From NCBI GenBank assembly GCA_026390735.1, contig JAPLFJ010000026.1:1-64000 (forward strand): 64,000 nucleotides of DNA. Direction: 5' to 3'. This DNA is from Ignavibacteriota bacterium. Lineage in GTDB: Bacteria > Bacteroidota > Ignavibacteria > Tepidaquicellales > Tepidaquicellaceae. A program made the position numbers and the translations under genes. The notes beneath the pieces are model-generated. The model was given only the letters and a program-made list of their open reading frames with translations, did not search any database and was not told the origin of the DNA. Shown here in pieces: positions 1 to 64,000 of this stretch (positions within the stretch are counted from its first letter, which is position 1; each line of letters opens with the position of its first letter).

Positions 1-114
1 CTATTTTACAGATTTTGAGTGTAAACAGTTTTAACAAAGTATTGTTAAAAGAACTATTTAAAAATTCAATTATCACAAATAGTACAGATGACAAAACTAA
101 ACAACTGTTTTTGT

Positions 115-145
115 TTGACTTTTAACGGGACAGTAGTGATATAAT
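115..145 (+). promoter_or_regulatory. Candidate promoter of microprotein/response-regulator cassette 1
   Basis: TTGACT at 115-120 and TATAAT at 140-145 are separated by 19 bases and lie about 30 bases upstream of the first small membrane peptide. The hexamers resemble sigma-70 elements. The spacer is long for E. coli but acceptable in Bacteroidota, whose -33/-7 elements are usually spaced 19-21. This is inferred from sequence only. Confidence 0.4.
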
Positions 146-174
146 TTATAAAATTAAATAGAAAGGTTATCAAA

Positions 175-288
175 ATGGATGGGATAAAAGCATCAAAAAA
201 GGGTAAATTATCAAGGTTTGATATTAGTTTCTTCGTTATACTCTCTACTTTGATAGCAATGTTAGTAGTAGGCTTTATAATTAGGTAG
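175..288 (+). CDS. 37-residue single-span membrane microprotein, copy 1
   Basis: A short frame from ATG at 175 to TAG at 286-288 encodes a basic N terminus (residues 1-14, rich in Lys), the segment SRFDISFF (13-20), and a hydrophobic span ending in MLVVGFII. I recognise no family. It is supported as a gene because a second copy at 1251-1361 keeps SRFDISFF and the ML-V-GFI end while the Lys-rich N terminus has changed, which is what selection on a protein would produce. It lies 38 bases upstream of a receiver-domain response regulator, and the same order is repeated in copy 2, so the two are probably co-transcribed. Predicted topology is N terminus in the cytoplasm with one transmembrane helix. 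A role as partner or membrane anchor of the regulator is inference. Confidence 0.6.
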   Translation: MDGIKASKKGKLSRFDISFFVILSTLIAMLVVGFIIR

Positions 289-326
289 GAATTAATTTTA
301 TTTTTTAAACGATACAATATTTAAAA

Positions 327-719
327 ATGGACAACAAGAAAATATTATTAATCGATGATGATGAGTCAACCCTGGAATCGCTCTCGACTTATTTGGAGGA
401 GTTAGGGTACAAAGTCTTCACCGCAAGAAACGGGATTACTGGCCTTGAAGTCGTGAAGAATCTTTGTCCTGATGTCATCATTTCAGATATACGTATGTCA
501 GGTCTGAACGGAATTGAATTTGCTTATATTATTAAAGGTCTTAAATATGATATACCACTTATACTGATTTCATCATTCGATAATAAGGATAATAAATTTA
601 TTGATAAATGTTCATATGGATATGTGCAAAAACCAATAGATATACACAGTTTGAACGAAATGATAAGTGATGCACTAATGGGAACAGTATTTCCCGGTAA
701 GGATGCAGTTAGTTTTTAA
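327..719 (+). CDS. Single-domain response regulator (receiver only), copy 1
   Basis: A 130-residue CheY-like receiver domain with no output domain. Visible family residues are the acidic pocket DDD at 10-12, phosphoacceptor Asp54 in ISDIRMSG, Ser82/Ser83 in the beta-4 LISSF, and Lys102 in QKPID. Such proteins relay phosphoryl groups or act by protein-protein contact. No histidine kinase is nearby. It follows the 37-residue membrane peptide and is a diverged paralogue of the regulator at 1388-1759. Its C-terminal tail (about GTVFPGKDAVSF) differs from copy 2, and the DNA encoding this tail aligns with the 3' untranslated region of copy 2. The start ATG has no clear Shine-Dalgarno sequence, as is usual in this phylum. 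Confidence 0.9.
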   Translation: MDNKKILLIDDDESTLESLSTYLEELGYKVFTARNGITGLEVVKNLCPDVIISDIRMSGLNGIEFAYIIKGLKYDIPLILISSFDNKDNKFIDKCSYGYVQKPIDIHSLNEMISDALMGTVFPGKDAVSF

Positions 720-747
720 ATAGTTCATTGTTCTCCCTAATAATAAC

Positions 748-809
748 AGGCAAAGTAAGATATGATTTTAAGATTCCTATTCCCCTTAATTATCTTCTTT
801 GCCTTTTTT
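748..809 (+). terminator. Terminator of cassette 1, duplicated in cassette 2
   Basis: GGCAAAG followed by TAAGAT pairs with ATCTTCTTTGCC, giving a bulged stem of about 12 bp, followed by TTTTTTA. The same stem arms and the preceding CATTGTTCTCCCTAATAA recur after the second regulator, although the loop between the arms has diverged. That conservation supports a real structured terminator. Confidence 0.65.
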
Positions 810-880
810 ATATTCCCTTTGTTTAATGTATCGCATTTCTTTCTATTATCCATCCTGATTTTGTTATTTATTATACCTCA

Positions 881-895
881 GTCTCAATTTGAGAC
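881..895. promoter_or_regulatory. GTCTCAA-T-TTGAGAC palindrome, operator-like
   Basis: A perfect 15-bp inverted repeat with the same GAGAC half-site as the array at 1085-1133, about 190 bases upstream of it. It is probably a second binding site for the same unidentified DNA-binding protein. Confidence 0.4.
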
Positions 896-1084
896 ACCTA
901 ACTCCAGATTTCTATGTTTAACCTATTTCCTACGAAAATAATAAACGATTATTTCTCATTTTAATCGTGATTATTAAAAATTAAAGGTTAATTCTGTCTA
1001 ATACCGAACTCTTTACATGTATAATTATCGTTTATCTCACATATTAGTATTTTACATCTATATTGAAGCACTTAACTCATAAAA

Positions 1085-1133
1085 TTGAGACAATTTGTCT
1101 CATTTTGAGACAAATTGTCTCAAAATGAGACAG
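1085..1133. promoter_or_regulatory. Iterated TTGAGACAA palindrome array upstream of cassette 2
   Basis: Five GAGACA half-sites alternate in orientation with roughly 10-base spacing, so the unit repeats every 20 bases. The 17-bp palindrome at 1086-1102 and the 25-bp palindrome at 1102-1126 (12-base arms, one central base) are both perfect apart from the central base, and a fifth half-site starts at 1127. The array ends about 65 bases before a candidate -7 element and 118 bases before the second microprotein, a position fitting an operator. The binding protein is unknown; the receiver-only regulators nearby have no DNA-binding domain. Confidence 0.55.
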
Positions 1134-1198
1134 AAAATTAGTAGTCTCTGAACGTAAGTACCTGATTTAGCCTAAAATCGCGCTTTTTACTTTGGCAT

Positions 1199-1206
1199 TA
1201 TATTTG
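1199..1206 (+). promoter_or_regulatory. Candidate Bacteroidota -7 element for cassette 2
   Basis: TATATTTG fits the TA-N2-TTTG consensus of the phylum's primary sigma factor and lies 45 bases before the second microprotein start. No convincing -33 TTG is seen at the expected distance, so regulation through the upstream palindromes could compensate. This is inference. Confidence 0.4.
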
Positions 1207-1250
1207 ATATACAATTAGTAAAGTAAAACAAAAATAGAAAGGGCTTTAAA

Positions 1251-1361
1251 ATGAACGCAATAGAATCTACAACCGAAAAAAACATTTCAAGATTTGATAT
1301 AAGTTTCTTTACAATCCTATTTCTGATTGTGGGTATGTTAATCGTTGGCTTTATTGTATAA
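1251..1361 (+). CDS. 36-residue single-span membrane microprotein, copy 2
   Basis: ATG at 1251 to TAA at 1359-1361. The product has a variable polar N terminus, then ISRFDISFF (residues 12-20), then a hydrophobic segment ending MLIVGFIV. It aligns without gaps in the conserved part to the peptide at 175-288. It lies 26 bases upstream of the second receiver-domain regulator. The function is unknown. Retention of the same peptide-regulator order in both cassettes argues that the peptide is translated and functionally tied to the regulator. The spacing from the candidate -7 element is about 45 bases. Confidence 0.6.
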   Translation: MNAIESTTEKNISRFDISFFTILFLIVGMLIVGFIV

Positions 1362-1387
1362 ATTAACTAAACCTTTAAAAAACAATT

Positions 1388-1759
1388 ATGGATGCCAAAA
1401 AAATACTTCTGATAGACGATGATGATTCAACTCTTGAATCATTGTCTTCATATCTGGAAGAAATTGGTTTTCATGTGGTCACAGCTCGAAATGGAATCTC
1501 AGGATTGGAAAGCGTTAAAAATATAATCCCGGATATTATTATCTCTGATATTAGAATGTCGGGTTTAAACGGAATAGAGTTTGCATATATTATGAAAGGT
1601 CTGAAATATGATATACCGATAATATTAATTTCTTCCTTCGACAATAAAGAAAATAAATTCATAGATAAGTGCTCGTTTGGATATGTCCAGAAACCAATCG
1701 ATATACATTGTTTAAAAGATATGATTGCCGATGCATTCGTAAAAGATGTTTTACATTAA
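1388..1759 (+). CDS. Single-domain response regulator (receiver only), copy 2
   Basis: A 123-residue receiver domain closely similar to the protein at 327-719. Acidic residues 10-12, phosphoacceptor Asp54, the LISSF Ser pair and the conserved Lys in VQKPID are all kept, so phosphorylation competence is expected. There is no output domain. Differences concentrate in helix 1, the 45-50 loop and the C terminus, where this copy stops earlier (ending KDVLH). It is the last gene of cassette 2, followed by a terminator homologous to that of cassette 1. The cognate kinase is not in the window. Confidence 0.9.
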   Translation: MDAKKILLIDDDDSTLESLSSYLEEIGFHVVTARNGISGLESVKNIIPDIIISDIRMSGLNGIEFAYIMKGLKYDIPIILISSFDNKENKFIDKCSFGYVQKPIDIHCLKDMIADAFVKDVLH

Positions 1760-1807
1760 GTGATACAGTAAGTCTTTAAATAGCTCATTGTTCTCCCTAA
1801 TAATGAT

Positions 1808-1866
1808 AGGCAAAGAAAGATTGATTCTCCAACCTGAATGAAATCATCTTCTTTGCCTTATTTTTA
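1808..1866 (+). terminator. Terminator of cassette 2
   Basis: AGGCAAAGAAAGAT pairs with ATCTTCTTTGCCT (about 12 bp with one bulge), followed by TATTTTTAT. The arms match the terminator at 748-809, while the loop sequence is different. Confidence 0.65.
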
Positions 1867-1955
1867 TATCCTGATTTACTTCACCGTCATTAAATAATCA
1901 TTTCACTTTTTATACTTTCTTAAATTCTCTATTTTATAGGTAATTAGTTTTATCA

Positions 1956-2990
1956 TTGGAGAAACCAAAACTTTATATTCTAGTCGTCCTTTTAGTGATG
2001 ACCGTTGCATCTGTATACTCGCAATCCGCTAAAGAGTATTATGACAGAGGCGTTAAGAAATTTGAAAGAAAGAACTTTAAGGGAGCTCTGATAGATTTTT
2101 CCAAAGCAGCGGAACTGGATAAAACATACCAGGAGGCTTTTTACAATAAAGGTATTACTGATTATTATCTTAATAATCTCGATAGTGCCCGCATAGATTT
2201 TACAAATGCGATTTCCTTAAATAAAAATGATTACGATTCGTATTTATACAGAGGTCTTATTGAATATGAATTAAATAATTATGAAAATTCCATAAAAGAT
2301 TATTCCACTGCAATCAATTTGAATTCAGGCAGAAGAGACGGGTATTTTAACAGAGGAATAACCTTCTCCGAATTTCTTAAGTATGATAAAGCCACCGAAG
2401 ATTTTAAGAAGTGTTTAGACCTGGACTCGAACGATTCTGAGGCTTTGGTTCAGATTGGAAATGTCTTGAGAAAACAAAACAGGAATGATGAAGCATTGAT
2501 AAACTACGAAAAGGCGCTCATTATAAATGATAATATTTCTGAAGCGTACCTGGCAATCGCAAACATTCAGAAGTCTAAAAGGAGGCTGGATATAGCACTT
2601 TCTTATTACAATAAGGCGATTGAACTGAATCCGGATTCATTTGAGGCTTTCAATAACAGGGGGAATGTCTTTATGGAGCAAAATCTGTTTGATAAAGCTG
2701 TTATGGATTTTAACAGGGCAATTGAACTTAACATTGATTATGCTTTTGCGTATAATAATCGTGCCTTTGTGTACATTAAAACCAATGAATTCAATAAAGC
2801 AAAACAGGACCTTGATAAGTCATTCAGTCTTAACCGTGTCAATGCATATTTATTCAGAAATTACGGGTACTATTATCTCGCAATAAATGAGAAAGTCCTC
2901 GCGAAAGAGAATTTTAAAAAAGCAGTATTGCTGAATTACAAACTTGAAAAAGAACTGAAGAAACAAATAAATGATTTAGAAATTAAATAA
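1956..2990 (+). CDS. Secreted tetratricopeptide-repeat protein
   Basis: The 344-residue product has a signal peptide (hydrophobic core about 6-19, probable cleavage after SVYSQ), then about eight 34-residue TPR units covering nearly the whole mature protein. Typical positions are visible, for example AFNNRGNVF and AIELNPDSFEAFNNRG. TPR arrays are protein-interaction scaffolds, and here the protein should sit in the periplasm or at the outer membrane. The chosen start is TTG at 1956, because the first in-frame ATG would delete part of the signal sequence. The M64 peptidase gene begins 7 bases after its stop, so the two are probably one operon and perhaps one functional unit. Confidence 0.85.
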   Translation: MEKPKLYILVVLLVMTVASVYSQSAKEYYDRGVKKFERKNFKGALIDFSKAAELDKTYQEAFYNKGITDYYLNNLDSARIDFTNAISLNKNDYDSYLYRGLIEYELNNYENSIKDYSTAINLNSGRRDGYFNRGITFSEFLKYDKATEDFKKCLDLDSNDSEALVQIGNVLRKQNRNDEALINYEKALIINDNISEAYLAIANIQKSKRRLDIALSYYNKAIELNPDSFEAFNNRGNVFMEQNLFDKAVMDFNRAIELNIDYAFAYNNRAFVYIKTNEFNKAKQDLDKSFSLNRVNAYLFRNYGYYYLAINEKVLAKENFKKAVLLNYKLEKELKKQINDLEIK

Positions 2991-2997
2991 TACACCT

Positions 2998-4272
2998 ATG
3001 AAAAAAATCTTACTTGCCGCCCTGTTATTAATCACTGTACAGTTAAATGCACAGGTTGATTTTGATAAGTACTTTACATCGAAAACCCTGCGTTTTGATT
3101 ATACCCGTGCAGGTTATAAAGATGCTAATTACCTTTTCTTCGAACAACTTAAAGAAGAACCTTACTGGTCAGGAAACAAGAATAGTTTAATAGATAAATT
3201 TGATTATGGTCATTATAAATATCTTGTCTTCGATCTGGCTTCAAATGAATTAATCTATTCAAGAGGGTATAATACTCTTTTTGATGAATGGCAGTCAACT
3301 GATGAAGCCAAGAAAATAAGCAGAAGTTTCTATGAAACTGTTGTTTTCCCGTTCCCGCTGAATAAAGTGAGAGTTGAATTATATGAAAGGAAGAATGATG
3401 GCAAATTTGTTAAACAGTTTGAATTTATTGTTGACCCTCAGGATAAATTTATCAGAAAAGAAAAACCTCTCGATTATCCTGTACTGAAAGTTGTCGATAA
3501 TGGAGACCCTTCTAATAAAGTTGATATAGTCTTCCTTCCTGATGGTTATACAAAAGACGAAATGGAGCAGTTTAAAAAAGATGTGGCAACTTATTCTAAA
3601 TACATTTTCGAATGTTCCCCTTATAAAGAAAATAAGGATAAAATTAATATATGGGCTGTCCTTGCTCCGTCTATGGAGTCTGGTGTAGATAACCCGGGAA
3701 CAGGGATATGGAAAAATAATTTACTGGGAATGTCATACTATACACAGGATGTTGAACGCTATCTGATGTCTCTTGATATTAAAACTATCAGAGATGTTGC
3801 GGCTATGGCTCCATACGACAATATTTGTGTTATCTCTAATTCTTCACAGTATGGCGGCGGTGCAATATATAATTATTATACTTCTTTTCCTAACAGGAAT
3901 AATAACGGTGCTTATCTTATTGTTCACGAGTTCGGACACCATTTCTGTGCATTAGGAGATGAGTATTATACTTCTGAAGTCGGTGTTGAAGAATATTATA
4001 AACTGGATGTTGAACCTTATGAGGCTAATCTTACAACCCTGGTTGACTTTGATAAGAAATGGAAAAATATGATGGAGAAAGGCACTCCAATCCCTACTCC
4101 TTCAACCTTAGAAAATAAAAATACACTCGGTGTTTATGAAGGTGGTGGTTATGTCCCAAAAGGCGTTTACAGACCTAAACAGGACTGTAGTATGAAATCA
4201 ATATCGTATGATAATTTCTGTCCGGTTTGTACAAAAGCCATTATCCAGATGATTGATTACTACTCTAAATAG
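2998..4272 (+). CDS. Secreted M64-family (IgA peptidase-like) zinc metallopeptidase
   Basis: A 424-residue protein with a signal peptide (1-19, ending QLNAQ), an N-terminal beta-rich region (about 20-160, matching the M64 N-terminal domain layout) and a catalytic domain. The zinc site is HEFGHHF with His310, Glu311 and His314, followed by LGDEYY, the hallmark of peptidase family M64. Late Cys residues (CSM, CPVC) may bind metal or form disulfides. M64 members include Clostridium IgA peptidase and many Bacteroidota exoproteins of unknown substrate. There is no T9SS sorting domain, so it is periplasmic or exported another way. It follows a secreted TPR protein closely and ends at a strong terminator. 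Confidence 0.88.
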   Translation: MKKILLAALLLITVQLNAQVDFDKYFTSKTLRFDYTRAGYKDANYLFFEQLKEEPYWSGNKNSLIDKFDYGHYKYLVFDLASNELIYSRGYNTLFDEWQSTDEAKKISRSFYETVVFPFPLNKVRVELYERKNDGKFVKQFEFIVDPQDKFIRKEKPLDYPVLKVVDNGDPSNKVDIVFLPDGYTKDEMEQFKKDVATYSKYIFECSPYKENKDKINIWAVLAPSMESGVDNPGTGIWKNNLLGMSYYTQDVERYLMSLDIKTIRDVAAMAPYDNICVISNSSQYGGGAIYNYYTSFPNRNNNGAYLIVHEFGHHFCALGDEYYTSEVGVEEYYKLDVEPYEANLTTLVDFDKKWKNMMEKGTPIPTPSTLENKNTLGVYEGGGYVPKGVYRPKQDCSMKSISYDNFCPVCTKAIIQMIDYYSK

Positions 4273-4298
4273 TTAATAAAATATTATCTTGTTATCTT

Positions 4299-4327
4299 AA
4301 GCCCCTGTTCAGGGGCTTTTTTTATTA
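4299..4327 (+). terminator. Rho-independent terminator after the M64 peptidase
   Basis: AAGCCCCTG / CAGGGGCTT hairpin with a very short loop, followed by a run of T residues. It closes the TPR-peptidase operon. Confidence 0.85.
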
Positions 4328-4431
4328 AGTCACTTTAATACCCAAAATGGCAAAAAGTGAAAATAAAATAGTATTATATATGAGAGCACACTTCTGTTTG
4401 TTGATTAGTGCGGTCGGAGTCCTGTTCGGAT

Positions 4432-4468
4432 AATAAAAAGGGGGTAACCTGATTAAAGATTACCCCCG
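4432..4468 (-). terminator. Terminator of the Omp28-like T9SS gene
   Basis: On the minus strand GGGGGTAA pairs with TTACCCCC (plus-strand arms 4460-4467 and 4440-4447), followed by TTTTTATT. It lies 20 bases beyond the stop of the gene at 4488-6341. Confidence 0.8.
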
Positions 4469-4487
4469 TAATGAAAATTTTATTCTT

Positions 4488-6341
4488 TTACTTCAGAAGA
4501 ACCATTCTTCTCGTCATTGTAAAGTTTTCGGTCTCAAGTTTATAGAAGTAAACTCCGCTTGGTAAATAACTTGCATTCAGATTGAATTCGTATTTTCCTG
4601 CTTCAAGTTTTCCGTTTACAAGTGAATTTATGTTTCTTCCTGTAATGTCATAAATATCCAGTTTCACTATACCGTTCCTGATAATATCGAACTTTATGTT
4701 TGTTGTTGGGTTGAATGGATTTGGATAATTCTGGTATAAATCATATTTACTCGGAATTTCGCTTCCAAGTTTTGTGATACTGGTATTAATCGTATCGTAA
4801 AATGCTATCTGATTAATCGGGTTAGTCATAGTCAGCTGAATATAACGGTTACTTCCTGTGTATGAACCTATACCTGCTCCCATCCATCTGTTAAAGTAAT
4901 AAGTCTTGCCGTTGTACAGTAACGAGAATGGTGTTGTAGAAACAGTCAGAGTGGTTGATGAATCATAAAATGTATTCGCTCCGGTTACTGTAACAGGAAT
5001 CCCCGATGGTTGAACAGAACCAAGTAATTTAAACTGTGTTTTGTAATTTGCTGTGTAAAGAGAAGTAGTTGAACTTACATTAATAGTCTGGCTGGTATCT
5101 CCTGAATTACTCCAGTTTGTGAATATGTACCTTGTGTTACCGTTTGTCTGCGGTGATATAGCCGATATTGTATGAGATGAATTTATATCCCAGTTAAATA
5201 AGCTTGCACCTAAATATGTAGTATTATCAACCACTATGTTCAGCGATGGATTGTTTGCCTGAACTGTTATATAATTCTTTCCGACAAGTAAATCTACAGA
5301 TACTTTATGTACTTTTCCCGATACACTGGTTCCGGTTAATATTACTTTGTAAGTCCCTGCTGCTACTGCTGCAGAAGAATTTAACTGTACAGATAATGAA
5401 TCAGGAAAACTTGAAATTGTAGTACCTGAAGGGAAAGCTACGGATATACCTGCGTTTGTTGGTTGAATTTCCGATGTGAATGTAACAGGTGAATTAAAAC
5501 CTGATGCAACATAAGGTATCTTTACTTTAAAATTATTTGCAGCGGCTTGTCCCTGTGCTACTGAAAAGAATGATTTTGAAGTCATCAGGGAAAAATTAGC
5601 TAGTTTCTTAGCGGCATTAAGAATTTCTTTATCTGCCCCCTGTATATATACTAAACTCTTTATGTTGCTTGCATTCCATACTGGATCCATCTTATACCTG
5701 AAAACAAATTCTTTGTTGTATCCGGGAGTTAATATCAATTGTGTACCATTACCGGCTGGCAGCATCTTTCTCATTACAGTGTGGAAATCGGTTTCACCGT
5801 TTGTTCCCGGAGGAGATGCGTAATGAATTAAATCTTCATACACACACATATACATATTCACTACAGGGTTTGCAAGGAAAGTCTCGCATAATACGTTAAC
5901 TCTCACCAGAACGCTGTCCCCGTATGTGCTGTCTCTGACAATTATAGTTACAGGACTTAGAATGTTCTTTCTGGAATCAAAATAACTTTGTAAGTTGGTT
6001 TGTGAATAAGGTAATGGAACGCTTATTATGCCGTCAAAAAATCCGGCAGGTATAGCATTTACTCCATAATAAGTCCTTCTTGTTGTATTGTCAGTTGAAT
6101 TGTAAAGATACATCGGGTCATTCCCTGGAGCAGGCCAGTTCATATGAAACCCTATTGCTGCAATCTTCTCAGGATCGGCCGTATTCATAAAGGCTGTCAT
6201 TATCGGATTGTTGGACGCACATGGCCCGCAAGTTGAACTTGTGAAGAACTCAATAAGCATCATTCTGTCACCTGCTTCAGTAGTGTTAAACAATACTAAA
6301 AAAGTTGTGACTAATGCAAAAAATGTAAATAACTTTTTCAT
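4488..6341 (-). CDS. Omp28-related/thioredoxin-like exoprotein with T9SS type A sorting domain
   Basis: A 617-residue secreted protein. The signal peptide spans 1-23. A thioredoxin-like region follows with Cys38-Gly-Pro-Cys41 in the strand MLIEFFTSSTCGPC, as in Omp28-related outer-membrane proteins. The middle (about 260-530) is beta-rich, consistent with Ig-like and InlB B-repeat-like domains (YIFTNWSNSGDTS is typical of the latter). The C-terminal 85 residues form the T9SS type A sorting domain, beginning NYPNPFNP and ending in a basic RRMVLLK. The protein should pass the outer membrane by T9SS and be anchored or released. Having a CxxC domain on a surface-exported protein suggests thiol chemistry outside the cell, which is inference. 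It is monocistronic with its own terminator. Confidence 0.85.
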   Translation of the reverse strand: MKKLFTFFALVTTFLVLFNTTEAGDRMMLIEFFTSSTCGPCASNNPIMTAFMNTADPEKIAAIGFHMNWPAPGNDPMYLYNSTDNTTRRTYYGVNAIPAGFFDGIISVPLPYSQTNLQSYFDSRKNILSPVTIIVRDSTYGDSVLVRVNVLCETFLANPVVNMYMCVYEDLIHYASPPGTNGETDFHTVMRKMLPAGNGTQLILTPGYNKEFVFRYKMDPVWNASNIKSLVYIQGADKEILNAAKKLANFSLMTSKSFFSVAQGQAAANNFKVKIPYVASGFNSPVTFTSEIQPTNAGISVAFPSGTTISSFPDSLSVQLNSSAAVAAGTYKVILTGTSVSGKVHKVSVDLLVGKNYITVQANNPSLNIVVDNTTYLGASLFNWDINSSHTISAISPQTNGNTRYIFTNWSNSGDTSQTINVSSTTSLYTANYKTQFKLLGSVQPSGIPVTVTGANTFYDSSTTLTVSTTPFSLLYNGKTYYFNRWMGAGIGSYTGSNRYIQLTMTNPINQIAFYDTINTSITKLGSEIPSKYDLYQNYPNPFNPTTNIKFDIIRNGIVKLDIYDITGRNINSLVNGKLEAGKYEFNLNASYLPSGVYFYKLETENFTMTRRMVLLK

Positions 6342-6376
6342 TTTTTAAATATTTAGTTTAAAAATATAATTTATTA

Positions 6377-7675
6377 TCAATGTTTCCCTTTTGGGGCTAT
6401 AAATTTTGCGTATAAAATTAAACCTATAATTGTTGCTACACCTATAAGACTGAACATAATCCATAATGCCGATGGATTGTTCATTTTATCAACAAAGTGT
6501 ACGTATGAATATGCTCCCAGTACTCCGCCAATGCCGCTTCCGATAACTCCGTATAAGAACGAATATCCAAGATATAATGCTTTCTTGTCTTCAGGCGCAA
6601 TTAGCCCTACATAACTTATAAATTTTGGATGTGCTATCATTTCGCCTATAGAGAATATAATTATTCCTGCCATAAATACCCATGCATGACTCGAGATAGC
6701 AAGTATTCCCATCCCCAATGTACCAAGTGCTATACCTACTATCATTGTAGGTAATGCCTTTGTATGTTTTACTATCGATGAGACTAATAATTGCAATAAT
6801 ATAATAGTACCGGCATTGATTACAGTGACATGCTCGGCATCAAATTTCCAGTTTGGATTTGAAATGAATATACCGAGAATTCCATTTACGAATTTATCGA
6901 CAGGTGTCATATCCATATGGTCTTTTAAATACCACAATACCGTATCGAACATCTGGAAATATAATATCCAGAATCCTGAATATATTACTATCATAAGAAT
7001 GAAACGCCAGTCAACGAGTACTTTAAACATACCGACAAATACTTCCCCGATTGTTTTTGTGCTCTTTGGTCTTTCTGGTTCTTTGTAAACAAAAAGATTT
7101 AAAAAGAATAATGAACCGGTACCGATTGCGGCCATAAAGAATATGTATGACCACGAGATGTCTTTAAGTATTGGAATAAGTATTAAAGGAAATATGAAAG
7201 CTCCAAGGTTTATAGACCAGTAGAATATACCGAATCCAAGTGTTGAATTGCCTTCGTTTGTAGTGCGTGCTATAGTCCCTGAAATAACCGGTTTAAATGA
7301 ACCTGCACCAAGTACCATTAACAGCAGACTCAGGAAGACAAGCGCATAACTCGTTGCCAACCCCGTCAGTAAATAACCCGTACTCATTACCGTAAATGCA
7401 AACATCAGCATCTTTCTGTAACCAAACCTGTCTGCTAACGCTCCTGATAAGATTGGAAGTAAGTAAAGTAGGGGAGTAATAACACTCTTTATAACACCAA
7501 CACTTTCTTTCGTAAACCCTAAACCGCCTTTGTCTATACTTAATACAAGGTATACGGAAAGCACTGACATGACTCCGTAATAAGAACCCCTTTCAAAAAA
7601 CTCCATCAGTATTACTATCCAGAAGTTCTTTGGAAATGATTTTATCGAAGCTTTTTCTTTTAATTCATCGGCCAC
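6377..7675 (-). CDS. POT/PTR-family MFS transporter (proton-coupled oligopeptide type)
   Basis: The 432-residue integral membrane protein has about 12 predicted spans and starts with the signature FFERGSYYGV (residues about 26-35), equivalent to the FxERFxYYG motif of the proton-dependent oligopeptide transporters. The MFS loop ADRFGYRKMLM follows between helices 2 and 3. Members import di- and tripeptides with protons. The length is at the short end of the family. It lies 35 bases downstream (in transcription order: after) of no co-directional gene, since its neighbour upstream is a tRNA, so it may share transcription with the Omp28-like gene below it. Confidence 0.8.
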   Translation of the reverse strand: MADELKEKASIKSFPKNFWIVILMEFFERGSYYGVMSVLSVYLVLSIDKGGLGFTKESVGVIKSVITPLLYLLPILSGALADRFGYRKMLMFAFTVMSTGYLLTGLATSYALVFLSLLLMVLGAGSFKPVISGTIARTTNEGNSTLGFGIFYWSINLGAFIFPLILIPILKDISWSYIFFMAAIGTGSLFFLNLFVYKEPERPKSTKTIGEVFVGMFKVLVDWRFILMIVIYSGFWILYFQMFDTVLWYLKDHMDMTPVDKFVNGILGIFISNPNWKFDAEHVTVINAGTIILLQLLVSSIVKHTKALPTMIVGIALGTLGMGILAISSHAWVFMAGIIIFSIGEMIAHPKFISYVGLIAPEDKKALYLGYSFLYGVIGSGIGGVLGAYSYVHFVDKMNNPSALWIMFSLIGVATIIGLILYAKFIAPKGKH

Positions 7676-7789
7676 ATTTACTCCTTAATGTTATTTTTAC
7701 CAAATTTGCTATTGCCGGATTTGGATTTTTTAATAAAGTTTATTAAAAATAAACTTGCTTGCCTTTATATTCAAGTCTATAGAATTGAT

Positions 7790-7825
7790 ATCAAAAAAGG
7801 GAAAGCCCAATGGACTTTCCCTTTT
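7790..7825 (-). terminator. Terminator after tRNA-Ser (symmetrical hairpin)
   Basis: GGGAAAG (7799-7805) pairs with CTTTCCC (7815-7821). On the minus strand it is followed by TTTTTT, so it should end tRNA-Ser transcription. On the plus strand CTTTT also follows, so weak bidirectional action is possible. Confidence 0.75.
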
Positions 7826-7832
7826 AATTGAG

Positions 7833-7921
7833 CGGAAGAGGAGAGATTCGAACTCTCGGTACAGTTTGACCCGTACGACGGTTTAGCAAACCGTTGGTTT
7901 CAGCCACTCACCCACCCTTCC
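7833..7921 (-). tRNA. tRNA-Ser(GCU)
   Basis: On the minus strand the acceptor GGAAGGG pairs with CTCTTCC (one G-U). The anticodon arm is ACGGT-TTGCTAA-ACCGT, anticodon GCT. A long variable arm typical of class II tRNAs follows, then a T arm containing TTCGAAT. The discriminator is G73, as required for tRNA-Ser. CCA is not encoded. It decodes AGC/AGU codons. Confidence 0.95.
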
Positions 7922-8083
7922 GTGTTCTGTGCTAAATATTTACAATATTAATTGTAACCTCCCAAATTAATATTCTATTCCCTCAATTGCAATTCTAATT
8001 ATATTATACAAAATCAGGATTTATAGTATTATTCAAAGGGAAAATTTAAAGTCTTAAGATAAAGGAAACTGATTGTTGATTTA

Positions 8084-9073
8084 TTATTTTTTTAAAATCG
8101 TTGAAATTGAATCCCCTAACATACTGCTGAATTTATTTGCTTCATTGTACGTCAGATGACTGCCATCAGAAAATTGTTCGTTATAGTCGTAGTTGTCAAA
8201 ATTAAAATATCTGATACCATATTTAACACCTAATGACTTAATATAATCATTGAACCATGGGAACTTCTCATTTTCTATTTTTCTTAATCTGTCTGAAGTT
8301 GGAATTCTGATGAATACAATCTTCGATTTCTTGTATGAGATCTGTTCTATTTTATTCTCAAGTTCATTCTTTATCTTAAATATTAAGTCTTTGTTCTTAT
8401 AATTCTCAAGCAATAAGTATTTATAAAAATATACGTTCAGTTCTTCTGAATAAGCTTTGTAACTGCCAAGTCTTACATTGGATGTCCATCCGCTGGCTGA
8501 TGAATATTTTGATATTTTGCCGTATAAAAGCAGGTTAGTGAATTCATTGAACCCTAAAAGAAATCTGTATTTCCTTCTTAAGTATTCATTTATTTTGGTC
8601 TCTGATACGCTATATGGATTCCTGAGCTTAAAAGGAAAAGTTAAATACTTTTGTATGTTGATATTATTCCCGCTTTTATTGTAGTAGTTTGAGTCCAGAA
8701 AACCGAAGATGTCCGCAGGTGATACAGCAAGAATTATTGTCTCAGGCATCTTATCATATGAAAGGATATCTGCGAGTGTCAAGTTTATAATTGCACCATC
8801 TTCACTCAGATTTAAATATTTGCACTCTTGATCGCTGGTATTTAATAAATCAGCATTCACTCCGCATTTCCCCCTTGAGTCACCGATTACAATACTGTAT
8901 CTAATGTCATTCTTGCTCATAGTTTTGGAAGTTATTAAAGTGTATTCACTCGTATACGTAACATTAACATCCTTTTTGATATATAAAAATTCCGTCGCGG
9001 CAATTAATGTCGCAGTTACTAATAATATTATGACTAATAATATTTTAGAATTTAAAATAGATGAATGTATCAC
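8084..9073 (-). CDS. Membrane-anchored SGNH-hydrolase-like protein paired with MBOAT
   Basis: A 329-residue protein with one N-terminal membrane span (about 9-30) and an extracytoplasmic domain. A block I-like GDS motif (Gly64-Asp65-Ser66) and a C-terminal D-x-x-H (Asp303, His306 in DGSHLT) give the Ser and Asp/His expected of an SGNH catalytic triad. Such proteins accompany MBOAT acyltransferases in DltD, AlgX/AlgJ and PatB-type systems and complete O-acylation of surface polymers. Its start overlaps the end of the MBOAT gene by 29 bases, so they are translationally coupled. Sequence similarity beyond the motifs is not obvious to me, so the exact substrate is unknown. Confidence 0.7.
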   Translation of the reverse strand: MIHSSILNSKILLVIILLVTATLIAATEFLYIKKDVNVTYTSEYTLITSKTMSKNDIRYSIVIGDSRGKCGVNADLLNTSDQECKYLNLSEDGAIINLTLADILSYDKMPETIILAVSPADIFGFLDSNYYNKSGNNINIQKYLTFPFKLRNPYSVSETKINEYLRRKYRFLLGFNEFTNLLLYGKISKYSSASGWTSNVRLGSYKAYSEELNVYFYKYLLLENYKNKDLIFKIKNELENKIEQISYKKSKIVFIRIPTSDRLRKIENEKFPWFNDYIKSLGVKYGIRYFNFDNYDYNEQFSDGSHLTYNEANKFSSMLGDSISTILKK

Positions 9074-10460
9074 TTTCGCCTTTTAAAATTATAATTGATG
9101 TGTATAATAAAACTATAAATACTACGTATAATATCTTTACGTATACATTCTCCCTGTTGAAAATATTCTTAAAGAAGTCAAGATACCCATATTGTGCTGT
9201 AAGTGTTATAATTAACAATACTAAAATCGTTAGTTGAGGTAAAAGTTCCAGAACGTCTGTACCTGCATTGTTAAATGTAAACATGTATCTGTAAATCTGA
9301 AATGCTCTTGGTAAATCAGCTCTGAACAAAACCCATAATAGCGTTACTGCAACAAACACAATTACTTGTTTAACAATTATGCTATACTTTGATTTCTTAA
9401 ACTTCTTCTCGATTCCTGTTGCCCGCTCAATAACCATAAATAAACCATAAAAACCTCCCCATAGCAGATAATTCCAGCCTGCACCATGCCATAGGCCGCA
9501 TACTGCAAAAGTTATAGTTGTTGCTAATGAATATACAAGAAGCTCTTTATTCTTCCTTTTGATATTTGGCAATCTTCTGTGGAGGTAGAATGAGAGTGGA
9601 AGAAATATATAATCCCGCAACCATAAAGATAATGTTATATGCCATTTCCTCCAGAAATCTGTTATCGAATATGCCGAAAATGGTTTGTTAAAATTGGCAG
9701 GTACTTTGAAACCGAATAACATTGATAAGCCTATCGCAATATAAGTGTAACCGTTGAAGTCAAAATAAATCTGAAGACTGTAAGCGAATGATGATATCCA
9801 TGCATTTAATGACGTTACCTGTAACCCTGAGTCAAATATTCTGGATACGTAAGGGGATAAATTATCTGCAATGACTATTTTAAAAAATAATCCAATCGCT
9901 ATAATCTGAAGACTCTGGTTTGTTTTCCCAAAATTTACTTCCTTTCCCGGTAATCTGTCACTGAAAAATTCTTTTACTCTGTAAATTGGACCGGCTGAAA
10001 CAGTAGGGAAGAATAATGTGAACAATAAATAATTGCTGAAATTCTTCTCGCATTCCTTTCTTTCATAATATATATCTAATATGTATGCTATGTTTTTAAG
10101 AGTGTAGAACGAAATCCCTAATGGTAAGACGATATCAAGTTTAATACTACCGTTTCCTGTTATAAATGGTGTAAAACTATCTATGTATTTGAAAAGTACT
10201 AAATTTAAAAGATTAATTATTACAGTTAATACAGTAATATACTTCCTTGATTTGAAATTCAGTAAATTCTTTCCAATTACATAATTAAGTAAACTGTAAA
10301 ACATTAATATGAAGAGATAAGAAGGATATTTCGCTGATAAATAAAATACTGCACTTACAAGTATTAAATATACCTTCTCAATTTTAGTTGATCTGACTAA
10401 TAAATAACCTATGGAAATGATTAATATGTATATTAGAAATGTATATGACGAAAATGGCAA
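9045..10460 (-). CDS. MBOAT-family membrane O-acyltransferase (AlgI/DltB type)
   Basis: The 471-residue polytopic membrane protein carries the MBOAT signatures: YFDFNGYTYIAIG, the WRKWHITLSLWLRDYIF segment (about 270-286) and the invariant catalytic His325 in GLWHGAGWNYLLWGG. The family moves acyl groups, usually acetyl, across or onto extracytoplasmic polysaccharide (alginate, peptidoglycan) or teichoic acid. It is first in a two-gene minus-strand operon with the SGNH-like protein. The large glycan locus 24 kb away and peptidoglycan are both possible targets; the sequence does not decide. Length is typical of AlgI. Confidence 0.9.
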   Translation of the reverse strand: MPFSSYTFLIYILIISIGYLLVRSTKIEKVYLILVSAVFYLSAKYPSYLFILMFYSLLNYVIGKNLLNFKSRKYITVLTVIINLLNLVLFKYIDSFTPFITGNGSIKLDIVLPLGISFYTLKNIAYILDIYYERKECEKNFSNYLLFTLFFPTVSAGPIYRVKEFFSDRLPGKEVNFGKTNQSLQIIAIGLFFKIVIADNLSPYVSRIFDSGLQVTSLNAWISSFAYSLQIYFDFNGYTYIAIGLSMLFGFKVPANFNKPFSAYSITDFWRKWHITLSLWLRDYIFLPLSFYLHRRLPNIKRKNKELLVYSLATTITFAVCGLWHGAGWNYLLWGGFYGLFMVIERATGIEKKFKKSKYSIIVKQVIVFVAVTLLWVLFRADLPRAFQIYRYMFTFNNAGTDVLELLPQLTILVLLIITLTAQYGYLDFFKNIFNRENVYVKILYVVFIVLLYTSIIILKGESDTFIYFKF

Positions 10461-10698
10461 ATGTCAGTATATTTAGTTATTGTATTGTTGTTTATTAATT
10501 AAAAATATCGGTTTAAGCTCTAAAATATGAAATAATATGTTTCTTTTTTAAGATATTTTCAAGTTATTAAAGGTTTGGCTTGATAGTGCCCTTTATTAAT
10601 TCATTAATTGACAGAATTAATTTTATTCCTGACCTTCGCTTCTTTTACTATATTATCATTAGACTTTTATTAACCCTATGATTTTTATAATTTGTATG

Positions 10699-12003
10699 AT
10701 GAATGCAGTTGAAATAATAAAGAAGAAAAGAAACGGCGGAAGACTTACCGAAGAAGAATTAAGATTTTTTATTCACGGTTTTTTAACGGGTGAAGTTGCA
10801 GATTATCAGGTTACTGCTATGCTTATGCTCATACACTTTATGGGTATGGATGATGAGGAAACTCTGAACCTCACTGACCTTATGCTTAACAGCGGTGAAA
10901 TCATTGATCTGTCCGAACTCAAAGGTTCTAAAGTTGATAAACATTCCACAGGCGGTGTCGGAGATAAAACTTCTCTGATTATTGCTCCTCAGGTTGCACA
11001 TTTTGGTATTTATGTCCCGATGATTTCTGGCAGGGGACTCGGTCATACTGGTGGTACTCTCGATAAACTTGAATCGATTCCGGGTTTTAATATCAATATG
11101 AACGTTCAGCAGTACAAGGAAACTCTCGCAAAGGTTGGATGTGTTATGATTGGACAGACTGCAAAAATTGCCCCCGCTGATAAAAGCTTTTATGCTCTTA
11201 GAGATGTTACAGGTACTGTTGATAGTATCCCGCTTATCACTTCAAGCATATTAAGTAAGAAACTTGCTGAGGGTGCAGAGGCGCTGGTGTTTGATGTTAA
11301 GATGGGAAGCGGTGCTAATCTTCAGAATGAAGACGAGTCGAGAGAACTTGCAAAGAAACTTGTAAGCGTTTCAAAGAAGTTTGGAAAGAAAGCAATAGCT
11401 ATATTAACTGATATGCACGAACCACTTGGCAATAAGATTGGTAACTGGCTTGAGGTGGAAGAATGTATTGAAGTAATGAACGGGGCTGAAGTAAATGATT
11501 TAGTGAAAGTGAATAATGTTCTTGCGGGTGCGATGATTTATCTTGGCGGAAAAGCTAACAGTATTGATGAGGGCGAGAAGATGGCGGCTGATGCATTAAA
11601 AGATGGCTCTGTTTATAAAAAATTTTTGAATATGGTGAAAATACATGGCGGTGATACTGATTATATTAAAGATTATAAGAACCTGAAACGTGCTAAGTAT
11701 AGTTCTGTTATCAAAGCTAATGAAAATGGGTTCATAAGTAAGCTCGATGCTTATGGATTTGGTCTTGCTTCGGTTGAACTTGGAGCAGGCAGAAGGAAAG
11801 TTGTTGATAAAATTGATTATCTCTCAGGAATTGTTCTGAATATGAAGTGCGGTGATAAAATTTCTAATGGGGATGTTATCTGTGAACTCTTTGCCGAAGA
11901 TGCTGAGAAACTTAAAAGTGCTGTTGAACTCCTGAATGGATCAATTAAAATAGATAATGAAAATAAATTCACTAAGAATTTAATTATTGATATAATAGAT
12001 TAA
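10699..12003 (+). CDS. pdp: Pyrimidine-nucleoside phosphorylase
   Basis: Catalyses phosphorolysis of uridine, thymidine or deoxyuridine to the base plus (deoxy)ribose 1-phosphate in nucleoside salvage. Family motifs include KVDKHSTGGVGDKTS (phosphate site), SGRGLGHTGGTLDKLE and the pyrimidine-binding region ALRDVTGTVDSIPLI with SSILSKKLA. The length of about 434 residues and the alpha-domain/C-terminal domain order match Pdp/DeoA. ATG at 10699 is chosen because the family begins MNAxxIIxKKRxG; an in-frame ATG at 10678 would add seven hydrophobic residues. It is followed after 2 bases by the thermonuclease gene, suggesting a nucleic-acid salvage operon. It could be deoA-type; uridine use cannot be excluded by eye. 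Confidence 0.9.
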   Translation: MNAVEIIKKKRNGGRLTEEELRFFIHGFLTGEVADYQVTAMLMLIHFMGMDDEETLNLTDLMLNSGEIIDLSELKGSKVDKHSTGGVGDKTSLIIAPQVAHFGIYVPMISGRGLGHTGGTLDKLESIPGFNINMNVQQYKETLAKVGCVMIGQTAKIAPADKSFYALRDVTGTVDSIPLITSSILSKKLAEGAEALVFDVKMGSGANLQNEDESRELAKKLVSVSKKFGKKAIAILTDMHEPLGNKIGNWLEVEECIEVMNGAEVNDLVKVNNVLAGAMIYLGGKANSIDEGEKMAADALKDGSVYKKFLNMVKIHGGDTDYIKDYKNLKRAKYSSVIKANENGFISKLDAYGFGLASVELGAGRRKVVDKIDYLSGIVLNMKCGDKISNGDVICELFAEDAEKLKSAVELLNGSIKIDNENKFTKNLIIDIID

Positions 12004-12005
12004 TT

Positions 12006-12590
12006 ATGTTCAAGTTGACAGGGAAAATAATATCGTCAATTTTCACTCTGGGATTAATAATCCTTCTGGTTGGGTTCTTTATTGTTAAAAAGTTTACCGA
12101 TTCAGATAAAGTATTTGATAAGAATGAAAAATCCGGTAATTACATAACTGTTATCAGAGTGGTTGATGGCGATACTTTTGAACTTGAGAATAAAGAGAGG
12201 GTGAGGTTGCTCGGTATAGATACACCTGAGAAATATGAATCCAAGAAACTTGATAAAGATGCTGAATCAAGTGGGATGGATAAGAAGACAATTAAGAAAC
12301 TAGGACAACTCGCAAGCGATTATGTGAAAGGGTTCGTTGAAGGTAACAAAGTAAGACTTGAACGCGACCCAACTAATGAAGACAAGGACAGATATGGCAG
12401 GCTGTTGAGATACGTATATCTTGAAGATGGAACATGTGTTAATGCAAAGATTGTTCAGGATGGTTATGCACAGGTTTATGAGTCTTTTCCTATAACAAAG
12501 ATGGATGAGTTCAGAAAGTTGCAAAGAGAAGCACGGGAAAATAACAGGGGTCTTTGGGGACCTGTTGAAGGACTTAAACAGTTTAAATGA
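12006..12590 (+). CDS. Membrane-anchored thermonuclease (SNase domain)
   Basis: A 194-residue protein with an N-terminal membrane span (about 8-28) and one staphylococcal-nuclease domain. By comparison with S. aureus nuclease, the calcium and catalytic positions are present: Asp56 (VVDGDT), Arg67 (RVRLLG), Asp72-Thr73 and Glu75 (IDTPE), and Arg131 (DRYGRLL). It should cleave DNA and RNA at the outer face of the inner membrane. Starting 2 bases after a nucleoside phosphorylase gene, it fits a nutrient-scavenging pair: external nucleic acid digestion followed by nucleoside breakdown. A clear terminator follows. Confidence 0.9.
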   Translation: MFKLTGKIISSIFTLGLIILLVGFFIVKKFTDSDKVFDKNEKSGNYITVIRVVDGDTFELENKERVRLLGIDTPEKYESKKLDKDAESSGMDKKTIKKLGQLASDYVKGFVEGNKVRLERDPTNEDKDRYGRLLRYVYLEDGTCVNAKIVQDGYAQVYESFPITKMDEFRKLQREARENNRGLWGPVEGLKQFK

Positions 12591-12602
12591 ATTTGATATA
12601 TT

Positions 12603-12632
12603 AACCCATGACTTTTGTCGTGGGTTTTTTGT
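12603..12632 (+). terminator. Terminator after the pdp-nuclease operon
   Basis: AACCCATGAC / GTCGTGGGTT form an imperfect stem around a TTTT loop, followed by TTTTTT. Confidence 0.8.
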
Positions 12633-12661
12633 AACAGGAAGAAAATTAAATTATATAATAA

Positions 12662-14131
<1,470 letters not shown>

Positions 14132-14185
14132 TATTTATTTATATAAATTCATTTATTATTTTATCTCAAAATATAAATATTAAAT

Positions 14186-14905
14186 ATGGATAACTTTAAT
14201 AATCAGCAATACGTTCACGCAAGACCCGTCGAAAAAGACAGAACCAATGAAATGGTTCGCAGGTTTATGCTTGCAGTCTATAACTGGATGACACTTGGCC
14301 TCGGTCTTACGGCAATCGTTGCTTTTGGTGTCGGACGGACGTCATTGGTCAACATAATCTTAAATACACCGGGACTTTTCTGGGGAATCATCATAGTGCA
14401 GTTTTTAGTAGTTATAGGGATGTCTGCTCTTATGAATAAGATTCCTTCGATAGTTGCAATTGGATTGTTCTTCCTGTATGCTCTGCTTACTGGTGTAACT
14501 TTCTCAATTTTATTCCTTATATACACTGAAAGTTCAATCGCATTCACTTTCTTCACATGCGCAGCAATGTTCGGTGGTATAAGCATCTTCGGTTATATTA
14601 CAAAGATTGACCTTACTGCAATAGGTGGTTTCTTAATGATGGGATTGTTTGGTCTGATAATAGCATCTGTTGTTAACATCTTCCTGCATAGTTCAACAAT
14701 TTACTGGATTACATCTTATGCAGGTGTTATTATATTTGTAGGTCTTACAGCCTGGGATACTCAAAGAATTAAAAAGATGGGTATGTTTATGGACTCGAGC
14801 AGTGAAGACGGAAAGAAGGCCGCTATCTTCGGAGCACTTATGCTGTATCTTGATTTCGTGAATCTCTTCCTTTATCTCTTAAGATTTATGGGAAGTAAAA
14901 AATAA
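14186..14905 (+). CDS. Bax inhibitor-1/YbhL family membrane protein
   Basis: A 239-residue protein with seven predicted membrane spans and the family pattern MxxVYNWMTLGLGLT near the N terminus, a central GIFxTK-like stretch (FGYITKIDLT) and the closing GALMLYLDFVNLFLYLLRFMG. Homologues form pH-sensitive calcium leak channels (BsYetJ) or interact with FtsH and membrane quality control (E. coli YccA/YbhL group). The cellular role here is unproven. It follows guaB and ends at a hairpin terminator. Confidence 0.9.
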   Translation: MDNFNNQQYVHARPVEKDRTNEMVRRFMLAVYNWMTLGLGLTAIVAFGVGRTSLVNIILNTPGLFWGIIIVQFLVVIGMSALMNKIPSIVAIGLFFLYALLTGVTFSILFLIYTESSIAFTFFTCAAMFGGISIFGYITKIDLTAIGGFLMMGLFGLIIASVVNIFLHSSTIYWITSYAGVIIFVGLTAWDTQRIKKMGMFMDSSSEDGKKAAIFGALMLYLDFVNLFLYLLRFMGSKK

Positions 14906-14926
14906 TTATTATTGTAGTTTTATACT

Positions 14927-14966
14927 AAAGGTTGTTCAACTTAAACGTTTAATAACCTTTTTTATT
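14927..14966 (+). terminator. Terminator after the Bax inhibitor-1 gene
   Basis: AAAGGTTGTT (14927-14936) pairs with AATAACCTTT (14951-14960), ten pairs with one G-U wobble, then TTTT. It lies at the convergent junction with the minus-strand gene ending at 14962. Confidence 0.7.
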
Positions 14967-15489
14967 GAAATGAAGCATATAGTCCTATTCCTAAAAAAGA
15001 CGAACCTGAACACAAAGCACCATTCCCGATAATACCTAAGTTTGGTGTTAGTTTTACTTTTAAATCTGCTCCAACTTTCAGATAGATTTTGTCCTTATTG
15101 TCAGACCCACCGTTAGTTGCGAATTGAAATGCTCCGCCTGCAAAAGCATCGAATCTTACAGTTTTACCTTCTATGGATAATCGCGTGATTGCATTCAGAT
15201 TTGTGAATGGAGAACCGGTTTCCTTACCGCCGACTGTGCTTCTCCAGATTCTGTCTGCACCAAAACGCATACCGAGAGATTGCCAAGTGCTGTTCTTATT
15301 GCGATTGCTGAATAAGTCAAAATCAATCGAAGCACCGATTGTAGTAATGAATATTATAGTTGATGCATCTATTTGAATGCTTCTGAACTGAGGATTGGAT
15401 TCGAAATCCGTAGAATCGGTTTTGCTCTGTGAATAAATGGTGGAAGTGTATACTACAAATATAAGAACTGCGAATATGATTCTATTCAT
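14962..15489 (-). CDS. Small secreted beta-barrel-like protein, function unknown
   Basis: A 175-residue protein with a clear signal peptide (1-20, ending TIYSQ). The mature part is made of alternating short strands (RFGADRIWRS, IGASIDFDLF, VRFDAFAGGAFQF) and ends in GLYASFQ, whose terminal aromatic-x pattern resembles small outer-membrane beta-barrels. I recognise no named family. It is transcribed alone toward the Bax inhibitor-1 gene. An outer-membrane location is inference from composition and terminus. Confidence 0.6.
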   Translation of the reverse strand: MNRIIFAVLIFVVYTSTIYSQSKTDSTDFESNPQFRSIQIDASTIIFITTIGASIDFDLFSNRNKNSTWQSLGMRFGADRIWRSTVGGKETGSPFTNLNAITRLSIEGKTVRFDAFAGGAFQFATNGGSDNKDKIYLKVGADLKVKLTPNLGIIGNGALCSGSSFLGIGLYASFQ

Positions 15490-15598
15490 TCTGTAAATAA
15501 GGTTAATGTAAATTAGTATTCCCGTCTGAGAGATTAAAGGGAGTATTTAATTGTTAATCTGTATATTTGATATTTAATTTTTAATATTAAATATTTCT

Positions 15599-16453
15599 CT
15601 ATATCCATCTTCTCAGTACAAATTCCTTATTCCTCCAAGCACGTTTGCCGAATTCATTTACAGGTTTGTAGTCTTCCATTATTTTTGATAAACGGACTTT
15701 AAGTCCATTCGTATGAACGCCCTTATCTGGTGATGATTCGATAGTAGTGTTATCATCGAGTACAATTACTACATGACCTTTTATCACAATTAGGTCCAGC
15801 GGTTTTAATAAAGGAATAATCTCATCAATTGATTTATCCTCTATGTTTACTGCTTCACCATAGTTTAACAGTGAAGATGTGTTTCTGGGAGTGTATCCCG
15901 CTGTTGACTGATAGAGCAGGCCCGAACAGTCAACACCTTTGAGTATCCATAGGTTCTTGGTTTTTGTATCTATCTCTGCTTTTGGTTGATAATAACTCAG
16001 CATAGTATAAATCCCATCCGCATAATTGCCTCCCCACATATACGGATAACCGATTAAGGATTTCATAAACTTAACAACATCGGATTGATTTGGTCTCTCA
16101 ACGATTCTGCTGTTTGGTTTTTCATCATAGGTGTTCACAAACCTGCTGTCTAAATAAAAATTTCCGTTGTACTGATAGTCATCGGTCTTTACTCTATAGT
16201 ATATCAGCCCTCTGTCCTGAAAATCAACTATCTCGAGTATATTAAATACCGTTCCCGGGAATGCAATAAATTCCATCTCGCCGATTAGTCCTCTTTTATC
16301 AAGTTTCACAATTGATCCATCAGTTCCTCCGAATATAAGAAATTGGTCATAAGTGTTTAAAACGGGGGTATAGTCAATAGCAAGTGCATAAGTTTGTGAA
16401 TATGCCTTTGATAACAGGGGTAATAGTATTAATATAATTAATAGTTTTTTCAT
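15599..16453 (-). CDS. Secreted NlpC/P60-type cysteine hydrolase with an insertion
   Basis: The 284-residue protein has a signal peptide (1-20), an N-terminal SH3-like region (about 20-110, with IGEMEFIAFPG) and a C-terminal NlpC/P60 domain. It has the substrate motif YPYMWGGNYADG (137-147), catalytic Cys176 in GVDCSGL and His227 in IKGHVVIVL. The family cuts gamma-D-Glu-diaminopimelate bonds of peptidoglycan stem peptides. About 28 residues lie between the YMWGG motif and the catalytic Cys, much more than in Spr or gamma-D-glutamyl endopeptidases, where the two are nearly adjacent. It is related to YkfC/DUF1460-like bacterial SH3 plus P60 enzymes of murein peptide recycling, which would be the best alternative name. 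Confidence 0.82.
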   Translation of the reverse strand: MKKLLIILILLPLLSKAYSQTYALAIDYTPVLNTYDQFLIFGGTDGSIVKLDKRGLIGEMEFIAFPGTVFNILEIVDFQDRGLIYYRVKTDDYQYNGNFYLDSRFVNTYDEKPNSRIVERPNQSDVVKFMKSLIGYPYMWGGNYADGIYTMLSYYQPKAEIDTKTKNLWILKGVDCSGLLYQSTAGYTPRNTSSLLNYGEAVNIEDKSIDEIIPLLKPLDLIVIKGHVVIVLDDNTTIESSPDKGVHTNGLKVRLSKIMEDYKPVNEFGKRAWRNKEFVLRRWI

Positions 16454-16525
16454 CTAAATAAATTGTTATAAAATTATAATATGCTTAATTTTAAAATAAT
16501 ATTAATATAAGAACAAATATTCAAG

Positions 16526-18742
16526 ATGAAAAAACTTTTAACGGTTTTATTAATGATTTTTGCCGTGAATTTATATTCACAGGTTGTCATAAATGAGGTT
16601 ATGTATGCACCAACTTCTCCGGCTAAGGAATGGTTTGAGATTTATAATACTTCAAATACTCCTGTCAGTTTGCAGAACTGGAAATGGAAAGATGCTGCAA
16701 CTTCAAACCCTGTAAGAACCGTTACTGCTTTGAATATTCCAATCGGAGCAAATTCTTTCGCCATTATCTGCGAGGATTCTGTAACCTTTAAATCAACATT
16801 CCCTGGCGTTACAGGCTTGATACTCCAGTCGAGCGGGTGGAATGCTTTGAATAATACGGGGAATGAAAGTGTGGTACTCTTTAATGGCTCTAGTGTTGTG
16901 ATAGATAGTTTGGGATATACAAATACCTGGGGTGGCGGTACAGGAGGCTTTTCTCTTGAGAAAATTAATCCTGCAGGTGCTACTAATCAGCAAAGTAACT
17001 GGGGTACTTCAATTGACCCTTTGAAAGCTACACCTCTCAGACAAAATTCTTTAACTCCAAAACAAAATGATTTAATTCTGAAGAGCTTTGTTATCAGTCC
17101 CGTACAGCCAAATGTCGGTGATAGTCTTAAACTTGATTTTGTTATTAAAAATATCGGATTGTTATCAGCAAATAATTATACATTGAATATTTATAAAGAT
17201 ATAAACTTTGACAGTATAGCAGCGCCTTCTGAACTTATTAATACTCAGACATTTACAACTGCGTTGAATCAGAATGATTCGGTTTCTTACAGGTACGGAA
17301 TTGCTAATATTGACAGTGGTAAAAAACAATACATAGGGATCGTTGTGTATGCTCCTGATGGAGATACTATCAATAATAAACTTATACGCAGTGTTACAGT
17401 TGGCGGACAGTCTGTTACAAGCGGATTGATTATTAATGAAATTATGTATGCACCAACTTCTCCCGAACCTGAATGGATTGAAGTGTTTAACAATTCTGGT
17501 GCTCCTTTAAACATAAAGAACTGGAAAATATCTGATGAATCAGGACAGGGCTCACCGGTTACTATTACTGCAGGTGACAGGATAATAAATACTAATGATT
17601 ATTTAGTAATTGCAAAAACAAATGCAATCGTTCCTTTGCATCCCCTGATGGATACGTCAAAAGTTATTTATGTTTCGGGTTTGCCGACATTTAATAATGA
17701 CGTTGATAAAGTTATAATATTCAACAATGCAAGTGTTATTGTCGACCAGGTGACATACCGTTCAAACTGGGGCGGAAGCAGCAGAAATTCTCTTGAAAGA
17801 ATATCGTTCACTAAGCCCTCCCAGGATTCTACAAACTGGATGACTTCACTGGATTGTGAAAACTCCACTCCAACAAGATTAAACTCTTTCGGAAATGTTG
17901 TTCTCGGTAACAGGAATGATTTAATTATAAATGAAATTATGTTTGACCCGTTAACTATAAGCAGTGAGTACATTGAATTATTTAACAACTCGGGTAAGTA
18001 TATAAACCTTAATGGATGGAAAGCAACTGTGGGAAGTTCAACATTGAATTTATTCAATGGATGCAGTTTCTACATTCAGCCGGGTGCATACCTTGTGCTT
18101 GCATCTGATACTACACTTTACAACAGGTTCGGAAATATGAGGGGTGTTGACAGTACAAGGATTGTAATTTTTAATTCAAGTCTTGGACTTAGTAATTCAG
18201 GGGCTATGATAAAAATCAGCGATGTACTTAATAATACTATCGATTCTGTTTACTATTCTCCAAAGTGGCATAATAATAATTTATCCGATACAAAGGGTTA
18301 TTCACTCGAGAGGATTAATATAGGTTTGCCTACAACACTGCCAAGCAACTGGAGCTCGTGTGCTAATCCGCTTGGAGGTACGCCTGGACAGAAGAACAGC
18401 ATATTCGCGCAGAATAATAAAGAGTCTTCATTAAGTGTTTCTCCGAATCCTTTTTCACCGGATGGAGATGGGTATGAAGATTTTACAATCATAAAGTATA
18501 AGCTAAAAGCCAACACTTCTCAAATCAGAGTTAAGATATATGACGTAAAGGGAAGGATTGTAAGAACCCTTTCTAATAGTCAGTTTGCTAACAGTGAATC
18601 ACAGATTATTTTTGATGGTAAAGATGATGGCGGACAGAAATTAAGAATAGGGATTTATATCGTTTTCCTTGAAGCTGTGGATGATATGGGTGGTACTTAT
18701 GAACAGGCTAAAACCACTTTAGTGGTTGCGGCTAAATTATAA
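16526..18742 (+). CDS. Secreted protein with three lamin-tail domains and a FlgD-like C-terminal domain
   Basis: The 738-residue protein has a signal peptide (1-19), then three lamin-tail (LTD) domains starting near residues 22, 302 and 470. Each opens with the same pattern (INEVMYAPTSPAKEW, INEIMYAPTSPEPEW, INEIMFDPLTISSEY). Between the first two is a CARDB-like adhesion module (about 185-290). The last 95 residues begin SVSPNPFSPDGDG and form the FlgD Ig-like/T9SS-associated C-terminal domain. Bacterial LTD proteins are cell-surface proteins, often with nucleases or polysaccharide-active domains; none is present here. It is followed after 5 bases by the TMTC-like gene. Confidence 0.85.
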   Translation: MKKLLTVLLMIFAVNLYSQVVINEVMYAPTSPAKEWFEIYNTSNTPVSLQNWKWKDAATSNPVRTVTALNIPIGANSFAIICEDSVTFKSTFPGVTGLILQSSGWNALNNTGNESVVLFNGSSVVIDSLGYTNTWGGGTGGFSLEKINPAGATNQQSNWGTSIDPLKATPLRQNSLTPKQNDLILKSFVISPVQPNVGDSLKLDFVIKNIGLLSANNYTLNIYKDINFDSIAAPSELINTQTFTTALNQNDSVSYRYGIANIDSGKKQYIGIVVYAPDGDTINNKLIRSVTVGGQSVTSGLIINEIMYAPTSPEPEWIEVFNNSGAPLNIKNWKISDESGQGSPVTITAGDRIINTNDYLVIAKTNAIVPLHPLMDTSKVIYVSGLPTFNNDVDKVIIFNNASVIVDQVTYRSNWGGSSRNSLERISFTKPSQDSTNWMTSLDCENSTPTRLNSFGNVVLGNRNDLIINEIMFDPLTISSEYIELFNNSGKYINLNGWKATVGSSTLNLFNGCSFYIQPGAYLVLASDTTLYNRFGNMRGVDSTRIVIFNSSLGLSNSGAMIKISDVLNNTIDSVYYSPKWHNNNLSDTKGYSLERINIGLPTTLPSNWSSCANPLGGTPGQKNSIFAQNNKESSLSVSPNPFSPDGDGYEDFTIIKYKLKANTSQIRVKIYDVKGRIVRTLSNSQFANSESQIIFDGKDDGGQKLRIGIYIVFLEAVDDMGGTYEQAKTTLVVAAKL

Positions 18743-18747
18743 TATCG

Positions 18748-20730
18748 ATGACTGATAATAAAAAGTTCTTATACCTCGTTATTGCAGTAGTATCATTTCT
18801 TGTATACTATAATGCACTTAACAACGATTTCGTATTTGATGATGAAAGTGTTGTACAGAATAATCAGTCAATACTTACACTCTCAAACATACCAAAATTC
18901 TTTACTGCTGAAGAAGGATTTCATAAAGTTATCGGGAGATACTATCGTCCGGTAGTATCATCCTTGTATGCAATCGATTATGCCGTTTGGGGTATGAATC
19001 CTTTTGGTTTTCACCTAACGAATGTAATCATACACGTTATAGCAAGTTTGATTCTGTTAATGGTTTTGATGAAACTGTTCGGTGACTATAAAAATGGATT
19101 GCTAGCGGCTTTGATAGGTGCTCTGATTTTTGCAGTCCATCCGATCCACACTGAAGCTGTTAGCTGGATAAGCGGAAGAACAGACTCACTTACCACGTTA
19201 TTCTTTTTGCTGTCTTTTCTCTTTTACATTAAATATTCTGATGAAGGGAACAGCGGAAAATATCTTTGGATATCATTAATTGCTTACTTTGTTGGACTGC
19301 TTTCAAAGGAAATGATTGTCACAATGCCCGTACTTTTGTTCCTCTATGATTTCTTCTTTAAGAAAAGAAGTATCGAATGGTTTAAAAAGAACATGATGCC
19401 TTATATTCTGTTCATTGCATTAACTATAGTGTTCGTAGGAATCAGATACATAGTGCTTAAAGATGTAGTTGACAGAACAACGTATATGTATTTTTATGGC
19501 GAAGATACGGCAACAGTTATATTCACGATGCTGAAAACTGTACCCGTTTATTTCAAATTACTGTTATTCCCAATTAATTTATTGTACCATTATAACGGTG
19601 TGCTGCCCGATTCCCATTCAATAGGCGATGTCAAAGTTATTCTGTCTGCATTGTTCGTGGTTGCAATGTTACTGGTTTCAGTTTCTCTTTATAAGAAATA
19701 CAACGAAGTTTCCTTTGCAATCCTGTTCTTCTTCGTATCACTTCTTCCGGTGATGAATATTATTCCTACTATGAATTTTATCGCAGAAAGATTCCTATAC
19801 TTAAGTTCAGTAGCATTGTCAGTAGTAATCTCTCTCGTTATTGTCAGATACTTAAATGATAGAAATAAGACTTCTCTCATCGCATTCTTTTTGCTAATCG
19901 TAATTATCTTTAGTTATCTTACGTATGTGAGAAATACTGAATGGAAAAATAATGAAACGTTGTACATGACTGCTGACGGTAAGGATGGAAGCGTTCTCCT
20001 TGTTAATGCAGGTAATATGTATGCCAACAAAAAGAACTATGACGAAGCTGAAAAGAGATATAGAAGGGCAATCGAAATCAGAGACAATTCAGTTCTGGCA
20101 CACCATAACCTTGGTTTGATTTTCCTTTTAAAAGGTAATCTTGATTCAGCTGAAATTAAATTTAAAAAGGGCATAACTATCGATTCTTTATCACCCGATG
20201 GTTATTTCCAGCTTAGTAATATATATCAGCAAAAGGGAAGGATTCCTGAAGCAATCACTGCTTTAGAAAAACTTCAAAAGGTGGTACCGAATTACCGTGA
20301 ATCTAAAAGTATTCTCGAAATGCTTAAATCAAACCCTGGTGGAATTCAAAACAACATTACTGACGCTGTGAATAACCAGCAAGCAATCCTTGAAAAGAGG
20401 TCTTTTCAGTATTATCAGGACGGTAAGTTTGAAGAAGCCCTTAAAGATTTGAACGAAGCAATGAAATTAAATCCATCCGCACAATCAGGTTATCTCAATA
20501 ATATTGCGATGTGTTATCTGGGGTTAAATAAAAACGATAAAGCAAAAGAGTATTTCAATAAAGCGATTGAGAAGGATGCGAATAACGTTAATGCATACGG
20601 AGGTCTTGCAGAATTATTCCTAAAAGAAAATAACTCACAAAAAGCAAAAGAAATGTATTCTAAGATTTTAAGCATTAGTCCTCAGGATCAGAATGCTAAG
20701 CTAAAACTGGATTCTTTAAACAGAAAGTAA
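18748..20730 (+). CDS. TMTC-like membrane glycosyltransferase with C-terminal TPRs
   Basis: The 660-residue protein has about ten membrane spans in residues 1-405 and a TPR region (about 415-660). The first extracytoplasmic loop holds NDFVFDDESVVQNN, an acidic motif placed as in GT-C enzymes and closely resembling the TMTC/PMT-like O-mannosyltransferase family. GAxIFAVHPIHTEAVSWISGRTD-type sequence follows, also typical of TMTC. Such enzymes move a sugar from a polyprenyl-phosphate donor to protein. The polyprenol-phosphate-mannose synthase-like gene at 52.6 kb could supply that donor. Protein O-glycosylation is known in Bacteroidota; assignment of this gene to it is inference. Confidence 0.78.
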   Translation: MTDNKKFLYLVIAVVSFLVYYNALNNDFVFDDESVVQNNQSILTLSNIPKFFTAEEGFHKVIGRYYRPVVSSLYAIDYAVWGMNPFGFHLTNVIIHVIASLILLMVLMKLFGDYKNGLLAALIGALIFAVHPIHTEAVSWISGRTDSLTTLFFLLSFLFYIKYSDEGNSGKYLWISLIAYFVGLLSKEMIVTMPVLLFLYDFFFKKRSIEWFKKNMMPYILFIALTIVFVGIRYIVLKDVVDRTTYMYFYGEDTATVIFTMLKTVPVYFKLLLFPINLLYHYNGVLPDSHSIGDVKVILSALFVVAMLLVSVSLYKKYNEVSFAILFFFVSLLPVMNIIPTMNFIAERFLYLSSVALSVVISLVIVRYLNDRNKTSLIAFFLLIVIIFSYLTYVRNTEWKNNETLYMTADGKDGSVLLVNAGNMYANKKNYDEAEKRYRRAIEIRDNSVLAHHNLGLIFLLKGNLDSAEIKFKKGITIDSLSPDGYFQLSNIYQQKGRIPEAITALEKLQKVVPNYRESKSILEMLKSNPGGIQNNITDAVNNQQAILEKRSFQYYQDGKFEEALKDLNEAMKLNPSAQSGYLNNIAMCYLGLNKNDKAKEYFNKAIEKDANNVNAYGGLAELFLKENNSQKAKEMYSKILSISPQDQNAKLKLDSLNRK

Positions 20731-20735
20731 ATAAT

Positions 20736-22202
20736 ATGCAAAACAAGAATAGAAATCTAATTATATTTTTTGGATTATTAATAATCGTTCAAATTATTTG
20801 GATATTTAATTCAAATGGGTTTTATTTCATTGATGATAGTTGTCACTTTAATTATAATCGAAATTATTTCACAAAATTTTATCTTGAACCTTTTAGTGCT
20901 TGGTCAAGATTTGGGAGAGTAGTACTTTTTGCTATACCCTCTTTAGTTGGTTTGAAAGGTATTCAGATATTCTCTTCTTTAATATTTTTATTGACTATTA
21001 TTTATGCTTACAAAATTGCTAAGTTAAAAAATATTAATAATCCGGAATGGATTGTGCTATTAATAGGGTTTCAGTCAGTACTTTTTAATATTTCATATAC
21101 TGTTCTTGCTGAGCTTCCTGCTGCTGCATTAATTGTTATAAGTTATTACTACTATATGAAAGATAAACAATCAGCAGTTTTAGTTCTTTCCTCGTTAATA
21201 TTTCTATTCCGTACTGAATATTATTTTGTCTGTATTTTGTATTTTGTTATATATGTAGTCGAGAAGAAATGGAAACTACTTCCATTAGTCATAATAGGAC
21301 CATTAGTTTGGTATCTGCATACATATTTTATTAGTCAAAATCCTTTGCAATTCTTTTACGATTTTGGACTTCATGCACGTTTACCAAGAATAACTGAAGG
21401 AATCGAATGGAACTATTATTTCTTGAGATCCCCGCAAATTTTCGGAATTGTACAAACACTTTTCTTTGCAATAAGTTTATTTTTCGTTTTAAAGGATAAA
21501 GTTATTAAGGACTATTATATTCCCATTTTAATTGTTTTTGGTGGTATTGTATTTCATACACTTGCAGCACTTAAAGGTTTGAACGTAAGTTGCAGTGTTG
21601 GACAGCTAAGATATGTAGCAGTTATAGGCCCTATGTTTGGAATCGTTTCTCTTTTCGGACTTGATGAAACTATGAAATTGATAAGGAAAATAAAAACGAA
21701 ATATTATCTTTCATTAGTAATTGTTTTGATTATGTTTCTATCTGGCCCATTTGTGACCCCATTCCATAAAAAACTTGCACTAGAAGAGGAATCAGATAAA
21801 GTAGTTGAACTTGTAAATTCGAAATATGTAGGATATAAAGTCCTTTCAAGTTTGCATTACGTTGCCAATTCACTTGATGAACCAACAACAGGTGGCGAAG
21901 TATTCAAAGAACTTACTAAAGCGAATTTTAATAAATATGATAAATCAATTATTGTCTTTCTAAAGGAACTAGAAAATGATCCTTTTGTAAGTGAAACCAT
22001 GAAACTTCGTGACATTGAAAACAATCCAAATGTTAAATTATTGTACACTGCAAAAGCCAAAGTAAATCGTAATAATGATGTTCCGGTAAATAAATATTTT
22101 TATGATTGGGTCTATGAATTTCTTAAAACAATTATTAATTATTTGGTTGCAGATCAATATTCGTGGGAAGATTTTGAACTTAAGGTATATTTAAAGGATT
22201 GA
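20736..22202 (+). CDS. Polytopic membrane protein, probable GT-C glycosyltransferase
   Basis: A 488-residue protein with roughly ten spans. The first loop contains YFIDDSCHFNYNR, with an Asp-Asp placed where GT-C enzymes carry their catalytic acidic pair, and SRFGRVVLF follows. It resembles bacterial PIG-M/ArnT-like mannosyltransferases in plan, but I do not recognise a specific family. The C-terminal 70 residues are soluble. It starts 5 bases after the TMTC-like gene, so the lamin-tail gene, the TMTC-like gene and this one look like an operon. Its DNA is visibly more AT-rich than the two genes before it. Confidence 0.62.
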   Translation: MQNKNRNLIIFFGLLIIVQIIWIFNSNGFYFIDDSCHFNYNRNYFTKFYLEPFSAWSRFGRVVLFAIPSLVGLKGIQIFSSLIFLLTIIYAYKIAKLKNINNPEWIVLLIGFQSVLFNISYTVLAELPAAALIVISYYYYMKDKQSAVLVLSSLIFLFRTEYYFVCILYFVIYVVEKKWKLLPLVIIGPLVWYLHTYFISQNPLQFFYDFGLHARLPRITEGIEWNYYFLRSPQIFGIVQTLFFAISLFFVLKDKVIKDYYIPILIVFGGIVFHTLAALKGLNVSCSVGQLRYVAVIGPMFGIVSLFGLDETMKLIRKIKTKYYLSLVIVLIMFLSGPFVTPFHKKLALEEESDKVVELVNSKYVGYKVLSSLHYVANSLDEPTTGGEVFKELTKANFNKYDKSIIVFLKELENDPFVSETMKLRDIENNPNVKLLYTAKAKVNRNNDVPVNKYFYDWVYEFLKTIINYLVADQYSWEDFELKVYLKD

Positions 22203-22227
22203 TTATTCTTTATTTGTGGAAAAAGCA

Positions 22228-22383
22228 ATGAAGAACCCAAGTATATATGTTAATTGGGTATTAATATATAAAGCCACTCCAAATGATAAAATATACGAAG
22301 CCGTTAAAAATAATCCTGATTTTATAGACAACTTCGTACTAAGATTTTCAGAGAAAGGTGTCGAAGCTTACGAGAAAAAATAG
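22228..22383 (+). CDS. Possible 51-residue protein
   Basis: ATG at 22228 to TAG at 22381-22383 gives a 51-residue frame with ordinary protein-like composition (IYVNWVLIYKAT, then a charged tail FSEKGVEAYEKK). An in-frame GTG at 22216 could add four residues. It is 25 bases downstream of the GT-C-like gene on the same strand. There is no recognised family and no second copy, so it may be chance. Confidence 0.3.
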   Translation: MKNPSIYVNWVLIYKATPNDKIYEAVKNNPDFIDNFVLRFSEKGVEAYEKK

Positions 22384-22432
22384 TGCCAATAGGCTCCTTA
22401 TATGCACTTCCCCTTGATTTTCACAAAAATAT

Positions 22433-22637
22433 TTAGTATCTTATACTAAGATATTTTGAGAGTCCCAAAACCTCAAATTATATACAAAATCAAGTTGTTT
22501 CCTACTTTAAGGAAACTAAATACTGTAAAAACAGTAAATCTAGTAATTATCCACTGATAGTCCACTAATCCTCCAATAATAGTCCCCTGAAACTCCATTG
22601 TATCTTCGTACTCTCGCCGTACTCTCCCCGTAGAGTA
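22433..22637. other. Hairpin-rich intergenic stretch upstream of tRNA-Pro
   Basis: Four short perfect hairpins follow each other: TTAGTAT/ATACTAA (22433-22449), GTTTCCT/AGGAAAC (22497-22516), TACTGT/ACAGTA (22521-22536) and TACTCT/AGAGTA (22620-22637). A direct repeat CGTACTCTC occurs at 22607 and 22618. No open frame covers it. It may be a structured RNA or remnant of mobile DNA next to a tRNA; I cannot tell which. Confidence 0.35.
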
Positions 22638-22693
22638 GTCGTCTAATCACCGCTCCATTATCCTAAAAGTATATATCACTCAATTATTTTGAA

Positions 22694-22724
22694 TTGTATA
22701 TAAAATTAGCTTTGCCTATTTTTG
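22694..22724 (+). promoter_or_regulatory. tRNA-Pro promoter (TTG-N20-TATTTTTG)
   Basis: TTG at 22694-22696 and TATTTTTG at 22717-22724 fit the Bacteroidota -33/-7 consensus TTG-N19/20-TA-N2-TTTG. The tRNA begins 8 bases after the -7 box, a very plausible start distance. This is the best promoter match in the window. Confidence 0.6.
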
Positions 22725-22731
22725 AATTAAT

Positions 22732-22808
22732 CGGGGTGTAGATCAGTTGGCTAGATCGCTTGAATGGGGTTCAAGAGGCCGGCAGTTCGAGTCTGCCCAT
22801 CCCGACCA
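22732..22808 (+). tRNA. tRNA-Pro(GGG), CCA encoded
   Basis: Acceptor CGGGGTG pairs with CATCCCG (one G-U). The anticodon arm is CTTGA-ATGGGGT-TCAAG, anticodon GGG. The T arm is GGCAG-TTCGAGT-CTGCC. Discriminator A73 and an encoded CCA follow. It decodes CCC/CCU. The last part of the gene is repeated twice downstream. Confidence 0.95.
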
Positions 22809-22930
22809 TATCATAAATATTCTTGTCTTCAAGAAAGCAGGGCTTCGAGTCTGCCCATCCCGACCATATCATAAATAATCTTGGCATCAATTAAGCTGGA
22901 TTTCGAGTCTGCCCATCTCGACAAGATATA
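22786..22930. repeat. 58-bp tandem repeat containing the tRNA-Pro 3' end, three copies
   Basis: TTCGAGTCTGCCCAT begins at 22786 (inside the tRNA), 22844 and 22902, exactly 58 bases apart each time. Copies 1 and 2 match through CCCGACCATATCATAAATA and diverge gradually; copy 3 has CTCGACAAGATATA. Only about 23 bases of each extra copy are tRNA sequence, so they cannot fold as tRNAs. The arrangement recalls the E. coli tyrT repeats (rtT) and also the att scars left by tRNA-targeting integrases. Confidence 0.85.
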
Positions 22931-23060
22931 TTCTTACAATACATCTAAATACTACTTTACTATTCGGATTATTAACTTTTTAAATTAAAACCTACTTTAT
23001 TTACTAAATTAGAATTTATATATTGTGTATAACTTTTATTAACTTAAAATAGGGTTAAAA

Positions 23061-25037
23061 ATGAAAAAAGTTCTCTCACTTTTTCAGGTGACAGTTATTA
23101 CTATATTAATAACTTTCGCCTTCGTAGGAATTTCTATCTCACAAATGGAAAACCCAAATAAAGATGGTATGCCGGAAAGTTTCTTGAAGAATTTACCTCC
23201 AAGAATCATCACTCCGATGGCAGTTGTGACTTTAGACGATTTTGATAATTTTAATATGGGTACTGACTTCGCTGAAGGTCATATTTCTATGAATCCATTG
23301 AATCCATTACAGACTTTCAATGCATTTAACACTAATGGCACCCATTATTCAAACGATGGCGGTCTTACCTGGTTCGCTAGTAATCCTGCATTTCCGAATG
23401 CAGCAGGCGATCCTATTACTGCCTATGATAGTTTAGGAAATCTTTATTATGAAACCATGAAAAGCCCTGTAACAGCTTGTTGGGTTGCAAAATCAACTAA
23501 CAATGGTCAAACATGGTTATGGACGAATGTTTCAGCAACAACAGGTAATGACAAAAACTGGATGTGTGCTGACCAGACTGGTGGCCCATATGCGAATTAC
23601 CTTTACACAATTATGACAAATGGTAGCGGCGCTACTGTTGCAAGAAGTTCTGATATGGGTGTGTCTTTTACAAATACACAAACTCTTTCTCCACATGCTT
23701 TGCCTGGTGCAATGTTATGTGTTGGACCTAACGGTAATATTTCTGGAGGATTTGTCTATGCTGTTACACACAGTGGTACAAATGCTGCAGGTACATATTC
23801 TATTCATTGTTCAACAGACGGAGGACTTACTTTTACTTTAAAATCCAGTAACTCCTGGTCTAACGTTATTGGAACAGAAGTTTCAGGTCGTTCTACAGTA
23901 AGTAGTATGAGAACAAGACCATATCCGATGATTGCTGCTGATAACAGCTATGGTGCGTTCAGAGGCAGATTGTATTGTGTTTATGCCTCAAACGAACCTG
24001 TTGGCTCTGGTAATAAATCCGATGTCTTTCTAAGATATTCCACAGACCAGGGTACAACATGGTCCAGTAGGGTAACAGTAAATGACGATGTAAATACACA
24101 GAATAATAATCAGTTTCATCCCGCAATATGGTGTGATAAACAAACAGGAAAATTATACATTCAATGGTATGATACACGCAACTGTCCGACGAACGATTCG
24201 TTGGATGTTTATGCTACATATACCACTAATGGCGGTACATCTTTTGCCCCGAATCAAAGAGTAACAAATAAGAAATTCAGGATACAATTTGCGGGTCAGG
24301 TTGCTCCTGCTTATCAGGGTGACTATAATTCTATAACGTCAAACCGTAAAAGTTCTATGGTAATCTGGGCTGATTTCAGAAACAATAGTTATGGCAGTTA
24401 TTCCGGTTACTTCCCGGATTATGCGATGAGGATGAATCCAACGTCAGGAACAATCAATAATCCCAATAGTTTTATGGATTTCAAAATGGTAGTACCTGCG
24501 GTCAAACTTTATACTGATACTGTTATTGTCACTTCTGCTATAACGCCAACTCCTGCAATTGGTTCGTTTGCAATAACATATCCGTCACCTAATGGTAATA
24601 AATTAACTTCATATCCTGACTCACTGAATGTCAGGGTTACTGTAAATAACGTTACTCCCGGAGCATACACATTAACAGTTACTGCAAAAGGACCTAACGG
24701 AACACCAGTTCATCAAAGAACAGTTTCTATCACTGTCAGTGGTGCAACTTCTATTGAAAACCAGGGAACACTTACATCATATAGGCTTGAGCAGAACTAT
24801 CCAAACCCGTTTAATCCTGTTACAAAAATCGGATATTCAGTCGCCAAACAGTCTAACGTAAAAATTACAGTATTTAACATTCTGGGGAAAGAAATCACAG
24901 CCTTCACAAGTGAAAATCAGGCACCTGGAAACTATAATGTAATTTTCGATGCTTCCAACCTTACAACAGGCGTGTATTATTATAAAATTGAGGCTGGTGA
25001 GTTTTCGGATGTTAAAAAAATGATTCTGATGAAGTAA
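23061..25037 (+). CDS. Sialidase-fold (BNR/Asp-box) exoprotein with T9SS sorting domain, copy 1
   Basis: The 658-residue secreted protein has a signal peptide (about 1-28) and a beta-propeller region with Asp-box repeats (YSNDGGLTWF, KSTNNGQTWLW, STDGGLTFT, RYSTDQGTTWSS). A beta-sandwich linker (about 490-570) follows, then the T9SS type A domain starting NYPNPFNPVTKIGYS and ending KKMILMK. The fold matches exo-alpha-sialidases, but I cannot identify the catalytic Arg triad, so hydrolase activity is not claimed. It and the next gene are tandem paralogues with similar leaders and separate terminators. It should be exported to the cell surface. Confidence 0.82.
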   Translation: MKKVLSLFQVTVITILITFAFVGISISQMENPNKDGMPESFLKNLPPRIITPMAVVTLDDFDNFNMGTDFAEGHISMNPLNPLQTFNAFNTNGTHYSNDGGLTWFASNPAFPNAAGDPITAYDSLGNLYYETMKSPVTACWVAKSTNNGQTWLWTNVSATTGNDKNWMCADQTGGPYANYLYTIMTNGSGATVARSSDMGVSFTNTQTLSPHALPGAMLCVGPNGNISGGFVYAVTHSGTNAAGTYSIHCSTDGGLTFTLKSSNSWSNVIGTEVSGRSTVSSMRTRPYPMIAADNSYGAFRGRLYCVYASNEPVGSGNKSDVFLRYSTDQGTTWSSRVTVNDDVNTQNNNQFHPAIWCDKQTGKLYIQWYDTRNCPTNDSLDVYATYTTNGGTSFAPNQRVTNKKFRIQFAGQVAPAYQGDYNSITSNRKSSMVIWADFRNNSYGSYSGYFPDYAMRMNPTSGTINNPNSFMDFKMVVPAVKLYTDTVIVTSAITPTPAIGSFAITYPSPNGNKLTSYPDSLNVRVTVNNVTPGAYTLTVTAKGPNGTPVHQRTVSITVSGATSIENQGTLTSYRLEQNYPNPFNPVTKIGYSVAKQSNVKITVFNILGKEITAFTSENQAPGNYNVIFDASNLTTGVYYYKIEAGEFSDVKKMILMK

Positions 25038-25062
25038 ACCATTTAAGATATTTTTTAAATAT

Positions 25063-25092
25063 GGGGGTATCATACGATACCCCTTTTCTATT
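25063..25092 (+). terminator. Terminator after sialidase-fold copy 1
   Basis: GGGGTATC (25064-25071) and GATACCCC (25076-25083) form a perfect 8-bp stem with a 4-base loop, followed by TTTTCTATTTT. Confidence 0.85.
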
Positions 25093-25183
25093 TTCATAGA
25101 TTAATTGATTGATTTTATCCTCAATAAAATATATTATTGTATAATGAATATTTTAACACTTTAAAAATAAAGGGATAAATTTT

Positions 25184-27169
25184 ATGAATTCAAAAAAACT
25201 ATTTTTAATCACTTTGGCTCTTGTCATTTTTGGTATTGCAATATCAGAAATAACATTCTCTCAAAGCACAGATCCAAACCGCGATTATCCTGTCTATATA
25301 AGGCCTACTCCTGGACCGAGTATCTTTTCACCGGGTGCAGTTGTTACTTTAAATGATTATGATAACTGGCAAATTGGTACTGATTTCGCAGAAGTTGGTA
25401 TGGCAGGTAACCCAATTAGTCCTACAAACTTTTCGGCTGCGTGGAATAACCTGAGCGCCACTTATGGTGCTTATGCTTATTATACATTGAATGGTTTAGA
25501 TTGGCTTGCCGCAACACAACCTACATGGGGCGTCACAGCAAATGGAGACCCTGTAATGGCTTTTGACGGTGCAGGAAATTTGTATTTTGATAATATGGTT
25601 GGTGGTATTACAGGAACCAGAGTCGCAAAATCAACTAATGGCGGCTTAAGTTATTCAAGCGTTGTTGCTGCCGGAACAGGGAACGATAAAAACTGGGTAA
25701 CAGCAGTCCAAACAGGTGGTCCTTATGCGAATTACATCTTCCAGATTATGACTCCGGGAAACATCAAGAGAAGTACAGATGGCGGTGCAACATTTACACA
25801 GGTTGCAACTTATACAAATTCCTACCCTGGTTCAATGGTCTGCGTTGGTCCAAACGGCTCAACAAATGGCGGTGCAATTTATGCAGTAACAAACACAGGT
25901 GCAGCTGCAACAGCAGTAACATACAATTTCTATTGTTCAACAGATGGCGGAACAACATGGACTTTAAAGAGTTCGCAGGCTTTTGGTGGATACGTCGGTA
26001 CACAATCAGGCGGTCGACATTCAGTCCAGAATATGAGAACAAGACCTTATCCGTTTATCATTGCAGATAACAGCAACGGTCCTTTCAGAGGAAGATTGTA
26101 CCTGACCTATGCAAAGAATTCTCCAAATGCTGATGCTCAGAAACCAAATATTTATACAAGATTTTCAACTGACTTTGGAACAACATGGTCTGCCGAAGTA
26201 ATCGTTAACGATGATGCCAATACAACTGCAAATAATCAATGGTTCCCGTCAACATGGTGTGATATAACTACTGGTAAACTTTTTATTAAATGGCTTGATA
26301 CAAGAGATTGCCCAACCAGTGACAGTTGCATGGTATATGGTTCTTTCTCTACAGATGGCGGTTTGACATTCGCTGCTAATCAAAAAATCTCGAACAAGTT
26401 GTTTAGGATCAATTGTACTTCCTGTAATGGTGGAGTACCTGCTTACTTAGGGGATTATGATTATCTGAATTCGAACGGAAAAGTCTCAATGGTTGCATGG
26501 ACAGACTTCAGAAGCAATACTTTCGGAAACTACGTAGGTTACTTCCCTGATTATGCAATGAGAATGAACCCAACAACTGCTACAATCAACAGTAATACCG
26601 GTGTTAAAGATTTTAAGATGGTTATTCCTGCTGTAAAATTATATACCGATACTGTTATAGTAACTTCAACAATTACACCTGCTCCTGCAGCCGGTACTTT
26701 TGCGATTACTTACCCGTCACCGGGTGGTAATAAATTAAGTCATTTCCCTGATTCATTATCAGTCAGAGTAACTGCTGCAAACGTAACCCCAGGGGTATAT
26801 ACTTTAACTGTAACTGCAAAAGGACCTAACGGTACTCCTGTTCATCAGAGAACAGTTACTGTAACAACATCAACAACTTCTTCAATAAATACAGAAGAAG
26901 TACCGGTATCATTTAAGCTTGAACAGAATTATCCTAACCCGTTTAATCCTGTTACAAAAATAGGTTATTCTTTACCCAAAATATCAGATGTTAAAATAAC
27001 TGTGTATAATGTTTTAGGAAAAGAAATAGTCTCTTTCTATAACGAACAACAAGCACCAGGTAATCATTTCGTATTGTTCAATGCGAATTCGTTAACTACG
27101 GGCGTTTATTATTATAAAATTCAGGCTGGTAGCTTTACTGAAGTAAAGAAAATGACACTGCTGAAATAA
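25184..27169 (+). CDS. Sialidase-fold (BNR/Asp-box) exoprotein with T9SS sorting domain, copy 2
   Basis: This 661-residue paralogue of the preceding gene has the same order: signal peptide (about 1-27), Asp-box propeller (KSTNGGLSYS, RSTDGGATFT, CSTDGGTTWT, RFSTDFGTTWSA), beta-sandwich linker and T9SS type A domain (NYPNPFNPVTKIGYS, end KKMTLLK). The two are most alike in the propeller core (MRTRPYP, GYFPDYAMRMNP) and the linker, and least alike in the N-terminal 80 residues. An extra Cys pair (INCTSCNGG) occurs only in this copy. The upstream regions are also alike (TATT-rich, then TTAACTT-AAAATA-GG), so the duplication took in the promoter. Confidence 0.82.
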   Translation: MNSKKLFLITLALVIFGIAISEITFSQSTDPNRDYPVYIRPTPGPSIFSPGAVVTLNDYDNWQIGTDFAEVGMAGNPISPTNFSAAWNNLSATYGAYAYYTLNGLDWLAATQPTWGVTANGDPVMAFDGAGNLYFDNMVGGITGTRVAKSTNGGLSYSSVVAAGTGNDKNWVTAVQTGGPYANYIFQIMTPGNIKRSTDGGATFTQVATYTNSYPGSMVCVGPNGSTNGGAIYAVTNTGAAATAVTYNFYCSTDGGTTWTLKSSQAFGGYVGTQSGGRHSVQNMRTRPYPFIIADNSNGPFRGRLYLTYAKNSPNADAQKPNIYTRFSTDFGTTWSAEVIVNDDANTTANNQWFPSTWCDITTGKLFIKWLDTRDCPTSDSCMVYGSFSTDGGLTFAANQKISNKLFRINCTSCNGGVPAYLGDYDYLNSNGKVSMVAWTDFRSNTFGNYVGYFPDYAMRMNPTTATINSNTGVKDFKMVIPAVKLYTDTVIVTSTITPAPAAGTFAITYPSPGGNKLSHFPDSLSVRVTAANVTPGVYTLTVTAKGPNGTPVHQRTVTVTTSTTSSINTEEVPVSFKLEQNYPNPFNPVTKIGYSLPKISDVKITVYNVLGKEIVSFYNEQQAPGNHFVLFNANSLTTGVYYYKIQAGSFTEVKKMTLLK

Positions 27170-27191
27170 TTAAGTTCTTTCATTTACACAG

Positions 27192-27225
27192 AAGGGATAT
27201 CAATAGACAGATATCCCTTTTTTAT
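27192..27225 (+). terminator. Terminator after sialidase-fold copy 2
   Basis: AAGGGATAT and ATATCCCTT form a 9-bp stem with a 10-base loop, followed by TTTTTAT. It lies at the convergent junction with the SRAP gene. Confidence 0.85.
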
Positions 27226-27857
27226 TTCCCCTTAAGAAATTCTTTTTGCTTAACCGTTAATATATCCTCCGCCGTTTCTATTCTCATGGTAACTGAGTCA
27301 TCAAATGGCAGACACATTGCTATTGCTGATTCTTCATCTGATTTAAGATATTCTATCCCTTCTTCCCGGTTAAAAATCACAGGCATCCTGCTGTGAATCT
27401 TTGCTATCGTTGAGTTTGACGTGGTTGTTATAATTGAAGCAAAAATCCCATCATCTATCTTAACGTACAACCCCGCGAAAAAGAATATAGGTAAACTTTC
27501 AAATGAAATTCTTTTCGGAATCTTTATTTTATCCATTGCCACCCATTCATAAAATGCCGTAGCAGGTATAATACATCTGTTCCTCTTAAATAAATTCTTC
27601 CAGTAAGGTTTAGATGTTATCGTTTCTATCCTTGAATTAAATATCAGTGGAGTTTTCTCTCCGGGAAATTTAATTCCCCAGGAAAAGTTCTTTAATGCAA
27701 ACTCGTTATCGTTCTTATGAATTACAAGTATATCATCGTTCGGAGCAATGTTAATCTGCTTTAAATCTTTCGCGGCAATATTCAGCATCAGGAAGTCTTT
27801 CTCAAACTTACTGAACATAGATTCTCCCGTTTCCTTATTCTCAAACCTTGAACACAT
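27222..27857 (-). CDS. SRAP/YedK (HMCES-like) abasic-site protein
   Basis: The 211-residue protein has the invariant Cys2 exposed after Met1 removal (MCSRF), Asn74 and Arg76 (FNSRIET), Glu104 (FYEW) and His155 (HSRMP), the active-site set of the SOS response-associated peptidase family. E. coli YedK and human HMCES use Cys2 to form a thiazolidine crosslink with abasic sites in single-stranded DNA and protect replication forks; the family also removes its own Met1. It is transcribed alone. I see no LexA-type operator in front of it, so SOS control cannot be claimed. Confidence 0.93.
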   Translation of the reverse strand: MCSRFENKETGESMFSKFEKDFLMLNIAAKDLKQINIAPNDDILVIHKNDNEFALKNFSWGIKFPGEKTPLIFNSRIETITSKPYWKNLFKRNRCIIPATAFYEWVAMDKIKIPKRISFESLPIFFFAGLYVKIDDGIFASIITTTSNSTIAKIHSRMPVIFNREEGIEYLKSDEESAIAMCLPFDDSVTMRIETAEDILTVKQKEFLKGK

Positions 27858-27967
27858 AGTTTAAATGGTTATTTCTTAAAAAATAACAAACAATTTACTA
27901 TCATTCCAATAATTTCGATATACTAATTCGGATTTTTCTTTCAATAGAATACAGATTATAAAATCCG

Positions 27968-27975
27968 TATATTTG
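27968..27975 (+). promoter_or_regulatory. Candidate -7 element for the proS operon
   Basis: TATATTTG fits TA-N2-TTTG and lies 77 bases upstream of proS in the 195-base divergent gap with the SRAP gene. No TTG is seen at the -33 distance. The leader that would follow carries CTCAGGAGCTTATCCCTGG, a weak 4-bp hairpin only. I see no T-box. Confidence 0.35.
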
Positions 27976-28052
27976 CACTTTCGTACCCTCAGGAGCTTAT
28001 CCCTGGCTGTTTTTAAATGGGAAAAGGAGGGCATAAATATATAAAGAATTAA

Positions 28053-29774
28053 ATGAAACTATCAAAACTATTTGTACCGACTCAAAAGGAAGACCCTGCT
28101 GATGCAGTTGTGGCATCACATAAATTATCAATAAGAGCAGGGCTCTTTCGTCTGCTGACATCAGGTGTATATTCAGTACTGCCACTGGGCTTAATCATAA
28201 AGAATAAAGTTGAAAAAATCATACGTGAAGAGATGAATGCAATAGGCGGAAACGAATTCCTTTTGCCTGCACTTTCGCCAAATGAACTATGGAACGAGAC
28301 TGGAAGACTTGAAGACTTCGGAGACATAATATTCAGGATAAAGAACCGCGAACTTGTTCTTGCACCTACACATGAGGAAGTATTTACATCAATATCAAGA
28401 AATTATATAACATCTTATAAACAAATGCCACAAATGTGGTATCAGATACAGACGAAATTCAGGAATGAATCGCGTCCGAAATCGGGTGTCCTTCGCGGTC
28501 GCCAGTTTACTATGAAAGACGCATATTCGTTCGATTCAACCTGGGAAGGACTTGATGCATCGTATGAGTTACAGGAAAAGGCATACAGGAAGATATTCAC
28601 ACGCTGCGGACTAAACTTCTTTGTAGTATCAGCATCGAGCGGAGCAATGGGAGGAACAAAGTCAGAAGAGTTTATGGTAGAATCAGATGCAGGAGAGGAC
28701 ATTGTAGTAATAAGTGAAGACGGAAAATATTCCTCTAACCTTGAAGTTGCAGTATCTTACGTCGATGGTGTTTCCAGAAAAGGCACAAACCTTGCTTACG
28801 AAGAGTTTCATACACCTGCCATAAAATCAATTGAAGAACTCGCAGGATTCTTAAACATAACTGATAAATCACGCCTTGCAAAATCACGTGTATTTGTTAT
28901 ACCTGCAAAAACAGAAGAAGGAAAAGATAAATATCTTCTTACACTTGTCTGTGGAGACGATGAAGTGAACGAAACAAAACTGCAGTCTTTATTCGGTGCA
29001 AGCCTTAGACCAGGACATCCTGAAGAACTTATGGACATTACAGGTGCAGATGCGGGTTCAATAGGACCGATTGGAATAAAAGGAAATGTTAAAATAATTG
29101 CAGACTTAAGACTTCAGGATGCTGATGAACTTGTAAGTGGCGCAAATAAAAATGATTACCACATAAAGAACATCGACCTTAAACGTGATGTACAGGGAAT
29201 AAAATATTGCGACATCAGAACAGTAAAAGAAGGTGAACTTACATTAGATAAGACCAGCAAACTTCGTGTCACTAAGTCAATTGAAGTCGGACATATCTTT
29301 AAACTCGGCACTAAATATTCAGTTGCACTCGGTGCAAAATTTCTCGGTAAAGACGGTAAAGATAATCCTATCATCATGGGAAGTTATGGAATCGGTATAG
29401 AAAGAATTATAGCAACTCATATAGAACAGAATCACGATTCAAACGGAATTGCCTGGAGCGGAGAAATAGCACCTTTCAAAGTTATACTTATAAATATAAC
29501 TACGCAAAGCAAGGAAATAACCGAATACTGCGATACGCTTTACAAAGAACTGATGGATAAGAATGTAGATGTTCTTTATGATGACAGAGACGACTTAAGA
29601 CCGGGCTTTAAGTTCAAAGATGCTGATTTAATCGGTATTCCTTATCAAATTATAGTAGGCGAAAAGAACTTTAAGAATGGCGATATAGAATTTAAAGTAA
29701 GGAAGACTGGTGAAAGAAGCATAATATCGAAATCAGATTTATCAGCTAAACTTAATGAACTCTTAAATGCTTGA
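28053..29774 (+). CDS. proS: Prolyl-tRNA synthetase (bacterial type)
   Basis: Charges tRNA-Pro with proline in the cytoplasm. The 573-residue bacterial form has class II motif 1 around GVYSVLPLGLIIKNK, motif 2 RFRNESRPKSGVLRGRQF-like (here TKFRNESRPKSGVLR), and motif 3 GSYGIGIERIIATHIEQ. The editing (INS) domain lies between motifs 2 and 3 (about 225-390), and the anticodon-binding domain is C-terminal (about 470-573). The ATG at 28053 gives the typical MKLSKLFVPT start. The next gene (maf) starts 8 bases before its stop, so they are translationally coupled. Confidence 0.97.
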   Translation: MKLSKLFVPTQKEDPADAVVASHKLSIRAGLFRLLTSGVYSVLPLGLIIKNKVEKIIREEMNAIGGNEFLLPALSPNELWNETGRLEDFGDIIFRIKNRELVLAPTHEEVFTSISRNYITSYKQMPQMWYQIQTKFRNESRPKSGVLRGRQFTMKDAYSFDSTWEGLDASYELQEKAYRKIFTRCGLNFFVVSASSGAMGGTKSEEFMVESDAGEDIVVISEDGKYSSNLEVAVSYVDGVSRKGTNLAYEEFHTPAIKSIEELAGFLNITDKSRLAKSRVFVIPAKTEEGKDKYLLTLVCGDDEVNETKLQSLFGASLRPGHPEELMDITGADAGSIGPIGIKGNVKIIADLRLQDADELVSGANKNDYHIKNIDLKRDVQGIKYCDIRTVKEGELTLDKTSKLRVTKSIEVGHIFKLGTKYSVALGAKFLGKDGKDNPIIMGSYGIGIERIIATHIEQNHDSNGIAWSGEIAPFKVILINITTQSKEITEYCDTLYKELMDKNVDVLYDDRDDLRPGFKFKDADLIGIPYQIIVGEKNFKNGDIEFKVRKTGERSIISKSDLSAKLNELLNA

Positions 29775-30345
29775 TAAGGTATTATCTGCTAAATACATAC
29801 TTGCATCAAAGTCACCGAGACGTAAAAACTTACTTAATCAAATCGGGTTTAACTTTAAGGTTGTTGACAGCAATGCCATAGAGGTAACCGAAAAAAATGC
29901 CCATAAATCTGTAAAGATAAATGCTCAAAGCAAATCACGTGCTGTTGCATCAAAATATAAGAGCAGAATTATTATAGGAGCGGATACTGTAGTATATTTA
30001 AACCAAAAGATACTTAATAAGCCTAAAGATTTAATAGAAGCGAAGAAGTATCTCAGGATGCTTAGCGGAAAGAAACACGTGGTTTATACTGGTGTGAATG
30101 TAATTAACAATGTAACCTGTAAGGAAGTTTACGGACACGAAAAGACAGTGGTTGAATTCAAAAAGTTAACTGATGAAGAAATAAACTATTACGTAGATAA
30201 ATTCAAACCACTCGATAAAGCGGGTGCATACGGAATACAGGACGATTTCGGATGTTTATTCATTAATAAAATAACAGGGGACTATTATAATGTTGTTGGT
30301 TTGCCTCTAGTAAGACTTTACAAACTTATCACTCTTACACTTTAA
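29767..30345 (+). CDS. maf: Maf family nucleotide pyrophosphatase
   Basis: Maf proteins hydrolyse dTTP, UTP and modified nucleotides to monophosphates, cleaning the pool and affecting septum formation. The 192-residue length is usual. Visible motifs are ILASKSPRRKNLL (11-23), GADTVV with Asp73, and KPLDKAGAYGIQ, whose Lys and Gln place it in the dTTP/UTP pyrophosphatase (YhdE) subgroup. It overlaps proS by 8 bases and its TAA overlaps the ATG of the next gene, forming a tight three-gene operon. Confidence 0.93.
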   Translation: MLDKVLSAKYILASKSPRRKNLLNQIGFNFKVVDSNAIEVTEKNAHKSVKINAQSKSRAVASKYKSRIIIGADTVVYLNQKILNKPKDLIEAKKYLRMLSGKKHVVYTGVNVINNVTCKEVYGHEKTVVEFKKLTDEEINYYVDKFKPLDKAGAYGIQDDFGCLFINKITGDYYNVVGLPLVRLYKLITLTL

Positions 30346-31322
30346 TGTTCTCAAAGTATAAAAAGAAAATATTATTGTCTGTAACTTTTGGAGCATTAGT
30401 TTTTCTTGCTTTCAGTATTTACGCAGATTTTGGAAATCTGTTAGTCTCATTCTCAAAGTTTAACTGGTACTGGCTACCTGCAGTACTTGCACTTTCTTTC
30501 GGAAACTATCTTATCAGATTTTTTAAATGGCAATATTATCTTAAGATTCTGAACATCAGTATAAAACCGTTCAGGTCATTTCTGATATTCTTTTCATCAT
30601 TTATAATGAGTGTAACTCCCGGAAAAATGGGAGAGGTACTAAAGTCATTTTTACTTAAAGAGGAAACAGGAATCCCTGTAAGCGTTTCTGCTCCCATAAT
30701 ACTCGCAGAAAGAATAACGGATTTTCTCTCAATCGTAATATTGTGCATTATTGGAGCAGTTGTCTTCGATTATGGAAGAGATATTGTAATAATTACTGGA
30801 GCATTTTTTGTATTTCTAACAATAGTCCTTAGTTCGAAGAAATTATCCCTCAAGATAATCTCTATATTTGAAAGAATTAAGTTTACTGAAAAGCACGCCG
30901 AAAAACTCTATACAGCTTACGAAAGTACTTATAACTTAATAAAACTAAAGCCATTGCTGATTGTTGTAGGTATGAGTCTCATAGCCTGGTTTTTTGAATG
31001 TCTTGGCTTTTATATAGTTTTAAGAGTTTTTACCAGTGTTTCGAACATAGAAGTGACTGTGCTGACAGCTACATTTATTTACACTTTCTCAACGTTAGTC
31101 GGTGCAATCGCAATGTTACCTGGTGGATTGGGAGTAACAGAAGCATCACTAACAGGATTACTTATTTTCCTGAAAATCCCAAAAGATATCTCAGTCGCAG
31201 CAACAATTATAATCAGGTTAGCAACATTGTGGTTTGCAGTATTGCTTGGAGTATTGGCAGTACAGATTATTAGTAAGAAAAGCAAAATAGAGTTAATTAC
31301 ATTCGAAAATAATATTAATTAA
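30345..31322 (+). CDS. YbhN/LPG-synthase-TM family flippase-like membrane protein
   Basis: The 325-residue protein has about eight spans and the family's signature regions: SFGNYLIRFFKWQYYL in the first third, SVTPGKMGEVLKSFLL, and near the end ALPGGLGVTEAS-type sequence (here AMLPGGLGVTEASLTG). The family includes the membrane domain of MprF, which flips lysyl-phosphatidylglycerol, and glycolipid-associated homologues. There is no synthase domain. The substrate is unknown. It shares one base with the maf stop (TAATG). Confidence 0.85.
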   Translation: MFSKYKKKILLSVTFGALVFLAFSIYADFGNLLVSFSKFNWYWLPAVLALSFGNYLIRFFKWQYYLKILNISIKPFRSFLIFFSSFIMSVTPGKMGEVLKSFLLKEETGIPVSVSAPIILAERITDFLSIVILCIIGAVVFDYGRDIVIITGAFFVFLTIVLSSKKLSLKIISIFERIKFTEKHAEKLYTAYESTYNLIKLKPLLIVVGMSLIAWFFECLGFYIVLRVFTSVSNIEVTVLTATFIYTFSTLVGAIAMLPGGLGVTEASLTGLLIFLKIPKDISVAATIIIRLATLWFAVLLGVLAVQIISKKSKIELITFENNIN

Positions 31323-31339
31323 ATAAAATATGCTCATTT

Positions 31340-32077
31340 ATGATTAAAAATATAATTAAAAAAGTGCTTGATAAAAAAGGACTGAAAATCGTTCCAAAAG
31401 ATGAAGTGAATTTCTTATTGACTATGCTTTATTTCTTCCTTAAAAGGCAAAATAAGCTTTTTTATGTCCAAATAGGTGCTAATGATGGCGTCTCATTTGA
31501 TCCAATTTTCAATTTTGTTATGGAAAATAAAGAGAAAATTCATGGAATTGTTATTGAGCCGAGTATCGATTTTTATAATCAGCTTGTTGAAAATTATAAG
31601 AATTTGGATAATGTGAAGAAACTTAATATTGCGATTCATAATACTGAAAAGAAAATGGATTTATACCGTGTTGATAAAAATAAAATTGAAAAATTACCCG
31701 ATTGGACAAAAGGCATTGGGTCGTTTAATAAAGAACACCATAATCTCAGTAATTTATCTCAGGAATTCATAGTCAAAGAGTCTGTAAATTGTATTAGTTT
31801 TAAGGAACTTATTGAACAAAACAATATTGAGAATATAGATCTGCTTCAAATTGATACTGAAGGTTATGATGCTGAAATTATTTCGAATATTGACTTTAAT
31901 TCAATAAAACCTAAATTAATACATTTCGAGCATGGAATGAGGGAAGGTGTAATGAGTCGTTCTACATTTGATAATGTTTCCGCAATTTTACATAAAAACG
32001 GTTATGAAATAATAATAGAGCCTTTTGATGCTTTAGCTTATAACCTTAATACATTTTATGATTATTTGACGAAATAA
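31340..32077 (+). CDS. FkbM family SAM-dependent methyltransferase
   Basis: The 245-residue protein has a glycine-rich SAM site VQIGANDGVSFD (about 43-54), an acidic ribose contact VIEPS, and the FkbM-typical ENIDLLQIDTEGYDAEII (about 167-184). FkbM enzymes O-methylate sugars in glycans or polyketides. Its place upstream of the glycan locus is consistent with sugar methylation, but that is inference. It begins 17 bases after the flippase-like gene. The following 190 bases hold no gene. Confidence 0.87.
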   Translation: MIKNIIKKVLDKKGLKIVPKDEVNFLLTMLYFFLKRQNKLFYVQIGANDGVSFDPIFNFVMENKEKIHGIVIEPSIDFYNQLVENYKNLDNVKKLNIAIHNTEKKMDLYRVDKNKIEKLPDWTKGIGSFNKEHHNLSNLSQEFIVKESVNCISFKELIEQNNIENIDLLQIDTEGYDAEIISNIDFNSIKPKLIHFEHGMREGVMSRSTFDNVSAILHKNGYEIIIEPFDALAYNLNTFYDYLTK

Positions 32078-32289
32078 ACCCAGAATTAAAAGAATCATGT
32101 TACTTTTTAGCATTTTTTTATTGTCAAATTAAGTTTACTATTTTAATATTTTGTTCTTTAATATCATTGCTGCTTTTTTAAAGGGCATAAGTCAAAAGTC
32201 TTTTTAGTTTTATTATAATAACAAGTTAATATTTCACTTGAAGTAAAAATTTATAAAACATATATTATTAATTGTTAAAAAGTACAATT

Positions 32290-32697
32290 TTGGAAAGAAA
32301 AATAAGAATATTAATCGGAAAAGTAGGCTTAGATGGTCACGACAGGGGTGCAAAAGTAATAGCAGCAGCTTTTCGTGATTCCGGTTTTGAAGTAATTTAT
32401 GCCGGTTTAAGACAGACTCCCGAATCGATGGTTGAAGCAGCATTGCAGGAAGATGTAGATGCTATAGGAGTAAGCATTTTAAGTGGTGCCCATATGACGA
32501 TTTTCCCGAGGATAAAGAAATTAATGGACGAAAAGGGAGTAAGCGATATATTGTTATTTGGAGGCGGAATCATCCCTCAGAATGACATTGAGGAGTTAAA
32601 TAAATTAGGGATCGGAAAGTTGTTCACACCTGGAGCAACAACTACTGAAACAGTCGAATATGTAAAAGGCTGGGTAAAAGAAAATAGAAAAAATTAA
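32290..32697 (+). CDS. B12-binding subunit of methylmalonyl-CoA mutase (stand-alone)
   Basis: About 135 residues forming a single cobalamin-binding Rossmann domain. The DxHxxG motif (DGHDRG; His coordinates cobalt as the lower ligand), SxL (SILSGAH) and GGG (GGGIIPQND) are all present. It matches the separate C-terminal subunit of two-subunit mutases, which isomerise succinyl-CoA and methylmalonyl-CoA. The catalytic subunit is not in the window. TTG at 32290 ([16 protein letters not shown]) is preferred on family length; TTG at 32272 is in frame and possible. It sits 6 bases upstream of the phosphohexomutase. The carboxylase beta subunit at 57.5 kb fits the same pathway. Confidence 0.9.
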
Positions 32698-32703
32698 TCA
32701 ATA

Positions 32704-34104
32704 ATGGAACCTGTAAAATTTGGAACTGATGGCTGGAGAGCCATCATAGGAGATACTTATACTTTTGATAACGTAAGACGCGTATCTCTCGCTACAGCAA
32801 GGACTTTTAAGAATCATCCGAATATAAAAAATGGTATTGTAATCGGTTACGATACAAGATTCCTTGCAAAGGAATTTGCACATTGTGCAGCAGAAATATT
32901 TGCAAGCGAAGGTATTAAAGTATTAATTACTGATAGTTTCGTTTCTACACCTACTGTATCTTTACTTTCAAGGGATTATAAACTCGCTTATGGAGTGATG
33001 ATTACTGCTTCACACAATCCGTTTAAATACAACGGATATAAATTGAAGGATTCATTCGGAGGTTCTATGGATTCCGATGAATTAGTAAAGGTAGAAGCAG
33101 AATTAAAGAATATTATAAAAGTTGAAGACTATAAATCATTCGATGTTCTTTTAAAAGAAGGAATTGTAAAGTATTTCGACGGCAGACAATATTATATTGA
33201 TAATTTAGCAGCTAAAATTGACACTAAAGCAATCAACGATGCCAATTTAAAGGTGTTATATGAAGCTATGTATGGTGCCGGTCAAAATACAATAAATGAA
33301 CTGATAAAAGTTGACCAGTTACATGCAGAAGTTAACCCTAATTTTGAAGGCGGAGCACCCGAACCAGTTGAGAAGAATCTTGGGCTTGCCTGTAAAATCA
33401 CAAAAGAAGGTAAGTATGATATTTGTATAGTTACCGACGGAGATGCTGACAGGATAGCTATTATCGACAATCACGGTGAATTCCTTGACGCTCAGAAAAC
33501 ATTTGCACTACTCCTGAAATATCTGAATAAAACAAAAGGTTTAAAAGGAAAAGTCGTCAGAGGTTTCTCTGCATCCGAAATAATTAAAGAATATTGTGAA
33601 AAGTACAATCTTGAACTTGAAACAGTTCCTGTCGGATTTAAGCATATTTCAAAGAAAATGATTGAAGAGGATATTCTCATCGGTGCTGAAGAAAGCGGCG
33701 GGATTGGAATTAAAGGACATTTGCCGGAACGTGATGGCTTATTTAATGGTTTGTTATACCTGGAAATGCTTGCAAATACAAAGAAAAGCATTTCTGAACT
33801 TAAGGAAGAACTTGATGAGGAATTTGGAAAGTATTTCTATAAAAGAATCGATATACACACAACAGAAGAATTAAAGAATAAAACCCTGGATCTATGTAAG
33901 AATCTTAAGCCCGGTGATGAAATCGGTGGTAAAGAAATCATTTCCGTAGATCCACTTGACGGTTATAAATGTTTTTTCAAAAACGGATGGATTACAATTC
34001 GTGCTTCCGGAACAGAACCGTTATTAAGATTTTATTGTGAGACTAAAGGTGATGATGAAACACTTATTGTATTGCAAACAACAATTGAAAAATTTAAACT
34101 GTAA
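32704..34104 (+). CDS. Phosphoglucomutase/phosphomannomutase family enzyme
   Basis: Interconverts hexose 1- and 6-phosphates, feeding sugar nucleotide synthesis. The 466-residue four-domain enzyme shows phosphoserine Ser103 in TASHNPFKYNGYK, the metal loop DGDADR (245-250), the sugar-binding loop EESGGIG (329-335) and the phosphate loop RASGTEP (433-439). Whether it acts on glucose or mannose cannot be told from the motifs. The Wza-like gene starts 1 base after its stop, so it is probably the lead gene of the glycan operon. Confidence 0.93.
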   Translation: MEPVKFGTDGWRAIIGDTYTFDNVRRVSLATARTFKNHPNIKNGIVIGYDTRFLAKEFAHCAAEIFASEGIKVLITDSFVSTPTVSLLSRDYKLAYGVMITASHNPFKYNGYKLKDSFGGSMDSDELVKVEAELKNIIKVEDYKSFDVLLKEGIVKYFDGRQYYIDNLAAKIDTKAINDANLKVLYEAMYGAGQNTINELIKVDQLHAEVNPNFEGGAPEPVEKNLGLACKITKEGKYDICIVTDGDADRIAIIDNHGEFLDAQKTFALLLKYLNKTKGLKGKVVRGFSASEIIKEYCEKYNLELETVPVGFKHISKKMIEEDILIGAEESGGIGIKGHLPERDGLFNGLLYLEMLANTKKSISELKEELDEEFGKYFYKRIDIHTTEELKNKTLDLCKNLKPGDEIGGKEIISVDPLDGYKCFFKNGWITIRASGTEPLLRFYCETKGDDETLIVLQTTIEKFKL

Positions 34105-34105
34105 A

Positions 34106-35812
34106 ATGAATATTAATAAAGTTTTTATAATTTTACTTACTTTCTTACCTTTATTTTGTACTTTTGCGCAAAAGATTGAACAGAATTCGAATAATATTAC
34201 TTCACAGAATAGTAATCTGCCAATTTCTAATAATAGGATAAATGCTGATGCAAGTGATCTATTGAGCAACCTGAACCCTCAGTCAAATCAATCTTTTCAA
34301 GGTAAAATTGTCCCTGTAGATAAATCAGTTGATCCCAAGAAATATTTCATTGGGTCTAATGATATTTTTGTTTTTGGGATGTATGGCTATATAAATCAGC
34401 AGACTCAATTAGTTGTTACTCTTGAAGGTTCTCTTATTATTCCCTCCGTTGGCGAGATCAAGGTCTTGGGGCTAAATATTGAAGAAGCAAAAAGAAAGGT
34501 TAGTGATGCTGTTAAGAAAAGGTATAAAAATACAGAAATAAGCCTGTCATTATATGCTCCACGCCCGTTTATTGTAACTGTGTCCAGTTTGGTTCAGAAG
34601 AGGATAGAAGTATCTTCTTTAAACAGAGTAAGCGATATTGTCTCGTTAATTTATTATGACACACTTAGTGTCTCTCGTATTCAGTATGCTCATGACAATA
34701 GCAGAGAATTCTTTGTCCCTGTAATCTCGTTAAGAAATATTGAATTGGTTCATAAAGACGGTTCCAGTTCTTTTGTAGACTTATATAAGTTCTTTTTTAC
34801 TAATGATGACAAATTGAATCCATATCTTTCAGAAGGAGATATTGTGAAAATTCCATTTGGGTTGTTGGATAAAAATTATATTACTATTAATGGGGCTGTT
34901 CAACTTGCAGGTGTGTATGAGTACAATAAAGCAGATAATCTTGAATCTGTAATTCAACTTGGTAGAGGTTTTGATCAGAACGCACAACCTGATAGTATAA
35001 CCCTTTACAGATTAATTCCTGCTGAAAATAAATATGAAGTAATTTACCTTTCGTACGAAAACAATAGGGATTATAAAATTAATAATTATGATAGATTATT
35101 CGTTAAATATAAATCTGATTTTATCATAAATGCAAGTATTACTATTTTGGGGGAAGTTAATAATCCTGGGATTTATCCTATTACTTTCAAGAATATGACA
35201 TTGAAAGAAGCAATACAAATGGCTGGAGGATTTAAACCTACAGCTTATTTGCCATTATCTATTGTTTTCAGGAAAAATGACCAGGAATATACCAAAAAAG
35301 ATACTAACGAAATTTTGATTAATATGAGAACGAACGATTTAATCGTTAACGAAAAGGACAAAGCAAGTTTCGAACGGGATATAATATCAAGACGTAATCG
35401 TATGGTAGTAGATTTTGATAAACTCTTTAACGGAAATGATTTGAGTCAAAATATAATTCTTGAAGATAAAGATATTATATATATTAATGACGACAAAAAA
35501 ATTGTTTATGTATACGGACAGGTTTTAAATGAAGGATATGTTTCATACAAAGAAGGTGCAGATTATGATTACTATATTTCAAGAGCAGGTGGATATTCAT
35601 TAGCTGCTGATAAAGGCGATACTAGAGTAATTAAATTCAATTCTAGAGGTTGGTACAAGGCGGATGAAACTAAAGTTATGTCAGGAGACTTTATTTATGT
35701 ACCTAAAAAGACTCCAACTGAATTTAGAGAGAGTTTGACAATTATTGCCACTATGATTGGAGTTGTTGCTAGTGTTCTTACAACTTATTTATTAATTAGA
35801 CAGAATCAATAA
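34106..35812 (+). CDS. Wza-like polysaccharide export protein with SLBB domains
   Basis: The 568-residue protein has a signal peptide (1-22, ending CTFAQ), a Poly_export domain (about 75-165, with SLIIPSVGEIKVLG) and several SLBB domains (about 280, 365 and 485 onward, for example GEVNNPGIYPITF and GQVLNEGYVSY). A membrane span near the C terminus (about TIIATMIGVVASVLT) resembles other Bacteroidota exporters more than the amphipathic helix of E. coli Wza. There is no lipobox. ATG at 34106 is chosen over an upstream in-frame ATG at 34037, which would run into the mutase gene and bury the signal peptide. It forms the outer-membrane channel of the exporter. Confidence 0.9.
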   Translation: MNINKVFIILLTFLPLFCTFAQKIEQNSNNITSQNSNLPISNNRINADASDLLSNLNPQSNQSFQGKIVPVDKSVDPKKYFIGSNDIFVFGMYGYINQQTQLVVTLEGSLIIPSVGEIKVLGLNIEEAKRKVSDAVKKRYKNTEISLSLYAPRPFIVTVSSLVQKRIEVSSLNRVSDIVSLIYYDTLSVSRIQYAHDNSREFFVPVISLRNIELVHKDGSSSFVDLYKFFFTNDDKLNPYLSEGDIVKIPFGLLDKNYITINGAVQLAGVYEYNKADNLESVIQLGRGFDQNAQPDSITLYRLIPAENKYEVIYLSYENNRDYKINNYDRLFVKYKSDFIINASITILGEVNNPGIYPITFKNMTLKEAIQMAGGFKPTAYLPLSIVFRKNDQEYTKKDTNEILINMRTNDLIVNEKDKASFERDIISRRNRMVVDFDKLFNGNDLSQNIILEDKDIIYINDDKKIVYVYGQVLNEGYVSYKEGADYDYYISRAGGYSLAADKGDTRVIKFNSRGWYKADETKVMSGDFIYVPKKTPTEFRESLTIIATMIGVVASVLTTYLLIRQNQ

Positions 35813-35869
35813 TAATCAGTTATTGCGTGGATATCATTTTTTTAAAGATTATAATAATTATTAATAGTA

Positions 35870-37018
35870 ATGGGAATTCAGAGTGAAACTAAATATTTAA
35901 CAATTTTTGATTACATTAAAATTGTTTTAAAGTATAAGAGAGCTATATTAATAAGTACTGTTTTGATGGGGGCGATTACTGCGTTTATAATGTTTTTTAT
36001 CCTGGACCCAATATTCATGTCAAAAGCTACTGTTAAGTCAACTCAAAAGTCTTCAGGCCTTAGCGGAATTTTGTCAGGTACTATGGCCGGTTTAAGCGAT
36101 TTATCGGAACTCGGAAGTGGCGGAGGTTCTTACAAGGAGTTAGCTCTATACGAAAACATACTAAATAGCAGAAGGTGCATTGACGATGTGCTAATTAAAT
36201 TTAAATTAAATGATGATTGGGAGTTCAAATATTTTCAGGATGCTGTAAAGAATTTTAGAGAGAATATTATGGTAATATCAAAAGATAAAGTTGCCGCTAC
36301 TATGGAAATTGGAATTTATGACAAAGATCCGAAAAGAGCAAAAGAAATTGTTGAATACCTGATTGTATTGCTTAACAAGATTAATGCTGAATTAAATGTA
36401 CAAAATGCAAAAAATAACAGAGAATTCGTTGAAGCAAGGTATTATGAAATAAAGGACAACTTAAAGAAGACTGAAGATAGCCTAAAATCTTATCAAGAGC
36501 TTTATGGACTTGCACCTGATATTCAGGCAGCAACTGTTTCACAGAGCCTTTTCAATATAGAAGTGCAAATAAAATCTGAAGAAATCAAACTTGAATTGTT
36601 GAACAAAGTTTTAACACAAGATCAACCTGAAGTCAAAATGCAGGAACAGAAAATTGCTGCTTTAAAACAGCAATTGTCTGAAATAAAAACTAATGATACT
36701 GCGGATCCTGATGATTTGTTTAAATTGAAAGGTGCTCCTCAAAAAGTCCTGAATTTCTTGAGGCTCAAAAGAGATGTTGAAATTCAGAATAAACTTCTTG
36801 CCTTCATTCTCCCTATGTTTGAACAGGCAAAAATTGAAGAGAAAAAAGAGACTCCAACTGTTATCATTCTGGATAATGCCGACTTACCGGAAAAAAAGAG
36901 CAAGCCAAAAAGGTTGACAATAACTTTTATTGCAATGTTAGTTATGTTTTTAGCATCTTCCTCAATTTCAGTTTTATACGATAAAAAGGATGCATTATTG
37001 CTAAAAATAAAGAATTAA
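35870..37018 (+). CDS. Wzz-type chain-length determinant (no kinase domain)
   Basis: The 382-residue inner-membrane protein has a first span at about 30-52, a large periplasmic domain with long helices (about 150-285, coiled-coil-like, ALKQQLSEIKT) and a second span near the C terminus (about 350-370, after KKSKPKRLTI). This is the Wzz/polysaccharide co-polymerase plan. The P-loop tyrosine-kinase domain of Wzc is missing, so this is a PCP-1-like protein. It works with the polymerase encoded next to set glycan length. Confidence 0.88.
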   Translation: MGIQSETKYLTIFDYIKIVLKYKRAILISTVLMGAITAFIMFFILDPIFMSKATVKSTQKSSGLSGILSGTMAGLSDLSELGSGGGSYKELALYENILNSRRCIDDVLIKFKLNDDWEFKYFQDAVKNFRENIMVISKDKVAATMEIGIYDKDPKRAKEIVEYLIVLLNKINAELNVQNAKNNREFVEARYYEIKDNLKKTEDSLKSYQELYGLAPDIQAATVSQSLFNIEVQIKSEEIKLELLNKVLTQDQPEVKMQEQKIAALKQQLSEIKTNDTADPDDLFKLKGAPQKVLNFLRLKRDVEIQNKLLAFILPMFEQAKIEEKKETPTVIILDNADLPEKKSKPKRLTITFIAMLVMFLASSSISVLYDKKDALLLKIKN

Positions 37019-37036
37019 TAACTTTCTAACGAATAT

Positions 37037-38356
37037 TTGAATATTTTTAAGGATATTTATCGTCTATTATTTATTAAACTTAATGATGTAATAACACCCA
37101 AAAATATTATTTCTTTGGTTATTCTTTATTGTCCCTTAACTATAGGTAGCTGGAACCCAATAGATTATACGAATGCAATTATATGTGTTAATTTATTATT
37201 GTTACCTTTGCTAATAAAGCAAATCATTAATCATAAAAGAATACTTAGTTCCAATTACCTAATCCCCACTATGTTTTTCGCTGCTTCTTTTTATACTTCT
37301 ATGGTGTTTGGTATTGAATACAAACAGATGAATGATTTTACAGATTATGATTCTTCCTTGTTTTCTGTATTTTTTATTTGGACAAGGGTAATATTAATGC
37401 AATTACCATTTATCTATTTCTTTTATTTATCCATAAAATCAAATAAAGATATTTTATATTATATAAAAATAATTATATTAAGCGGAATAATAGTCAATTC
37501 TGTTGGTGTTGTAATGTATTTTGTTGGATTTCAAGTTACTGAACTGAATAGAATCGGATTATCTTTTGATGACGCAAATTATTTAGGAAGGTTTGAAGTA
37601 ATTGTTATTTCTATTTCATTGATTTATATCCTTTTTGTAAAAATTAGTTTTTTGAAAAAGCTATTTCTATGCTCTTTAATATTTGTGTCTTTCAATTTTT
37701 TAATATTATCGGTTTCTAGGGCAGCATTATTGTCTTTGGCGATTGTAACAGTTTTTATTCTTCTTTTCTACCCAAATAAGATAATTAAATTCTCTTCTAT
37801 TGGGGCTACCATTGTTGTGTTTTTATTCTTAATAGTAATAGTTGGAAGTCAAAAGGCTAATCCTATGGGTGCAGGTGATGTGTCTTCTTCATTCATAGAT
37901 TTATCAAATGCTACACGTGTTGCATTAATGTATGCTTCATTTTTTGCATTCTTGGATTATCCAATATTTGGAATTGGGATATATAATTTTTTTAATGCTT
38001 ACTTGAATCACGGATATATGCCTGTTGATTTACCTTTAGGTGTTAAGGTTACAGTAGTACATTCATGGTTGTTCTCAACTTTGGCGGAGCAGGGGCTGTT
38101 TGGCATCATTCCTCTTCTTGCTCTTCTTTACAAACTTACAAGGGATTTGTTTAAATTTACTTTGAAAAGTACTGGGGAAAAGAAATATATCGGGTTGATA
38201 ATTCTTTCATTACTTTTCATTCTACTCTTTAATGGTTTTGTTAACCCTGTCTTTTATGCTGAAGTACAGTTTTCTGTCATTGCTGGCCTTGCAGGAGGCT
38301 ACTTAAAAGTCTCTACTTTAACTAATCAAAAGATAATCAATGGATACTCTAATTAA
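37037..38356 (+). CDS. Wzy/WaaL-type O-antigen polymerase or ligase
   Basis: The 439-residue protein has about 11-12 predicted spans and a long periplasmic loop with GIGIYNFFNAYLNHG and VVHSWLFSTLAEQGLFG, matching the Wzy_C (O-antigen ligase/polymerase) signature with its conserved His. Position between Wzz and Wzx favours a polymerase over a ligase. The start is TTG at 37037, since no ATG occurs before the first span. The stop overlaps the flippase start by 17 bases. Confidence 0.82.
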   Translation: MNIFKDIYRLLFIKLNDVITPKNIISLVILYCPLTIGSWNPIDYTNAIICVNLLLLPLLIKQIINHKRILSSNYLIPTMFFAASFYTSMVFGIEYKQMNDFTDYDSSLFSVFFIWTRVILMQLPFIYFFYLSIKSNKDILYYIKIIILSGIIVNSVGVVMYFVGFQVTELNRIGLSFDDANYLGRFEVIVISISLIYILFVKISFLKKLFLCSLIFVSFNFLILSVSRAALLSLAIVTVFILLFYPNKIIKFSSIGATIVVFLFLIVIVGSQKANPMGAGDVSSSFIDLSNATRVALMYASFFAFLDYPIFGIGIYNFFNAYLNHGYMPVDLPLGVKVTVVHSWLFSTLAEQGLFGIIPLLALLYKLTRDLFKFTLKSTGEKKYIGLIILSLLFILLFNGFVNPVFYAEVQFSVIAGLAGGYLKVSTLTNQKIINGYSN

Positions 38357-39818
38357 ACAGAATAAATATATTCTGATGCTTAAGATATCTTTGGTTTCTG
38401 TAATAAACACTGTGTTATCTATTGCAAGAAATAAAATATTTGCAGTAATTCTTGGTGTAACCGGATTAGGTATTATTGGTCAGCTAACAAATTTTAATCT
38501 ATTTATCACATATTTTATATCAATCGGGATTCCACTTGGAATTACTAAATATATATCTGAATGGAAGGCAGATGATAATGATGAGGCAATCTATTCATTA
38601 TTCCGTAGTTCATTAATAATACTTTTTATTTTTGCTTCACTTATATCATCTGTACTGATAATTTTTAGCGATGCTATATCATTTTTTTTGTGGGGTACGG
38701 ATAAATATAATTATCTATTGATCTATCTATCGCTTTCTTTCCCTTTTTTTGTTACTACAGTTATAATTGATGCTTATATTCGGGGTTTAAAAAAGTATAA
38801 TGTGTTTACTCTGATTGCAGTAATTAATAGTATAGTTTCCGCCATAATATTTATTCTATTGGCTTATAAATATGCCGAAAAAGGAGTTGGATTAGCTTTC
38901 TTTATCTCTTCCGTCTCAAGTTTACTAATCACTTTAATTATCTGTGCATATTATAGGGTTTTTGAATTTTCTAAAATATTTAATTTCAAGAAAATTCATT
39001 TAATTATTCTGACATCGGTGATAAAATTAGGAATTGCGTCTTTGGTGATTGGAGCCTCTAATCAATTTGCACTCCTTTATATCAGAAGTGAAATAATTAA
39101 AGATTTTGGTCTGGATTATAACGGTTATTACCAATCTATAATAAGTATTTCTTCAAGCTATATTGCTATATTCAGTATGATTTTTGGTGTACATTCATTA
39201 CCCCTGCTTTCAGAAAAAAAGTCGCCCAAGCTTTTCAATGAAGAATTAAATTCTACACTATTTATAGTAATATTATTAATCGTCCCAATAATATCATTGT
39301 TATTTTCTTTTAAAAACATAATAATCCCACTATTATTCTCAAAAGATTTTAGCAATGCATCTGATTTCCTTCTTTTGTTTCTATTAGGTGACTTTTTTAG
39401 GGTTTTATCTCAATCATTGGTTCTTGCATTAATAGCAAAAAGTAAAATAAAGTTATGGTTGATTGTTGAACTTGTCACTTATATTAGTATGATTTTAATA
39501 TTTATAATCTTCAATGGTTATTTTAGATATGGGCCTTCCTCTTTTTCTCTAGCGTATTTCCTTGCATATATTATATCGCTCTCAGTGAATCTATATTTCA
39601 TTATAACTAAAAGCAATTTCTCTTTCAACAGGAAGATTATTAGGATTTTTATTACAAGTCTCCTGGTATTATCTCTTATGTTTATTTATATGAACAATGT
39701 TCTAACTTTTTTGAATTTTCTGATTATTCCTGTCCTTATAATATGGTTCTTTTATAACGTTAGAATTGAGACAATTAAGGGATATTTTACTAATATTAAA
39801 TCAAAGTATATACAATAA
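38340..39818 (+). CDS. Wzx-type lipid-linked oligosaccharide flippase
   Basis: The 492-residue membrane protein has 12-14 predicted spans and the MATE/MOP-superfamily polysaccharide-biosynthesis pattern near the N terminus (ARNKIFAVILGVTGLGIIGQ). It would move undecaprenyl-diphosphate-linked repeat units across the inner membrane. It overlaps the polymerase by 17 bases, and the first glycosyltransferase follows directly, so translation is coupled. Confidence 0.9.
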   Translation: MDTLIKQNKYILMLKISLVSVINTVLSIARNKIFAVILGVTGLGIIGQLTNFNLFITYFISIGIPLGITKYISEWKADDNDEAIYSLFRSSLIILFIFASLISSVLIIFSDAISFFLWGTDKYNYLLIYLSLSFPFFVTTVIIDAYIRGLKKYNVFTLIAVINSIVSAIIFILLAYKYAEKGVGLAFFISSVSSLLITLIICAYYRVFEFSKIFNFKKIHLIILTSVIKLGIASLVIGASNQFALLYIRSEIIKDFGLDYNGYYQSIISISSSYIAIFSMIFGVHSLPLLSEKKSPKLFNEELNSTLFIVILLIVPIISLLFSFKNIIIPLLFSKDFSNASDFLLLFLLGDFFRVLSQSLVLALIAKSKIKLWLIVELVTYISMILIFIIFNGYFRYGPSSFSLAYFLAYIISLSVNLYFIITKSNFSFNRKIIRIFITSLLVLSLMFIYMNNVLTFLNFLIIPVLIIWFFYNVRIETIKGYFTNIKSKYIQ

Positions 39819-41009
39819 ATGATAAATCGAAAGATTAAAGTATGTTTCTTTTTCGATGATTTAAAGATTGGCGGTTCACAGAAATTAATGTGCGATATAA
39901 TCGAACTTATTGATAAAAGTATATTCCATATTAATATAATAGTTCTTGATAAAAATTATGAGAGTAATTCGTTATACAACAATTTATCTGATTATGATGT
40001 GAAGTTTCTAAATATTAGAGGTTCCCTGAATTTAATGAGAAACATAATGATTGTATATAATGAAATATCAAACAAGGATTTTGTAATATCAGCATCTCCA
40101 GATTCTAACCTATATTGCGCTGTTATTAAAAGAATATTCAGAAAAATAAGTTATTTTATTTGTTTCACGCATGGTGTTGATGGATATTATATAGAGGATG
40201 AATATTACAGTAAAGTCAAGAATAATTATGGGTTCTTATACACGATAAAAGAACGTTATCTGCTAAATTATTTCTTGAAATATTATGACAGGTTTATAAC
40301 GGTTTGTGACAGTTTAAAAATATTTTTAACTGACGTAAGGAATGTTAATCCTGCTATTATTCAAACATTATATTTGGGTTTAATTATTGAAAAGTATATA
40401 AATATATATAATGAAGAGGATAGCAATTCTTTAAGAAAATCATTAGAATTGAGTAATGATGATTTTGTAATAATATATTCTGGAAGGTTGTCATATGCAA
40501 AAGGACTTGAGAGATTAATTGAGACTTTCTATTTATTCAAAAAAAATAAGGAGTCGGTAAAGTTAATTATATTAGGTGATGGCGAATTAAAAGATTTATT
40601 AATATCCGAGACAGTAAAGTATAATTTGATTAATGATTGTATATTCTTAGATTTTAACAAAGATTATATAAAATATATTAATATTTCAAATTTATATCTG
40701 TTACCGTCTATGTCTGAATCTACCAATCTTGGAGTACAGGAGGCTATGCTTTTAAAAAAAATTGTGCTATCCTCTGATACTGGAGGAATGGCTGAATTGA
40801 TTCTGGACAAGATAAATGGTTTTCTTTTTAAATGTGGTGATTACAATGACTTATTAACAAAAATGGATTATATTTATGAGAATAGGGATGAATTAGATGA
40901 CCTTAAAACACTGTCTAAAGAGGAAATATTAAACAGGTTTAATTTGACTGATAACGTAAAAATCCTTGAAGGAATACTTATAAGACAACTTAAAGGCAAT
41001 AATGATTAA
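39819..41009 (+). CDS. GT4-type glycosyltransferase (GT-B fold)
   Basis: A 396-residue cytoplasmic retaining-type transferase. The N-terminal acceptor domain begins with VCFFFDDLKIGGSQKLM (the GGxxxxxxxL loop). The C-terminal domain has IIYSGRLSYAKGLERLIETF and the donor-site E-x7-E region MSESTNLGVQEAMLLKK. Donor and acceptor cannot be predicted. ATG follows the flippase stop with no gap, and the end overlaps the next gene by 8 bases. Confidence 0.9.
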   Translation: MINRKIKVCFFFDDLKIGGSQKLMCDIIELIDKSIFHINIIVLDKNYESNSLYNNLSDYDVKFLNIRGSLNLMRNIMIVYNEISNKDFVISASPDSNLYCAVIKRIFRKISYFICFTHGVDGYYIEDEYYSKVKNNYGFLYTIKERYLLNYFLKYYDRFITVCDSLKIFLTDVRNVNPAIIQTLYLGLIIEKYINIYNEEDSNSLRKSLELSNDDFVIIYSGRLSYAKGLERLIETFYLFKKNKESVKLIILGDGELKDLLISETVKYNLINDCIFLDFNKDYIKYINISNLYLLPSMSESTNLGVQEAMLLKKIVLSSDTGGMAELILDKINGFLFKCGDYNDLLTKMDYIYENRDELDDLKTLSKEEILNRFNLTDNVKILEGILIRQLKGNND

Positions 41010-42195
41010 TGATAAAAAGAAAATATTACTTGTTACGCATAGTTCTCTTGAATACGGAGGTGCCGAAGAAGGGTTCGACGATATAATAACTTATTTCGGG
41101 GAAAAAGAAAGCAAATACGAAATCTGGTCTATGTATCCGATTGGACCCAGAGCTGAAAAATATAAATCACTTAGTTCTCATTCGATAGTATACGAACGAG
41201 GTTTTTTACCTGTATCAAGAAGACCAATTTTAGAGTACTATGGTTTCTTAAAATCAATATTTAGTGTTAGAAAAGTAATAAAGAATAATTTTAACGGTAT
41301 ATATTTTGACGCTTGTATTATCAACGTTTCTGTCTTGGTTTGGCAAATACTATTTTTGAGAAAATATACAAGTAAGCTAATTGTAATGGTCAAAGAAACA
41401 ATCTACCCTGATTTTTTAAGAATACTTTTGTATAAATTTATTAATAAATATTGTGATTTCATATACTTTGTCTCAAATTCGAATAAAAACGAATATGAAC
41501 TTATTAATAAATCAGATATAAATACCGACATGACTTATTCTCCCCTCAATGTTCGCTTTGCTGATTCGGTTTCGTTTCAGGAAGCATTTAAAACTAATGA
41601 AAATATATTGAAAGTATTTTCATCTGAGGTGAAATCTTTGAAATTAATATGTCTGGGTAGTCTGGATGAAAGAAAAAACCAGATGATGATTATAAGGGCT
41701 CTTTCTATACTAAAAAAATCTTCTAGTATTAAATTAACTTTGTTTTTAGTTGGAGATATTTCTGCGAATCCAGATTATGTTGAAAATATTAATATTGAAA
41801 TCAAAAAAAATAACTTAATAGATGATGTGTTCTTAACTGGCAATCTATCAAAATCTGAATATCCTTTATTGCTTTCCCAATGTGATGTTTTAATTATTTC
41901 TTCAACATCAGAAGGACTTCCAATAGTTTTATTGGAAGCATTTGGTTATAAAAAAATTGTTGTTTCAACAAATTTGCGTGGGATTGATTCAGTAGTTATT
42001 GATGGTGAAAATGGATTCATTGTAAATGTAGATTCTGACTCTTTGGCTCAAAAAATTGAATATATATATAATGATTTTAATAAACTTGATAACATTAGGG
42101 ATAAAGCTTATGAGACATATTTATACTATAAAAAAATGCACAAGAATGTCTTGAATGATCTTGAAAATAAGATATTAGAAAAAAGATATGAATAA
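41002..42195 (+). CDS. GT4-type glycosyltransferase (GT-B fold)
   Basis: The 397-residue protein has LLVTHSSLEYGGAEEG near the N terminus, CLGSLDERKNQMMIIRAL at the start of the donor domain, and STSEGLPIVLLEAFGYKK carrying the E-x7-E motif. This is the typical retaining GT4 plan. It overlaps both neighbours by 8 bases. Sugar specificity is unknown. Confidence 0.9.
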   Translation: MINDKKKILLVTHSSLEYGGAEEGFDDIITYFGEKESKYEIWSMYPIGPRAEKYKSLSSHSIVYERGFLPVSRRPILEYYGFLKSIFSVRKVIKNNFNGIYFDACIINVSVLVWQILFLRKYTSKLIVMVKETIYPDFLRILLYKFINKYCDFIYFVSNSNKNEYELINKSDINTDMTYSPLNVRFADSVSFQEAFKTNENILKVFSSEVKSLKLICLGSLDERKNQMMIIRALSILKKSSSIKLTLFLVGDISANPDYVENINIEIKKNNLIDDVFLTGNLSKSEYPLLLSQCDVLIISSTSEGLPIVLLEAFGYKKIVVSTNLRGIDSVVIDGENGFIVNVDSDSLAQKIEYIYNDFNKLDNIRDKAYETYLYYKKMHKNVLNDLENKILEKRYE

Positions 42196-43123
42196 TCTTG
42201 TAAATATTTCCATAATCATAGTCAATTACCATACTGCTGAGTATCTAACAAATTGTATTCGTTCAATAACCCTTAATACTCAAACTATTAATTATGAAAT
42301 AATCATTGTTGATAATTCTGATGAAAAAGAAAAATTCGAACCACTTTTATCTGAAAATGATTATATATCATACATAAAACTTGAATCCAATAGGGGATTT
42401 GGCTATGCTTGTAATAGAGGTGTGGATAATTCATCCGGAGAAGTAATTCTTTTTCTAAACCCTGATATAATTGTCACTAGGAATTCAATTGAAACACTCT
42501 ATAAATTTATAACAAATATTGGGGATGTTGGTTTTGTAACAGGCATGCTAACAAATGATGATGGCGAAACACAGTATTTTTACAATTATTTTCCTGATAT
42601 TTCATGGGAATTAAAAGAGGCATTCGGTTTATTTGTAGGAAAGACAATAAATAAACTCAACAATATAAAAGCAATTAAGGATAAGACACCTTTCCTTATC
42701 GATTGGGCACACGGAGCATGTTTAATGATTAAGTCGGAAATATTTAAATTAATTCCAGGATTTGATGAAAATATATTTCTGTATTATGAAGACGTGGATA
42801 TTCAAAAACAAGTATTAGATCTTAAATATAAAAATTATTGTCAACCAGTTTCACAATTCATCCATTATGAAAGAAGTAGTGTCCGATCAAAAGAGGGGAT
42901 GAGAATATATTATTTTTATATGCACTACAGTAAGCTATATTATATGAAGAAGTATCATCCATTATGGAAAAGAACTTTAATAAGAATATCTTACATACTT
43001 GGTTTTTCATCAAAAATAGTTTTACTGGCATTCAGGGAAAAATATGCTGCTGAAAGAATGACAATGTTAACTTTATATCTAATGGTAATAGCCGTTTATC
43101 TTAACCTTAAAAAAAGCGAATAG
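42188..43123 (+). CDS. GT2-family glycosyltransferase (rhamnosyltransferase-like)
   Basis: The 311-residue GT-A enzyme starts SIIIVNYHTAEYL, has the nucleotide-binding VDNSDE and the metal motif region LFLNPDIIV, then the acceptor-site pattern GFDENIFLYYEDVDI. The last 60 residues contain one or two hydrophobic segments, as in WbbL-like rhamnosyltransferases. It overlaps the preceding gene by 8 bases. The donor is not certain. Confidence 0.88.
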   Translation: MNNLVNISIIIVNYHTAEYLTNCIRSITLNTQTINYEIIIVDNSDEKEKFEPLLSENDYISYIKLESNRGFGYACNRGVDNSSGEVILFLNPDIIVTRNSIETLYKFITNIGDVGFVTGMLTNDDGETQYFYNYFPDISWELKEAFGLFVGKTINKLNNIKAIKDKTPFLIDWAHGACLMIKSEIFKLIPGFDENIFLYYEDVDIQKQVLDLKYKNYCQPVSQFIHYERSSVRSKEGMRIYYFYMHYSKLYYMKKYHPLWKRTLIRISYILGFSSKIVLLAFREKYAAERMTMLTLYLMVIAVYLNLKKSE

Positions 43124-44275
43124 TTGAGTAAAGAGTATATAAATATTATAATGGGATCTGGTGAATGGAATTTGTATCATAGAAAGGAATTTACAAAAGA
43201 GATAATCAATAATGGTGAGGAAATAGCTTTCGTTAATTTACCTGTTTCATTATTAGTAAACTTATTCATTAAATTCTGGAGTAGATTTGTAGCATATTTC
43301 ACAGGCAAATATAAAGTAAATAACGAAACCGGTTTTTTTATTTTTACTCCATTAATGTTAACGCATTATTTATTATGGAGAAAAAGTCCTATATTAGCAA
43401 GTATTGATAGCCATTTCGTCTCAATTCAGATAAATCGATTTGTGAGAAAATATTATCCGAATAGAAAGATTAGACTATGGCTTTATATGCCGGAACAAAA
43501 GTACTTGGTTGGTAAAGTAAAATACGATTTATTGATTTATGATAGTTATGATGATTGTGATTTGAATTTTGATGGAACAATTAATAGAAAACGGGCAGAA
43601 CTTAATCAGGAGCTGATTAAAGAAAGCGATTTTTTAATAGTAATATCTAAATATACATACGATAAGTATTCAAAATATGCAAAAAATATATTCAGATCAA
43701 GAGGGGGATACTCTTGTGGTGTATTTAAAAGTTCTTCTCAGAAGATAAATATTACTGATTCGAATAAACCGGTTTTAGGGTATGTTGGTACATTTAGAAA
43801 TTGGATAGACTATACATTAATAAATCGTTTGATTGATTCCAATGAGTTTATATTGTGTTTCATAGGATACATAGATAGGAGCTCTAAGAATTATTTTGAG
43901 AATATTATTAAAAACAAAAATGTTATTCATATAAATTACGTAGATATAAGTAAAATACCTTTGTATATGAAAAACTTTTCAGTTGGTTTAATACCATTTA
44001 AGGTAAATGATTTTATGAGAAGCGTATATCCAAACAAATTCTTTGAATATATCTCATTAAATATACCTGTTGTAACGACTGCATTACCAGAGTTAGAAAC
44101 ATTTAAAGATTATATAGCGCTTTCGGAAAATAATGACGAATTTATCGAGAACTGTAAAAAGGCAGTACGGGGTGAATATTCGAATAAAATATCACGATAT
44201 CCTGTAATCATGGAAAATAATGATTGGAATTCTATTGTAAATGAAATTGTGGATGAAATAAGGAAACTTGATTAA
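43124..44275 (+). CDS. GT4-like glycosyltransferase
   Basis: The 383-residue protein has a divergent N-terminal domain (DSYDDCDLNFDG in the middle) and a recognisable donor domain, with LGYVGTFRNWIDYTLI and GLIPFKVNDFMRSVYPNKFFEYI. These are typical of the TuaH/WsaF-like GT4 branch. The start is TTG at 43124, directly after the previous stop TAG; the first in-frame ATG would lose the INIIMGSGEWN strand. Confidence 0.82.
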   Translation: MSKEYINIIMGSGEWNLYHRKEFTKEIINNGEEIAFVNLPVSLLVNLFIKFWSRFVAYFTGKYKVNNETGFFIFTPLMLTHYLLWRKSPILASIDSHFVSIQINRFVRKYYPNRKIRLWLYMPEQKYLVGKVKYDLLIYDSYDDCDLNFDGTINRKRAELNQELIKESDFLIVISKYTYDKYSKYAKNIFRSRGGYSCGVFKSSSQKINITDSNKPVLGYVGTFRNWIDYTLINRLIDSNEFILCFIGYIDRSSKNYFENIIKNKNVIHINYVDISKIPLYMKNFSVGLIPFKVNDFMRSVYPNKFFEYISLNIPVVTTALPELETFKDYIALSENNDEFIENCKKAVRGEYSNKISRYPVIMENNDWNSIVNEIVDEIRKLD

Positions 44276-44340
44276 CCAGACTATTATTAAAACATAAAAT
44301 TATATGAAAAGAATTTAAGAATGAATAGTTTTTATAAAAT

Positions 44341-45114
44341 ATGAATATAACTGCAAATACGAAAATACCAAATATTTTTCATTTTATATATTTTTATTCA
44401 AATTCCATACAGGAATTCCCACTTGCTCATTACATTTGCATAAACTCTGCAAGGGTTTTAAATAAACCCGAAAAAATATATTTTTATTCTAATAGATTAC
44501 CTTTTGGAAAATTCTGGGATAAGGTATCCTGTTATGTCGAATTTATTAAGGTGGAACCTCCAGATAGTATTTTTGGGAATAAACTTTACCATATTGCGCA
44601 TAAATCCGACGTTTTAAGATTAATACTTTTAAAGGAAATTGGCGGTGTATATTTAGATATGGATGTAATCTGCAAAAAATCATTTATACCGTTATTCAAA
44701 AATGATTTTGTAATGGGTAAGCAGGGGAAATGGCGAAACATGGGATTATGTAATGGCGTTATTTTTGCCAATAAAGATTCTGAGTTCCTTAAAATATGGT
44801 TTAATGAATTCAAATATTTTCGTTCTAGAGGTCACGACAAATATTGGGCAGAAATGTCAGTAAGAAGGCCAATGGAATTATCAAAAAAATATCCTCAATT
44901 AATACATGTAGAACCTTATGATAGTTTCCATTATCCGCTTTACTATTCTTTTGATATTAAGAAGTTATTTAAGAAAAACATAGATTTCCCAAATGCTTAC
45001 TGTCATCATTACTGGGACGGTGCCTCGTATGATAAATATCTGAAAAATATAACGGAGGAAGAAATCCTTAATAAAGATACTACTTATAATTTGATTGCAC
45101 GAAAATATTTGTAA
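44341..45114 (+). CDS. GT32-like glycosyltransferase (DXD sugar-binding family)
   Basis: The 257-residue protein has IPNIFHFIYF at the N terminus and KSDVLRLILLKEIGGVYLD followed by MDV, the DxD signature of the OCH1/capsular GT32 family (Gly_transf_sug). Family members transfer mannose, galactose or glucose. It is the last plus-strand gene before an inverted methyltransferase. A 65-base gap separates it from the preceding gene, the largest within this half of the operon. Confidence 0.85.
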   Translation: MNITANTKIPNIFHFIYFYSNSIQEFPLAHYICINSARVLNKPEKIYFYSNRLPFGKFWDKVSCYVEFIKVEPPDSIFGNKLYHIAHKSDVLRLILLKEIGGVYLDMDVICKKSFIPLFKNDFVMGKQGKWRNMGLCNGVIFANKDSEFLKIWFNEFKYFRSRGHDKYWAEMSVRRPMELSKKYPQLIHVEPYDSFHYPLYYSFDIKKLFKKNIDFPNAYCHHYWDGASYDKYLKNITEEEILNKDTTYNLIARKYL

Positions 45115-45117
45115 ATA

Positions 45118-45897
45118 CTAATTCCTAACTTTAGCATAACATATAAGTTCGTCAACAAGTAAACTATTCTTAATACTTAATACTTCAAAACCGTTATTCT
45201 CAAGAAGCATTTTAAAATTCTGTGTATTAAAACTCCAAAGATGCTCTGGAGGATTTACAAAATGCCAGTTTGCCGTTCTTGTCTTAGCTCTAAAACTGGA
45301 GTTTGAGGGCGTTTTTATAGCAAGAACACCATTGACAGAAAGATACTTTTTTGCTTGACTTAAAAAGGAAGGTATATCTTTGATATGTTCTATAAGATGT
45401 TTTAATATAATTAAATCAAAGTAACCTTGTTTAAGTTTAGAATTTTCAAAATCAGTTGCAACTATTACATTAATACCAAGGGTTACAAATTTATCTTTGA
45501 GTTCTTCGGAATATTCGGTCCCGGTACATTCCCATCCGAATTTCCTGCCTAACAAAAGCATTTCTCCTTCCCCGCAACCATAATCAAGAAATTTTCTAAC
45601 ATTAGTATATTGTAAAACTTTTTTCAGGAAGTAATACTCTCTTAAATCTTTTAATGTTATTAAATCCCTAAGAAACTTTAAAGAGGTTTTAAGGATTCTT
45701 TTAAATCTCCTGTTATAATATGTATTATAGTGCAATGATAATTCATCTTCGGAAGGCATAGGCGATGACCATTGAAGATAACATTTTCTGCATTCAAGCA
45801 CGCTATATTTGCTTCCATTAACATGATAAACGGGTTTTCCAGTGTTAATCGGGTCGTCCGAACCACAAACTTCACAAAATTCTTTCATAATATTCAA
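45118..45897 (-). CDS. Class I SAM methyltransferase with N-terminal zinc-ribbon-like motif
   Basis: The 259-residue protein begins with two CxxC pairs (Cys8/Cys11 and Cys36/Cys39), likely a small zinc site, followed by YNTYYNRRF. A Methyltransf_23/11 domain follows with motif I FLDYGCGEGEM and post-I EYSEELKD, then LIILKHLIEHI. Enzymes of this layout methylate sugars during antibiotic or glycan synthesis. It is the only minus-strand gene within the glycan locus and ends 4 bases from the convergent GT32-like gene. ATG at residue 4 is also possible. Confidence 0.85.
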   Translation of the reverse strand: MNIMKEFCEVCGSDDPINTGKPVYHVNGSKYSVLECRKCYLQWSSPMPSEDELSLHYNTYYNRRFKRILKTSLKFLRDLITLKDLREYYFLKKVLQYTNVRKFLDYGCGEGEMLLLGRKFGWECTGTEYSEELKDKFVTLGINVIVATDFENSKLKQGYFDLIILKHLIEHIKDIPSFLSQAKKYLSVNGVLAIKTPSNSSFRAKTRTANWHFVNPPEHLWSFNTQNFKMLLENNGFEVLSIKNSLLVDELICYAKVRN

Positions 45898-46406
45898 ACT
45901 TTTATCGTAAGTAGTGTTATTTAATTTAAAAAGTTGGTAAAGTTAATCAATCGTAGAGTAAACAACAATTAATTTAGTAGAGTATATTTAGCTAAAATTG
46001 CATATTAATAAAAAGTAATAGTTCTTGTTAGAATAACTATAAACAGGTATAAATTCTGTTTGAATTAAAATATATGTGAAATGTATGTAGTTACTTTCAT
46101 ATAACTTAATTAAATGTAATAATGTCATTATTCCAGGTTTTAGTGATGCCAAAGTATTTCTAAGAAACAGTAAATTTGCTGGGGTTTATTTCTGTTGTTC
46201 AAAATTCCTATTATGAGATTTAAAATTTATTAACCGTGCCCTTAATTTTGAACCAGAGTTAACCAATAAAGTGTCGTTTGAACAAAAATTAGATCAGAAA
46301 TTCTTTGAAAAACAAAGATTTTAGTTTGCTAAATCAATTGAAAGAAGTTTAATTAATGATTATCTTTAATGTTTTTATGTAATAATCCATTAATATTGAT
46401 TTATAG
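45898..46406. other. AT-rich gap splitting the glycan locus
   Basis: 509 bases between the inverted methyltransferase and the next glycosyltransferase. It must carry promoters for both directions, but I see no convincing TTG-N19-TA-N2-TTTG match. The right-hand third holds a possible gene remnant (46217-46369). Confidence 0.4.
46217..46369 (+). pseudogene. Possible remnant of a coding sequence
   Basis: One frame reads for 51 codons with a single internal TAG. Its composition is protein-like (NRALNFEPELTNKVSFEQ, then EKQRF, stop, FAKSIERSLINDYL, stop). There is no plausible start, and the opposite frames are closed. It lies next to an inverted gene in the glycan locus, where gene loss is common. 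I recognise no family, and the frame could be chance. Confidence 0.22.
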
Positions 46407-47246
46407 ATGTATAAAATAGAGGATAGTCCGAGAGTTAGCATAGTATTACCGACTTATAATCGTATTAATTGGTTAATAAAATCAATCAATAGTGTTAGGG
46501 AACAATCATATCAAAACTGGGAATTATTCGTAATAGATGATATTTCTTCTGATGGCACTGATGAAAAGATGAAGGAAATATGTGCAGAAGATTCAAGAAT
46601 CAAGTATCATAAGTTACCTGTCACAAAAGAACCTGGAATTTCTAAGTTCCTTAATTTTGGAATTAAAAACGGGACCGGGAAATATATAGCTAGGTTAGAT
46701 GATGATGATAAATGGGTAGATGCTGATAAGCTGAAAAAACAGGTTGAATTTATGGAAAATAATCCTGATTATGTTTTAACCGGTGGCGGAGTAATTGCAA
46801 TAAATGATAAAGAGGAAGAAATATTCAGATATCTTGAAAATGAAACTGATGAACAAATCCGTAAGAAAGCTCTTTTGTCAAATCCGTTTACACATCCTAC
46901 AGTTCTGTTCAGGAAAGATGCTGCCTTAAAAATTGGTGGTTATCAAATTCTTGAATTTGCCGAAGACTGGGATTTCTGGTTAAGGCTGGGTAAAGTTGGC
47001 AAGTTGTATAACTTCCCTGAATATTTTGCTCATTATTTAATGGCAGGTCAGAATATTTCTTTGAAAAATCAAAGAGGTTTGGCAAAGATGCTGTTTGAAA
47101 TCATAAAAACACATAAAGATTCTTATCCTAATTACTGGAAGGGGTATATGGTTAATGTTTTTCAATTGCTTCATTCTTATATGCCCGGATTTTTGCGCAG
47201 CAGTTCAACAACATTCTTAAAATACATAAAAAGGAAGTACTTCTAA
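46407..47246 (+). CDS. GT2-family glycosyltransferase
   Basis: The 279-residue GT-A enzyme opens with RVSIVLPTYNRINWLIKSI, then FVIDDISSDGTDE and the metal-binding IARLDDDDKW. Near residue 190 the acceptor-site aspartates appear in FAEDWDFWLRLGKVG, typical of WfgS/WfeV-like O-antigen transferases. It starts the second plus-strand half of the locus, 2 bases before the NAD epimerase gene. Confidence 0.9.
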   Translation: MYKIEDSPRVSIVLPTYNRINWLIKSINSVREQSYQNWELFVIDDISSDGTDEKMKEICAEDSRIKYHKLPVTKEPGISKFLNFGIKNGTGKYIARLDDDDKWVDADKLKKQVEFMENNPDYVLTGGGVIAINDKEEEIFRYLENETDEQIRKKALLSNPFTHPTVLFRKDAALKIGGYQILEFAEDWDFWLRLGKVGKLYNFPEYFAHYLMAGQNISLKNQRGLAKMLFEIIKTHKDSYPNYWKGYMVNVFQLLHSYMPGFLRSSSTTFLKYIKRKYF

Positions 47247-47248
47247 AT

Positions 47249-48202
47249 ATGAATTATTTTGTCGCAGGCGGTGCAGGATTTATCGGAAGTCATTTAGTAA
47301 GAAAAATTTTGTCGGAAGAAAAAGACTCAAACGTCCGTATATATGATAATTTTTCTTCAGGTCAGATGTGGCATCTTGATGAAGTTATAAACAATAAAAG
47401 ACTGGAAATAGTAAAAGGCGATATTAAAGATATCGATTTGCTCGTTTCCTCTATGAAGGGAATTGACTGTGTCTATCATTTTGCATCGAATCCTGATATT
47501 TCAAAAGCTGCAACTCAGCCTGATATAGATTTCTGGGAAGGTACATATCTAACTAATAACATTTTAGAAGCTATCAGAAGAAACAACGTCCCAAAGCTCA
47601 TATATGCTTCGGGCAGCGGTGTTTATGGTGATACAGGTTTTACTGAGGCGGGAGAAGATCATTCACCTATGGTGCCTATTTCAACGTATGGAGCGAGCAA
47701 ACTGGCAGGTGAAGCATTAATCAGTTCTTACTGTTTTATGTTTGACTTAAAAGCTGCTGCGTTCAGGTTTGCAAACGTCGTTGGTCCAAACCAGACACAC
47801 GGAGTTGGTTATGACTTTCTGAACAGATTGATAAAGAATCCTAAGGAACTGGATATACTTGGTAACGGAACACAGAGTAAATCATACATCTATGTTTATG
47901 ATGTTTTAAATGCTATAAGACTCGTTGAAAAGAATCATTTAAACAGTTTCTCATATTTTAATGTTGCAACTACTGATTACATTACTGTTAAGGAAATAGC
48001 AGAGGTTGTACTTGAAGTAATGAAACTCAACAATGTTAAGTTAAATTTCGGAGACAGTGACAGAGGCTGGAAAGGCGATGTCCCTATCGTCAGGTTAAAT
48101 TCTGATAAGATAAGAAATCTTGGATGGTCGAATAAATTCACTGCAAGAGAGGCAATCTTTGAATCAGTTTCTGCAATGTACAATAAAATAAATAGTATAT
48201 GA
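47249..48202 (+). CDS. NAD-dependent sugar-nucleotide epimerase/dehydratase (extended SDR)
   Basis: The 317-residue protein has the Rossmann motif GGAGFIG (7-13) and catalytic Tyr147/Lys151 in STYGASKLAG. NVVGPNQTHGVGYDF is the substrate-binding region typical of UDP-glucose 4-epimerase and GDP-mannose dehydratase relatives. Followed within 4 bases of overlap by a heptose-kinase-like gene, it could modify the activated heptose (compare DmhA/MlghB-type steps in Campylobacter capsule loci), but galactose-type epimerisation is equally possible. Confidence 0.9.
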   Translation: MNYFVAGGAGFIGSHLVRKILSEEKDSNVRIYDNFSSGQMWHLDEVINNKRLEIVKGDIKDIDLLVSSMKGIDCVYHFASNPDISKAATQPDIDFWEGTYLTNNILEAIRRNNVPKLIYASGSGVYGDTGFTEAGEDHSPMVPISTYGASKLAGEALISSYCFMFDLKAAAFRFANVVGPNQTHGVGYDFLNRLIKNPKELDILGNGTQSKSYIYVYDVLNAIRLVEKNHLNSFSYFNVATTDYITVKEIAEVVLEVMKLNNVKLNFGDSDRGWKGDVPIVRLNSDKIRNLGWSNKFTAREAIFESVSAMYNKINSI

Positions 48203-49182
48203 TATTATCAAGAGCCCCGGTAAGATTATCAATGGGTGGAGGCGGAACCGATTTACCATCGTACTATAAAGAGTATGGCGGATTTCTCCTGGCCACATCT
48301 ATAAATAAATACGTAAACATCGTTCTGAACAAAAGGTTTGAAGAAGATATCAGGTTATCTTATTCAAAAACTGAAATCGTTGATGACATTTCTAAAATTG
48401 AACATAGAATTTTCAGGGAAGCCTTAAATTACACAGGTATAACAAAACAGATAGAGTTAGCATCAATATCAGATGTCCCTTCCAATTGCGGACTGGGAAC
48501 ATCCTCCACATTTACAGTTGCTTTGCTGAATGCTTTGTATGCGTACAAAAGAAATTATGTAAGCATCGATAAACTCGCTGAAGCAGCATGCCATATTGAA
48601 ATTGATATATTGAAAGAGCCAATCGGCAAACAGGACCAGTACGCATCAGCGTATGGAGGGTTTAATGCTTATTATTTTAATAAAGACGGAAGTGTTAATG
48701 TAGAGCCTGTTGATATCAAAGAAGAAATGATGATTGAACTCCAGAATAATTTATTCCTTTTCTATTTAAATATCACAAGGTCGGCAAGTTCAATCCTGAC
48801 AGACCAGAATGAAAAAAGCAAACAGAAAGATTCTTCCACATTAGATAAACTTCACAGAATTAAAGAGATCGGAATTCATACAAAGAAAGTTCTTGAACAG
48901 GGAAAGATAAACGAGTTCGGGGAAATTCTTCATAACCACTGGATGACAAAGAAAGGATTATCGTCTAAAGTGTCCGACCCTTATATCGATGAAGCTTATG
49001 ATATTGCTATGAAGAACGGAGCAATTGGCGGCAAAGTTGTTGGTGCAGGCGGCGGCGGTTTTTTACTCGTCTATTGTCCGAATAATAAACCGAAACTTGT
49101 TGAAGCATTAAGAAAATTCGGTTTAAAGCCAACATGGTTTTCTTTTGAATTTGAAGGTGCTAAAAAAATATATTCTGCTTAA
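48199..49182 (+). CDS. GHMP kinase, D-glycero-D-manno-heptose 7-phosphate kinase-like
   Basis: The 327-residue kinase begins MILSRAPVRLSMGGGGTDLPS, the pattern of HddA and of the fucokinase-type GHMP group. The ATP loop is PSNCGLGTSSTF (about 94-105), and the C-terminal glycine motif is GGKVVGAGGGGFLLVY. HddA phosphorylates heptose 7-phosphate at C1. Presence of a GmhA-like isomerase and a nucleotidyltransferase within 2 kb supports the heptose reading over other sugar kinases. It overlaps the epimerase gene by 4 bases and the next gene by 1. Confidence 0.85.
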   Translation: MILSRAPVRLSMGGGGTDLPSYYKEYGGFLLATSINKYVNIVLNKRFEEDIRLSYSKTEIVDDISKIEHRIFREALNYTGITKQIELASISDVPSNCGLGTSSTFTVALLNALYAYKRNYVSIDKLAEAACHIEIDILKEPIGKQDQYASAYGGFNAYYFNKDGSVNVEPVDIKEEMMIELQNNLFLFYLNITRSASSILTDQNEKSKQKDSSTLDKLHRIKEIGIHTKKVLEQGKINEFGEILHNHWMTKKGLSSKVSDPYIDEAYDIAMKNGAIGGKVVGAGGGGFLLVYCPNNKPKLVEALRKFGLKPTWFSFEFEGAKKIYSA

Positions 49183-49889
49183 TGGCAAGCGATTTGACCT
49201 TGGTTATATTAGCGGGGGGAATGGCTACAAGATTATACCCTGTTACACTTGATATCCCAAAATCATTAATTGACATAAACGGTACCCCCTTTATTCAGCA
49301 TCAGATTGATCTGATTAAATCGAAGGGAATCAGTAATGTAGTTTTGTGTCTTGGTAAATTTGCGAAACCGATTGAGGATTTTTTAGGTAACGGCAGTTCA
49401 AATTCGGTAAATATTAAATACTCTTATGACGGCGAAACGCTCCTTGGCACAGGCGGTGCACTGAAAAAAGCATTTCCTTTCCTGAGTGACCCGTTTATGA
49501 TAATGTACGGTGATTCTTACTTGAATATTGAATACATTGACATTATGGATTATTTTAATAATTTTGACAAGTCAGGACTGATGACTGTCCTTAAAAATGA
49601 GAATAAATGGGATAAAAGCAATATTGTCTTCAGGGATGGTCAAATTATAAAGTATGACAAAGTAGATGATGCTGAATTTGAGTACATTGATTATGGTTTT
49701 AGTATACTAAGAAAAAACGCTTTTTTACCTTATTCAGAAAAAGATAAGTTCGACCTGAAGGATGTATTTAAAGGCTTAATCTCTAAAAATGAAATGCTTG
49801 GATATGAAGTCCACAACAGGTTTTACGAGATTGGTTCATTCAGCGGGATTGAAGAAACAAAAGAATATTTATTAAAACATAAACTTTAA
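49182..49889 (+). CDS. Sugar-1-phosphate nucleotidyltransferase (HddC/RmlA-like)
   Basis: The 235-residue enzyme has the signature LAGGMATRLYPVTLDIPKSL near the N terminus, and YGDSYLNI holds the metal-binding Asp. It activates a sugar 1-phosphate to an NDP-sugar. Its length and its place between HddA-like and GmhA-like genes suggest a heptose 1-phosphate guanylyl- or cytidylyltransferase; the nucleotide cannot be read from the sequence. The TAATG overlap with hddA-like shows coupling. Confidence 0.87.
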   Translation: MASDLTLVILAGGMATRLYPVTLDIPKSLIDINGTPFIQHQIDLIKSKGISNVVLCLGKFAKPIEDFLGNGSSNSVNIKYSYDGETLLGTGGALKKAFPFLSDPFMIMYGDSYLNIEYIDIMDYFNNFDKSGLMTVLKNENKWDKSNIVFRDGQIIKYDKVDDAEFEYIDYGFSILRKNAFLPYSEKDKFDLKDVFKGLISKNEMLGYEVHNRFYEIGSFSGIEETKEYLLKHKL

Positions 49890-49897
49890 AAGGAATA

Positions 49898-50497
49898 TTG
49901 GAAGATTATATAAATAATTATTTTGAGGAAGTAAAAGAAGTTGTAGCTAAACTTGACAGGACTGCAATTAAGAATATAACTCAGGATTTAGTGAAGATTA
50001 AAAATGACGGCGGCAGGCTCTTTATACTCGGTGTCGGTGGCAGTGCTGCAAATGCATCGCATACTGTGAACGACTTCAGGAAAATCTGCGGAATTGAAAC
50101 ATACACTCCGACGGATAATGTCTCCGAACTGACTGCAAGAGTTAACGATGAAGGCTGGGAAACAGTATTTGTGAAATGGCTGACCACAAGCAGATTAAAC
50201 GAAAAAGACGGTATTATGATTTTATCAGTCGGCGGCGGAAATGCAGAAAAGAACATAAGCGTTAATTTAATCAAAGCAATTGACCTTGCCAAAAGCAGGG
50301 GCTCAAGAATTATGGGTATAGTTGGAAAAGACGGCGGATACACTGCAAAGAATTCTACAAGTTGTATCATTATACCGGTTGTAAATAACAATACTATTAC
50401 ACCTCATTCAGAGTCATTTCAGTCCGTTGTTCTGCACTGTATAGCAACTCATCCGGACCTGAAAGTGAACGAAATGAAATGGGAATCAACTAAATAA
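49898..50497 (+). CDS. GmhA-like SIS-domain phosphosugar isomerase
   Basis: The 199-residue SIS protein carries RLFILGVGGSAANASHTVNDF (here split over about 33-53), the phosphosugar loop of sedoheptulose 7-phosphate isomerases, and SVGGGNAEKNISVNLI, matching the GmhA Ser-rich second loop. GmhA turns sedoheptulose 7-phosphate into glycero-manno-heptose 7-phosphate, the first step of heptose synthesis. In this protein an Asp (VNDF) follows where GmhA has A-EF/T-ELVGRF, so substrate range may differ. It starts at TTG 49898. Confidence 0.83.
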   Translation: MEDYINNYFEEVKEVVAKLDRTAIKNITQDLVKIKNDGGRLFILGVGGSAANASHTVNDFRKICGIETYTPTDNVSELTARVNDEGWETVFVKWLTTSRLNEKDGIMILSVGGGNAEKNISVNLIKAIDLAKSRGSRIMGIVGKDGGYTAKNSTSCIIIPVVNNNTITPHSESFQSVVLHCIATHPDLKVNEMKWESTK

Positions 50498-50509
50498 CGA
50501 AAACGAAAA

Positions 50510-51226
50510 ATGAAATATACTGACCTTAAGATAAAAATCTTTGCCGACGGGGCAGATGTAAATGATATGGAAAAAGCATCGCTTGCAGGAATAGTAAAAG
50601 GATTCACAACTAATCCTACTCTTATGAAGAAGAGCGGTATAACTGATTATGAAAAATTTGCAAAGGAAGCTATCACCAAGGTTAATAATATGCCGATTTC
50701 ATTCGAAGTGTTCTCTGATGATTTTGAAACTATGGAGAAAGAAGCAATGAAGATTGCAGGCTGGGGTGAGAATGTATACGTTAAAATTCCTATAACCAAC
50801 ACAAAACGCGAATCCTCAATAAACCTTATAAAAGAATTAGACAGCAAAAATATAAAATTAAATGTTACTGCAATACTGACTTTGAAACAGGTTGAAGATG
50901 TCTGCGGTGCATTTAAAGATACATCAGAATCAATTATTTCTGTCTTTGCGGGCAGAATAGCAGATACAGGTTATGACCCGATACCTCTAATGAAAGAAGC
51001 TAAAGGAATTTTATCTGCAAAGAAAGGTCTGGAACTGTTATGGGCAAGCTCGAGAGAAGTACTGAATATCTTACAGGCAGAACAATGCGGGTGTGAAATA
51101 ATTACGGTTACAAATGATTTATTGAAGAAGTTACATATGATTGGCATGGACTTAGGTGAGTTGTCACTGGACACGGTAAAAATGTTTTACAACGATGCAT
51201 CGTCAGCAGGATATAAAATACTATAA
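50510..51226 (+). CDS. Transaldolase/fructose-6-phosphate aldolase family enzyme
   Basis: The 238-residue TIM-barrel aldolase has the family motifs FADGADVNDM, GFTTNPTLMKKSG (31-43), the Schiff-base Lys92 in YVKIPI, and ISVFAGRIADTGYDPIP. It is close in size to the short TalC/FSA group. Transaldolase can make sedoheptulose 7-phosphate, the substrate of the GmhA-like isomerase encoded 12 bases upstream, so it may provide precursor for the heptose-type sugar. Alternatively it may build a different long-chain ketose phosphate. Inclusion of a dedicated transaldolase in a glycan operon is unusual. Confidence 0.87.
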   Translation: MKYTDLKIKIFADGADVNDMEKASLAGIVKGFTTNPTLMKKSGITDYEKFAKEAITKVNNMPISFEVFSDDFETMEKEAMKIAGWGENVYVKIPITNTKRESSINLIKELDSKNIKLNVTAILTLKQVEDVCGAFKDTSESIISVFAGRIADTGYDPIPLMKEAKGILSAKKGLELLWASSREVLNILQAEQCGCEIITVTNDLLKKLHMIGMDLGELSLDTVKMFYNDASSAGYKIL

Positions 51227-51244
51227 TAATATTAAAAGAATATT

Positions 51245-52567
51245 TTGTCTTCTAAAAAAGAACTGTTTCTGTTATTATTATCGGATATTATTTTTGTTAA
51301 CCTTTCGTGGTCAATATACTACTATATAAGAATCGAAAGCGGCTGGATTCTGTATACGAATCCTCCTTCCTTTTTCATACCGATGGTTTCAGTTTTTTGT
51401 TACTGGCTTATATTCTTTTATTTCTTTGGTTTTTATAAACACTGGTTTGTCAGGTCACGTTTTGATGAATTCACTACTTTATTCAGGGTAATCAGTTTCG
51501 GCTGTCTTATTCTTTTCTTCGCCATCTTTCTCGATGACTATTATAAAGAGGCTAAGATTAACTCCAGATTCCTGATATTAATTTACTGGGGATTAATGAT
51601 TTTCTGGGTATCACTTGGAAGGATGATTATCAGAGGGTTCCAGTTCAGGATGCTTAAAAAAGGATATGGTCTCAGGAATACACTGATTATCGGTTCCGGC
51701 CTGAAAGCTAAGGAAGTAAAGGAAATGATTTTTGCATACCCTAAACTCGGATATAAGTTCTCAGGGTTCATAAGTATCAAAGAAGATGTTTCGGGTGAAG
51801 ATGAAATCGGATTGCTAAAAGATTTACACGATATAGTCGGTAAACATGGTATCGACGAAGTTATAATAGCATCGGACCAGAAATATGAAGAATTAATCAT
51901 ATCCACTTTAAATGTGTGTTCTGATTTAAACGTTAGCGTAAAAATTGTTCCTGAAGTTTATGAAATAGTCAGCGGAATGGTAAGGTCCGAGCAGGTGCAC
52001 GGAATACCGCTTGTTGAAGTTAAGACAGATTTGATGCCGTTTACTTCTACTATTATGAAAAGAATATACGACCTGACTTTGTCCCTGGCTTTCCTTCTTG
52101 TTCTGTCACCTTTGTTACTGCTGATAGCACTTTTTAACTTCATGATTCTTAAAAAAGTTTTTGTTGTTGAAGAGAAGATAGGGAAATCCTCAAAGAATTT
52201 CAGAAGTATTAAATTTTATACCACGGATTCAGGATACTCTAAATTCCTGAGGATGCTGTGGCTGGATAAAGTCCCTCAGTTGATAAATGTGTTCTTTAAT
52301 CAGATGAGTTTAGTAGGGCCCGAGCCGGAGAAAGTAGAAGTCGTTAAAAAATTAACTGCCGAGATACCATATTATTCGAGAAGAATGAAAGTAAAACCCG
52401 GTATAACTGGCTGGGCACAGATTAAGCAGGGGCATTACGAGCAATCGGAATATTACGTAAAGAAACTGCAGTACGATTTTTATTATCTGGAAAATATGAG
52501 TTTGATGTTAGACTTTAAAATTATTTTAAACACCATAATCTTAATATTCAGTTTTAAAAGCAAATAG
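51245..52567 (+). CDS. Polyprenyl-phosphate sugar-phosphate transferase (WbaP/WcaJ plan) with altered catalytic motifs
   Basis: The 440-residue protein has four N-terminal spans (about 5-125), a CoA-binding-3/Rossmann-like domain (about 140-265), a reentrant hydrophobic segment (272-302 after MKRIYDL) and the PF02397 catalytic domain. The usual catalytic LDELPQ reads LDKVPQ here (Asp341-Lys342), and the usual VGPRP reads VGPEP (Glu360); the ITGWAQI element is intact. The family starts repeat-unit synthesis by putting sugar 1-phosphate on undecaprenyl phosphate. Losing the Glu of the Asp-Glu dyad raises doubt about normal activity. Start TTG 51245. Confidence 0.83.
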   Translation: MSSKKELFLLLLSDIIFVNLSWSIYYYIRIESGWILYTNPPSFFIPMVSVFCYWLIFFYFFGFYKHWFVRSRFDEFTTLFRVISFGCLILFFAIFLDDYYKEAKINSRFLILIYWGLMIFWVSLGRMIIRGFQFRMLKKGYGLRNTLIIGSGLKAKEVKEMIFAYPKLGYKFSGFISIKEDVSGEDEIGLLKDLHDIVGKHGIDEVIIASDQKYEELIISTLNVCSDLNVSVKIVPEVYEIVSGMVRSEQVHGIPLVEVKTDLMPFTSTIMKRIYDLTLSLAFLLVLSPLLLLIALFNFMILKKVFVVEEKIGKSSKNFRSIKFYTTDSGYSKFLRMLWLDKVPQLINVFFNQMSLVGPEPEKVEVVKKLTAEIPYYSRRMKVKPGITGWAQIKQGHYEQSEYYVKKLQYDFYYLENMSLMLDFKIILNTIILIFSFKSK

Positions 52568-53290
52568 ATGAAGAAAGTATTAGTCATAATTCCGACGTAC
52601 AATGAATCAGAGAATATTTTAAACATTATTCCTGAAGTCTTGAGTAAGTCAACTTCAGATTACGAATTTAATGTTTTGGTTGTTGATGATAATTCTCCTG
52701 ATGGTACTGCAAAGATGGTTGAGGATTTAAAGAACCCAAACGTTTTCATTCTCAAAAGAGAAAGGAAAATGGGACTGGGTACTGCATACATTGCAGGCTT
52801 TAAATATTCAATCGAACATAAATATGATTATGTTTATGAAATGGACGCTGATTTTTCACACGACCCGAAATACCTTCCTGAGTTCCTTACAGGAATGGAA
52901 GAGGGGTATGACTTAGTCGTTGGTTCAAGATACATTAACGGAGTGTCTGTCGTTAACTGGCCTATCAGACGGCTTTTCCTCAGTTACTTCGCGAACATTT
53001 ATACACGCGTTGTAACAGGAATGAAAGTTCACGATACTACTGCGGGATTTGCCTGTTATAACGTTGCAAAATTATCTCAGATAGATTTGGATAAGGTTAA
53101 ATCTAACGGTTATTCTTTCCAGATTGAAATGAAATTCAAATACTACAAAAAGAAATTTAAGATAAAAGAAATTCCTATACTCTTCATTGACAGAAGAGCT
53201 GGCAATTCCAAAATGTCAAGAAAAGTTGTTTACGAAGCTTTCTACATCGTCTGGAAATTGAAACTTAAATCAATTTTCGGAACACTCTGA
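52568..53290 (+). CDS. Polyprenol-phosphate mannose synthase-like GT2 (DPM1 type)
   Basis: The 240-residue GT-A enzyme has VLVIIPTYNESENI, VVDDNSPDGTAKM and the catalytic DAD/DFSHDP stretch (MDADFSHDPKYLPEF), then VGSRY and the closing RRAGNSKMS, all as in soluble DPM1. It transfers mannose or glucose from an NDP-sugar to polyprenyl phosphate. No C-terminal membrane anchor is present. Its product could serve the GT-C/TMTC-like transferases at 18.7-22.2 kb. Its TGA overlaps the proposed CTG start of the next gene. Confidence 0.92.
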   Translation: MKKVLVIIPTYNESENILNIIPEVLSKSTSDYEFNVLVVDDNSPDGTAKMVEDLKNPNVFILKRERKMGLGTAYIAGFKYSIEHKYDYVYEMDADFSHDPKYLPEFLTGMEEGYDLVVGSRYINGVSVVNWPIRRLFLSYFANIYTRVVTGMKVHDTTAGFACYNVAKLSQIDLDKVKSNGYSFQIEMKFKYYKKKFKIKEIPILFIDRRAGNSKMSRKVVYEAFYIVWKLKLKSIFGTL

Positions 53291-55230
53291 GCAGTTTAAC
53301 TGATATATCGGTTGTAATCGTCAATTACAACGTAAAGGATTTAGTTGATAATTGTATTGCTTCGGTTTATAAAGCAGGAAAGAATTATAAACTCGAAGTT
53401 TTCTTCGTTGATAACCATTCCGTCGATAACAGTTTCGAATACATTACAAATAAATATCCTGATGTAAAGGGAATATTCAATAAAAAGAACATTGGTTTCT
53501 CAAAAGCTAACAACATTGCCCTAAAACAGGTTACGGGAAAATACGTTCTTATCTTAAATCCCGATACAATACTTGAAGAGGGGACTTTCGAAAAACTTAT
53601 TGACTTTCTGAATACAAATGAAAACGTTGGAGCAGTTTCATCCAAATTAATTCTCGGTAACGGCAAACTTGACAGTGCCTGCAGAAGAAGTTTTCCCACT
53701 CTGACGGCCGCAATCCCAAGGATGCTTGGCCTTTCAAAACTATTCCCAAAATCAAAGATATTCAGTAAATACAATCTCACTTACCTCGATGAGAACGAAA
53801 CTACTGAAGTTGATGCAATCTGCGGTGCTTTTATGTTTATGGAAAAGACTGTACTCGATGAAGTTGGTCACTTTGACGAAGACTACTTTATGTACGGCGA
53901 AGACATTGATTTGTGTTTCAGGATTAAAAAAGCAGGATACAAAATATTTTACTTCCCGAAAGTCACTACTATACACCTAAAAGGTGAAAGCACAAGCAAG
54001 ACAAAGTTCTCTTACGTGAGTAATTTCTACGGGGCAATGTCGATATTCGTCAACAAAAACCTGAACAGCAGTTCACGTGTACTTTCATATATTCTCAGGT
54101 TCGGAATATTTATGAGGTCATTGGTCTCATACTTTAAAAGAGGGGTTAAATTTATATACCCAATCCTTATCGATGCAGCATTCTTTTTTGCTTCCTTTAT
54201 CTTATCAGTTTATCTCAGGTTTAATATACTGCCGAATAAACCGTATCTTTTCATTATTATTGTGTATGTCTTAATGTGGACACTGATAATGGCAATCTTC
54301 GGTATTTATCTGCAGAAGAACAGGTTCTCAATTTTCAAAACATTAAACGCAATCTTTGTAGGGTTCTTCGTAAACTCATCCATCACATACTTCTTTAAGG
54401 AATATGCATTCTCGAGAGAAGTTATCCTGGCGTCTACCTTGTGGGCACTTTTCTTCCTGCTGTCCTGGAGGGTCCTTCTGAAAATCAGAGACTTTGTCGT
54501 GGAAAAGAATATCCTTCTCAATAAAATCAATTTGCTGGTTGTCAGCGAGAAGAAACTTAACGAGAACATAGAAGAAAAATTCAATTCCAGACATAATATT
54601 CTCTACTATGAGAACGATGTCAGTAAACTGGATTTTGAAGATTTAAAGGAAACCATCATCATTAAGAATATTCACGAAGTGGTTTTCTCGGGCGAGAATA
54701 TCGAGTCGAAGGAGATTTTCAGGTTAATGTGGACGTTTAAAGACAAGAATGTGAAGTTTAAGATAGTTCCTTCCAGCAATGAGCTTATTTTATCGAAAAT
54801 AAGAGGGGATATTGAGAATTTATCACTCATTGAAATTGAATATAATATTAACAATAAATTAAATATATTTTCAAAGAGGTTATTCGACTTTTTTGTGTCG
54901 CTGATTCTGTTGGTTGTAGTATTTCCGTTTGCTTTCATTTATTCCAAATTTGCAGATTTGAAAGATGCGGTAATACTCCCAAAGTTACTTGTTTTGCCTT
55001 CAGTATTTACGGGAAAATACAGTTTCGTTGGTGTGCCAATATGGTATGATGATTACGACTACGAGTTTCTCGGGAAAAAAGGCCTCACGGGTATGATTCA
55101 GTTGTACAGTTCAGAGATTACCAGGAAAGAAGACGAGAACAATTATTTAATTTATTACGCAAAGAACCAATCTTTACAATTTGACATAGAGATTTTATTA
55201 AAGACTTTTATAACAATTATTAAAAAATAA
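53287..55230 (+). CDS. GT2 glycosyltransferase fused to a degenerate phosphoglycosyltransferase
   Basis: The open frame runs from CTG 53287 (CTGA overlaps the previous TGA) to 55230, 647 residues; the first in-frame ATG is only at 53722 and would cut the GT2 domain in half. Residues 1-275 are a complete GT2 enzyme: [26 protein letters not shown] at 91-93, then [18 protein letters not shown]. Four membrane spans follow (about 287-400), then a Rossmann-like part (about 405-520). Last comes a hydrophobic KRLFDFF segment with a shortened PF02397-like end ([17 protein letters not shown]). The catalytic core with LDELPQ is missing, so only the GT2 part is likely active. Confidence 0.8.
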
Positions 55231-55234
55231 TTAT

Positions 55235-56176
55235 ATGGCATTAGAATTTGAAAAACCGATTTTAGACCTTGAACAGAAGATAGATGAAATGCGCAAGATG
55301 TCAGACAGTCTTGACATCAGCGATGAAATCAATCGCCTCGAGAGCAAGGTTAATGAACTCAGAAGGAATGTTTTTGATAACCTGACACCGTGGCAGATAG
55401 TCCAACTCGCAAGACATCCGAACAGACCTTATACTTTAGATTATATCTATCTGATGACTGAAAACTTCGTCGAACTTCACGGCGACAGAAACTTCAGGGA
55501 TGATAAAGCCGTCGTTGGAGGTTTTGCTACACTTGGCGACCAGACAGTTATGTTAATCGGTCAGCAAAAAGGAAGAGACACAAAGTCGAACCTTTACCGT
55601 AATTTCGGAATGATGAATCCCGAAGGTTACAGAAAAGCATTAAGACTTATGAAACTTGCTGAAAAGTTTGATAAACCTGTTATTACTCTTCTCGATACTC
55701 CGGGTGCATATCCGGGAATCGAAGCAGAAGAGCGCGGACAGGCAGAAGCTATCGCACGTAACCTGATTGAAATGTCAAGACTTAAAGTTCCTATGATTGT
55801 TGTAGTCATAGGTGAAGGTGCATCAGGCGGTGCGCTGGGTATCGGTATCGGCGACAGAATCTTAATGCTGAAGTATTGCTGGTATTCTGTTATTTCACCT
55901 GAATCCTGTTCTTCAATTCTCTGGAGAAGCTGGGATTTCAAGGAACAGGCAGCTGACGCACTGAAACTTACTGCGAATGATTTGCTGAAACTTGGAATTA
56001 TCGACAGAATAGTTGATGAGCCGAGCGGCGGTGCACACAGGAACCATCAGGAAGCAGCGCATATGCTTAAGGCGGCACTTCTCGAAGAACTTGATACAGT
56101 TTCGAAAATAAAGAAAGACAAACTGCTTGATAACAGAATCAAGAAGTTTGAAAAAATGGGCTTCTGGAAAGACTAA
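55235..56176 (+). CDS. accA: Acetyl-CoA carboxylase carboxyltransferase subunit alpha
   Basis: Alpha subunit of the carboxyltransferase that makes malonyl-CoA for fatty acid synthesis. The 313-residue protein has the N-terminal helical region with the [18 protein letters not shown] block and the crotonase-like core [31 protein letters not shown] and [10 protein letters not shown]. This matches AccA throughout. accD is not in the window. It sits 4 bases after the glycan operon and its TAATG junction couples it to murA. Confidence 0.96.
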
Positions 56177-57480
56177 TGGACTCTAAATTTCTTATAAAAG
56201 GCGTTAAGCCGTTAAACGGTTCTGTAAAGGTTTCGGGCGCAAAGAATTCTGCAACTAAACTTATGGTTGCATCTTTGCTTTCATCCGAAAAATCTTATTT
56301 CACTAATTCTCCCAACAAGATTAGTGAACTTGGCGTTACGATTGACTTATGTAAAATACTCGGAAGTAAAATAGTTTTAAACGAAGATACTCTGGATATT
56401 CAGACTGAAAATGTAAGGACTTCTGAAATCCCTACTGACTACGGAAACGTTAACAGAGTTTCAATCCTCACTGCGGGTGCTTTGATTCACCGTACAGGCG
56501 AGGCATTGATTCCTATTCCGGGCGGATGCAAGATTGGCTCGAGACCTGTGAACTATCACATCGAAGGTTTGGTTAAACTCGGATGCAGTGTGGAAGTTAC
56601 TGAAAACTTCTACCACCTAAGAGCAGACAGATTAGTCGGGAACAACATTCATCTCGATTATCCGAGCGTTGGAGCTACCGAAAATATTCTTATGGCAAGT
56701 ACTCTCGCCAAAGGACGCACGATAATTTTTAATGCTGCTATCGAACCCGAGATTTATGATTTGATAAAGTACCTGCAGAAGATGGGTGCGATTATTGAAA
56801 TCAGCACTGACAGAAAGATTACAATCGAAGGCGTTGATAAACTCTACGGCGCGAAGCACAGCGTTATTCCTGACCGGAATCAGGCGGTTTCTTTTGCAGT
56901 TGCAGGACTTGCAACAAAGGGCGATGTGTTTATAGAGAATGCCATTCAGGATGATTTGATTACGTTTTTAAATACTATAAGAAGAGTTGGCGGAAAGTTT
57001 GAAGTGAAGGATAACGGAATACGTTTCTTCTACGATGGTCCGTTTAAGCCAATCGCTATTGAAACGAACGTTCATCCGGGATTTATGACCGACTGGCAGC
57101 AGCCGCTGGTTATTCTGCTCACTCAGGCAAACGGAATTTCCATCATTCACGAAACTGTTTATGAAAAACGTTTTGGTTATGTTTCCGAACTGAAGAAGAT
57201 GGGAGCTGAAATTGAATTGTACAATACCTGCCTTGGAGGTTTGACGTGCAGGTTTGCGAATAAAGAATATTATCATAGTGCTGTTGTAAAAGGTCCTACG
57301 GTTTTACGCGGTGAAGAGATTGATGTGCCTGACCTTCGGGCGGGGATGTCGTACCTTATTGCAGGTTTGATTGCAGAGGGCGAGACTTTGATTACCGGCG
57401 TCAGATACATCGACAGAGGTTACGAGCGCATCGACGAAAAGCTGCAGGGACTCGGAGCAGACATTAAGAGAATCAATTAA
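56176..57480 (+). CDS. murA: UDP-N-acetylglucosamine 1-carboxyvinyltransferase
   Basis: First committed step of peptidoglycan synthesis: transfers enolpyruvate from phosphoenolpyruvate to UDP-GlcNAc. The 434-residue protein keeps Lys23-Asn24 (SGAKNSATK) and the catalytic loop PIPGGCKIGSRP with Cys118, so it is the fosfomycin-sensitive Cys type. HPGFMTDWQQP contains the general-base Asp. Shared base with the accA stop shows translational coupling. Confidence 0.95.
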   Translation: MDSKFLIKGVKPLNGSVKVSGAKNSATKLMVASLLSSEKSYFTNSPNKISELGVTIDLCKILGSKIVLNEDTLDIQTENVRTSEIPTDYGNVNRVSILTAGALIHRTGEALIPIPGGCKIGSRPVNYHIEGLVKLGCSVEVTENFYHLRADRLVGNNIHLDYPSVGATENILMASTLAKGRTIIFNAAIEPEIYDLIKYLQKMGAIIEISTDRKITIEGVDKLYGAKHSVIPDRNQAVSFAVAGLATKGDVFIENAIQDDLITFLNTIRRVGGKFEVKDNGIRFFYDGPFKPIAIETNVHPGFMTDWQQPLVILLTQANGISIIHETVYEKRFGYVSELKKMGAEIELYNTCLGGLTCRFANKEYYHSAVVKGPTVLRGEEIDVPDLRAGMSYLIAGLIAEGETLITGVRYIDRGYERIDEKLQGLGADIKRIN

Positions 57481-57492
57481 AATATTTTAGCT

Positions 57493-59040
57493 ATGACCAA
57501 CAAAGAAAAGATTGAGCTTTTAAAACAAAAGAGGGAAGAGGCAATGCTCGGCGGCGGACAGAAGAGCATTGATACACAACACAAAAGAGGGAAGCTAACT
57601 GCACGCGAGAGGATTCATCTTCTTCTCGACCAGGGCACTTTCGAAGAGATGGACATTTTTGTGCGCCATCAAAGCCGCGATTTTGGTTTAGAGAATACAC
57701 GCTACTACACTGACGGCGTTATCACGGGCGTTGGAAAAATCAACGGTCGTAACGTTGCAGTCTTTTCTCAGGATTTTACAATTCTTGGCGGCTCGCTTGC
57801 CGAGTACTACGCAAAGAAGATTGTGAAGATTATGGAACTTGCCATGAAAGTCGGTATGCCTGTTATCGGCATTAACGACAGCGGCGGTGCACGTATTCAG
57901 GAAGGCGTTCTTTCGCTGGCGGGATACGCAGACATTTTCCTTCGCAATACTTTAGCAAGCGGTGTTGTTCCGCAAATCTCTGCGATAGTTGGTCCGTGTG
58001 CGGGCGGCGCTGTTTACTCGCCTGCGATTACAGACTTCATCTTTATGGTTGATAAAATTTCCCATATGTTCATCACAGGTCCGAACGTTATCAAAGCTGT
58101 TACGAATGAAGACGTTACTTTCGACGACCTTGGCGGTGCTAACACGCACGGCATTAAGAGCGGCGTAAGTCATTTTACCTGTGAAAACGAGATTGATTGT
58201 TTTGAAAAAATCAGAACTCTGATGTCTTATCTGCCTTCGAACAATATGGAACTTCCTCCGATTGCCGAGCACGATGAAGAGGAATACGATTTGGAAAGTC
58301 TGAACGAATTTGTTCCTGACAATCCGAACAAGCCATATGATATGCGCGACATCATCAACAAGGTGATTGATAAAGATTCTTTGTTTGAAGTTCATAAAGA
58401 TTATGCAGAAAATATTATCTGTGCGTTTGGAAGGATTAACGGAAGACCTGTGGGCATAGTTGCGAATCAGCCGCTGGTGCTTGCTGGAGTGCTTTGCCTG
58501 AACTCATCGATAAAGGGTGCGCGCTTTGTACGATTCTGCGATGCCTTCAACGTTCCGCTTGTTGTGTTTGAAGACGTTCCGGGATTTCTGCCGGGCACAG
58601 ACCAGGAGTGGCGCGGAGTTATCAGGCACGGGGCGAAACTGCTTTATGCATTCTGCGAGGCAACCGTTCCGAAGATTACTGTGATTATCCGCAAAGCTTA
58701 CGGCGGTGCGTACGACGTTATGAATTCAAAGCACATTCGCGGAGACGTGAACCTTGCGTGGCCGTCTGCTGAGATTGCAGTGATGGGCGCAAAGGGTGCA
58801 TCGGAAATTATTTTCAAGAAGCAGCTCGATGTTGCCGAAGACAGGCAGTCGCTGCTTGACGAAAAGATAAATGAGTTTAACAATAAGTTTTTGAATCCGT
58901 ACATTGCGGCAGAGCGCGGTTTCATAGATGACATCATTGAGCCGAAGGATACGCGCAAGAAGTTAATAACGTATCTGGAACTGATAGAGAACAAGGTGGA
59001 CTTCAATCCGCGGCGCAAGCACGGGAATATACCTTTGTAA
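57493..59040 (+). CDS. Acyl-CoA carboxylase beta subunit (propionyl/methylmalonyl-CoA type)
   Basis: The 515-residue carboxyltransferase has both crotonase-like halves: the N-terminal [20 protein letters not shown] and [16 protein letters not shown], and the C-terminal [17 protein letters not shown] and [14 protein letters not shown]. This is the PccB/MmdA pattern, for propionyl-CoA carboxylation or methylmalonyl-CoA decarboxylation. With the B12-binding mutase subunit at 32.3 kb it suggests a propionate/succinate route. No biotin carrier or carboxylase gene follows. Its DNA is clearly richer in G and C than the glycan genes. Confidence 0.92.
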
Positions 59041-59058
59041 AACATATTATAATGAACT

Positions 59059-59084
59059 CGTTCCCAAACTCCAGTTTGGGAACG
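59059..59084. repeat. REP-like palindrome 1 (CGTTCCCAAACT-CC-AGTTTGGGAACG)
   Basis: Perfect 12-base arms around CC, 19 bases after the carboxylase stop. It shares the core GTTCCCAA/TTGGGAAC with the elements at 59155 and 59770. Similar palindromes are scattered in many bacterial genomes, often with REP-associated transposases; none is in this window. Confidence 0.7.
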
Positions 59085-59100
59085 GATGATAGAAATTGAA

Positions 59101-59128
59101 AACGGGAGTCTTGGCTCCCGTTTTTGTT
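59101..59128 (+). terminator. Terminator between two REP-like palindromes
   Basis: AACGGGAG (59101-59108) and CTCCCGTT (59115-59122) form an 8-bp stem with a 6-base loop, followed by TTTGTTT. It should end the accA-murA-carboxylase transcription unit. Confidence 0.8.
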
Positions 59129-59154
59129 TGGTTAATATTAATTTCTTCTCTCCT

Positions 59155-59180
59155 CGTTCCTAAGCTCCGGCTTGGGAACG
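59155..59180. repeat. REP-like palindrome 2
   Basis: CGTTCCTAAGCT-CC-GGCTTGGGAACG, two mismatched positions between the arms (both G-U compatible in RNA). It is the second member of a pair with 59059-59084 around the terminator, in a BIME-like arrangement. Confidence 0.65.
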
Positions 59181-59213
59181 CACGAAGGATTATCAATAAA
59201 CATCTTTCAGTCA

Positions 59214-59750
59214 TCAATAATAAGTTATCGTGGAATCCAAAACATTCCATTTGCAATTTTTTCCATCATATGAATAAGTAATGATACCTTGGATATCAGC
59301 TATTCTTCCTACTAAATGTTCCACTTCTACCTTTAACTTTGTCGTATCTTCATTAACTTCCAAAAGGACTACAGCGACACTAAAAGTCCCAATATGATTT
59401 ATAGTTGAAGGGTCATTAATTACGTTTAATTTTGCAGAATCTGGAATATTATTTGCCGTATCTACATTTCGATGCAAATAAAACTCTTTATCGGGAATTT
59501 TTATATTGGGAGAATATAAATACCCTATACTTTTATAACTATCAGGTAGAGTGTGCTTACTTGAATTTTGTGGATCATATAATTGGAATGAACCTCCAGG
59601 GAAATATTCCTTCTTCCTAAAAATATCCTCCAACAGCAATTCAATCTTCTTTGACTGACATTCCGAGACAGTTTTTTTGCCGCAGCTTAGAGCCGATACT
59701 AATATCAGCAAAGATAATGTAACACCGAAATATTTAATTATTGTTCTCAT
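59214..59750 (-). CDS. Predicted lipoprotein, function unknown
   Basis: About 178 residues. The signal sequence from MRTIIKYFGV ends in the lipobox LVSALSC, so Cys should be lipidated; GKK follows rather than an acidic residue. The mature domain has no recognised family and contains EVNEDTTKLKVEVEHLVGRIADIQGIITY, read here as a beta-rich core (about 125-153). ATG at 59750 is preferred because it places the lipobox normally; an in-frame ATG 15 bases upstream is possible. It is downstream of the REP-like palindrome at 59770. Confidence 0.6.
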   Translation of the reverse strand: MRTIIKYFGVTLSLLILVSALSCGKKTVSECQSKKIELLLEDIFRKKEYFPGGSFQLYDPQNSSKHTLPDSYKSIGYLYSPNIKIPDKEFYLHRNVDTANNIPDSAKLNVINDPSTINHIGTFSVAVVLLEVNEDTTKLKVEVEHLVGRIADIQGIITYSYDGKNCKWNVLDSTITYY

Positions 59751-59769
59751 CTGTTTATATTCCATTACC

Positions 59770-59795
59770 CGTTCCCAAGCTGGAGCTTGGGAACG
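59770..59795. repeat. REP-like palindrome 3 (CGTTCCCAAGCT-GG-AGCTTGGGAACG)
   Basis: Perfect 12-base arms around GG, between the lipoprotein gene start and the end of the mini T9SS gene. It is the closest of the three to the consensus core. Confidence 0.7.
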
Positions 59796-59807
59796 AGAGG
59801 TTTGTGT

Positions 59808-60131
59808 TTATTTTATCAACATCATCTTCTTTGTTTCGGAGATGGTGTTAGTTGTGAGTTTGTAGAAATAGACGCCGCTGGGTAAGGCAGTGGCTTCAAG
59901 TTTGGCTTCATACGTTCCGGGCATGAGGTATTCGTTCACGAGTGTCAGGACTTCGTTGCCCTGAATATCATAAACTATCAGTGATACATTTCCGTAGTCT
60001 GATGTATGGAAACGTATTGCACTAATTGGACCGATTCTGTTTGTATCACATTTCATTGTATCAACTTGCACCAACTGTGCATTCGCATTTATTGCTACAA
60101 ACGTTGCTAATATGATAAATAGCTTTTTCAT
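59808..60131 (-). CDS. Minimal T9SS protein: signal peptide plus sorting domain only
   Basis: The 107-residue product has a signal peptide (1-19, ending NANAQ), about 15 residues of linker, and then directly the T9SS type A sorting domain (about 35-107: ISAIRFHTSD, SLIVYDIQGNEVLTLVNE, SGVYFYKLTT, ending KKMMLIK). The usual NYPNPFNP start is absent. There is no cargo domain. Its DNA is highly similar to the 3' end of the next gene (60147-61391), including YDIQG-EV-TLVNE and the YFYKL stretch, so it probably arose by duplication with cargo deletion. It could be a decayed gene or a functional surface peptide. Confidence 0.65.
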   Translation of the reverse strand: MKKLFIILATFVAINANAQLVQVDTMKCDTNRIGPISAIRFHTSDYGNVSLIVYDIQGNEVLTLVNEYLMPGTYEAKLEATALPSGVYFYKLTTNTISETKKMMLIK

Positions 60132-60146
60132 AATCTGATTACAATA

Positions 60147-61391
60147 TTATTTAATCATCAACATCTTCTTTGTTTCGGTAAAGCCATTCGTCTCGAGTTT
60201 GTAGAAATAGACGCCGCTGTTTAGTGAACTGGCGTCGAACGCGGCTTCGTACGTGCCGGGCTTCAGCGATTCGTTCACGAGTGTTTGGACTTCGCGCCCC
60301 TGAATATCATACACTACAAGTTTTACATCTCCGGTATTTACGATTGAGAATTTTATGTTTGTTGTTGGGTTGAACGGGTTCGGATAGTTTTGTGATAGTG
60401 AATATTTTGATGGTGTTTCTGTGCTGATGTTCTGGATACCTGTGATTTCCGAGTAAGAACGTCGATATACGGAATAACTACCAGTTCCTGCGAATATATA
60501 ATTATTTGCTACTAATAATGCATTGATTTCTGGAAGATAACCAACAAATCCTTGGTTTTTATTTATCCAGCTTACTCCATTATTAGTAGATAGATATACA
60601 CCACCGGATTCATAAGAATAAGGAGTTGTTCCCGCAAAAATATTTGTCCCACTAACAACAAAGGAATTAACAGTTTGATTTGTTAAGCCAGATTGCGTCC
60701 AATTCATTCCATTATTTGTAGAACGATAAACACCATCAGGATATTGTGCACCTGCAAAAATCGTACTACCATTTATAGCAAGTGAGCGAATTAACTTATT
60801 ATTCAAAGCAGTAACATTCCAATTTACACCATTATCTGTAGAAAGAAAAACACCATTATTATCGTCCGTTCCAGCAAAAATATTATTTCCAAGTGTCGCA
60901 AGCGAAGAAATTGAATGGTTATCTAAAGTAGTTTGAGTCCAACTATTACCATTATTTGTAGAATAAAATACGCCATAACAACCGGCAAAAATGGTATTAC
61001 CACTAACTGCAAGGGAATGAACATTTTCATTGTTTAAAGTTGTTTGAATCCAATTCGTGCCATTATTAGTGGAAATATATACTCCATCGCCGTCTGTTCC
61101 TGCAAATATATTGGTCCCTACAGTCAAAAGAGACAAGATAACTTTATTTGCTAAAGATGTTTGAGACCAATTCGCGCCGTTGTTGGTAGAAATATAAACC
61201 CCAGCAGCACCAGTTGGGAAATTATGTCTTCCAGCAAAAATATTACTTCCAAGAGTGGTAAGCGAATATATAGTTGTTGGATATGTGCCTAAGCCATTTG
61301 GCATCTGAACCCATTGAGCATTACAATTATCTATTTTAAATGTGATATGTACAAAAAGTACAAACGTAAATATGTAAATTAATTTTTTCAT
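60147..61391 (-). CDS. Beta-propeller (Asp-box/YCF48-like) exoprotein with T9SS sorting domain
   Basis: The 414-residue protein has a signal peptide (about 1-26), then about seven repeats of roughly 40 residues in the pattern GTNIFAGTDGDGVYISTN followed by NGxNW, giving a probable seven-bladed propeller. The T9SS type A domain begins NYPNPFNPTTNIKFSI and ends KKMLMIK. Repeats are very alike, so slippage-driven change in number is possible. The propeller-coding DNA is AT-rich, while the sorting-domain DNA is visibly richer in G and C, as if joined from different sources. Confidence 0.83.
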   Translation of the reverse strand: MKKLIYIFTFVLFVHITFKIDNCNAQWVQMPNGLGTYPTTIYSLTTLGSNIFAGRHNFPTGAAGVYISTNNGANWSQTSLANKVILSLLTVGTNIFAGTDGDGVYISTNNGTNWIQTTLNNENVHSLAVSGNTIFAGCYGVFYSTNNGNSWTQTTLDNHSISSLATLGNNIFAGTDDNNGVFLSTDNGVNWNVTALNNKLIRSLAINGSTIFAGAQYPDGVYRSTNNGMNWTQSGLTNQTVNSFVVSGTNIFAGTTPYSYESGGVYLSTNNGVSWINKNQGFVGYLPEINALLVANNYIFAGTGSYSVYRRSYSEITGIQNISTETPSKYSLSQNYPNPFNPTTNIKFSIVNTGDVKLVVYDIQGREVQTLVNESLKPGTYEAAFDASSLNSGVYFYKLETNGFTETKKMLMIK

Positions 61392-61539
61392 TTAAATAAT
61401 TTTAAGTTTATTTTTCTCCATCTGTTTGTTGTTTTAAATCGTATAACTAATTTAAATAACTTTTTCAGTTATTGCACTCTAATTAATATTATTATCAATT
61501 AATAGAATAATTGCTTACACAAATAGCAAATTAGTAAAT

Positions 61540-61878
61540 CTATTTTTTCGTCTTTGAACTTTTTCTTGTTATGCTTGATTGAAGTTTTACTTTCTTCTTG
61601 ATGGTTCCATTTATGAAATATGCATTCATATCTTTTGTTAAATTTTTTGGTACCTCACCTGTTTTTTCATACTTCGTATAACATACTTTATGGCCTCTCT
61701 TAAAGCCTATTTTATACCATTTAGATGCAATGCTTATTAATTTTTTTCTAAAAGTTTTTCTTAGTTCTTCCCTTAATTCACCTGCTTTAGCAAGCGAGAT
61801 TCCTTTTGAGATTTTTTCTAACTCTCTAATAGATTTATTTATAGAGCTGCTTGCCCCTGATGAAAATGAATTTAACAT
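61540..61878 (-). CDS. Small basic hypothetical protein
   Basis: About 112 residues starting MLNSFSSGASSSINKS. The product is very Lys-rich with a helical centre (about 15-50) and a Lys/Ser/Thr tail (RKSSKTKK). I recognise no family; the stretch SKWYKIGFKRGHKV resembles no motif I know. A longer start at 61923 is open but would overlap the preceding gene, so the internal ATG at 61878 is preferred. It lies 16 bases after the secreted protein gene, in the same direction. Confidence 0.5.
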   Translation of the reverse strand: MLNSFSSGASSSINKSIRELEKISKGISLAKAGELREELRKTFRKKLISIASKWYKIGFKRGHKVCYTKYEKTGEVPKNLTKDMNAYFINGTIKKKVKLQSSITRKSSKTKK

Positions 61879-61894
61879 AATATTTATTTTTAAA

Positions 61895-62290
61895 TTATTT
61901 GTATGTTTCGATCTTTTTATCAATATATTTCGTATCTATAGAATATATATAAGATGCATATATTGACCTTGTTCCAGTAGGTGGATTATCTTGAAATTTG
62001 ATTACTTTGTATATAAATTCTTTAGAAAATTCTTCATCCCAAAAGACTAAACTTATTTGGTTTAAAGATTTTCTTTTCCCTTTTTCTTTGTAGTGTTTGA
62101 ATTTATCAATGTACTCATCAAAGACTATTCCTGCATTTTCTAAACTAAAGTCGCTCAAAAATATGTGAATTTCAATATCCTTACCTCTTGAATCATCAAT
62201 ATATATTTCTTTGTACTCTTGGCAAACACTCTTTTGTGCAAAGATTAAAAGCAACATAAAGATAAAGACTGACAAAAATATATTTTTCAT
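61895..62290 (-). CDS. Small secreted protein, function unknown
   Basis: The 131-residue product has a clear signal peptide (1-23, ending KSVCQ) and a mature domain with alternating charged strands (KEIYIDDSRGKDIEIHIF, then VFDEYIDKFKHYKEKGK). No family is recognised. A Cys near the cleavage site does not fit a lipobox well (QKSVC). It is probably co-transcribed with the small basic protein downstream. The hairpin minisatellite lies 110 bases upstream of its start. Confidence 0.55.
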   Translation of the reverse strand: MKNIFLSVFIFMLLLIFAQKSVCQEYKEIYIDDSRGKDIEIHIFLSDFSLENAGIVFDEYIDKFKHYKEKGKRKSLNQISLVFWDEEFSKEFIYKVIKFQDNPPTGTRSIYASYIYSIDTKYIDKKIETYK

Positions 62291-62400
62291 TTTGAATTTA
62301 TGGTTAGAAAATATTTCTTCCCAATAAAAACTTAGGAAGGAGTTGTAAAAAAGTTTTTTATTATCTATAATATTTAAAATTTTCTATTCACTTTCCTTTT

Positions 62401-62590
62401 ACCCGCTCTGAGCACGTTTTTACCCGCTTTTTTAGTTTTATAACCCGCCCAAAGAGGGTTTTTACCCGCTCGGAGAGGGTTATCCTACCCGCTTGGAGAG
62501 GGTTTTTACCCGCCCAAAGAGGGTTATTTGGCTCAAAAAGAGGGTTTTTGCCCTCTCAGAGAGGGTTTTTACCTGCCCTGAGAGGGTTTA
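62401..62590. repeat. 21-bp hairpin minisatellite, nine units
   Basis: Units begin at 62401, 62422, 62443, 62464, 62487, 62508, 62530, 62550 and 62571. The consensus is ACCCGCTCGGAGAGGGTTTTT. Within most units ACCC pairs with GGGT, and C-T with A-G inside, giving a small hairpin followed by four to five T residues. The first two units have lost the second arm. Seven codons would fit per unit, but no start leads into it on either strand, so it is treated as non-coding. Confidence 0.85.
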
Positions 62591-62621
62591 AACTTGGTTT
62601 TTAGCGTATTTTACGGCTTTT

Positions 62622-63098
62622 TTACTTCGTGCCGTCGGCTGATTTTGGTCTGCCGGGGAATTGCTGCGCTAAATCCTGATAAATTGTTGTTGAACCCGGT
62701 ACGTTTGAAACTGATGCGGCTTTTACGGATTTGTAAAATGCGATGCAACTGGTGTACATATCGTGACCGAGGAGCAGCATTAAGTCATCAAGTTTTTCAA
62801 AAGTTGAACGGAGCGAAGTGTAGTTCGGTTCGATGTCCGTTCTTGCTTTAAAATCTTTTTCAAGTTCGGGCATGTCTATGTATGCAGGAACTAAAGTTGG
62901 TTCGGTGTGCATATACCCGAAGCTTTTTTGCACCCAGGGAAGCATTTCGTAACTAACGCGGGCGTAGCGATGCCTTTCTTCCGGTGTTAAGTTGATTGCT
63001 TTTCCTGCGAGAACTGTGTCAATGTCCTTGATTGCAAGTTTAATTTTGTCAAGTTCTACGGTGGTGAATTCGATTGATACTAAATTATCTAATGCCAT
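62622..63098 (-). CDS. Conserved-looking hypothetical protein
   Basis: A 158-residue soluble, mostly helical protein starting MALDNLVSIEFTTVEL. It has the pattern INLTPEERHRYARVSYEML in the first third and FPGRPKSADG at the end, and no signal peptide or membrane span. I have the impression of a widespread uncharacterised Bacteroidota family with this opening, but I cannot name a domain. It is monocistronic, faces away from the ATP synthase operon, and the 21-bp hairpin minisatellite begins 31 bases after its stop. Confidence 0.7.
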   Translation of the reverse strand: MALDNLVSIEFTTVELDKIKLAIKDIDTVLAGKAINLTPEERHRYARVSYEMLPWVQKSFGYMHTEPTLVPAYIDMPELEKDFKARTDIEPNYTSLRSTFEKLDDLMLLLGHDMYTSCIAFYKSVKAASVSNVPGSTTIYQDLAQQFPGRPKSADGTK

Positions 63099-63241
63099 GA
63101 TTCAAAAAGTTTAATTAATAAATATGATTTTAGAAATTTTCTATGAAAAATTATGTAATCTGTTTATCATAATCAATACTTATTTCAATACGGCTTTGAA
63201 TTGAAACTGGGGCTGAAATTTTGTATTTTAAGCTAAATTCA

Positions 63242-63529
63242 ATGGAAACTCAACAACCTCCAAAAGGTAAATATAACTCAATTAAAAACTTTTTGTTTAA
63301 GCCCGTGCTGAAGACGGATTCGAAGGTGGTGAAGTATTCGGGTTTGGGGATTCAGCTTTCGGCGACGATTATTGTGTTTCTGTTTGGGGGGCTTTGGCTG
63401 GATAAATATTTTGAGACGAAGTTCATTTTTACTCTGGTGTTTGTGTTTCTTGGGTTTGTGGGTGTTTTTTACAAGATTTTTGCCGTGCTGAAGGAGCTGG
63501 AAGAGGAGAGGAAGCTTGGAAAGAAGTAA
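63242..63529 (+). CDS. atpZ: AtpZ/AtpI-family ATP synthase-associated protein
   Basis: About 95 residues with two membrane spans: after KYSGLGIQLSATIIVFLFGG (about 38-57), and KFIFTLVFVFLGFVGVFYKI (about 67-86). The opening GLGIQLSAT and the WLD between the spans match the putative F0F1-ATPase subunit family (AtpZ), which precedes the ATP synthase genes and is linked to assembly or cation uptake. ATG at 63242 is chosen over TTG 63221, since the extra seven residues are not family-like. It overlaps the next gene by 14 bases. Confidence 0.8.
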   Translation: METQQPPKGKYNSIKNFLFKPVLKTDSKVVKYSGLGIQLSATIIVFLFGGLWLDKYFETKFIFTLVFVFLGFVGVFYKIFAVLKELEEERKLGKK

Positions 63530-63920
63530 TACGGGGCTTTACAGGGTTTATGCGCTGGTGGTGATGGGGATTTTTGCGGCGTCGATGGCGGGGGTTTATG
63601 TTTGGAAGATGGGCAGGGGTGATTTTGATGTGACGGGGATTTGGGCTGCGGGTGTGATTAATGTTTTGAATTCGGTGATTGGTTTCAGGGTGATTCTGGG
63701 TTCGCTGGAGCATAAGAGTACGCAGAAGTTTTTTATTGCGAGTTTGGGTAGTATGTCGGTGAGGTTGTTTGTGATTTTAATTATGGTTGTGGCAGGTCTT
63801 ATGTTATTTAATTTTAATAAAATTTCTTTTATATTTGCACTGTTTTGTTACTATTTCACTTTTCTATTTTTAGAAACAATAATTTTGGTAAAAAGAATTA
63901 ATAAGCAGAAAGAGAGTTGA
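63516..63920 (+). CDS. AtpI-like membrane protein of the ATP synthase operon
   Basis: The 134-residue protein has four predicted spans (about 9-29, 41-60, 75-97, 102-125) and begins at TTG 63516 inside the atpZ gene. Size, topology and position between atpZ and atpB match the AtpI/ATP synthase I family, which helps assemble the c-ring. The sequence itself is too diverged for me to be certain. Its stop shares bases with the TTG start of the following gene (TTGA). The coding strand is strikingly G-rich. Confidence 0.65.
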   Translation: MERSNTGLYRVYALVVMGIFAASMAGVYVWKMGRGDFDVTGIWAAGVINVLNSVIGFRVILGSLEHKSTQKFFIASLGSMSVRLFVILIMVVAGLMLFNFNKISFIFALFCYYFTFLFLETIILVKRINKQKES

Positions 63921-64000
63921 AGATTAAAAGGTTTATTCAAGTAGGTTTATTCGTTGTTGTGTTTGCGCTGCTGTTTGGGCTTGGGCGTTTGTTTGCGAAT
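63917..64000 (+). CDS. atpB: Start of ATP synthase F0 subunit a (partial)
   Basis: TTG at 63917 overlaps the previous TGA. The 28 codons visible read MKIKRFIQVGLFVVVFALLFG and then LGRLFAN, a signal-peptide-like start without a stop before the window ends. AtpB of Chlorobi and related groups often carries such an N-terminal extension, and gene order atpZ-atpI-atpB supports the call. No catalytic part is visible, so the identification rests on position. Confidence 0.5.
   Translation, partial: MKIKRFIQVGLFVVVFALLFGLGRLFAN

Follow-up and report, generated by a model that had tools for sequence, protein, structure and literature searches.

This locus raises the question of why a stand-alone receiver should be encoded, twice in succession, directly behind a very small membrane peptide, and whether the two products form a pair. 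The window, the whole stretch of 64,000 nucleotides analysed from an Ignavibacteriota bacterium, is the start of contig 50 (C50) in the 4.0-Mb draft genome G000. It contains two adjacent cassettes on the forward strand, each a micropeptide gene followed by a single-domain receiver (single-domain response regulator, SDRR), with the open reading frames exactly as first described. Micropeptide 1 (positions 175-288, 37 aa, hydropathy maximum 2.71) and micropeptide 2 (1251-1361, 36 aa) have one predicted membrane span each. Receiver 1 (327-719, 130 aa) and receiver 2 (1388-1759, 123 aa) belong to PF00072 (75.2 and 71.6 bits, cut-off 30.2), which spans residues 6-113 in both, with no other domain. 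Shine-Dalgarno-like motifs, read from the sequence, precede peptide 1 (AGAAAGG, 160-166, +) and peptide 2 (AGAAAGGG, 1236-1243, +); AGAAAGG is also found before most congeneric peptides, while the receivers carry no clear motif of this kind. The peptide and receiver genes are separated by 26-38 nt.

The receivers of the two cassettes are 79% identical and the peptides 50%, with SRFDISFF and ML-V-GFI retained in both peptides while the rest diverged, as the initial annotation had noticed. Its proposal that the peptides are selected as proteins agrees with pN/pS values below 1, both between the window copies (0.38, synonymous sites near saturation) and between the orthologues of the congeneric genomes G001 and G003 (0.03; 37 codons compared, with 16 synonymous differences and 2 non-synonymous ones). 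Most other pairs gave 0.2-0.6, with synonymous sites near saturation. An untranslated or chance open reading frame is ruled out by these ratios together with conservation in 14 genomes. G004 also carries two tandem cassettes, in the same order as in the window, and its receiver 2 is 85% identical to window receiver 2, more than the 79% between the two receivers of the window, so the duplication is older than the split between the window genome and G004.

The peptides range from 29 to 38 aa and share a basic/polar N-terminus, a near-invariant acidic residue opening one hydrophobic span, and a Gly 3-5 residues from the end. Profile search detected the family in 32 operons, in 14 of the 29 family genomes and in 7 genera; a wider search through 294 genomes of the class returned weak matches only, mostly inside long open reading frames, and no convincing member outside the family. 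No known family was found in Pfam, NCBIfam, PHROG or PDB sequences for the 37 members scanned. Scattered single matches reached E 0.0066 (Pfam) and 0.0084 (PHROG) at best, none common to more than two members; those to RAMP4 (E 0.01) and SecE (E 0.016) reflect no more than a shared single span and were disregarded as evidence. The peptide family is new and undescribed, and a search of the literature other than subscription papers found no earlier description of the peptide/receiver pairing.

Is the peptide then the partner of the receiver? Of the 32 peptide operons, 16 have a receiver immediately after the peptide and 15 have none, and one operon runs off its contig. The 16 loci with a receiver represent 5 genera and two receiver types, the outcome that the initial annotation had asked of a search for the peptide beside receiver-only genes in other genomes. 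The peptide-receiver module is real, under selection and recurrent. In G026 and G028 the receiver beside the peptide is of a different type, so the association with receivers came about, or was retained, with two receiver lineages. Receiver-less pairs occur in G003, G004, G010, G011 and G022. G000 itself has five near-identical tandem 32-aa membrane peptides with no receiver (G000:C46:21571-22244, L079:1769-2445), with a ribosome-binding site for each copy and dyads and a sigma-54 promoter upstream, and it also has one single receiver-less copy. Such receiver-less arrays exclude a peptide restricted to receiver loci: the pairing is recurrent but not exclusive.

The initial annotation had envisaged a dedicated membrane partner that tethers, gates or inhibits the adjoining receiver. 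Its place directly upstream of the SDRR in all 16 loci, with either SDRR type (G026 and G028 included), and the short intergenic gaps in the window would suit such a partner, but the 15 receiver-less loci, among them the five-copy array and the single copy in G000, and a conserved peptide part that is the same with and without an adjoining receiver make it unlikely. Receiver-less loci and receivers of two lineages argue that peptide and receiver are linked through their regulon rather than as an obligate pair. The tandem, near-identical hydrophobic peptides of about 32-37 aa could also recall a membrane-active toxin or bacteriocin-like product. We consider this very improbable: the peptide genes have no visible antisense RNA, immunity gene or export gene next to them, share operons with signalling genes under an activator, and match no Pfam, NCBIfam or PHROG family. 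A long imperfect GTCACCCTGTTACTTT repeat array immediately precedes the lone receiver-less peptide gene (L121, G000:C46:16000-16500).

Cassette 2 is preceded by a sigma-54 (-24/-12) promoter, TGGCATTATATTTGA (1193-1207, +; 2 mismatches in 10), and by enhancer-like dyads at 1098-1110 (TCTCATTTTGAGA) and, 20 bp from the first, at 1118-1130 (TCTCAAAATGAGA), with a distal dyad at 882-894 (TCTCAATTTGAGA). A sigma-70 promoter for cassette 2 was rejected, the conserved sigma-54 site being present instead. The sigma-54 sites have the form TGGCAY-N5-TTG(C) and the dyads, which stand in tandem, the form TCTCANNNTGAGA; up to 2 mismatches were allowed for each in the peptide-operon counts. A sigma-54 site was detected upstream in 25 of the 32 peptide operons (0.85 expected from shuffles) and a dyad in 20 (2.9 expected); many of these operons are related and do not count as independent observations. 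By eye, two that were missed carry TTGCA for TGGCA (G008:C139 and G023:C115). The sigma-54 site is absent for the peptides of G006, where two family members on C106 (L125:2768-2875 and 3464-3571) have a sigma-70-like promoter instead; behind each comes a further, diverged open reading frame for a small hydrophobic product.

The same promoter code extends over the genome. Pattern searches of G000 gave 53 TCTCANNNTGAGA dyads versus 7 for the reversed pattern, and of the 37 dyad clusters 24 lie no more than 160 bp from a sigma-54 site (0.82 expected), a set that includes the cassettes (two clusters) and the peptide array (one). The dyad-to-promoter spacing is mostly 50, 60, 70 or 80 bp, in a helical phase of about 10.5 bp (Rayleigh p ~1e-6, 24 promoters). 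The dyads mark about 20 further sigma-54 promoters in G000, mostly of exported-protein genes and other micropeptide copies: 17 of the marked promoters face genes with a signal-peptide-like or lipoprotein-like N-terminus (by eye and hydropathy), and the targets include phosphoesterases, an MG2-domain protein and T9SS-tailed proteins. A T9SS-specific regulon was considered and set aside, since such tails are common in G000 anyway (at least 150) and few targets carry one; we limit the claim to exported proteins. A carbamate kinase and a likely carbamoyltransferase, named by resemblance, are preceded by tandem dyads and a perfect sigma-54 site (L066, G000:C1:85500-88180), which suggests amino-acid catabolism within the regulon. 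The rpoN gene is present in all 28 genomes tested (in G000 as PF04552 at C1:68158-68634).

The candidate activator is encoded next to the cassettes. In G002, G003, G004 and G009 the locus reads REC-HisKA-HATPase kinase, AtoC-type sigma-54 activator (EBP), peptide, receiver, TPR protein and M64 peptidase. The regulatory order in the relatives is kinase, EBP, dyads, sigma-54 promoter, micropeptide, SDRR and hairpin 3'UTR. The exported TPR protein (1956-2990, +) and the M64 peptidase (2998-4272, +; PF09471, PF16217) are syntenic neighbours outside the cassette in the window as well, while in G000 the genes for the kinase and the EBP sit on contig C60, which terminates in one end of an insertion sequence. 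Kinase, EBP, peptide and SDRR were counted as syntenic in G000, G002, G003, G004 and G009.

The window begins with the other part of this insertion. Positions 1-138 (+) belong to a DDE-type (IS4-like) insertion sequence, of which they form the right end and encode the transposase C-terminus (ORF 15-125), and copies of this segment on C28, C39 and C54 are 97-100% identical. A full copy (L243:897-2223, 1.3 kb, DDE transposase) has a left end 100% identical to the C60 contig end over 139 bp, and L243 also matches the first ~140 bp of the window. The 9-bp target-site duplication ATATAATTT (139-147) is present at both junctions, here and next to the insertion end of C60. The target duplication and the synteny, rather than an assembled read spanning the junction, suggest that C60 and C50 are adjacent. 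The same insertion sequence breaks the assembly at the G000 contig ends C28, C39, C50, C54 and C60 (L243-L245).

The initial annotation had given both cassettes the same order of promoter, peptide, receiver and terminator. The peptide, the receiver and the terminator stem are indeed common to both, but the promoter of cassette 1 is not inside the window: the native one is on C60, and the insertion sequence separates it from cassette 1, lying just downstream of the sigma-54 promoter, at about the expected transcription start and in the same orientation. Cassette 1 is presumably now read, if at all, through the insertion sequence or from a fortuitous promoter at its border. A sigma-70 promoter-like sequence near 115-145 was discarded because it straddles the insertion-sequence junction. 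Two separate inputs, or insulation between pathways, had been proposed for the two copies; the identical dyads and promoter class of both cassettes point instead to one shared input.

The EBP (PF00158, 229.6 bits) resembles the activators of NtrC/AtoC-type regulons in its REC-AAA-Fis architecture, and the system resembles these regulons in its upstream dyads and -24/-12 promoters. It differs in the sigma-54-contact motif: the GAFTGA position reads GSFTDA in the window genome and G[AS]FTDA in relatives, a form found in 11 of 11 EBPs (G000:C60, L031:700-2055; G001-G004, G009, G011, G019, G023, G026 and G028). NorR with the corresponding G-to-D change (G266D) still activates and escapes repression by its regulatory domain (PMC2941729). 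The dyad excess is greatest in G000, G004, G009 and G002, the genomes with the EBP beside the cassette; dyads also occur (up to 11) in genomes without the kinase/EBP-cassette module. We infer from adjacency and shared distribution that the neighbouring EBP is the dyad binder; once phosphorylated, it would bind the dyads and switch on both cassettes.

We hold with high confidence that this promoter architecture and regulon are part of the best explanation of the cassettes. As a whole, this explanation describes them as tandem sigma-54-dependent operons ending a two-component locus, with the SDRR in feedback and the peptide as an effector, and to the whole we give about even confidence.

For the SDRR, we suggest tentatively, and with somewhat less than even confidence, a feedback element on the kinase and EBP, because of the analogy to Osp and the complete phosphorylation site (D10-D12, D54, S82 and K102 in P0004 numbering, invariant in 11 of 11 aligned sequences). 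The SDRR would drain phosphoryl groups from the kinase or inhibit it directly, and so limit the EBP in a negative feedback. Osp of Rhodobacter sphaeroides is an SDRR made under its own system's regulator, and it inhibits the kinase CckA (PMC9430884). The cassette promoter and dyads appear to fit the same activation by the own system's regulator, and the negative feedback shown for Osp is proposed here. In contrast, Osp has neither a micropeptide nor sigma-54, CckA is a different hybrid kinase, and the activity of Osp was shown biochemically while that of the present SDRR is inferred.

A brake is not the only role for which such a receiver is suited. The local kinase has an N-terminal REC domain and no membrane span, so its input may arrive by phosphotransfer; the solved chains nearest to the SDRR by profile are Spo0F, and some SDRR-peptide loci are distant from kinase/EBP genes (G002:C9, G008:C176, G011:C2 and G023:C238). 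These points would suit a Spo0F-like relay to the kinase REC or a CheY-like output on another target. Against them, a relay intermediate under the activator that it feeds would give positive feedback, and the locus revealed no histidine phosphotransfer protein. We regard the relay or output role as somewhat unlikely and prefer the feedback element.

The same kinase bears on the peptide. MgrB is a PhoP-induced membrane peptide that inhibits PhoQ (PMC2789325), and the micropeptide is likewise small, single-span and probably controlled by its own system's regulator, so a regulator-made inhibitor of the sensor kinase could be imagined. This is improbable, since the local kinase is soluble (maximum 19-residue hydropathy 1.3), which makes membrane contact impossible and eliminates any action that the peptide would exert on it via transmembrane contacts; the idea would need a membrane kinase encoded elsewhere that feeds the REC domain of the local one. 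Unlike MgrB, the present peptide family also comprises multiple copies, frequently in arrays, and is co-transcribed with a receiver. We suggest instead that the micropeptide may be an abundant inner-membrane effector of the regulon and not the private partner of the SDRR, because its copy number and arrays suggest dosage over one-to-one signalling. We put this general membrane effector forward tentatively, a little short of an even chance; the co-regulated genes make an envelope or export function the most probable one.

The transcript of each cassette ends in a structured 3'UTR. A UCAUUGUU-CUCCCU-AAUAAUGA hairpin (725-746, + in cassette 1; 1785-1806, + in cassette 2) is followed by a terminator hairpin (748-810, +, AGGCAAAG...CTTTGCCT-T6, and 1808-1866, +). 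The AGGCAAAG...CTTTGCCT stem follows each receiver, confirming the shared terminator stem described initially. The two hairpins, the terminator loop usually being C-rich, were found after 8 of 8 congeneric receivers, and a 19-nt core of the first is invariant in all of these 3'UTRs despite saturated synonymous sites in the adjacent gene. In the terminator stem three pairs have changed on both sides; hairpin 1 does not vary in either loop or stem and so shows no covariation. The simplest reading is that the 3'UTR is under selection as RNA (or DNA). Elsewhere in the 29 genomes the 3'UTR model gave one weak match only, in G009 (E 0.019), where by eye a similar TTCTCCCT precedes the terminator. 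In G026 (L046) and G028 (L047), of a different genus, a U-rich CUCCC motif resembling the loop of the 3'UTR element stands just before the terminator, downstream of the EBP-adjacent receiver. No Rfam family matched the 3'UTR above its cut-off, and sub-threshold matches to eukaryotic microRNAs, on palindromes, were dismissed as chance.

By analogy with GlnZ, an sRNA from the 3'UTR of the sigma-54/NtrC-driven glnA mRNA (PMC9731577), it is possible that an sRNA is released from the cassette 3'UTR. In both, transcription from a sigma-54 promoter with an NtrC-type activator runs into a structured 3'UTR and an intrinsic terminator; the sequences are unrelated, and processing and targets are hypothetical for the cassette 3'UTR. 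The ccaF1-CcsR operon of Rhodobacter sphaeroides (PMC10253847) similarly co-transcribes a small-protein gene with sRNA-like hairpins and a terminator, but it has an RpoH promoter, an RNA-binding DUF1127 protein instead of a membrane peptide, and no receiver.

Taken together, we find a new peptide family inside a known kind of regulon, in an unusual combination of outputs. The cassettes are probably the feedback and membrane-output arm of a larger exported-protein regulon and not a sealed two-protein device. It is conceivable, although we consider it doubtful, that one activator-driven transcript would give three outputs, namely a membrane micropeptide of the new family, a kinase-feedback SDRR and a 3'UTR-derived sRNA with C-rich loops, and that the same activator would flood the membrane with receiver-less array copies when the exported proteins switch on. 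With unannotated membrane peptides of 29-38 aa and a defined promoter code, the peptides of a whole bacterial family become listable and testable. The locus provides a concrete candidate for autoregulation of a sigma-54 activator through stand-alone receivers outside Proteobacteria, and the dyads and -24/-12 sites provide clear target promoters for the activator family with the G[AS]FTDA sigma-54-contact motif.
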